From a virus, in the IMG/VR virus record IMGVR_UViG_3300032213_001208, positions 1 through 30,563 of that record: 30,563 nucleotides of DNA; one strand, written 5' to 3'. The notes below the pieces were generated by a model. That model worked only from the letters and a program-made list of their open reading frames with translations. It ran no database searches and was not told the origin of the DNA. Of this stretch, positions 1 to 30,563 are shown in pieces. Position 1 is the stretch's first letter, and each line of letters starts with the position of its first letter. Made by a program: the position numbers and the translations under genes.

Positions 1-770
1 CCATGAGTTTCCATCTTCCATACGATATGCTCAACCTGACGATTGATGTTGAGTAGTTCAATGACTTGATCTCCGTGACGTTCGAGGAGTTCGTGAAAGT
101 AGAACTCAGCCAGTTCGAAGGTGTTGACACAGTCAGCCTTCAGGTATCGCAGCATGACTGAGCTAAGGACTGAATCACTAAGAGTGGGTCGGAAAGATGC
201 AGGGATGTGCTTTCGTATGGCTGCTGGTAACCAGAAGTCCATTCGGTTCCATTTGTTATTCTTTCCACAAGGAAGGAAGGATGGATGAGATCCTTCAGCC
301 GATGCGATGAGCCAGTCTCCGTAGACAGCTTTGAAGCGTTTGGTTCTTGTGAGTCTACGGCATTTGTCGACGACACTAATCAACTTCTTGTCTTCAGGGT
401 AGCCTCGCTGCAAGTATTTCTGAGTGAGGAAATCTAAGCTAAGTTCGTCCGTTGAGCAGTAGAGGTGTGCGAGTGTGGTAGTATCAACTATCTTTTTCCA
501 GAACGACTCTTCTGCTGGTTCGTTCCAGTCGTAGATTCCTGATTCACAGAGGGCAGCAATGTCGAACTTGGCATTGTGGAAGACGATGAGGTTGGCGTTG
601 TCGAAAGTGCTTCTAAGAGACTTCGGATGCTCTTTAGTTCGGTAACGAGTTCTTGGATCAATGTCAGTAGTTGAGTGTTTGAATACGGCTCCATCATAAA
701 CTCCAATTGAAAAGGTTGTGGCACCGTTGCGTATATAAATTCCGCACGTCTCAGAGTCACATGCCAGCAT
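1..770 (-). CDS. Family A DNA polymerase, N-terminal 3'-5' exonuclease domain (partial)
   Basis: The reading frame opens at an ATG at 770 and stays open to the left edge, giving 256 residues with no stop, so the C-terminus and the polymerase palm are outside the window. The visible part is a DnaQ/Pol I-type proofreading domain. Exo I is D5-x-E7 (ACDSETCG), Exo II is the HNAKFD segment (N66, D70), a further DTTTL segment follows at about 96, and Exo III is Y209-x3-D213. The domain starts almost at residue 1, so there is no 5'-3' exonuclease domain, as in T7-like phage polymerases. The start lies about 11 bases after the T-run of a terminator, and the ribosome-binding signal is weak. The assignment to family A rests on the exonuclease motifs; a stand-alone DnaQ-like exonuclease remains possible. 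The domain itself is secure. Confidence 0.8.
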   Translation of the reverse strand, partial: MLACDSETCGIYIRNGATTFSIGVYDGAVFKHSTTDIDPRTRYRTKEHPKSLRSTFDNANLIVFHNAKFDIAALCESGIYDWNEPAEESFWKKIVDTTTLAHLYCSTDELSLDFLTQKYLQRGYPEDKKLISVVDKCRRLTRTKRFKAVYGDWLIASAEGSHPSFLPCGKNNKWNRMDFWLPAAIRKHIPASFRPTLSDSVLSSVMLRYLKADCVNTFELAEFYFHELLERHGDQVIELLNINRQVEHIVWKMETH

Positions 771-780
771 ACTCGTATCC

Positions 781-811
781 GAAAAAGAAGCCCGCTGGGT
801 TAGAGCGGGCT
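781..811 (-). terminator. Rho-independent terminator upstream of the polymerase gene
   Basis: On the minus strand an 8-bp perfect stem (AGCCCGCT / AGCGGGCT, arms 804-811 and 789-796) with a 7-base loop is followed directly by TCTTTTTC. This is a textbook intrinsic terminator. It follows the ssDNA-binding-like gene by about 25 bases, and the polymerase ATG at 770 follows it by about 11 bases, so it may act as an attenuator that lowers polymerase expression. Confidence 0.85.
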
Positions 812-836
812 ATGAGGAAGACTATGGGAGTAACGA

Positions 837-1694
837 CTATGGAAGGATCAGGTCAGCGTAGTTGGCTTTGACTTTCTTGCCATCACGTTCAAGGGTCACA
901 GTTCCAGCATCATCATCTGCTGCGATGACCTTGAATGTCAAGGCTTTGGGCGACTTCGCTGGCTTGTAATCGACATCAAAGCCAATCCAGTCAGACGGAT
1001 TGAATTCTGCTTCAGCAGCGTCTGCAGTATCGTCTGCTTCTTCGGCTGCAGCTTCGTCGAGTTCTTCTGACCATTCATCTGTGGTGTCGTCTGAGTCTGC
1101 TGAGTCACCTTCAGTATCTTCTGGTGAAGAGAAGTCCTGATCGTCTGCTTCAGCAGCCAGTCCACCGATGTAGAAGTTGTTGCCCTTGCCGTCCTTACGT
1201 TTGACGACTCGGATCATGATGTCCTTACCGACTGTGGACTTGATAGCAGCGTCGATCTGGTCGAGGGACAAGTCCTTCGTGTCGATGCCCATCAACTGGA
1301 GATCGCACATCAGGTTGTCCAGACCCTGTTCAGCAGTACGGTACGGGCTGTCACTCAGTCCGTGCAGGATGCCGATACGATGACCGTTGTATTGCTCCTG
1401 ACCAGCAACAGTGCCATCCACCTTGAAGTCAAGGATGAAGTACGTGTTGCCGTCTTTGGTGATAATGTTGTTGCGACTGAACTTGGTGATGACCTCACCC
1501 GGAGGACCAGCGTAGTCCTGCTGAGGTGTTGTCTTCTTAGCGACTTCCACATGCTTCTTCAGTCGAGCATTGGACTTCATGAGTGCTGCGAGGGAGGTTA
1601 CTTCTTGGGCCATTTGAGGTTCTTTCTTGTTATGAATAGGACACGGTCTTGTTGTTTCGTCATAGCAGTAACAGCCATCTGTCGACTGCATCAC
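837..1694 (-). CDS. Probable ssDNA-binding recombination/replication protein with acidic linker
   Basis: This 285-residue protein lies directly after a Sak4-type ATPase, the usual place for a phage ssDNA-binding partner. I recognise no exact family; the central part (about 60-180) resembles phage single-strand-binding or DUF669-like proteins. The N-terminus carries C8-x-C10, C18 and H21, a likely metal-binding knuckle. Residues about 185-235 are strongly acidic, and a compact basic C-terminal domain follows. The longest start is a GTG at 1694 that overlaps the upstream stop (ATGTGATG); an ATG at 1691 is next, with GGGGA upstream. An internal ATG at 1613 is preceded by AAGAAAGAACC, the same leader seen before the ParB-like gene, so a 258-residue form without the Cys motif is possible. 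Confidence 0.6.
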   Translation of the reverse strand: MMQSTDGCYCYDETTRPCPIHNKKEPQMAQEVTSLAALMKSNARLKKHVEVAKKTTPQQDYAGPPGEVITKFSRNNIITKDGNTYFILDFKVDGTVAGQEQYNGHRIGILHGLSDSPYRTAEQGLDNLMCDLQLMGIDTKDLSLDQIDAAIKSTVGKDIMIRVVKRKDGKGNNFYIGGLAAEADDQDFSSPEDTEGDSADSDDTTDEWSEELDEAAAEEADDTADAAEAEFNPSDWIGFDVDYKPAKSPKALTFKVIAADDDAGTVTLERDGKKVKANYADLILP

Positions 1695-2596
1695 ATCCCC
1701 AGTGCTTCTTTGAGTTTACTCCATGTTTCCTTGGCTGATTCTCCACAGTCGATTTCAGTCATCCCTTCCGGGGTACACCATGACTTAGCTGTGTAATAAG
1801 TCGTGGGTGACAATCCGATGAATCGACGTTCACCAACTGTGTTCTTCTTCTTGGTTTTCTGGTCGATAGAGACAAGGATCTCCTGACCCATGAAGAAGAC
1901 ACCGTGTAGATCCTTGGACGTGTACTTCCAGATGTTCTTATCAAGCTCTGGACGATACTGATCGTAGTCAGGACCATTCGGGTTGTTGACTGGCTTGAAC
2001 GTCGAGTGAGCGATCAGTACGACGTTGTAACCCTTGGCTACGATCTCCAGCATTGTGCTGAGGAGTTCTGAAGACCAGAATGCTTCAGCAGCTTTCGTGT
2101 AGCCAGCGTAGTAAGCTGTGAAGTCCTTACTGTCCATGTCGCTGTCAAACAGCATAGAAGCACAGTGCTGGTAGCAGATGTCCTGCAGGCCAGAAGTACT
2201 GTCGATGACCAGTGTTTGACGATCATGCTTACCATCACGGAAACGCTGCATCGCTGTCATGCAACGCAGGTATCCGGGATGACCACCAGCAGGGATCTCG
2301 TCGTGAGGTGCCAGTGGTTCCAACTGGATGATGGGGATGTCAGCAGGAACGAGTTTACGTTCCTTGTACAGATAGATGCCCTGTTCTCCACTGGTGGTAA
2401 TGAACATTGGTGCTGGAAACTGAGCAGCCAATGTTGTCTTGCCCATTCCGGGAGGACTGTAGAGCATCAGGAATCGACCATGCTGAGGCTTGGCTTCAAT
2501 CAGGTCTTCAAAGATGTTCTGAGAAGAAGCAGTGATAGCAGGTCGATTGGTTGGTGGTGCGGGTTGTCGTTTGATTGGACGTTGGGGTGTGCTCAT
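1691..2596 (-). CDS. Sak4-type RecA-like ATPase (phage single-strand annealing/recombination)
   Basis: This 301-residue P-loop ATPase has Walker A at 47-55 (SPPGMGKTT, with K53 and T54). Walker B is LVIDS, with D132. A later hydrophobic strand ending in a polar segment (VVLIAHSTFK, about 212-221) fits motif 3 of the RecA fold. The compact single-domain architecture and the N-terminal Pro/Arg-rich tail match the AAA_24/Sak4 group, which promotes annealing or strand exchange with a phage ssDNA-binding protein. The next gene encodes a plausible such partner. The start ATG overlaps the stop of the upstream nuclease gene as ATGA, indicating translational coupling. Function is by family; the ATPase motifs are seen directly. 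Confidence 0.8.
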   Translation of the reverse strand: MSTPQRPIKRQPAPPTNRPAITASSQNIFEDLIEAKPQHGRFLMLYSPPGMGKTTLAAQFPAPMFITTSGEQGIYLYKERKLVPADIPIIQLEPLAPHDEIPAGGHPGYLRCMTAMQRFRDGKHDRQTLVIDSTSGLQDICYQHCASMLFDSDMDSKDFTAYYAGYTKAAEAFWSSELLSTMLEIVAKGYNVVLIAHSTFKPVNNPNGPDYDQYRPELDKNIWKYTSKDLHGVFFMGQEILVSIDQKTKKKNTVGERRFIGLSPTTYYTAKSWCTPEGMTEIDCGESAKETWSKLKEALGM

Positions 2597-3573
2597 CGGT
2601 ATGATACTTTTGGTCTAAGGCCGAGGGTTGATCCAGTAAGACGGAAGTTGCGGAAGCGTTCCTGAGTACCTTCCATAAAGGGGTTGTAGAGTCCGTAAGG
2701 TGTTGCCCAATGAAAGCGATTGATTTCATCCTTTCGGTTAGGGTGTGTCATGTACGTGTACCAGTCTAAGAACGCTTCGAGCATCGGGTACAGGCACCCG
2801 TGCATGAATCTTTCGTATCGTTCTTCGTCAGGTCTGATCCAATATCTGAAGAAGTGGTAATCACGATCCGTGTCAATTGCTTCTGCAAGTCGCAGCCTGA
2901 ACTCTTCTCGGGTCTCCTTGGACTTCTGTCTTGGACCCCTGTAGCCGAAGCCACCGGGGCGTCTGATGTGCTGGTACCAGATCCTTTCTGGAAGATAGCC
3001 GTACGAAGCCTTGTAGAGAAGCTGGTACATGTTGACTTGAAGGTTGCGATCAATCTCGCGAGCAATGTCATCTTCACTCCATTCTCCACGGCATTTGTTT
3101 TCCATGATGACTGCGTCACCTTCACCGTCGATAAACCCGTTGAGCAGGAGTGATCGACCTGACGGTAACGTGAGTTGGATCTTGTGCTGGCACTCTGACT
3201 TGTCTACGTGGAATAGATCCAAGTCAGCACCATACAGTGAGATCCATGTTGTAACCTGATGTTGGGCAAGACCAGCCCACCAACTAATTTCATCGTGATC
3301 GTCGTACTTCGCAGTCTGCTTCTCGAATTCAGTTTGGATGAACTTAGCAGCACCACGAGGTTGACGGGTCTTGATGTATCCCTCAATGCCTGCTTGGATC
3401 AGGCTACCATAGTTCATGTTCTTGTTCCAAGGTTCTACCGCTTCAAGGTCTCTGAGGTAAGAGACTTCAAAGGCTACTCTATCGACCAGCCACATCTCAA
3501 GTGCTGACAGGCTTAGTCCGTTGACTGCTGGGGACCAGATTGGTCTGAATTGCACCATCTTTGACCATTTCAC
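2593..3573 (-). CDS. PD-(D/E)XK nuclease (Cas4/RecB-like exonuclease)
   Basis: This 326-residue protein has the signature FIDGEGDAVIMENK, with D149 or D153 followed by E158-N-K160, the catalytic core of the PD-(D/E)XK superfamily. A QVNMYQLLY segment about ten residues later fits the conserved helix of RecB/Cas4-like members. The N-terminal LSLSALEMW resembles the usual 'S-x-S-x-L' opening of this group. It probably works with the neighbouring Sak4-type ATPase in DNA end processing and recombination. The listed start is a GTG at 3573; an ATG at 3558 is equally plausible. Either way it overlaps the end of the upstream gene by 62-77 bases, which is long for this genome. Neither start has a good Shine-Dalgarno sequence. 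Confidence 0.8.
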   Translation of the reverse strand: MKWSKMVQFRPIWSPAVNGLSLSALEMWLVDRVAFEVSYLRDLEAVEPWNKNMNYGSLIQAGIEGYIKTRQPRGAAKFIQTEFEKQTAKYDDHDEISWWAGLAQHQVTTWISLYGADLDLFHVDKSECQHKIQLTLPSGRSLLLNGFIDGEGDAVIMENKCRGEWSEDDIAREIDRNLQVNMYQLLYKASYGYLPERIWYQHIRRPGGFGYRGPRQKSKETREEFRLRLAEAIDTDRDYHFFRYWIRPDEERYERFMHGCLYPMLEAFLDWYTYMTHPNRKDEINRFHWATPYGLYNPFMEGTQERFRNFRLTGSTLGLRPKVSYR

Positions 3574-3862
3574 AGAAGGGGTGTAAATCTCTGAGGTGAA
3601 GAACTACTAAGGAGTTGGCACGGTCTCCTGCTTCACCTATCACGCATACAGCAATCTTGTTCTCGACTGCTGCTTTCTCTCTTTCTTCGTCAACTAACGC
3701 ACGAAGTCCTTTGTTATTGGATTGGGTGTATTTGCATGAAATGAATAACGATGGGTGTAATGAGTCAGATCGTGTCATCTTTCCGTTGCCTCCACTTAGA
3801 GCAGTTCTGGTGGTGGAGAAGATAGTTGACACGAAACGTTCAAACGCCTTCCACTGACTCAT
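3497..3862 (-). CDS. Small resolvase-like (restriction endonuclease fold) protein
   Basis: This 121-residue protein has the residue order of a minimal nuclease of the Holliday-junction-resolvase type: E8 in an N-terminal helix, then a basic GGNGKMTRSD segment with D33, then LFISCKY with K44. In the usual D...(E/Q)xK core the position two before the lysine is E or Q; here it is C43, so activity is uncertain. Its setting among recombination genes supports the call. The start ATG at 3862 has a good ribosome-binding site (AAGGA, 7 bases away). The last 25 or so residues lie in the overlap with the next nuclease gene. I am fairly sure it is a real gene, less sure of the fold. Confidence 0.55.
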   Translation of the reverse strand: MSQWKAFERFVSTIFSTTRTALSGGNGKMTRSDSLHPSLFISCKYTQSNNKGLRALVDEEREKAAVENKIAVCVIGEAGDRANSLVVLHLRDLHPFCEMVKDGAIQTNLVPSSQRTKPVST

Positions 3863-4002
3863 AGTATCATCCTTGAAGTAAGAGGATGCAGGAATACGTC
3901 GTTAACGACATTTCTGTTAGCGTTACCTGCGAGCAAAATGCCCCTACCGCGTCTGATGTGGCACGGTAAGGCCGTCAACCTGCGACACAGAAACTTCGTC
4001 AT
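3859..4002 (-). CDS. Possible 47-residue basic protein
   Basis: An ATG at 4002 opens a 47-codon frame whose TGA overlaps the ATG of the resolvase-like gene (ATGA), the coupling style used throughout this genome. The product is basic with a short hydrophobic stretch (RGILLAGN) and matches nothing I recognise. No clear ribosome-binding site precedes it, and the segment also holds a 12-bp palindrome (3898-3909). It could instead be a non-coding spacer between the ParB-like gene and the nuclease gene. Confidence 0.3.
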   Translation of the reverse strand: MTKFLCRRLTALPCHIRRGRGILLAGNANRNVVNDVFLHPLTSRMIL

Positions 4003-4025
4003 TGCAGGACTGCCGGGAAGATCAA

Positions 4026-5273
4026 CTAAGCTGAGACTGTTGCTGGCTTAGCTTTACGTTTTGGTCGGGGACGTTTCGCTGGTTCTGCAACCACCGTTTC
4101 ATCAGATGGCTCTGCAGGAGGTCCATCGGAATCGTCCCCTTCGCTGATCTCAGGTACACTGGTTTCCACTTGTTGGCTCGACGCAGCTTTCGCAGCAGCA
4201 GCACGTTCGAAACACAGAGTATGGTAACCGTCAAACATAACAGGGAAATCAGTATAACCATCACGCTCTTTCTTATTCAGGGAGATGTCGGAGACCTTCA
4301 GACCAGTGCGACCTTCGAGGACTGCCTTAGCAGCCTTAACGAATGGTCCTACCCAGTCACGGTCACGGTCCTTGCTGCCCTTCTCTGCTGTTAGCTTGTT
4401 CCAGTAACCTGCAAGTGCCCATGCTGGGTCACCCTTGTCGTAACCTGATCCAACAGCCAGTTGATTCAGGAACAGGTCCATCGCATCCTCAATTTCTGAG
4501 TTGATAGAGACTTCAACAACAGTGTTGCCGTCATCGTCAAAGCAATCGTTCTCTTCAACGCAAGCAACGTACGTCAGAGCAGCCAGATAAGCCAGGCTCA
4601 TCTTCAGCCCTTTGTTGCCGCCATCAGCGTCATTGGCGTCCAGAACCATTGTAACGAACTTGGCGAGTTCAGCATGACGATTCTGGATAAACGACATCAT
4701 TTCTGAGATGAGGAACTTAGGTGCTGAGGAGACGGTAGCACCACCTTCGATCAGCCATACCAGACGTGCAGCACCAGCGAGAGTCTTGGTCCAAGTCTTA
4801 CGCTTGCTGACTGTAGCATTCCATGCTTCCGGAATGACAGAATCTACCCAAGGATCACGGAACAGTACGTCGCTGTGCGTGCGAGTCTTACCAGTATCCA
4901 CTGTATCGGCAGTGTCATGAGGAACACCGTAGATGACGACAGCATCCCACTCAGTCTGAGCAGCAGGCCACACTTCGTCCTTCTCAATGGCTTGCTGAGC
5001 GAATACCAGACCCTGCAGGCGATGCTGGCCAGAGATCAGGTGCTCTTCGCCATCAGCGTCAACTGAGAAGATGATAGGCTCACCGTTGCACTTCCACTGA
5101 CCACGAAGCATTTCGTTGGCGTACAGGTTGGCAACACTGCGGGACATCGGACGATTGCTGTTGTTTAGATCCTTCAAGCAAGCAAGAGCGAATGCGGGTG
5201 TAATGCACAGCACTTTGGTTTTGATCGGAGTCAGGGTCTTTTCAGCTTTGGAGAACAGGGTTTCGAGTTTCAT
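4026..5273 (-). CDS. ParB-like (ParB/Srx-fold) DNA-binding protein
   Basis: This 415-residue protein has the ParB-type motif ISGQHRLQG (G82-Q-H-R85), the counterpart of the GERRxRA CTP/DNA-interaction motif. A downstream TVDTGKTRTHSDVL segment is common in phage and plasmid relatives. A mostly helical middle follows, then an acidic stretch (SEGDDSDG) and a strongly basic tail (KRPRPKRKAKP) suited to DNA binding. The family includes partition proteins and nucleases; no ParA is visible here, so partition is not supported, and a regulatory or DNA-metabolism role is equally likely. It is the first gene left of the sugar cluster and has its own candidate promoter at 5316-5343. The start ATG at 5273 follows the leader AAGAAAGAACC. 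Confidence 0.65.
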   Translation of the reverse strand: MKLETLFSKAEKTLTPIKTKVLCITPAFALACLKDLNNSNRPMSRSVANLYANEMLRGQWKCNGEPIIFSVDADGEEHLISGQHRLQGLVFAQQAIEKDEVWPAAQTEWDAVVIYGVPHDTADTVDTGKTRTHSDVLFRDPWVDSVIPEAWNATVSKRKTWTKTLAGAARLVWLIEGGATVSSAPKFLISEMMSFIQNRHAELAKFVTMVLDANDADGGNKGLKMSLAYLAALTYVACVEENDCFDDDGNTVVEVSINSEIEDAMDLFLNQLAVGSGYDKGDPAWALAGYWNKLTAEKGSKDRDRDWVGPFVKAAKAVLEGRTGLKVSDISLNKKERDGYTDFPVMFDGYHTLCFERAAAAKAASSQQVETSVPEISEGDDSDGPPAEPSDETVVAEPAKRPRPKRKAKPATVSA

Positions 5274-5315
5274 AGGGGGTTCTTTCTTAGTGAGGGTTGT
5301 CGTTCGTTCGGGTGC

Positions 5316-5343
5316 AGTTTAACCGTCAGACGGTCGGTGTCAA
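5316..5343 (-). promoter_or_regulatory. Candidate sigma70 promoter with operator-like inverted repeat
   Basis: On the minus strand a perfect TTGACA (-35, 5338-5343) is followed after 16 bases by TAAACT (-10, 5316-5321), which matches TATAAT at four positions. Transcription would start near 5309 and leave a leader of about 35 bases before the ParB-like ATG. The spacer holds a near-perfect 13-base inverted repeat, ACCGTC-T-GACGGT (5322-5334), which could be a repressor site. The promoter overlaps the end of the aminotransferase gene. Not tested. Confidence 0.5.
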
Positions 5344-6333
5344 CAGTGGAATAACAATTTTTGCAACATTCATTAGTTCGTCGCAGATTCGAGCTACATC
5401 ATCACGGGTCATTGTTTCTGAGAGAGGAAGATAGATGATCTCGTGCTGAAGTCGCATTGCGTTGGTAATGCAGTCGGCAGTTCCGTCATCAAACTCAGCT
5501 TGCAGCTTCATCGACTTGAAACCCTGACGGGCAGCGATACCTTTCTCGTTGAGTCTCAGTACAAGTTCGCGTTGTTGGAAGCGATCCATTCCTTTGATAT
5601 GAATGGGATAGATCCACGGGTACCGGCAGACGTGCCGTAACCATTCCAGAGGAAGATGATCGTCGTAATTGTTTCCACGAAAATGTTTTGCAGCGTTGGT
5701 AGTCTCAAAGTTTCTGAGTGATGGAAGAATGAGTTCAGCGTGGGCGTTGCTCATACGAGCATTGACCCCACGAGGAACGTGAAAGTAATCGTGGTTGTCG
5801 TCAAAGCCAAGAGTACGAAGCTGTTTAGCCAGTCGTACGTCTTGAGGGTTCTTGAAAGCGATCATTCCGCCTTCTTCACCGTGGATCGTCTTGTTCTTGT
5901 AGAAGGACCAGCAAGCAGCAAACGTGTTTGGATGAGGCTTGGCACCATGAACTTCAGCCATGTCTTCGATGACCAATGGACCGTACGGCTTACGATGTAA
6001 CGCAGCCACGTCACATAGATTGCCGTAGATATGAACAGCCATGACGATGTGCATCTGATCCGGAACCAAGTCCGTATTTATCTGCAGGATGTCGTCGCAG
6101 TCCACAAAGTGAATATCCAGATCAGCCATAGCAGCAGCACGAGCACAGGCGACCATCGTGTACTCTGGAATAGCAATGCTGGGTCTGACTGCTCCAGTTA
6201 CATCGTCGGTAATCTTGGTACGAGCAACTTCACAGGCAATATGCAAGGCTGCTGTGCCACTGGATACGGCGACAGTATTGGGGTTGCCGATGAACTCTCC
6301 AAACTCTTTCTCTAGTTGCTCGAAGGCTTGCAT
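5326..6333 (-). CDS. PLP-dependent nucleotide-sugar aminotransferase (DegT/DnrJ/EryC1/StrS family)
   Basis: This 335-residue enzyme has the family's cofactor signature: SSGTAALH (about 24-31) for phosphate binding, VIEDMAEVHGA with D124 contacting the pyridine nitrogen, and SFYKNKTIHGEEGG with K148 as the Schiff-base lysine. Such enzymes convert a 4-keto (or 3-keto) nucleotide sugar to the amino sugar using glutamate; perosamine synthase is a well-known member. That fits the GDP-mannose-dehydratase-like SDR upstream. Residue choice for 3- versus 4-amination cannot be decided by eye. The start ATG at 6333 has AGGAGA upstream and follows the cupin stop by 9 bases. It is the last gene of the sugar cluster. 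The family assignment is secure, the substrate is inferred. Confidence 0.85.
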   Translation of the reverse strand: MQAFEQLEKEFGEFIGNPNTVAVSSGTAALHIACEVARTKITDDVTGAVRPSIAIPEYTMVACARAAAMADLDIHFVDCDDILQINTDLVPDQMHIVMAVHIYGNLCDVAALHRKPYGPLVIEDMAEVHGAKPHPNTFAACWSFYKNKTIHGEEGGMIAFKNPQDVRLAKQLRTLGFDDNHDYFHVPRGVNARMSNAHAELILPSLRNFETTNAAKHFRGNNYDDHLPLEWLRHVCRYPWIYPIHIKGMDRFQQRELVLRLNEKGIAARQGFKSMKLQAEFDDGTADCITNAMRLQHEIIYLPLSETMTRDDVARICDELMNVAKIVIPLLTPTV

Positions 6334-6342
6334 TGCTGTCTC

Positions 6343-6792
6343 CTATTTCATTTGTTCATGAGCACAAGGATCGAAATCGTAATTGAAGTAAACTTTGTCA
6401 GCAGGTGTGTACGGTCCCTGTTTGATCTCAACAAACTGGACATCAGTGATGAAGTGAAATGCGTGACCACCAGAGTACTGTATGTAAACGTCTCCGCTTC
6501 GTAAAGGCTTTGCTGCTACAAAATTACCATTTGTGTCAAAGATATCTACCACGATGTGACCTGAACGAACAATCAGTACTTCCTGTGTGCCCGTCACTTG
6601 TTTCTGAACAGGGAGATGTTGATGAGCCTGGACGACTGTGCCAGCCTGACGATGTAACACGCCTACCTGAATGGACTGGGCATCGTCTGTGACGAATTCA
6701 GTCTTCACTTTCTCGTTGCCGATGTAGAGGCTGTGGAGGTGAGTTGCCAGCAGTGTCAGGGAGTTAGGTACGTAGATGTTATCGACTAGCAT
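6343..6792 (-). CDS. Cupin-fold protein of sugar-biosynthesis type
   Basis: This 149-residue single-domain protein has both cupin motifs. Motif 1 is the AHQH...QEVLIVRSG stretch and motif 2 is LRSGDVYIQYSGGHAFHF, with His and Glu residues placed for metal or substrate binding. The ending VEIKQGPY resembles small cupins I associate with surface-polysaccharide clusters, where relatives act as ketoisomerases or epimerases of nucleotide sugars (the FdtA/WxcM group is a distant comparison). Position between a methyltransferase and the aminotransferase supports a step in the same sugar pathway. The ATG at 6792 has TGGAG about 8 bases upstream. The reaction is not determined. Confidence 0.65.
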   Translation of the reverse strand: MLVDNIYVPNSLTLLATHLHSLYIGNEKVKTEFVTDDAQSIQVGVLHRQAGTVVQAHQHLPVQKQVTGTQEVLIVRSGHIVVDIFDTNGNFVAAKPLRSGDVYIQYSGGHAFHFITDVQFVEIKQGPYTPADKVYFNYDFDPCAHEQMK

Positions 6793-6810
6793 TTAATTTC
6801 TCCAGAATGT

Positions 6811-7371
6811 TTAGGGGCTGTCATGTTTGTAATAGGCAGAATCGACTGTGTCTTCCAGAGATCGTACACCTAATACCTTAAACACTTTAGGGTGCGTGTA
6901 GTTTAGCAATATCACTTGTTTACTCACTCGCAGTAGTTCATCTTCCATGGTCTTCCATACTGCGTACCCAAGACCTTCGCATACCATTCCTTCGACGGAT
7001 CTGCCTACCACAAAGTCAAAGTAACGGTTTGGGTAATCCAGTTTTCTTAGATCACCTACCTGAAAGGTATGTTGAGGGTAGGCCTGTTGTGCCAGTGATA
7101 TAAAGTCAGGAGAGATGTCTATCCCGGAGTACAGTACCTGTGGTCTGTCTTTTAGCGTGTCTACAAGGTGTCCCTGCCCACAACCAGCATCTAATAGTTT
7201 ACACGCTGTGCCTTCGGGGATTACCGATTCAATCACTTCTTTATGAATCGCTAATGTCTCGTACCACACTTGCACAGATGTGTGCCATACCGCAAGGAAT
7301 CGCCAGTCTTCTCTTTCGACAAGAGATAGTCTGCGACTCCAGAATAACGGATTATCTACTTTTACTTTCAC
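6811..7371 (-). CDS. Class I SAM-dependent methyltransferase
   Basis: This 186-residue Rossmann-fold methyltransferase has motif I LLDAGCGQGHL, an acidic end of strand 2 (YSGIDISPDF) and a motif resembling post-I/II (FQVGDLRKLDY). The frame extends upstream to 7422, but the GTG at 7371 overlaps the previous TGA as GTGA and has AGGA 8 bases upstream, so I chose it. It probably methylates a sugar or a sugar-linked product (N- or O-methylation), because it sits inside the glycosyltransferase/nucleotide-sugar cluster. DNA or protein methylation cannot be excluded, but no DNA methyltransferase motif (DPPY or PC) is present. Confidence 0.7.
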   Translation of the reverse strand: MKVKVDNPLFWSRRLSLVEREDWRFLAVWHTSVQVWYETLAIHKEVIESVIPEGTACKLLDAGCGQGHLVDTLKDRPQVLYSGIDISPDFISLAQQAYPQHTFQVGDLRKLDYPNRYFDFVVGRSVEGMVCEGLGYAVWKTMEDELLRVSKQVILLNYTHPKVFKVLGVRSLEDTVDSAYYKHDSP

Positions 7372-8195
7372 GGTATAAATCCTAATACATACGGCTTGAA
7401 TGTGTTCTGAAGGTAACGCCAATGAGACCAGTGGGGAGCTTCAGATTCGGCTCGCTGTAGCCAACCTCTGTTGTTCAAGTTGAACACTCCATCGAACAGG
7501 TGTCCCAGATCAATGTGGCTGCATTGGGGGAACTCTTTATAAATCTGCCATGATAATGGTTTGGCCAGAAAGCCAGCACACCATACAAAAATCGTAGTCT
7601 GATCGGCTTCATCCTGACACTTCCACAGAGTTTGCTGATATTCGCGGTAAGCGTCAGTCTGTGGGATCAGTATTGTCTCTACGGCACCCAGACAGTGTGC
7701 CGCCTTCCTGACTGTTTGATTGCAGACCAGAACGACTCTATGCCCTCCTGTTCTTAATTCGTCGATTAGCTCAATGGTTCCTTTGCTGTCGACTGTCTGA
7801 TTGACTTCATCGTGAGTTGTGTACCATACGTCGCCAGCACACCATCTGGTCTTCTCCAGTAACCCCGGCTTTGACCGGACATATCTGTCAAACACTTGTG
7901 ACGACTCAAGGTTGTACTCGATTTGCCAAGTTGCTCCTACGAGTATGTGGGAGCTATCTTTATGCACAATCTCATCTGCGAGTTCTTCAAACGTATTGAA
8001 CAAAGCATCACACACATTTTTAGTATAGTGGTGCTCCTCGCTGGTCGTTTGCTTAGGAGATCGCAGGTGAAACATTGCATTCCACTCACCATCATTGTAT
8101 CTGATATGCAGGAATGGCTCTTTCTTGTCGAGCCAATTTCGCATCTGATCCATTGTATCCTTGACACTTAACCCGTATGTATGAGCACTAGACAT
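7368..8195 (-). CDS. Putative GT-D-fold glycosyltransferase
   Basis: This 275-residue protein opens with FLHIRYNDGEWNAM (about 28-41), like the R-(F/Y)-x-D-G-E motif of GT-D glycosyltransferases (SP_1767/DUF1792-type), where the D and E bind metal and sugar nucleotide. Near the C-terminus SHIDLGHLFDGVF matches the 'D-x-G-x-x-x-D' segment of the same group. The middle part (HRVVLVCNQTVRKAA, then TIFVWCAGFLA) looks like a Rossmann-type alpha/beta core. It sits between a GT-A glycosyltransferase (8-base overlap) and a methyltransferase (GTGA overlap). Assignment is from short motifs only, so the fold is probable and the acceptor unknown. Confidence 0.55.
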   Translation of the reverse strand: MSSAHTYGLSVKDTMDQMRNWLDKKEPFLHIRYNDGEWNAMFHLRSPKQTTSEEHHYTKNVCDALFNTFEELADEIVHKDSSHILVGATWQIEYNLESSQVFDRYVRSKPGLLEKTRWCAGDVWYTTHDEVNQTVDSKGTIELIDELRTGGHRVVLVCNQTVRKAAHCLGAVETILIPQTDAYREYQQTLWKCQDEADQTTIFVWCAGFLAKPLSWQIYKEFPQCSHIDLGHLFDGVFNLNNRGWLQRAESEAPHWSHWRYLQNTFKPYVLGFIP

Positions 8196-9039
8196 TGGAC
8201 TTCTCTTCGTTAATAAAGCATTCGGGAATTGGACCTCTGTACCACTTTACTTCTGCACCTCGGGGTAAGCTATCACCGGGCTTCCAAGTTTCAAACATAG
8301 ATCGACTTTCGCAGTACCAGCGTCGTCGTCTATCTGCTGCTTCTCCTCGGGCCTTGTAATAGTCATTCTTAGCTTTACGCAACGTATGGCTGGCAGCAAA
8401 TGCCATATGGATACATGATGGCTCAGAATAAAACTTTAAGTTGCCAACCAAATCAGGATCTTCGGGACGTTGATGGTTGCCTGCGTACCTGAGTCCTGTT
8501 GACCAACGAATCCCCTTGGTATGCCTCATGTCCCAGAAGCCACCAACCACTTCCAAAGTGAACAAAGGTTCTTCCTGAATACATGCAGGATGCCATGGAT
8601 GTGTGAATTGGAAACAAAAGTGTCGAGTACTGCTGTCTTCACTCTCCATGATGTTGTTGATAATACTTTGGTCGGCTCGCATGTAGAACTCATCGGCATC
8701 CAGAATCATTATAAACTCTGGACGTGTATCGACTAAGTAATCCAAGTACGCCTGACGTGCAGCGACTTTACCAAGTGCTGGGTCTTCATGCTTGGTAAAG
8801 CCATACTTGATGTGAGTAATACGTTTGTCGATGGCAGCTAAGCGGGTAAGATACTCCGTGGTACCGTCTACGGATAGACCATCAGCAGAGACTAACTCAG
8901 GATTAGTTTCTGCATATACTTTATCTGCGGCTTCTACGAACACCCATTCAACTAATCCCGGCCAGTTCTTATGTTGTTCGTAGAGTTTAGGGAGCCATTC
9001 CATCTCATTGAGCACCAGAGTGCAGAGTGCAAGTTTCAT
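8188..9039 (-). CDS. GT-A fold glycosyltransferase (family 2-like)
   Basis: The 283-residue product starts MKLALCTLVLNE, the typical first strand of GT2-like enzymes. It continues to IMILDADEFY, with the metal-binding D114-A-D116 (DxD). The segment after it (WHPACIQEEPLF... GFWDMRHTKG) resembles the acceptor-binding half of glycosyltransferases acting on glycans. The open frame extends to 9087, but the ATG at 9039 overlaps the preceding TGA as ATGA and follows ACTGGAG, so it is preferred. Residues after the DxD contain several Trp, His and Arg, as expected for a sugar-binding cleft. No signal peptide or membrane segment is visible, so it probably acts in the cytoplasm. Confidence 0.75.
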   Translation of the reverse strand: MKLALCTLVLNEMEWLPKLYEQHKNWPGLVEWVFVEAADKVYAETNPELVSADGLSVDGTTEYLTRLAAIDKRITHIKYGFTKHEDPALGKVAARQAYLDYLVDTRPEFIMILDADEFYMRADQSIINNIMESEDSSTRHFCFQFTHPWHPACIQEEPLFTLEVVGGFWDMRHTKGIRWSTGLRYAGNHQRPEDPDLVGNLKFYSEPSCIHMAFAASHTLRKAKNDYYKARGEAADRRRRWYCESRSMFETWKPGDSLPRGAEVKWYRGPIPECFINEEKSNV

Positions 9040-10055
9040 AGTACAGACTCCAGTGCTTCGATGTAACGGTGTTTCAGCATTTCCCATGAGTTGGCAGTAC
9101 GGTAGTTCTCACCTTCCAATGAGAACTTCTCGATGTCCTGATCTGTCCATTGGTCGATGCAAGTAGCAATAGCGACAGGATCGACTACTGATTCCTCAAT
9201 ACGAAGGCAGCCACCTCCAACCTGAGTGATGCGTCGTGAAGCAACAGGAATCAATGGTTCTTCTGGTAACCACTGGTTAGTCGGAAACCTGTTGGTCGTC
9301 ATCACCATCATGCCTGAAGCGAAGGCTTCCTGTAACGGCAAGCTAAGCCCATTGTATTTTTCTGGTGCGACATAGACATCGTACACAGGATCAAACAGTT
9401 GGTGCCGAGGAACCTCACCAGCGATGATTGTCGGGACTACTGCAGTCTTGGGCAGGTCAGCTTCCTTGAGCAGCTTGTAGATGCCTTCAGGTTTCTGACA
9501 ACGAATAGTCAGGTCGATGTCTGACTGAACGTACGCCAATGCCCTGATCAGTTCCAGTGTCCCCTTGTGGTTGCGGGAACCAATGTTACCAGCATTGTGC
9601 AGGAACCTACGTGCCTTGGTCCTGCGAGTCCACTGGATGTGGTCCTCAACAGGAACAGGGATATGGATGCCGTCAGGGAAGTATTGCTGATCCAGTAATG
9701 AAGGATTTATGAACAGATCGAACTTGTGCCGTGGATGTTCGAGAAACCATTCGTACATCGGGATGATGACAGTCTTGACTCCACGTTCGTGACAACGATT
9801 CGGGAAGTTCCAATCGAATGGAGTCTCAAAGAACAGCATCACGTCGATGTCATCGAGGAACCGTTCAACTTCTGGTCCAGCAATAGTTCTGCTGGTGATC
9901 TCCATAGTTCCTTCTGGGTACCACTCCATGTGTGAAGGAGTGCCATGAGGATGACGGTACACCATGACATCGGTGATAACGCCAGCATCATAGAAGGACT
10001 TGGCTAGATGACCCAATCCTTGTGCCGTGGCGTACCCAACGCATCCTACTCTCAT
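9036..10055 (-). CDS. GT-B fold glycosyltransferase (family 4-like)
   Basis: This 339-residue enzyme has the C-terminal donor-site signature of GT4-type transferases: APEKYNGLSLPLQEAFASGM, with the E-x7-E pair that binds the nucleotide sugar. The N-terminal half opens with a short beta strand and a glycine-containing loop (GCVGYATAQGLGH), as in the acceptor Rossmann domain. It is coupled on both sides by ATGA overlaps, to the SDR gene upstream and to the GT-A gene downstream. It probably uses a GDP- or UDP-sugar made by or fed into the neighbouring pathway. Donor and acceptor cannot be read from the sequence. Confidence 0.75.
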   Translation of the reverse strand: MRVGCVGYATAQGLGHLAKSFYDAGVITDVMVYRHPHGTPSHMEWYPEGTMEITSRTIAGPEVERFLDDIDVMLFFETPFDWNFPNRCHERGVKTVIIPMYEWFLEHPRHKFDLFINPSLLDQQYFPDGIHIPVPVEDHIQWTRRTKARRFLHNAGNIGSRNHKGTLELIRALAYVQSDIDLTIRCQKPEGIYKLLKEADLPKTAVVPTIIAGEVPRHQLFDPVYDVYVAPEKYNGLSLPLQEAFASGMMVMTTNRFPTNQWLPEEPLIPVASRRITQVGGGCLRIEESVVDPVAIATCIDQWTDQDIEKFSLEGENYRTANSWEMLKHRYIEALESVL

Positions 10056-10987
10056 GAGTTGCTCCTATACTTTTGGATTAGCATTTCCAGCAGGCTGACG
10101 ATACACAGTTTGTCTTTAGAGCCAATGGCATCGAACAGCCGACGTGAGCTACCGTAGACAGAAGGACTTCTGTACGGCATAGTAGATTCTGTGACAGTAA
10201 AGCAGGTATCGGGTACTACGTTGACAAGGAAGCAAGCATTGCGGATCAACTGGCGAATGGATGTCGTGTACGCATTGCAGACAATGTAATCGTTAGGCGT
10301 GCTCAACTGCATTAGTTCATAGACATGCTCCATGTAGTCCTTGGCGTAACCGATCGTCACGTCCTGTCCAACGTCGAACATTGCCACAGGTGCGCCTGTT
10401 GCAGCAGCTTTGCAAATCTTGTGCAGCAGGTAGTTTCCATTACGTCGTGGTGAGTCGTGGTTGTAAAGGATTCCTGTGCAGATAAACATCCCATGGTTCT
10501 GTCGGTACATTCTGGCAAGATGATATGCAGCGACCTTGGCACAAGCATAAGGACTACGCGGATTGAACGGAGTCTCTTCCGTCTGCGGTGCTGGTGCGTC
10601 ACCGAACATCGTTGATGAACACGGAATGAATACACGAGCAGACGGGCAGTGACGGCGTACAGATGCCAGCAAGTTGCTGACAGCCTTAACCGTAATGTCC
10701 ACCTGATATGCTGGATGCAGGAATGACCAGTCAACATTGTCCTGATCGGCTTCGTGGTAAATCTGGTGAGGATCTACCTTACGGATGATCTCGTCGAGAC
10801 ATAGTGCATCCGTAACGTCACCTTGGATCAGGTGGAAGTTAGGATTACCGATGTTGTGGCGTACGTTATCGAATGGGTCTTTAGACGAGTGCCGATAGAC
10901 ACCGTAGACTTCGTAGCCTTTCTCCAGCAGGATGTCAGCAAGGTAAGATCCGTCCTGGCCACATACGCCACTAATAAGAGCACGCAT
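10052..10987 (-). CDS. GDP-mannose 4,6-dehydratase-like SDR (extended SDR)
   Basis: This 311-residue Rossmann enzyme has the NAD(P) loop GVCGQDGSYLAD (residues 7-18), nearly identical in pattern to Gmd. The YxxxK pair is Y147 and K151 (RSPYACAKVAA), and the Gmd-specific GILYNHDSPRR stretch is present. In Gmd the catalytic site reads T-S-E; here the aligned residues are S124-S125-T126, so the glutamate that drives dehydration is absent. The usual YNLAAQSHV block is YHEADQDNVDW. It is also shorter than typical Gmd (about 345-370). It could therefore be a reductase or epimerase acting on a GDP-4-keto-6-deoxy sugar rather than a dehydratase. It is coupled to the C-methyltransferase gene by TAATG. 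Confidence 0.75.
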   Translation of the reverse strand: MRALISGVCGQDGSYLADILLEKGYEVYGVYRHSSKDPFDNVRHNIGNPNFHLIQGDVTDALCLDEIIRKVDPHQIYHEADQDNVDWSFLHPAYQVDITVKAVSNLLASVRRHCPSARVFIPCSSTMFGDAPAPQTEETPFNPRSPYACAKVAAYHLARMYRQNHGMFICTGILYNHDSPRRNGNYLLHKICKAAATGAPVAMFDVGQDVTIGYAKDYMEHVYELMQLSTPNDYIVCNAYTTSIRQLIRNACFLVNVVPDTCFTVTESTMPYRSPSVYGSSRRLFDAIGSKDKLCIVSLLEMLIQKYRSNS

Positions 10988-12222
10988 TAGAGAATCCTTA
11001 GTTCAGGGAGGGGGACGATGAACTTGCCACCAGCTTTACGCCATGCTTCATCCTTTTCCCGTTCAAGGAATTCTGAGATGAAAGCATAGGGCAGGACCAA
11101 CATGTAGTCTGGCCGCTGTTGGCGTACGATCGCTTCGGAGTAGATTTTGATATCAGTACCGGCTGTGACTTTGCCCCACTTCTCGGGTGAGCGTTCAGCA
11201 GCATACAGCACGTCTTCGTAGTCTAGTCCGTACCACTGAAGAAGGAAGTTACCTTTGGTTGATGCTCCGTAGACACAGACCATCTTGCCGTCTTCGTTGG
11301 CCTCGTTGATGATATCCTGAACTTCGTCTCGGTTGGCCTCCATGCGTATAATGAAATCTTCGAAGTCCTTGAGTATGTTGACTTCATTGATGAATGCGTC
11401 TACGACTCGTGCCCCCGCTTCTGGAGAACGACCAGTGGGGTATGCGGCGTGACGGATGCTGATGCGGTACGATTCACCGTTGACAGCATTGGTGGTAACG
11501 TCGTATATCATCAGGTTGTGGCGACGCAGCAGCACAGCGAGACTGTGGAGCGTGTAGAACTCCAGATGTTCGTGAGCCATGTTACCGATGTCGTTACAGT
11601 TAATCATGTTCTTCAGACACATCAACTGAGCAACGAATACGCCGTCATGCTCCAGTACAGCAGCGATGTCTGCGATGAACTGATTGGGATCGTCTAAGTC
11701 GTAGAACATACCACAAGCTGTGATGATTCTGGCCTTGTCAGTACCCAGACGCGAAGTGTAGGCTTCCTCTGACCAGAACTCATTGATCAACAGATCGACC
11801 TTCTCTTGAGGATCTGCTGTAAGGTTCTTAGCAGGTTCGACGCCAACACGGACCACATTATCAGGGTAGAAGCCTAGGAGCGTGCCATCATTAGAGCCGA
11901 TGTCCAGTACGACATCTAGTGGCTGCAGGTCTACCTGAGACATAGCATCCCGCACAACATCGGCCAAGGCTGTACGCATCGTGGCTGTAACACCAGAGCG
12001 GTACCAATAGTGGCCGGAGTACAGCAACTCTTGCGGTGCTGTGTGCGGGTTCTGGACCAGAGTACATTCTGGACAGTAGACTAACTCAAGCGGACATCTC
12101 TCACCATCGTAGGCGTGTCCGGGGTCTACAAAGTTGCTGATGTACTGATCGCCAAAGTTATACAAAGGCGTGAGTTGATCGTGACCGCAAATGCGGCACG
12201 TCGTGCGGGTGGTGTAGGACAT
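10987..12222 (-). CDS. Sugar C-methyltransferase-like, three-domain SAM enzyme
   Basis: The 411-residue protein has the three-part layout of deoxysugar C-methyltransferases (NovU/TylC3/TcaB9 group). An N-terminal zinc ribbon uses C9, C12, C50 and C53. A central SAM domain has motif I VVLDIGSNDGTL (104-115). A C-terminal Rossmann-like half contains VCVYGASTKGNFLLQW. The family's catalytic (Y/H)EH block is present as AHEHLEFYTLHSL. These enzymes add a methyl group to C3 of a 4-keto-6-deoxy nucleotide sugar, producing branched sugars; with the SDR next door a GDP-sugar is the likely substrate (inference). The ATG at 12222 lies 4 bases after the upstream stop. Confidence 0.8.
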   Translation of the reverse strand: MSYTTRTTCRICGHDQLTPLYNFGDQYISNFVDPGHAYDGERCPLELVYCPECTLVQNPHTAPQELLYSGHYWYRSGVTATMRTALADVVRDAMSQVDLQPLDVVLDIGSNDGTLLGFYPDNVVRVGVEPAKNLTADPQEKVDLLINEFWSEEAYTSRLGTDKARIITACGMFYDLDDPNQFIADIAAVLEHDGVFVAQLMCLKNMINCNDIGNMAHEHLEFYTLHSLAVLLRRHNLMIYDVTTNAVNGESYRISIRHAAYPTGRSPEAGARVVDAFINEVNILKDFEDFIIRMEANRDEVQDIINEANEDGKMVCVYGASTKGNFLLQWYGLDYEDVLYAAERSPEKWGKVTAGTDIKIYSEAIVRQQRPDYMLVLPYAFISEFLEREKDEAWRKAGGKFIVPLPELRIL

Positions 12223-12226
12223 GTTC

Positions 12227-13558
12227 TCACTTGGGGGGTAAGAGACTTAGGGGGTCAAACTCTTCAATGTAACACTTACTGATTGGGTGCTTTCGGTTAC
12301 CCATAGATGACTCTTCGCCAATGTGCTGCACTAGTGAAGGGTAATGGATGTATTCAGTCCAGCCAGCAGCATTCATGGATTCGACGATTGCACCGTCCAA
12401 CGACTTGTGCCCTCGCATTGAATCCCTACGACGAGTAACCATGTGGGGTTGTGAAAGTAACGTCTCGACTGCTGCATGATCAAACACCAATGCTACGGCA
12501 CCTCTACCGAGTTGGTGACCCTTTACAGCACGAGCAGCTTCGTGCCAACCATGTGTCTTCCCGGGAACGATAGCATCGTTTTCCATGAATGTAAAGAGGT
12601 TGAGGTAACTTTTCTCTGGTAGTGTACACTCACTCAGGTATTGCTTTAGGTTCTTTACGCAGATGAAGTCATCCTGAAAGATTGCGTAGAACTGGGACCA
12701 TGGGTTTCTGGAGTAGAGTTCAAGGAGGGTCATGTGCCAATGAGCGAAGGTTCGGATGTTCCTTCCACGGCAGATCACCTCGTGAGGCTCCAGCACGTCC
12801 ATTAAGCGACTATCGCAAGGTCCGTCGACTGAGATGATGGGTTTGTCGAAGCCAGCGTCAGCGAGGCTCTCCAGCGTTCTGGGAAGAAGATCATCTACGC
12901 GGGTCGGTACGGTAGTGACTGCGTACTCCCAAGTACCACGGATGTAGGGCAGGTCTTCGGCTGGTCGTTCCAATCCACCGTTCCACTTCATAACTTCTGA
13001 GCGAAGAAGCTCACTGTGACCTTGTGTATCGAGTACCTGACGATGGCTCGTGAATGATGGAAGTGGAGTCATGAACTTCACACCCGGGATGATGGGTGTA
13101 ATGTAATCACGGAACGCAGTTACCTGCGAATCGTGGATGCAACCGCACAGAGTTTCCTTGGGCAGAACGATATGAGGCATTGGGGGGATTCCACAGGCTT
13201 CTACGATCCAGTCACGGATACGAGCAGCAACCATTCCGGGGAGGTATTTAGCAGCAGCACGTTGATACCACTTCTGTGCATTCTTTGCTGAGCGGGCTAC
13301 GATACGTTCTGAGAGAGGGATAGTATCCTGCAGGACTTCCATCGCTGACATCGTGTTCAGTCGGTCGATCTCAGCCTTGCATTCAGAGCAAGGAACTGCG
13401 TTGCCAGTCTCGCGAACAATGATTGCGTGGAGTTTGGTACCGATATTGGAAATCAGCGAACGCTTCTTACTCTTTGCTGACAGTCTGCCTCCAGCCGGAT
13501 GGGTTGGATCACTAAATCTCAATATCTTCAGTGTCTTGGTCACTTTCAACTCCCGCAT
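12227..13558 (-). CDS. Glycosyltransferase (GT-A like) with N-terminal Cys-containing module
   Basis: The 443-residue protein has two parts. The C-terminal half has AVTTVPTR at the start, AIFQDDF (about 294-298) as the metal-binding acidic motif, and an ending with YPSLVQHIGEESSMG, a pattern common in GT-A glycosyltransferases of glycan clusters. The N-terminal part (about 35-125) has VPCSECKAEIDRLN (C57, C60) within a helical segment. From memory, similar CxC/CxxC-MN modules occur in Planctomycetota glycosyltransferases and phage-associated proteins; this needs a search. I chose the ATG at 13558 over a TTG at 13561. It overlaps the end of the small membrane-protein gene and starts the sugar cluster. 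Confidence 0.7.
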   Translation of the reverse strand: MRELKVTKTLKILRFSDPTHPAGGRLSAKSKKRSLISNIGTKLHAIIVRETGNAVPCSECKAEIDRLNTMSAMEVLQDTIPLSERIVARSAKNAQKWYQRAAAKYLPGMVAARIRDWIVEACGIPPMPHIVLPKETLCGCIHDSQVTAFRDYITPIIPGVKFMTPLPSFTSHRQVLDTQGHSELLRSEVMKWNGGLERPAEDLPYIRGTWEYAVTTVPTRVDDLLPRTLESLADAGFDKPIISVDGPCDSRLMDVLEPHEVICRGRNIRTFAHWHMTLLELYSRNPWSQFYAIFQDDFICVKNLKQYLSECTLPEKSYLNLFTFMENDAIVPGKTHGWHEAARAVKGHQLGRGAVALVFDHAAVETLLSQPHMVTRRRDSMRGHKSLDGAIVESMNAAGWTEYIHYPSLVQHIGEESSMGNRKHPISKCYIEEFDPLSLLPPK

Positions 13559-13667
13559 CAATTCTTAGTTCTCTCATCCTGATTATCTCCTGCTCATGAC
13601 TATCTAGGTGAGATATAGCTAGGGAGACAGTTACAGCCGCTACAACAACCAGAATGACGTGTCTCAT
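13512..13667 (-). CDS. Small single-span membrane protein (51 aa)
   Basis: The ATG at 13667 overlaps the stop of the upstream Cys-rich protein as ATGA. The product has an N-terminal hydrophobic segment (residues 3-18, VILVVVAAVTVSLAIS) and a soluble acidic tail (HEQE... ESDQDTEDIEI). The topology could suit a holin, a spanin-type protein or a small anchor, but no lytic gene lies beside it. It overlaps the following glycosyltransferase start by about 47 bases. The longer in-frame start at 13727 would run into the upstream gene and is not preferred. Function unknown. Confidence 0.5.
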   Translation of the reverse strand: MRHVILVVVAAVTVSLAISHLDSHEQEIIRMRELRIDAGVESDQDTEDIEI

Positions 13668-14275
13668 ATACAAGTTCCGTATCCACGGAAGTGATATCGG
13701 ATCGACCATATGGTGTCGGGGATACAACTTTCTGGCGGACCATAGTCGTAGTCGGCCCCACTACACACACTACAGTCTACGAAAGCATCCCAGTATAGAG
13801 TAGCGTACGTAGAAGCACCAGACCCGAGTGTGTTACAATCAGGGCAGGTCCAACCTGCATCTGTTTCAATCCATACTCCTGTTGGTATTGATGCTGTGGG
13901 GGACAGGCTATACTTAACGAATCCTTTGTATGTTCCCCCTCCGTCTATACAGGCAACAACGGCTTCAACTTCGAAAAACCCAACTAAGCCTGGAATCGAA
14001 TGTGTACCTACTGAAGAGAATATGGCACAGATTGTGTGCCCTGCGAATAACTCCACATACTCAGGAGTATCAGGGGAAGTAACATTCATCCTCATACCGT
14101 TATCGCAGGACACGTCTAGGCACGCTGTAATGTCGGGACACCCTAGTCCACCAGGCTCGTACCCAACGTTATCGAGAGTTGCGTCTTCAACATTAAACCC
14201 CGGGCAACAGGGAATATCACATACGCCGCAACCGCAGCCACATTCCAGTAAGGCTTGTTGTAAGTTGGAGGGCAC
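13664..14275 (-). CDS. Cys-rich virion protein, unknown function
   Basis: This 203-residue protein carries 17 cysteines, including CGCGCGVC and DIPCCP near the N-terminus and several CxxC pairs (WTCPDC, VDCSVC). It contains many aromatic and beta-prone residues, and no signal peptide. It lies at the distal end of the tail operon, where tip, fibre or receptor-binding proteins are usual. A disulphide- or metal-stabilised tail-tip or adhesin role is my inference. The start is a GTG at 14275, overlapping the preceding TAG as TAGTG with an AGGA upstream. I recognise no family. Confidence 0.55.
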   Translation of the reverse strand: MPSNLQQALLECGCGCGVCDIPCCPGFNVEDATLDNVGYEPGGLGCPDITACLDVSCDNGMRMNVTSPDTPEYVELFAGHTICAIFSSVGTHSIPGLVGFFEVEAVVACIDGGGTYKGFVKYSLSPTASIPTGVWIETDAGWTCPDCNTLGSGASTYATLYWDAFVDCSVCSGADYDYGPPESCIPDTIWSIRYHFRGYGTCI

Positions 14276-15204
14276 TATGCTGTTCCTGTTCCGCAGTCAA
14301 TCTGTACGCCCTGACAGAACACGCCTTCAACAATATACGTGTCGCAACGAGTGAGTGTAACAACTCCGTCGCAGCATTCGTAGAATCTGTCAGGGATTCC
14401 AACGAGATCATAGTTACCTGTCAGGATCATGTAAAGCGGAATTGTGTCAATTGCTGTTCCGGTCCCTGTTCCAGTACCTGTAACGGGATCGACGACAGTA
14501 TCGCCCATGTCGGTGATGATTACGTGGGCACCAATTCCCAGTGTCAACTTACGAGGATCATAACAGTAGACTAGAGCACCGTCTGCAGGTACGGATACTC
14601 TGGATGGTTGTTGCAGTGTTCCGCAAACAGCAGTATCAGTTCCAGTGTTCTCTCCTGTGATCCATTGACATGGAGTACACTCGTTGTATTGGCCAGAGCC
14701 TGTTCCAGTGTCTGTTCCTGTACCTGTAATTGAGGGGAGGTCGAAAGTTGGAGTTAGGGATAGATAAGCAGAGTAGTACCCATTGCCCAAGCATCCTACA
14801 ATCGACGCATGCCTCTGAGAGGAAGATCCTACAGCAGCAACAGGAGACCACTCAGCACCGTTACGAATGATCAGAAGCACGTCACCGATGGATGCTGAGA
14901 AAGTTGTGTAGCGATTGGTTATGGTCTGTAGGCTGATGTCGCCTGTTGCTGACTCCATATTGAGCGTGGTTGAGTCAATCGGCTGTACGTAGCGGAGCAC
15001 ACGACATTCAGCGGAAGTGTAGCCAGTTGTTGCGTTTGTTGCAGCGGCAAGATTCTCTGTGAGAACAGCATAGTACAGCATGTTGTGGAACGTATGCTGT
15101 TTAGCTTGCCCTAATTCCTGAAGTGGTAACGAATGTCCGAGTACACGCTTATGTATCTCGCGTGCGTCGTCTTCAGGATAGATACCTAGTCGATTATTGC
15201 TCAT
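14275..15204 (-). CDS. Putative distal tail/fibre structural protein with Gly-Thr linkers
   Basis: This 309-residue protein has an N-terminal helix (about 10-30) and then beta-rich segments joined by two Gly-Thr tracts (ITGTGTDTGTGSG and VTGTGTGTGTA). The C-terminal third has clustered cysteines (FYECCDG, LTRCD, FCQG, IDCG), giving 11 in all. It follows the 366-residue distal tail candidate by an ATGA overlap and precedes the Cys-rich protein, so it is probably part of the tail tip or a fibre. The Gly-Thr tracts look like flexible inter-domain linkers and could support recombination between fibres. I recognise no known family. Confidence 0.5.
   Translation of the reverse strand: MSNNRLGIYPEDDAREIHKRVLGHSLPLQELGQAKQHTFHNMLYYAVLTENLAAATNATTGYTSAECRVLRYVQPIDSTTLNMESATGDISLQTITNRYTTFSASIGDVLLIIRNGAEWSPVAAVGSSSQRHASIVGCLGNGYYSAYLSLTPTFDLPSITGTGTDTGTGSGQYNECTPCQWITGENTGTDTAVCGTLQQPSRVSVPADGALVYCYDPRKLTLGIGAHVIITDMGDTVVDPVTGTGTGTGTAIDTIPLYMILTGNYDLVGIPDRFYECCDGVVTLTRCDTYIVEGVFCQGVQIDCGTGTA
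14452..14729 (-). repeat. Two Gly-Thr codon-repeat tracts
   Basis: Two simple-sequence tracts lie inside the fibre-like gene: 14452-14483 and 14698-14729. Each is built from repeats of GGNACN-type hexamers on the coding strand (plus strand CCTGTTCCAGTACCTG-like). Similar tracts occur at 14276-14297, 22430-22443 and 30165-30192. They encode Gly-Thr linkers in different structural genes. Confidence 0.6.
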
Positions 15205-16301
15205 GGGATGACCAGTTCGTACAAGGCAGCAAATGCTGTCAGGTCATTTTGTTCTGGAAGAAGAGTATCCACAAATGCAAAGTCTGTGAGTGGGTCGGCG
15301 TCGTCGATCAGATCGTACGGGATGGCGATACCGTTTGGTGCCAGTGGCCACGGTGCTGTCGCACGGTCGCCACGACTATTGATGTCGATCGGTGCTAACT
15401 CGAAGCCACCACCAAGTAACGGAGCGAGTTGTAGCGTGTGCATGGATACGCGACGGTTGGCTTCGCGGAAGTAACCCAGTACAGAATCAGTACGTCTGTC
15501 GACTACAAATGTTGCTGTGAGAGTAACGAAGTGGTGAGTCGCTGTTGCACCAGTTCCATCCTGTCCTGTAGGTACAGAAAGGTTTACTGTTCTATAGTTT
15601 TCCACGCACGTACAAGACTCCAACAGTACGTGGTCCTCACCAGCACCGAATAGAGCCGTCGCATTGATTCTTCCGATGAATGGAGCTACGTCAGTGCTGT
15701 AGGTAAAGCCGTCGTACTCAACGTTCCAAGTGAAGGTATGAACTTCCAGATCGAGTTCTGCGGAGACACCTTCTAGGATCGGCAGACCATTAGCGTGTAC
15801 CAGTGGATCACCGTTGATATCGTGGAAGATGTTGATCCTGACACGGCGTGTACTGGACTGCCATGTTGGTGGTTCGTCCCAAGGATACTTGATGATCTGA
15901 GTAGCAGGTTGTCCAGTACTGGGGGTAGTGTCGAATCGTTTAGCACGACCAACGTTACCAGCACCTTGGTTCTCGCCGTTCAACAGCTTATCGAGCCACT
16001 GACCCGTTTCGTAGGTCAGGTCTACGATCCAGAATGGTCTACCTGATTGGTGTACACGAACGCCATTGGCCTGCTTCAGAATCAGATCACTACGTTCTGG
16101 ATGATAGGACAGACCGATCGTGAAGGTTGGCTCTGGTGTGGTACCAAAGTCGTATGCAGGTAGAGCAGCCTGAACGTCAATGATATCCTCCAGCGGAGAA
16201 TCCATCTCGATCAGGCACTGCTCTACGATCGTGTTGACGCCCCACGTTGCTGAGAGATCCTGAGCTTCGTGGAGGAATCCTATAATCTGCTTGAGGCCCA
16301 T
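15201..16301 (-). CDS. Probable distal tail / minor tail protein
   Basis: This 366-residue protein follows the tape measure directly (9-base gap), the place of distal tail proteins in siphoviruses. It is beta-rich and has no membrane segment. It opens MGLKQIIGFLHEAQD with a helix and contains alternating hydrophobic strands, plus a short GTGATATHH linker. A CTCVENYRTV segment lies near the centre. I do not recognise a family; distal tail (Dit) or baseplate hub is inference from position. The start ATG at 16301 has AAAGG about 7 bases upstream. It overlaps the next gene by ATGA. Confidence 0.55.
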   Translation of the reverse strand: MGLKQIIGFLHEAQDLSATWGVNTIVEQCLIEMDSPLEDIIDVQAALPAYDFGTTPEPTFTIGLSYHPERSDLILKQANGVRVHQSGRPFWIVDLTYETGQWLDKLLNGENQGAGNVGRAKRFDTTPSTGQPATQIIKYPWDEPPTWQSSTRRVRINIFHDINGDPLVHANGLPILEGVSAELDLEVHTFTWNVEYDGFTYSTDVAPFIGRINATALFGAGEDHVLLESCTCVENYRTVNLSVPTGQDGTGATATHHFVTLTATFVVDRRTDSVLGYFREANRRVSMHTLQLAPLLGGGFELAPIDINSRGDRATAPWPLAPNGIAIPYDLIDDADPLTDFAFVDTLLPEQNDLTAFAALYELVIP

Positions 16302-16310
16302 GGGTAACCT

Positions 16311-18704
16311 TTACTGTACGATACGGATTCCGGTCATGCCTTCGAGAATCTCATTGGTACGACCTTGACGGCGTGCAATTTCTGTAAGCTGTGGATCTTC
16401 CTGACGGAACTGAGCATCGAGCATCTGTTTAAACGCATCTGCTTGAGCTTGGAAAGCATTCTGTTCCAGTCCGCCTACAGGAGTAACACGCTGTTGCTCT
16501 GTAAGGATTTCCTGCTTCTGACGCTCAAGGTCCCGCCACATAAGCTCTAAGAACTCAGCGGACTGACGAACTTGTTCTGCTGAGAAGTCATTAGGGTCCA
16601 AGCCCATCATTGGGTTAGGACTGTCGACGCCTAAGAACTTAGCCAGTTCATTTTGGATGTTCGCAGAGTCTTTCTGAGCTTCATTAGCAGACAACTGAAA
16701 TCGCATGTTGTCCTGACGTAGTTGGTTCTCCTGACGTAGCAAGCGATTAGTGTTCTCCTGAGCACGAGCAATAGCTTCTTCTTTCTCTCGCATTGAGGCA
16801 GTCAGACTGTCTAGCTCGTGCATCAGCTTACGTGCATCTTCCAGTCTTTCTGTTTCTTCATCCGTACCGAGAATAGGAGATATCTTATCAGTTTGCTGCC
16901 CGGGGAAGATCTTGAATACTTCTTTTGTACCTTCAATGATGGACTTGAACTCTTCGGCAGCACGAACTATTTCGTCCGGAGTTCCAGTGTTCATCACATC
17001 GACAAGGTCTTTGTACGCTTCTGTAAGATGGCGAACATCGTCCTCTGCTGTAGCAATTTGCATCCAGTCGTGCACGCCTCTTGACTGTTTCATCATGTCG
17101 ACGATTTTCTGAGCGTCGGCAACGATTGTCCCGCCTGCTACAGCATCACGAAGCTCCTTGCGTTTGAGAGCCAGTTCGTCTTCGACTGCTGTTGCTTCGA
17201 CTTCAGTCTTAGCAAGTTCACGAGTCTCCTGACGCAGCTTAGCCAATGCTGCAGAGTACGCGGTCAGATCGTCGATGTCTTGCAAGTTAAAGCGATGCTG
17301 TAACTGGCGTTCAGCAGTGTCTTGGTTTCGCTTTAGCTCATCGTTAAGTCGTTCGTAGGCTCTGGTGACTTGATCAACTTGTTCCTCTTCCTGCATGAGG
17401 TAACGGATCAAGAATCCAGTACCAATGAGTACTGCTGGTATGCCAATACCTGCAATGGCAGACATAGCACCAGAGGTTCCCAGTAAGGCACGAGCAACCA
17501 TAGACAAGTTGTTGGATGCTGACATGAGAGCCATGTTCAGTCCACCACCCATCGACAGTACCTGAATGAAGTCTTCAGCAGCGTATGATGCTTGACCCAT
17601 GGCCATGGACGCACCACCAAAACCGCCACCCATTCGAGTCACAGTCAGTTGAGTATCAACGGCTGCACGCTGCATCATTGCTTGCTGCAAACGCCAATCG
17701 TTAAGTTGGCGTACACGATCGTCATCAGCGGCACGTTTAGCATCACGCTGACGAGCACGCTCAATACGGTTCATCCGTTCTGCGTTCTGAGCAGCAGCAA
17801 CTTCCTGACGAACCAGATCAGCTTTGTATGCAAGGAAGTCAGCATCACGCTGAGCGTCAGCAGCTTCCTGAGTCTGACGTGTACGCATAGTCCTGAGACG
17901 TGCGATCTCAGCGGCATTGGAAGCGTTCATCTTCTCGATGGCTTCTTCACGATTCAGGATCGCGTACTTCTGAGTGATGTACTCACGAAGGTTGTCTAAG
18001 TCCTGCTGATGTGCTTGCTGAGCAGTGGCAGTTGCTCTGGCCTGAGCAGTAGCACGGTTAGTAGCGTTGTCACGTAGAGCACGCTCATCCTGCTCCAGCA
18101 GTGCATATCTGGCAGTAATAGCGACACGCAAGTCGTTGTTGGCTTGTGCTCGGGCAGCAGTCTCCATTTCCAGAACAGCTTGAAAACGCTGAGCGTTCTT
18201 AGTGTTCATTGCGATCTGGTTTTGAATCTGCTGTTGCTCTTGATCCATCAGAGCGTAGCGTGCTCGGATAGCCTGCTCAAGATTCAACAGTTCCTGACCA
18301 CGAGCTTCTGTCTCAGTAGGTAATGGGCGTGCTGTTGCAAGTTGCTGCATGTTGTGCGTGTACAGTGCAGCTTGTCGTTCAGCAGCAATACGAGAGTTAG
18401 TAGCTTCTTCCTTGGCTGTCTCTGCAGCGATGAAAGCAGCTACTTCGCGTTCCATCTCTTTGTTGTACCAGGCGTTGAACTCCTCCTGAGCTTTCTTCTC
18501 ACGAGCGAGGCGTTCTTCTGTTACCTTGGCAAACTGTTCGACATGAGCTTGGTATGGCTTAGGATCGTTCTTGCTGACTGCGTACGTCAGGCGTTCCAGT
18601 TCTTTCTGATAAGCACGAGTCTCTTCGGCAGCAGTGCGGAAGCCACGGGATACACCTTCGGCATCGACGGACAGCTTAATAGCAATGTCGTTAATGCTTT
18701 CCAT
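16311..18704 (-). CDS. Tail tape measure protein
   Basis: This 797-residue protein is the longest tail gene and lies immediately after the tail chaperones. Residues about 20-350 are charged, Gln/Ala/Arg-rich coiled coil with little Pro or Gly. A strongly hydrophobic segment follows at about 404-437 (AGIGIPAVLIGTGFLIRYLM), as expected of the part inserted into the host membrane. A second coiled-coil region follows to the C-terminus. Using the usual 0.15 nm per residue, the tail would be about 120 nm. Three internal repeats of about 50 residues are visible. The ATG at 18704 overlaps the end of the frameshift product by 14 bases and has AAGGGA upstream. Confidence 0.85.
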   Translation of the reverse strand: MESINDIAIKLSVDAEGVSRGFRTAAEETRAYQKELERLTYAVSKNDPKPYQAHVEQFAKVTEERLAREKKAQEEFNAWYNKEMEREVAAFIAAETAKEEATNSRIAAERQAALYTHNMQQLATARPLPTETEARGQELLNLEQAIRARYALMDQEQQQIQNQIAMNTKNAQRFQAVLEMETAARAQANNDLRVAITARYALLEQDERALRDNATNRATAQARATATAQQAHQQDLDNLREYITQKYAILNREEAIEKMNASNAAEIARLRTMRTRQTQEAADAQRDADFLAYKADLVRQEVAAAQNAERMNRIERARQRDAKRAADDDRVRQLNDWRLQQAMMQRAAVDTQLTVTRMGGGFGGASMAMGQASYAAEDFIQVLSMGGGLNMALMSASNNLSMVARALLGTSGAMSAIAGIGIPAVLIGTGFLIRYLMQEEEQVDQVTRAYERLNDELKRNQDTAERQLQHRFNLQDIDDLTAYSAALAKLRQETRELAKTEVEATAVEDELALKRKELRDAVAGGTIVADAQKIVDMMKQSRGVHDWMQIATAEDDVRHLTEAYKDLVDVMNTGTPDEIVRAAEEFKSIIEGTKEVFKIFPGQQTDKISPILGTDEETERLEDARKLMHELDSLTASMREKEEAIARAQENTNRLLRQENQLRQDNMRFQLSANEAQKDSANIQNELAKFLGVDSPNPMMGLDPNDFSAEQVRQSAEFLELMWRDLERQKQEILTEQQRVTPVGGLEQNAFQAQADAFKQMLDAQFRQEDPQLTEIARRQGRTNEILEGMTGIRIVQ
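17925..18285 (-). repeat. Threefold ~50-residue repeat in the tape measure
   Basis: The motif QAIRARYAL (144-152), VAITARYAL (194-202) and EYITQKYAI (241-249) recurs with spacing of 50 and 47 residues, each followed by an acidic/Gln-rich helix and preceded by Leu-rich text (LNLEQ, NDLR, DNLRE). This looks like tandem duplication of a coiled-coil unit, and loss or gain of units would change tail length. Confidence 0.65.
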
Positions 18705-19466
18705 CTTTTTTCATTCCCTTAACTGCTGAGAGGATAGCAAAAAACCCGCTCCTGATGGCAGCAACGGGTTTGGTGACTAACCTGCTAAGACGGTAGGTGT
18801 AATCCTTTTGCACGGTCCACGACTTAATCATCCATGGAACCGCTGACGACTTAGGGTTGGCAACCTTCATTTGATGTGCTATGGACATTGCCTGAAGGTC
18901 GTCAGTCATTCCCCATCTGTACTCTCGCCAGAAGTTCAGATGCTCACAAAATTCTGAGTAAGGAATAGACTCTATCTCGGACTTGGACTTCCCCCAACGA
19001 CTACACAGGAACATTATGAACCATCGTGGATCGTCGGGAGTAATTAGTTTTTTGCGGAGTCCGCCTGAGTCCATACTTTGTCACGCAGGATTGCGTTGAC
19101 TTCTGTCATCTGTTCCGTGCTGATTGCGTCGAGGAAGTAATCCACAACACGAGCCAAGTACGGGGCATCCAGATCGTCAAGTGTCTGACGAACTGAGACA
19201 CCTTCCTGAACAGTGATAGGCCACTTCTCGGCGTCTTCCTGAGCCAGATGGTTGACCAACTGTGGGAGGAACGGCTTGCCGTCTTCGTACAGGCAGATCA
19301 GAACACGCAGACCAGAGAAGTAATGAGGCTGTACTTCAGTCTCAGTTGCTCCCGGGAACTCACGAAGCTTGGCAATGAATGCCGTTGCGAGTCCTGCTGA
19401 CGGCTCAACAAGTTCTGAGGTGGTAGAAGATGTGAGTGGGGCACGCTTGAGAGGTTTGAGCAACAT
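18691..19466 (-). CDS. Tail assembly chaperone G-T fusion (-1 frameshift product)
   Basis: A -1 shift at the slippery heptamer (19047-19053) joins the 140-residue G protein to the overlapping frame that runs to 18691. The expected fusion has 258 residues (140 plus 118). In lambda the G and G-T proteins bind the tape measure and recruit tail-tube subunits. Here the pair sits between the tail tube and tape measure genes, the canonical site. The downstream frame has its own ATG at 19074 but no ribosome-binding site before it, so translation by frameshift is more likely than independent initiation. Frame and position are seen directly; frameshifting is inferred from the motif and context. Confidence 0.75.
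18993..19053 (-). promoter_or_regulatory. Programmed -1 frameshift signal: slippery A AAA AAC plus stem-loop
   Basis: In the G frame the end reads GCA AAA AAC TAA. The heptamer A AAA AAC (minus strand, 19053 to 19047) is a classic -1 slippery sequence and the G stop (19044-19046) follows at once. Eight bases further the 8-base arm CCCGACGA (19031-19038) can pair with TCGTTGGG (18993-19000), one pair being G-U, with a 30-base loop. An 8-base spacer is in the usual range for stimulatory structures. The stem is a candidate only. Confidence 0.7.
19044..19466 (-). CDS. Tail assembly chaperone G
   Basis: This 140-residue protein starts at the ATG at 19466, with AGGA about 8 bases upstream, and lies immediately after the tail tube gene. 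It has helix-rich text (TAFIAKLREF, HYFSGLRVLICLYEDG, VDYFLDAISTEQM) as in siphovirus chaperones, which are otherwise poorly conserved in sequence. It terminates at TAA right after the slippery site, so most ribosomes make this short form and a minority make G-T. The function is assigned by position and frameshift signal rather than by sequence similarity. Confidence 0.7.
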   Translation of the reverse strand: MLLKPLKRAPLTSSTTSELVEPSAGLATAFIAKLREFPGATETEVQPHYFSGLRVLICLYEDGKPFLPQLVNHLAQEDAEKWPITVQEGVSVRQTLDDLDAPYLARVVDYFLDAISTEQMTEVNAILRDKVWTQADSAKN

Positions 19467-19514
19467 ACAGGTATCCTAAAGGAAGGGGTGAATGGAGGTG
19501 TTGTACCATCAGCA

Positions 19515-20024
19515 TTATACTGGAGCAGTTACGTCAATGCCGGAGATACGGAAGACAAGTTCTGCCAGTGAGCGTGATCCCTGATCGTCAGAGAGCACAG
19601 TACCCATTGGTGTGAACTTGTTGCAGTATCCGGTCAGAACCAGAATCGGACCAGTGGTTTCAGATCCTTCAGCAGGGAATTCAACGAGCAGGTCACCTGA
19701 GCGACCGTCGAAGAATGCTGCGAATTCACGACCACCATTGGTGTCATCTGGATCCCAGTCAACAGTGAAAGTAATGGTTCCAAGATCGACCATCTTACCG
19801 GCACGGAAGGTACGAATCAAGTTCCCCCATGCGTCAAGTGTCGTATTGGAGCAAGTTGTTTCCACGTCACCACGAGTGAAGCCGGACCATGTAGGGCCGT
19901 CAGTAACACAGGCGTAAACGTCGCTTGATGTATCGACAGCATCAGGTGCTGCCCCTGAGCCAGTTGGTGCTGTGGTCTGTTCGAACCACTTGATCTTGAT
20001 ACGTGATGTATCGCGTGCGGACAT
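19515..20024 (-). CDS. Tail tube (major tail) protein
   Basis: This 169-residue beta-rich protein has the look of a siphovirus tail tube subunit. It has a short N-terminus, then strands such as DLGTITFTVDWDPDDTNGG and DLLVEFPAEGSETTGPILVLTGYCNKFTPMG, and the ending SLAELVFRISG; this alternation of charged turns and hydrophobic strands is typical of TTP/lambda gpV-like folds. It is followed by the G/G-T chaperones and preceded by the tail terminator candidate. A strong AGGAGGT (20029-20035) lies before the ATG at 20024 and implies high expression, as expected for a major virion protein. Family not confirmed by search. Confidence 0.75.
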   Translation of the reverse strand: MSARDTSRIKIKWFEQTTAPTGSGAAPDAVDTSSDVYACVTDGPTWSGFTRGDVETTCSNTTLDAWGNLIRTFRAGKMVDLGTITFTVDWDPDDTNGGREFAAFFDGRSGDLLVEFPAEGSETTGPILVLTGYCNKFTPMGTVLSDDQGSRSLAELVFRISGIDVTAPV

Positions 20025-20028
20025 GAAA

Positions 20029-20035
20029 ACCTCCT
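20029..20035 (-). promoter_or_regulatory. Strong Shine-Dalgarno site for tail tube gene
   Basis: AGGAGGT on the minus strand lies 4-5 bases before the ATG at 20024 and overlaps the stop codon of the upstream gene. It fixes the start and marks an abundant virion protein. Confidence 0.8.
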
Positions 20036-20498
20036 AACAGGTAGCCTTACCAGAAAAAGACAGGACGATCATCGTCAGATCAGGATTCGACTGTCCTGTT
20101 TTCAACACATACGTTTCGTCCTGAGAATCAAATCTCAGGTAGTTGATGTACACGCTGGTTCCGGTTATCTCATAGGAAGTGAGTTGTGTTCGACGACCAG
20201 CAACGATGGGTTGCAGGACAGCGAGCACGGAGGTAACAAGAGCCTTACGTTGAGTATTAGAATGGGCTACACAGGCTACGTCAAGTGTAAAGCTACACTT
20301 CTCTGAGTCATTAGCCTCTGCAAGACCTTCTGAGGAATGGAATGGTGTAATCTCGGAGATATCGTAGAACACGTAACCGTCTGGTGCAGTCTTTAGGTCA
20401 TGTGAGGGCAGGAACGAAGACTTGCTGCACGGAATTGTAGCCCCGACAGCACCGCTGATCAATGATTGTAATCCGACATCTAAAGTGTATGGACTCAT
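20034..20498 (-). CDS. Probable tail terminator/completion protein
   Basis: This 154-residue protein lies between the HK97 gp10-like protein and the tail tube protein, the position of tail terminators such as lambda gpU or the DUF3168 group. It has an N-terminal amphipathic segment, a middle part with TLDVACVAHS (a beta strand of the expected type), then an alpha-helical VTSVLAVLQPIVAGR and beta strands TSVYINYLRF and TMIVLSFSG. The overall alpha/beta layout fits. The ATG at 20498 overlaps the previous stop as ATGA. Assigned by position and fold impression. Confidence 0.55.
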   Translation of the reverse strand: MSPYTLDVGLQSLISGAVGATIPCSKSSFLPSHDLKTAPDGYVFYDISEITPFHSSEGLAEANDSEKCSFTLDVACVAHSNTQRKALVTSVLAVLQPIVAGRRTQLTSYEITGTSVYINYLRFDSQDETYVLKTGQSNPDLTMIVLSFSGKATC

Positions 20499-21178
20499 TT
20501 GCCGAATGCCTTACGGAAGTGTTCCAGTACTTTGGTTCGGAAGATTTCCTTAGCCTTAGCTTCGGTTTCCTGCTTAGTCTTGGCGAAGTAATGGTGACCG
20601 TCGAAGCTGTACGTTCTGCCCTTCTTTTTCTTTTCGTCGCTGAGGGCACTGAGCTTGTGCTTAAAGCCAGCTTCCCACAAGTGCAGGTATCGAGCAGGCC
20701 AACGCTTCTTCAGACCACCAACACTTTTAGGACCGAACACTTTCTTACGAAGTCTACTGCGAACGTCACCACGGGGGTACCGCTTGCTGTAGATCGTTGA
20801 GCCATCGTCGGCAGTACGTTTCTGACGAATACCGAATGAGACCTGACGCTGGATAGCTTTAGCATGTAGAGGAGACTTCTCCAGCGTTGTTGCTTCAATG
20901 TACTTGTTGTTGACTCCGATGATCCCGTAGAACCGATCAGGGTTGTTGCGAGCGTTCCTATACTTGGAGATCAACGCACGGTAGGTGGCACCAGAGGATT
21001 GCTTCGACTCACGAGGGAGAGCCATCAGCTTAGATTTCAGGGAGTTTCTGGACGGCAGTAGTGCACTTCTCAATGCCTGACGTACGATGTGCCTGCGAAG
21101 CGTACCAACGAACTTGGGGAAGCCGTTGAGTACCTCTGTAGGCATGTCGAACTTGATTGAGAAGAATGGTTTTGCCAT
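20495..21178 (-). CDS. HK97 gp10-like neck/tail-completion protein
   Basis: This 227-residue basic protein shows the pattern of HK97 gp10-family proteins. The N-terminal helix region has many Arg and Lys (TLRRHIVRQALRSALLPSRNSL). The centre has a short YRALISKYRNARN and VGVNNKY-type turn. The C-terminal ARYLHLWEAGFKH is followed by a loop and a long charged helix (AKTKQETEAKAKEIFRTKVL). Members act at the head-tail junction. It is coupled to the head-closure protein gene (TAATG) and to the tail completion gene (ATGA). Family similarity is from motif pattern, not a search. Confidence 0.7.
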   Translation of the reverse strand: MAKPFFSIKFDMPTEVLNGFPKFVGTLRRHIVRQALRSALLPSRNSLKSKLMALPRESKQSSGATYRALISKYRNARNNPDRFYGIIGVNNKYIEATTLEKSPLHAKAIQRQVSFGIRQKRTADDGSTIYSKRYPRGDVRSRLRKKVFGPKSVGGLKKRWPARYLHLWEAGFKHKLSALSDEKKKKGRTYSFDGHHYFAKTKQETEAKAKEIFRTKVLEHFRKAFGK

Positions 21179-21573
21179 TAGTACATTGTGGGGATAAGTT
21201 GAATGGTGATTGGCTGTGAGACGTTGTCGATGATCGTGATGTTGACTTTCTTCCTGTCACCCCATGGGTCAGTCGCTGGTCCTTGAACCGCGAATACTTT
21301 CTGACGAGAAGGAATGACACAGAACATGCCTGCAGTGATCTCTTCAGCAGGCTTACACCATTGGCCGATGAGCATAAAGGACTGCTCAGAAGCCACACGA
21401 CCGGCGTCCGTAATCTCTGTGGGCTTGCGAGGAGCTTCCAGAGAGAACGGACCTTTGTAGTGAAGAGTGAATTCCTGTGTGAGTTCACCCGATGTGTTGA
21501 CGACTGTGGAGGGTGTCCAGAACTCGCAGATGGTTCGCAGATTGGGGCGTGAGCGACGATTGTACTTGTTCAT
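21178..21573 (-). CDS. Head closure / head-tail adaptor protein
   Basis: This 131-residue protein is placed between the connector and gp10-like genes, where head-closure proteins (HK97 gp9/SPP1 gp16-type) lie. It has beta-rich text (FTLHYKGPFSL, VASEQSFMLIGQWCKPA, MFCVIPSRQKVFAVQGP), compatible with a small beta barrel, and no membrane segment. It opens with a basic segment NKYNRRSRPNLR. The ATG at 21573 overlaps the previous stop as ATGA. The call rests on position and size; the sequence alone would not identify it. Confidence 0.55.
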   Translation of the reverse strand: MNKYNRRSRPNLRTICEFWTPSTVVNTSGELTQEFTLHYKGPFSLEAPRKPTEITDAGRVASEQSFMLIGQWCKPAEEITAGMFCVIPSRQKVFAVQGPATDPWGDRKKVNITIIDNVSQPITIQLIPTMY

Positions 21574-22232
21574 CCACGACTCACTTTCGACCAGTCTTCC
21601 GTGATGTAACGGATGGCACGGTGGTCATTCAAAAGGTTGAGATCGCGAAGTTGACAATAGCCTTGAGGAAGTTCTGAGACAGAACCATCAGAGATTGCAT
21701 CGCGGTACTCAAACAAGTGGTAAGCGAGGATCTTGATAGCTCGGATGGTCGACTTGGGTACGGCGTCGTATGATGCGTAACCAGTGGTGTATGTGATGGT
21801 GATTGGGTAGGGTTGCTCATCGTTGATCTCTTCGAAAACTTCACTCCAGTCCTCAGCCCATAGCTTGGATGGTTCTGAAGTGTAGAGAGTGTAGTCGGAG
21901 GACGATACGGTTCCAGTGGTCAGATCCGATTTGACGTACGTGAATGTCGTGATCTCGGTAACACGTCCGAATGGCAGGAAGAACAGACCATCAGGATTGC
22001 AGAAGGCTTCGTACGGAAGAGTGAGAGTAACAGGTTTACGGAGAATGAATCTCCACTGTTCCTTCTCACAGATTGAGATGCACTCGTGAAGTAAATCTTC
22101 CAGATCAACAGGCAATAGTTCCGTAGGTGTTTCTGGATCGAAACCAATGTTACGCTTGGTGGCATCCAGCAGTGTGGTGCCCACAATCGTACTGAGTGCA
22201 GCTTCACTGGCAAGATCAACGTACATCGGCAT
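21570..22232 (-). CDS. Head-tail connector (gp6-like adaptor) protein
   Basis: From the ATG at 22232 the product has 220 residues; a longer frame extends to 22268 but lacks a ribosome-binding site, while TGGAG lies about 9 bases before 22232. It has a helical N-terminus and the segment SICEKEQWRFILRKPVTL, with downstream strands ending ITYTTGYASYDAVP followed by a helix that carries IKILAYHLFEYRD. The GYxxYDAVP-then-helix pattern is characteristic of phage head-tail connector (gp6-like) proteins. It lies between a capsid-decoration unit and the head closure gene. The ATG follows the T-run of a terminator by 10 bases, so expression may be low. Confidence 0.65.
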   Translation of the reverse strand: MPMYVDLASEAALSTIVGTTLLDATKRNIGFDPETPTELLPVDLEDLLHECISICEKEQWRFILRKPVTLTLPYEAFCNPDGLFFLPFGRVTEITTFTYVKSDLTTGTVSSSDYTLYTSEPSKLWAEDWSEVFEEINDEQPYPITITYTTGYASYDAVPKSTIRAIKILAYHLFEYRDAISDGSVSELPQGYCQLRDLNLLNDHRAIRYITEDWSKVSRG

Positions 22233-22242
22233 GAATGGTCTC

Positions 22243-22287
22243 CAAAAGACAAACCGCAGTACAGCCACCCCCTGAACTGTACTGCGG
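22243..22287 (-). terminator. Rho-independent terminator after the capsid/decoration unit
   Basis: On the minus strand an 11-bp perfect stem (CCGCAGTACAG / CTGTACTGCGG, arms 22277-22287 and 22254-22264) with a 12-base loop is followed by TTTGTCTTTT. This is a strong intrinsic terminator for the capsid and decoration genes. The connector ATG at 22232 lies just beyond. Confidence 0.85.
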
Positions 22288-22293
22288 CTGTTT

Positions 22294-22307
22294 CCATCCG
22301 AAGATGG
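22294..22307 (-). other. UUCG-tetraloop hairpin
   Basis: The minus strand reads CCATC-TTCG-GATGG, a perfect 5-bp stem closed by a TTCG tetraloop, one of the most stable small RNA hairpins. It lies 6 bases before the terminator stem. Confidence 0.6.
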
Positions 22308-22353
22308 TGAGTTATTGTTGCTACCCCGCTTATGGCTCTGGCGTCAGGGACGG

Positions 22354-22394
22354 GGCTTAGTGTAGAGTCGTGTGCCACGCAGACACACTAAGCC
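22354..22394 (-). other. 10-bp stem-loop after the decoration gene
   Basis: GGCTTAGTGT (22385-22394) and ACACTAAGCC (22354-22363) pair perfectly, with a 21-base loop that could itself fold (TGTG/CACA). No T-run follows, so it is not a simple terminator. It begins about 17 bases after the decoration gene stop. Confidence 0.6.
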
Positions 22395-22411
22395 TTCGGC
22401 AACAAGTATCG

Positions 22412-22849
22412 TTAGGCTGTGACGCCTGTTCCAGTTGGAGTCAGATCGTCGCACTGACGAAGACCAACAACCTGTACTGCAGCAGCCAGCGTGTTAGTGT
22501 TTGTTCCTGTCAAACGGAATACTGTTGACAAGAATACAACACCCGCTACGTCTTGAGCGTAGCTGACTTCTTCTGAGTCAACTTCGACTGCCATTTCCAT
22601 GTCAGCCAAAGCTGCACTGAAGGTAACCGTCTTGATGGTTGTGAAACCACTGGTTCCGGCAGACACTGTGGAGCCGCAGACCGTAACGGTCAGGGCACCT
22701 GTCAGGTCAGCGTTGTTGATGACAAGCATAGCTTTGTCGAACAACGTGGTGATAACGTGAGCATTACCGATGCTCCCGTTCATTGTTAGCGTACCGAGAG
22801 CCTTGACTTGGCTCTTGGACGCAAGATGCGTAAACTTCTGAGTAGCCAT
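22412..22849 (-). CDS. Probable capsid decoration or minor head protein
   Basis: This 145-residue protein is the first gene after the major capsid protein and is enclosed by hairpins. It is beta-rich and Thr/Ala/Val-rich (VITTLFDKAMLVINNADL, LTVTVCGSTV, VVFLSTVFRLTG), with a C-terminal LTPTGTGVTA tract of Gly-Thr type. Position and composition fit a small decoration protein, but a head-completion role is possible. The ATG at 22849 is preceded by AGGAA within a 12-bp palindrome; an earlier frame start at 22885 lacks that signal. The sequence matches no family I know. Confidence 0.55.
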   Translation of the reverse strand: MATQKFTHLASKSQVKALGTLTMNGSIGNAHVITTLFDKAMLVINNADLTGALTVTVCGSTVSAGTSGFTTIKTVTFSAALADMEMAVEVDSEEVSYAQDVAGVVFLSTVFRLTGTNTNTLAAAVQVVGLRQCDDLTPTGTGVTA

Positions 22850-22858
22850 AGTATTTGT

Positions 22859-22870
22859 TCCTGTACAGGA
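22859..22870 (-). promoter_or_regulatory. Palindromic ribosome-binding site of decoration gene
   Basis: TCCTGTACAGGA is a perfect 12-base palindrome containing the AGGA ribosome-binding site 9 or 10 bases before the ATG at 22849. Local pairing, within or between transcripts, could limit access to the site. Confidence 0.35.
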
Positions 22871-22893
22871 GAAGAATCGAAACACGGAAGGGA

Positions 22894-22932
22894 GAGGGGC
22901 ATGGTTCAGGTGAACCTTACTACATGCCCCTC
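22894..22932 (-). other. Stem-loop between capsid and decoration genes
   Basis: On the minus strand GAGGGGCATG (22923-22932) pairs perfectly with CATGCCCCTC (22894-22903). The 19-base loop contains GGTTCACCTGAACC, itself able to fold. It follows the capsid stop by about 13 bases. No T-run follows; it may protect the capsid mRNA or be a processing site. Confidence 0.65.
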
Positions 22933-22945
22933 AGACCTGCATGAA

Positions 22946-24397
22946 CTACGCAGTTGTCGCAGACAGGACAACGAACGGTGACAAGGTCAGACCGGCCTTG
23001 GCAGGAGTCAACACTGAAGTCCACCATGGTCGAGCATCGTCGAAGCTGGTGAACAAGAACACTTCTTCTCGTTCGAGGAAGCGGACATGGATGCTGCGTG
23101 TCAGCGTGCCAGTCCCACGTTCACCGTACAGTACCTGCGTTGGGTTGACGCAGGCGAGGAAGTTAGAGTTCCACTCGCTGATAACGTTACCGTCCTGACC
23201 AGACGTAATACCGTTCATGTATTCGGTCCAGATGATTGGACGACCGAGCAACATGTCTGGGTTGGCAGAGTCAGCAGGGTAGAACAGCTTCACGAGACCA
23301 GCGTTGTTTGGTGACTCGATGTGCAGCGTTGCAATCGTCGGGAACAAGTCCAGAGAGCACAACCACACAGCGTTCTCGTAGCCCCAGACACGCTGACGCA
23401 TCTTGAGGATGTTGGTACCGTTGACGATAACGGATGTTGACTGACCAGACTCTCGCAGCACAGTCAACAACGAAGGATTGCTGGCGTGCAGCATACCCAG
23501 TGGTCGACCGATACCGTTACCGTTCAACAGTTCATTGATGCGGTAAGAGCGAGCTTCCTGTCGCAATCCCTGATCAATCAGAGCAGCGATGGACAGCGGA
23601 CTGTCAGACATCAACTGGTTAGTAGCTGCAGCAGCACCATTCAGTTCGTGTGCCTTCAGAGAGATCATCTCCATGGCGTTCTTGCTGAGTGTCGGAGCAG
23701 CAGTTTCCTTACCTCGGTAGACTCGGAATCCACCAGTCACTGAAGTGCTGTGGTCTTTGTCAACTCGGGCAGGAATATCGACAACCGGAGCGGTCATCGG
23801 GATACGAGTCATCTTGCTGGTCAACTGGTCAGCTTCTGGTTCAAGCTGCATGACCGTGTTGATGAATCCGCGAGGTACAGTAACGCCTGCTGCTTCCCAG
23901 TTGGCCTTGCTGAACTCGTCAGATCCTACTGCGTCCATCACAGCGGCACGAAGGCGAGGGTCAACTGCTTCAGGGTTTCGACCCCTGTAGGCGTTGATCA
24001 CAGCACCAAGGTACTCCTGCTGGTTCTTGAAGCCGAACTTTTCCTTGTCGTCTTCCCATGCTGGACGAGTATGTACGCCCTTGGAGAAGTCGAAGGTTAG
24101 CCCACTTGTCGCATTGGCAATACGAGACGTAGCCAGCAATGCTGCCTTACGCTCAGCGAGACCGACAGGTGTCTTACCCAATGCGTTCTGAACCGCTTCA
24201 ATGCGATCTACAGCATCGGAATAAGCCTGAGCGTCTTCAGATGAGAGCTTATCGCCCTTGGCATCGAAGACTTCGGTGACAGTAATAAGACGAGTTCGTT
24301 CGTCCTGAAGCTGGTTGACGGTCATCTTCACGATGTCGTCGTGCTTGGCAGGCGTATCGTTGAATACGAGTACGCGATTAGCGATGGCAGAAGCCAT
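22946..24397 (-). CDS. Major capsid protein, HK97 fold
   Basis: From the ATG at 24397 the protein has 483 residues. The longer frame to 24505 is rejected because a strong AGGAGGT (24404-24410) precedes the ATG at 24397 and a promoter-like sequence lies at the far start. The first 70 or so residues are helical and charged (LQDERTRLITVTEVFDAKGDKLS), like an HK97 delta domain cleaved by the neighbouring protease. Then comes the capsid core with FINTVMQLEPEADQL, the turn VYRGKETAAPTLS and the typical ELLNGNGIGRPLGML motif, followed by the P-domain-like text and the C-terminal strands. It probably forms the icosahedral shell. It has its own candidate promoter upstream and a stem-loop and decoration gene downstream. 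Confidence 0.9.
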   Translation of the reverse strand: MASAIANRVLVFNDTPAKHDDIVKMTVNQLQDERTRLITVTEVFDAKGDKLSSEDAQAYSDAVDRIEAVQNALGKTPVGLAERKAALLATSRIANATSGLTFDFSKGVHTRPAWEDDKEKFGFKNQQEYLGAVINAYRGRNPEAVDPRLRAAVMDAVGSDEFSKANWEAAGVTVPRGFINTVMQLEPEADQLTSKMTRIPMTAPVVDIPARVDKDHSTSVTGGFRVYRGKETAAPTLSKNAMEMISLKAHELNGAAAATNQLMSDSPLSIAALIDQGLRQEARSYRINELLNGNGIGRPLGMLHASNPSLLTVLRESGQSTSVIVNGTNILKMRQRVWGYENAVWLCSLDLFPTIATLHIESPNNAGLVKLFYPADSANPDMLLGRPIIWTEYMNGITSGQDGNVISEWNSNFLACVNPTQVLYGERGTGTLTRSIHVRFLEREEVFLFTSFDDARPWWTSVLTPAKAGLTLSPFVVLSATTA

Positions 24398-24403
24398 GAC
24401 AAA

Positions 24404-24410
24404 ACCTCCT
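24404..24410 (-). promoter_or_regulatory. Strong Shine-Dalgarno site for major capsid gene
   Basis: AGGAGGT on the minus strand, 6 bases before the ATG at 24397, decides the start of the capsid protein over the longer open frame. Confidence 0.85.
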
Positions 24411-24476
24411 AGATAGTGATGTGGCATCTGGCTTCTGCTTGTGTGCGTTGCTGTGGGCATAGCCTTTGACACGGTA

Positions 24477-24505
24477 AGAATAACAGCATGACGGAAGCCC
24501 GTCAA
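24477..24505 (-). promoter_or_regulatory. Candidate sigma70 promoter of the capsid gene
   Basis: TTGACG (-35, 24500-24505) and TATTCT (-10, 24477-24482) are separated by exactly 17 bases on the minus strand; they match the consensus at five and four positions. An initiation point near 24470 leaves a leader of about 72 bases before the ATG at 24397. An inverted repeat TGACGG-GCTT-CCGTCA (24489-24504) overlaps the -35 and spacer and could be an operator or a weak terminator for the protease gene. Confidence 0.5.
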
Positions 24506-25240
24506 CTACTTAATTGCAAAATTCTTTCGAAGGTTCAAAGCCCTGATTCTAAGAGCATTTACGTCTACTACATTTTGTGCAATAGAAATGTCTGCTCGGT
24601 TCTTGACTGTGTCTGGAATGTGCAGACAGTTAAGGATGGCAGTATCGGGTTTAGCGTTTCGGACAGAGTGGAACAGACCGTTTGTAACAGCTTCTGAAGC
24701 AGACATGTAAGTCTCAGCTTCCATAAGTGTCTTCACCTGAGCCTCGTTCATAGAAGTTCTGGTAGTGAAGATATCTACGATGCTGTTGCGGTGAGACTCC
24801 CAGCGGTTCTGTACGTTCTGGATCTCGTTGAGAGAGTCGATCTTGGCGTACAGGTACGGGTTGTGCATCATGAACAGACCGCCATTGCAAATCTGTCGCT
24901 CTGATCCAGCAAGTGCCAACCAGCCAGCAGAACTGAATGCGTAGCCGTCAACGATGGTTGTGACCTTGCCGGGATGTTCCAGCAAGCGATTGTACATTGC
25001 CAGAGCAGCACCGACTTCACCACCTGAAGAGTTGATACGGACGTTGAAGTCTCGTGGTGCATCCTTCAGGAAGTCTGTGACATCGGCGGGTGTAGCGAAG
25101 TTGAACGTCTCACCATCGTACGTCTTCTGGGGCATGATGATGTCATAGATCAACAGTTCGTCAGCCTTGTTGAAGGTGACCTTGCACTCCAGTGTTTCAC
25201 CAGAAGGCAACTGCTTACGATTCAATACAAGTGACTTCAT
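24506..25240 (-). CDS. ClpP-type prohead maturation protease
   Basis: This 244-residue protein has the ClpP/S14-type protease pattern of HK97-like phages. It has the substrate-groove strand RINSSGGEVGAALAMYNRL (about 68-86), then DGYAFSSAGWLALAG with nucleophile S103, then FMMHNPY with catalytic H126. An acidic residue should complete the triad in the following helix region. Such proteases cleave the capsid N-terminal delta domain and scaffold during maturation. No separate scaffold gene is seen, which fits the capsid protein carrying its own delta domain. The ATG at 25240 has GGAA upstream and lies inside the end of the portal gene (26-base overlap). Confidence 0.85.
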   Translation of the reverse strand: MKSLVLNRKQLPSGETLECKVTFNKADELLIYDIIMPQKTYDGETFNFATPADVTDFLKDAPRDFNVRINSSGGEVGAALAMYNRLLEHPGKVTTIVDGYAFSSAGWLALAGSERQICNGGLFMMHNPYLYAKIDSLNEIQNVQNRWESHRNSIVDIFTTRTSMNEAQVKTLMEAETYMSASEAVTNGLFHSVRNAKPDTAILNCLHIPDTVKNRADISIAQNVVDVNALRIRALNLRKNFAIK

Positions 25241-27026
25241 TGTCGATTCCTTCTGGTGATTTCTGGTTGGATACCCAATCTGCGACGACGTTGTCCAGAG
25301 TTGACGACCCTATTGTAACCATGTCCTTCCAAGGTGCTAGCTGGTCCATCAGCATTCCGTGGAACTTATCGTTGTAGAACTCAGCCTTGGCAGCATCGAA
25401 GTCGTCAGGACGGGACTGCTTCTTCTGATCGAGTACACGAGTCTCGTACTGCTTCAAGCCATTGATGACATTCAGGAATGCCGACTTGACTCTCTCTTCA
25501 GCATTGCGGATACGTTTGTCGATGTTGTCGCCCGAAGGAGACTTATCCATCTTGCCTCCTGATGGAGCTTTGGCTGCTTCAGCTTTCTCCGTGACTGCTG
25601 CGTGTTCTTCGGCAGACACCATACCTTCGTTAGTCTTCTTGGCGGTTTCGATCTGAGTTTCAGCCATATCGTTGGCCAGGTCAGCACCTTCCTCCAAGTG
25701 AAGAGAGTGCTGAACAGTCATCAGATTGACAGGGACATATCGCAACGAACTGGATTCGTCGTTAGGATCAATGTGCATACCGAGCAGACCAGCACCGTAA
25801 GTCCTGTCGATGAAGCCGATCTCAAACAAGTTTCTGAGAGCGGTAGTAAACTTGTCGATGACGTTACGGTATAGATACAGTAACTCAAACTCGAAGCAGT
25901 ACAGCATCTGAGACGGCAGAGGGATAAGCTCTGATTTGAACTGACCTGCAATACGTGAGAGTAATGGGCCGATACCAGTCTGTACGAACAGAGCTACTGC
26001 CTGTGACAGATCAGCATCACCAGCCTTGGTTCCCATGTAACTGTGGAGCAGGGCAGGTGGGATGTTGAGGCCACGAGCTACGTCTTCCACGCTGAAGGCA
26101 CGAGTCTCAATGAACTGCAGATGCTGGAACGGAATACCCATATGAACAGGCTTGAGTCCCTGTTCGAGGATACGGGTACGGAAGATGTCCTCCAGTGGAG
26201 CGTTGGGATCGTCTGTGAAGTTGGCTTCGAGACGCTTCAGGACTTCAGGAGCCAATCGGTTCTCTGTGGTCAGAAACATCTGTGTGGCGATACCGCGACT
26301 GTAGAACTTCCAGCCGAACTCCTCAGACGCACGGTAGAGGTCCAGAGACACCTCAGAACACTCTACGAAGCCAATAGCACGGTGGTATTCCGTATCGAGG
26401 ACTTTACCCTTGAAGTGGGCGATGTCGCTCTTAGGGAGCAGCAGAGGCTCTGTACGGATATCGCGAGAGGAGACTCCTGTGTCGATGCGGTACAGAAGCT
26501 CTCCCTGAGAGGCTTGGCGACCTGTAGATAGTTGCTCCTGACCAGAAGCACGAAAGATGTTTCCTCGGGTAATTCTGGATGGGTGAATGTAATACAGGCG
26601 AGACGTACGACCTTGGAGGTCACGCTCTCGGTAGAAGTAACAGTTACCGTCCATCAGAACATCGTAGACGATTGTCAGGAGACCGTCATCAGAAGATAAT
26701 TCTGGATGAAAGTAATGAGAGAAGATACGAGATGCTGGGTTGTCTGTTGTGGGTACGACTTTAGTCTTGGCTTGTGAGCCAGCTTCCAGTGCGTACATAC
26801 GACGAGGGACGGAACCTATCATGCCTGTGTAAATGTCGATAGCACACTTGACGGCAGACAGCTTCAAAGCAGCAGTCGTGTTGTTGGTATACTGTTTCTC
26901 GTGGTTCAGTACGCCGAACAGGTTCTTCCACGATAGCGTACCCGTGGTATTAAGCACGATGTCGATGAGGTTACCGACAGCGGTCTTGGAGATAGTATCT
27001 TTTGGTTTGCGAGAAAACCAGCCCAT
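25215..27026 (-). CDS. Portal protein, HK97-like
   Basis: This 603-residue protein has the portal pattern of HK97-like phages: VKCAIDIYTGMIGSVPRRMY near the N-terminus, then DVLMDGNCYFYRERD (about 140) and YYIHPSRITRG, and a later ARGLNIPPALLHSYMGTKAGD-like segment followed by the LVQTGIGPLLSRIAGQFKSELI helix. The C-terminal region (about 480-600) is charged and coiled-coil-like, with Lys/Glu-rich text (EEHAAVTEKAEAAKAPS), an extension seen in some portals. It probably forms the dodecameric DNA entry channel. It follows the terminase gene by 8 bases. Confidence 0.9.
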   Translation of the reverse strand: MGWFSRKPKDTISKTAVGNLIDIVLNTTGTLSWKNLFGVLNHEKQYTNNTTAALKLSAVKCAIDIYTGMIGSVPRRMYALEAGSQAKTKVVPTTDNPASRIFSHYFHPELSSDDGLLTIVYDVLMDGNCYFYRERDLQGRTSRLYYIHPSRITRGNIFRASGQEQLSTGRQASQGELLYRIDTGVSSRDIRTEPLLLPKSDIAHFKGKVLDTEYHRAIGFVECSEVSLDLYRASEEFGWKFYSRGIATQMFLTTENRLAPEVLKRLEANFTDDPNAPLEDIFRTRILEQGLKPVHMGIPFQHLQFIETRAFSVEDVARGLNIPPALLHSYMGTKAGDADLSQAVALFVQTGIGPLLSRIAGQFKSELIPLPSQMLYCFEFELLYLYRNVIDKFTTALRNLFEIGFIDRTYGAGLLGMHIDPNDESSSLRYVPVNLMTVQHSLHLEEGADLANDMAETQIETAKKTNEGMVSAEEHAAVTEKAEAAKAPSGGKMDKSPSGDNIDKRIRNAEERVKSAFLNVINGLKQYETRVLDQKKQSRPDDFDAAKAEFYNDKFHGMLMDQLAPWKDMVTIGSSTLDNVVADWVSNQKSPEGIDNEVTCIES

Positions 27027-27034
27027 GTGATGTC

Positions 27035-29989
27035 CTATTTCAAACCACGGATTTCTGTGATGGTTTCGACTTCAGGGTACATCCATGCTCCCATGGCCAT
27101 TAACCCCGCTACGATACCGTCGATCTTGTTGGTAGACTTCGATCTGTCCGGTCTGCGTTGTCCATCTCTGGACTGTACAATAACTACGTTTCCGATCATC
27201 CAATCAAGGACAGGGTGCCCGCCATGCTGGAATTGGTGGTCGATAGCTAACGCTTCCATACGACGGCAAGGTTCATTCATTCCAGCAAAGGACTGGGGGT
27301 AAGCTCTAGCTGGAAATCCGTATTGCTTGAGGGTGGTGTAGATATGATGTGATCCCCAGCGGTCGAAGCATATCTCTCGACAACCGGAGAAATGGGAAAG
27401 GATACCTTTGTTGTTTCCATCCCCGAGCATGGCAGTAATGATTGCGTTCTCATCGACTGTATCCAAAGGGGATGTCGCATTGATGACGCCTGATTCCCAC
27501 CATTGACTGTAAGGTAAGTTCTGCTCCTGTGACCGCTGGTAGATGGAGGTTGCAGGACACCAGCCCCAATGTAGCATAACACCATACTTAGGAAACCACA
27601 AGTTCAGTGATGCAATATCGTTCACTGAAGCATTGTCGAATCCAGCGTAACACTCTTCTTCCTGTAGGAATTCAACCTGACGAATGAACCATGACCAGTA
27701 AAGCTGATAACGACCAATGTACACGTCAACAGAAGTTGCCGTAGTAAATTTCTGGTCGTTAGCAATGTTGCACCAGTATGGATGCTTGGACATCCACTCT
27801 TTGATAGCAACGATTGACAGTAATGGGGTTTCAGGACTAGCGTTTCCGTTGGCCCAGATGTGGGATGGAATCCAAGCTGTTTCGGTTTTGGTACGGACGT
27901 TAAGGTGAAGGCGGAGGAATCGGTTAAGTTCTACAGGGTTGTCTTGAGCATTGCGAACCAGACGTTCAAAGTAGTCTTTGCGGATGGACTTACCGTAGTT
28001 GGGATTGGCTTTCTTCCACACCTTTTCTGAACGGAAGTCATCAGAGAGATCGGCTTCGTAGATCACTGGCAGGAAAGTTGGTTCCCACTGTTTATCACTG
28101 GCAATGTTCTTGGCTTTGTCGTATAGGCTATTGCAGACTGAGGGGCGATCATAGTCAGCGGTGGTCGTGTAAAGTACAAGGGGTTGGGTACGGGCAGCAG
28201 TTCCTGTGAGCATAACGTCAATAAGCTCGCTGTTGGGATGAGCGTGAACTTCATCGACGTACACGAAGTTGGGGGACAGTCCGTGCTTGGTATCTGCAAT
28301 AGACGATAGGACTTTATAGATGGCACCATCGGTATGCTCAAAGGATCTTGTGGACCTGAAGACTCGCTTCTCTCGTAGTCTGGAGATCAGCTTGGGGTTG
28401 TTCTCGATCATGTACTGACAATGGCGGAAGTTGTTGGAGGCTTGCTCCACATCAGCCGCACAGCAATAGTTTTGTGATCGTTTCTCTTTGTCTACGAAGA
28501 ACATGATCAGGGAGATGATCGCCCCGAAGGAGCTTGTGTTGTGCGTAGGAAGCATTGTCTTGCCGAACAAATAAGTACCTGATTCTGAAGACACTGTGAT
28601 GCATCTCATAGGCACTGATGGGCACGGCACAATACTCACGATTTGTACACTTCTGCTTCTGTTTTGTCTAGCAGGAGTCGTACGTTGTCTGTCAAGTTTT
28701 CTGTCAAGTCTGAAGCACGGGTGTGTGTCCTTGAATGCACAAAACTGAATAGTAAAGTACGTACCCCACGTCCCATTCTGATCGTATGACTGCCTTTTTA
28801 TCACTGAGTACTTGATGCCAAGGCTTCCAAGTAGTTCGGACATTCCGTTAACTACTGCTTCATTCTTTTGTGTGAACGATAAAACTTTACCTGCGGAGCA
28901 TATTGTACCATCTGAATCCATCAGACCTTGGAGCAGAGCTAGTCTTTGAGATTTGGACGCTCTCAGATAGGCTGAGGGCACATGTTTATTGTCTAGGAGT
29001 TTGTTCAAACGCAATTGCTTACTGAGACCTTTTACGTGGCAGGACCACGCTGTTCTCCGTCGCACAACGGACGCGAACTCTATGCCTACCGAATTGATGT
29101 CTTGGTCACCTATCGTTATGTGCCCACTTGCAGATGTGCCATCACCCAACCAGTAACCCAACAAGTATGGGTCGATCGGTAAGTCGACTGACTCAGTATC
29201 AATACCATCGTGTAGAGGAAGCTTGAACGTCTTTCCATATGAGCAGTCTACTCCCGCGTCCAGCATCTCTTGTGTGGACCATACGTCTTCATAAAGATCT
29301 GCTCCTACAAGATTTGTAACTGTTTTTGTTCCAGTCTTCCTACTAACTTTTTGCTGTTTACTCCTATGTTTAGGGTGCTGCTTCCTAGAGTGAACGTGCC
29401 ACAAATGGTTAGCACACGCTTTTACTGTTTCCCCGTTGGAAAATGTGACTACGAATGAATCTGGTCGTTCGTCGATCGGATGTACATTCGTAACAACGCA
29501 CTGCTTACCCTCGACATCAAATACAATTTGCCCCTCCTGAATGTCACCCATCGTTGTCCAACCCGTGGGGGTTGGGATAGGGGTGTTCAGGTCGAGCATC
29601 TTACTGTTCTTTCGTGGTACGTAAATAAAGCACTCGCGGTAACGTCGAAGATGTGTGTCTTTGTGCTTCCAGCAGAACAAGTTGGCGTAGATGCTGGACT
29701 GCCATCGTTCAGGAATATATGGAAGTCCTGTCAACTCGCCTTCTGGAAAGCAGCACTCGTTGGTTACGAATGCGATGATACGATCCCATTCAGCACAGTC
29801 AAAGTAATAGTCTTTGGCTGTAACGAACGGATCGTATCCGGGGATGCCTCTTAGAAAGTCGCAGGTATTCAGTTCGATCCATTTCCAGCCAATCATCTTA
29901 TCAAATTCATAGATGGGATCTGGAACTTTGACCTTCTGATTACCTGAGATGTAAGAAGAAGCTGGGTCTATTTCAAGTTCTAGCGACAT
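27035..29989 (-). CDS. terL: Terminase large subunit interrupted by an intein
   Basis: The 984-residue precursor holds a terminase of about 630 residues (1-130 plus 485-984) and a 354-residue intein (131-484). The N-extein ends VPRKNSK and the C-extein begins TSSFG, so the intein splits the P-loop of the ATPase between K130 and T485. Walker B is VYVDE (D579, E580). The RNase H-like nuclease shows YAGFDNASVNDIASL (D785) and a late NKIDGIVAGLMAMG (D957). After splicing, the enzyme would cut concatemers and drive packaging into the capsid. No small subunit is visible to the right. The start ATG at 29989 follows the upstream stop by about 15 bases; no ribosome-binding site is clear. Confidence 0.9.
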   Translation of the reverse strand: MSLELEIDPASSYISGNQKVKVPDPIYEFDKMIGWKWIELNTCDFLRGIPGYDPFVTAKDYYFDCAEWDRIIAFVTNECCFPEGELTGLPYIPERWQSSIYANLFCWKHKDTHLRRYRECFIYVPRKNSKMLDLNTPIPTPTGWTTMGDIQEGQIVFDVEGKQCVVTNVHPIDERPDSFVVTFSNGETVKACANHLWHVHSRKQHPKHRSKQQKVSRKTGTKTVTNLVGADLYEDVWSTQEMLDAGVDCSYGKTFKLPLHDGIDTESVDLPIDPYLLGYWLGDGTSASGHITIGDQDINSVGIEFASVVRRRTAWSCHVKGLSKQLRLNKLLDNKHVPSAYLRASKSQRLALLQGLMDSDGTICSAGKVLSFTQKNEAVVNGMSELLGSLGIKYSVIKRQSYDQNGTWGTYFTIQFCAFKDTHPCFRLDRKLDRQRTTPARQNRSRSVQIVSIVPCPSVPMRCITVSSESGTYLFGKTMLPTHNTSSFGAIISLIMFFVDKEKRSQNYCCAADVEQASNNFRHCQYMIENNPKLISRLREKRVFRSTRSFEHTDGAIYKVLSSIADTKHGLSPNFVYVDEVHAHPNSELIDVMLTGTAARTQPLVLYTTTADYDRPSVCNSLYDKAKNIASDKQWEPTFLPVIYEADLSDDFRSEKVWKKANPNYGKSIRKDYFERLVRNAQDNPVELNRFLRLHLNVRTKTETAWIPSHIWANGNASPETPLLSIVAIKEWMSKHPYWCNIANDQKFTTATSVDVYIGRYQLYWSWFIRQVEFLQEEECYAGFDNASVNDIASLNLWFPKYGVMLHWGWCPATSIYQRSQEQNLPYSQWWESGVINATSPLDTVDENAIITAMLGDGNNKGILSHFSGCREICFDRWGSHHIYTTLKQYGFPARAYPQSFAGMNEPCRRMEALAIDHQFQHGGHPVLDWMIGNVVIVQSRDGQRRPDRSKSTNKIDGIVAGLMAMGAWMYPEVETITEIRGLK
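28538..29599 (-). mobile_element. Class 3-type intein with LAGLIDADG homing endonuclease in terL
   Basis: The splicing domains show block A (LDLNTPIPTPTGW), block B with G186...H195-L-W197, block F with C463 (MRCITV) and block G ending PTHN with T485 as the +1 residue. The first intein residue is M131, not Cys or Ser. The W, C and T positions (B:12, F:4, G:5) match the WCT signature of class 3 inteins, in which the block F cysteine replaces the missing N-terminal nucleophile. The endonuclease has two LAGLIDADG helices, LLGYWLGDG (276-284) and LLQGLMDSDG (352-361), with both catalytic aspartates kept, and an NKHVPSAYLRAS block between. No stop or frame break occurs, so it looks active and mobile. 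Confidence 0.85.
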
Positions 29990-30004
29990 GGGGTGTGTCG
30001 AGTC

Positions 30005-30563
30005 TTACGAGTCGAATGTAACGGTATCTGTCTCGAAGGACATCACATCATCAGCAGTTCCGGTACCTGCATAGGTCCAGAGAAACGTCAGGATACCAGA
30101 GTATTTGTACTTCTTGAGTCCCTTGGCTGTTTCTGAAGCAGGAAGTTCGATGACAGCGTAAGGAGCACCGGCTCCTGTTCCAGTACCCGGAGGGTCTACG
30201 AATGTGGCTGAGCCTGTAATGACTCGTGTGGAGTCAGTCTCACCGGATCGTTGAAGCGTGAAAGTAACAGAAGCATCAGCGAAGTTTAAGGAGCCAGTAG
30301 ACGAGATAGGGTTGCCATCAGTGTCAACGATTGGAATCTGGATCTCACGACCGTTCTGCTCAGTGTAAGAGTCACCGATCGTAAGAGTTTCTGGGAAGGA
30401 AGTAATGGTTCCGGGTTCGAGAACTGCTGCAGCTAGTAAGGAAGTAATAGCACCAACAGATCCGATTGTATCTGTCTTGGTTTGGATCACATCCAATTGT
30501 GCAAGGATCTCTTCCTGTTTAGCAAGCGTAGCATCCCCAGATCCACCACCACCTCCACCAGCA
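30005..30563 (-). CDS. Virion fibre-like protein with Ig-like C-terminal domain (partial)
   Basis: The frame is open through the right edge, so the N-terminus is outside. Visible are 185 residues: an oligo-Gly linker (GGGGGGSGD), a helix of KQEEILAQLDVIQTKTD type, then a beta-sandwich-like domain (IGDSYTEQNGREIQIPIVDTDG, then SLNFADASVTFTLQ and later the strand VIELPASETAKGLKKY). The pattern resembles the Ig-like N-terminal module of baseplate or fibre proteins such as BppU. It has a PPGTGTGAGAP linker. The gene immediately precedes terL, where a small terminase is often found; a short fibre or head protein is my best guess. The internal start at 30496 is a TTG and not the true start. Confidence 0.5.
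   Translation of the reverse strand, partial: AGGGGGGSGDATLAKQEEILAQLDVIQTKTDTIGSVGAITSLLAAAVLEPGTITSFPETLTIGDSYTEQNGREIQIPIVDTDGNPISSTGSLNFADASVTFTLQRSGETDSTRVITGSATFVDPPGTGTGAGAPYAVIELPASETAKGLKKYKYSGILTFLWTYAGTGTADDVMSFETDTVTFDS

Follow-up and report, generated by a model that had tools for sequence, protein, structure and literature searches.

Class 3 inteins are defined by the WCT signature together with a non-nucleophilic first residue (PMC3196547, PMC5222942). The closest systems of solved structure are mycobacterial class 3 DnaB inteins, namely Msm DnaBi1 of M. smegmatis (6bs8) and Mch DnaB1 (6rix, 6riy). The intein described here shares with them the HINT fold, WCT, the His at B:10 and the terminal His-Asn, and its splicing domain is 34-37% identical to theirs in a structural alignment. 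These mini-inteins have Ala1, Cys48, Asp at B:7 and Val at F:2. The present intein instead has Met1, Ser48, Cys62 at B:7 and Met331 at F:2, and it contains a homing endonuclease. In M. smegmatis DnaBi1, Cys48 lies outside the conserved blocks and, on oxidation, is joined to the catalytic Cys118 by a disulfide; its replacement by A, S, T, M, E, D or H led each time to a loss of splicing (PMC6195587).

According to the AceL NrdHF paper, position B:7 of class 3 inteins has no conserved residue; Gly, Asp and the Ser of the AceL NrdHF intein have been functionally characterised, and this Ser contacts the N-scissile bond (PMC7891396). A 2025 paper gives block B of class 3 as DxxH (PMC12245125). The AceL NrdHF intein (PMC7891396, 6zgq), for which class 3 chemistry was demonstrated, also departs from the usual residue set; it differs from the present intein in being split and in its Ala1, its Ser at B:7 and the Met replacing Trp at B:12.

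In terminase large subunits (TerL), the site between Lys and Thr of the Walker A motif (K|T) is TerL1-a, a classic site reported in mycobacteriophages, and by this published site description the TerL1-a inteins have the same insertion point as the one studied here (PMC5050341). Splicing was reported there for five terminase inteins inserted elsewhere (PMC5050341). The Baka gp6 intein (L583), reported as splicing in the same work, has Gly at B:7. The TerL intein of phage Big3 (L585), with Ser at B:7 and without Cys48, is presumably related to the Bethlehem TerL1-c intein, also reported there as splicing.

An intein in the P-loop of a phage terminase

The window, i.e. the whole stretch of 30,563 nucleotides analysed (IMG/VR record IMGVR_UViG_3300032213_001208), carries on its minus strand a terL open reading frame (29989..27035) coding for a precursor of 984 aa with no internal stop. 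The flanks of the insert correspond to the Walker A ATPase and the nuclease domain of a phage TerL: they match Pfam PF03354 (TerL_ATPase, 1.4e-19), PF20441 (TerL_nuclease, 3e-21) and phrog_9 (5e-121). The N-extein (29600..29989, minus strand like all intein and extein features below) comprises TerL residues 1-130 and ends with PRKNSK, the first part of Walker A. The C-extein (27035..28537) comprises residues 485-984 and the stop; its first residue, Thr+1 (residue 485, 28535..28537), belongs to the second half of the motif. Portal, head protease and capsid genes come after terL in the window, and an aminotransferase-like phage gene (phrog_3139, 5326-6333) lies downstream of the structural genes.

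The insert, of 354 aa (28538..29599, TerL residues 131-484), starts with MLDLNTPIPTPTGWTTMGD, ends with VPMRCITVSSESGTYLFGKTMLPTHN followed by Thr485, and splits the P-loop exactly between Lys130 and Thr485. A sequence-only reading of this DNA had proposed these coordinates, which indeed delimit exactly 354 codons, from Met1 to Asn354. The residues it numbered (K130, Cys192, W197, C463, T482 and T485) are each found at that place in the translation.

A search of viral contigs with the C-extein alone as query returned 77 loci. In at least nine of the contigs (L405-L411, L415 and L430) the same site has no insert and PRKNSK continues directly into TSSFG, with a C-extein protein 98-100% identical to that of the window; the C-flank DNA of the intein-free alleles is 90-94% identical to it. 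These K|T alleles confirm the claimed position between K130 and T485. Therefore both intein boundaries are right, and the insert is no chance resemblance. At the same site L422-L424 carry an intein beginning with Leu. Among close TerL relatives, some have the insert and others lack it.

At 29600-29611 the Walker A motif reads KNSK-T and not xxGK-T. The inteinless alleles share this reading, which makes the Ser a native feature of the TerL group.

The only other contig found with an identical intein, IMG/VR 3300034198_007479 (L040), matches the window with 99.99% identity along 10,533 bases, and both stop at the same base (window 30563, L040 10533). This second intein may not be independent of the first because of that identity over 10.5 kb and the shared end, which may be a real end or a common assembly break. 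In two inteinless TerL relatives (L414:949-1563, also L416) a gene for a 204-aa HNH endonuclease (phrog_374, 1e-51), missing from the window, lies directly upstream of terL; two different homing-type elements may compete at this locus.

Class 3 signature and predicted fold

Met1 (residue 131, 29597..29599) occupies A:1, which is thus neither Ser, Thr nor Cys, and the boundary that makes it the first residue is fixed by the inteinless alleles. Aligned with 6bs8 and 6rix, the WCT residues are Trp67 (residue 197, 29399..29401) at B:12, Cys333 (residue 463) at F:4 and Thr352 (residue 482) at G:5. The other class 3 residues are also in place, i.e. His65 (residue 195, 29405..29407) at B:10, His353 (residue 483) at G:6, Asn354 (residue 484) at G:7 and Thr+1. 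Cys333, the predicted first nucleophile, and Met331 (F:2) lie in block F (VPMRC, 28601..28615), and Thr352, His353 and Asn354 in block G (LPTHN, 28538..28552). The alignment of C463 with F:4 had been named as a point on which the class 3 reading could fail. It holds: Cys463 is the F:4 cysteine since VPMRC aligns with VPVRC of the class 3 DnaB inteins.

A phmmer search of the PDB gave four matches, all inteins, namely 6bs8 (E 6e-16), 6rix, 6riy and gp41-1; the first three are the class 3 DnaB inteins of mycobacteria. The AlphaFold model of the intein (53 sequences) has a mean pLDDT of 89.9. Its splicing domain is predicted to adopt the HINT fold, with a Z of 20 and 1.3-1.8 A over 125-130 residues against 6riy, 6rix and 6bs8, and the whole-intein model resembles PI-SceI (Z 27). 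Foldseek agrees with these structural matches, and the endonuclease-bearing fold is also like I-DmoI. Both LAGLIDADG motifs of a homing endonuclease are present with their acidic residues, LLGYWLGDG (29138..29164, Asp153) and LLQGLMDSDG (28907..28936, Asp230), the second within a match to Pfam LAGLIDADG_3 (PF14528, 1e-10). The intein groups with class 3 TerL inteins in a tree that had no class 1 rows. The signature, the nearest solved relatives and the predicted fold thus support the earlier assignment to class 3 by WCT and a non-nucleophilic start, and the insert would be, in outline, an ordinary class 3 intein.

An additional cysteine, Cys326 (28622-28624), is found seven residues upstream of the catalytic one and recurs in other inteins with Cys at B:7 (L323, L336, L391, L299 and L393). 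It is possibly a second redox partner.

Conservation of the terminase and alternative readings

Compared with the intein-free alleles, the C-extein differs by 80-145 synonymous changes and only 5.5-13.5 nonsynonymous ones (dN/dS 0.012-0.022). For the N-extein, in alleles where it is complete, the counts are 21-33 and 2-6 respectively. It can be argued that splicing works because TerL is intact beside the insert and differs almost only synonymously from the empty alleles, with the caveat that a low dN/dS says little on splicing if the intein arrived very recently.

The intein could nevertheless be decayed or very slow, i.e. keep the class 3 signature and splice poorly, the phage getting by with little TerL or with the TerL of a co-infecting inteinless relative. 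The residue in the column of Cys48, essential by mutation in M. smegmatis DnaBi1 (PMC6195587), is here Ser48 (residue 178, 29456..29458), and a class 3-like pseudogene, Arth_1007 of Arthrobacter, is a precedent for decay (PMC3196547). But all signature and catalytic residues are intact, including the His at B:10 and the Cys at F:4 that the Arthrobacter pseudogene has lost. Moreover the reading frame is unbroken over 984 codons, the TerL protein is nearly unchanged relative to the empty alleles, and W, C, T, H and N are kept in scores of relatives that share its residue set. We consider such a decay improbable. By analogy with DnaBi1, where changes of Cys48, Ser included, abolished splicing, Ser48 may count against activity, though natural class 3 inteins without Cys48 are common.

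A class 2 route, with Thr+1 attacking the Lys130-Met1 bond directly and Cys333 dispensable, would also suit an intein devoid of a nucleophile at position 1. This seems very improbable: class 2, whose motifs are otherwise class 1-like, is known only from KlbA and lacks the WCT present here (PMC3196547), and the Cys at F:4 is obligate in the tested class 3 inteins, even with a natural Cys+1 (PMC5222942).

Residue 1 varies among related inteins

The sequence-only reading had seen Met1 as the special point of this intein. This is not supported in that form: a non-nucleophilic A:1 is part of the class definition and Met1 occurs in at least 22 sampled inteins, a recurrence that rules out a rare oddity. 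The pattern M-L-x-L-x-T-P-x-P-T-x-x-G-W-T-T-M-G-[DE] was found in 11 viral contigs. It yielded about six different inteins besides that of the window, all located after the Lys of a P-loop; in each of them B:7 is Cys, F:2 is Met and Cys48 is missing.

At the same TerL K|T site, inteins of environmental contigs begin with Met (L323 and L340), Leu (L296), Ala (L336) or Gln (L391). They are inserted in the same TerL type and likewise combine Cys at B:7 with Met at F:2 and lack Cys48; the identity to the window intein is 61% for L296, 48% for L323 and 43% for L340. That Met1 is kept as a start codon, for translation of a free homing endonuclease from inside terL, is hardly credible: the GGN AAR codons of the P-loop do place GG shortly before the ATG in Met1 relatives, but inteins at the same sites begin with Ala, Gln, Leu, Lys or Arg instead, so that Met1 is not kept, and no clear ribosome-binding site appears in ccacgaaagaacagtaag before this ATG.

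Three positions vary together with B:7 in class 3 inteins

Cys62 (residue 192, 29414..29416) occupies B:7. The sequence-only reading mentioned it in a side remark, as replacing a usual Thr. The residue was correct but underrated, as it marks an active-site subtype; and Thr is usual in class 1, while the usual residue of class 3 is Asp (202 of 307 aligned inteins, among the matches listed).

The pattern F..G..[IV].AC..H[LQ]W, which is blind to residue 1, gave at least 119 contigs with about 100 ORFs, nearly all of them inteins. The alignment comprises 307 class 3 inteins; since the samples were chosen by motif, among the matches listed, the proportions below are not frequencies in nature. Among the matches listed, W, C, H and N are invariant, and G:5 is Thr in 305 of the 306 scorable class 3 relatives.

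Residue 1 of the 95 inteins with Cys at B:7 (CxxH) was called Ala 28 times, Met 24, Gln 20, Leu 14, Arg 3, Val 3, Lys 2 and Gly 1, among the matches listed; Met1 is counted as at least 22 of the 95, one call (L325) being misaligned and another (L303) uncertain. The 202 inteins with Asp at B:7 (DxxH) have Ala (177), Pro (18), Gly (5), Ser (1) or Leu (1), and never Met, again among the matches listed. Thus, in this alignment of 307 and among the matches listed, Met1 is found only with Cys at B:7. Two other positions also separate the two types among the matches listed. Cys48 is kept in 4/95 CxxH inteins vs 199/202 DxxH inteins, and F:2 is Met in 72/95 of the former vs Val or Thr in 201/202 of the latter. 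In a second sample, selected by blocks F and G alone (52 new inteins), three had Met1, all with Met at F:2 and no Cys48, and B:7 was Cys in three.

CxxH inteins also occur in cultured phages: the TerL intein of Rhodobacter phage RcKickapoo (Arg1, ACAEHLW, LMRC) and the intein of Klebsiella phage KP13-7 (Leu1, ACEDHLW). The T4-like TerL site harbours both types, K|M, K|Q or K|K with CxxH and K|A with DxxH, with up to 50% identity between types.

The linkage between B:7, Cys48 and F:2 is real as an association. Fisher tests give very small p values on the sequence samples, where descent is ignored. In a tree of 127 inteins built from 112 columns, the four trait columns being omitted, CxxH needs 10 changes, of which the starred branches force at least three; the AU test on this tree does not reject a single CxxH clade (p 0.18). 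Among independent pairs, limited to five starred ones, the linked change of Cys48 with B:7 or F:2 is not significant (p ~0.25), and no pair is contrary for Cys48. We hypothesise that changes at 48, B:7 and F:2 compensate each other.

The TerL intein of Acidovorax phage ACF1 (L293, junction ~460) has Cys1 together with W, C and T at B:12, F:4 and G:5 (TGK|CLDVNTP, ADADHLW, RPVRC, PTHN|T). Judged by these motifs, it is possibly a class 1/class 3 hybrid.

Discussion

In all likelihood the class 3 intein of the window is mobile and able to splice, has a LAGLIDADG homing endonuclease and interrupts the Walker A motif of a phage TerL between its Lys and Thr; we infer its chemistry, the homing and the role of Cys62. 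Cys333 (F:4), aided by His65 (B:10) and Thr352 (G:5), would attack the Lys130-Met1 bond and take the N-extein as a thioester branch. Thr+1 would then receive the N-extein as an ester, the cyclisation of Asn354, assisted by His353, would release the intein, and an acyl shift would give the intact ...RKNSKTSSFG... The packaging ATPase would be active only after splicing, in which Met1 would play no chemical part. Other inteins have at the position of Cys62 a Thr, Ser or Asp that strains or contacts the N-scissile bond, and Cys62 may take this supporting role. The endonuclease, with both motif acids kept, would cut empty terL alleles and so spread the insert.

More tentatively, and with the odds against it in our opinion, CxxH inteins might be a functionally distinct subtype. 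The loss of Cys48, the change of Asp to Cys at B:7 and that of Val to Met at F:2 would form a compensating set, and residue 1 would be freed for a long side chain (Met, Gln, Leu, Lys or Arg). There would be a second thiol at the N-scissile bond, Cys62 helping the first acyl transfer or pairing with Cys333 as an oxidation-sensitive switch that replaces Cys48. No splicing test of a CxxH class 3 intein turned up in our literature search, which did not cover the class 3 survey of Tori and Perler (2011). The combination of Cys at B:7, no Cys48 and Met at F:2 marks a widespread variant active site that seems experimentally untried.

This natural set contrasts with the DxxH of the 2025 paper and with the Gly, Asp and Ser at B:7 of the 2020 structural paper. 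Cys48, called non-conserved yet unmutable in M. smegmatis DnaBi1, is missing from most of the CxxH inteins sampled. CxxH inteins thus provide ready test sequences for the roles of Cys48 and B:7 and for the freedom of residue 1, which matters for split-intein tools. Site-matched CxxH/DxxH pairs are available at the T4-like TerL site, and the near-identical TerL genes with and without the window intein are material for homing assays. The insertion site is of a known kind and Met1 is not remarkable by itself; the variant active site with Cys at B:7 is the notable part.
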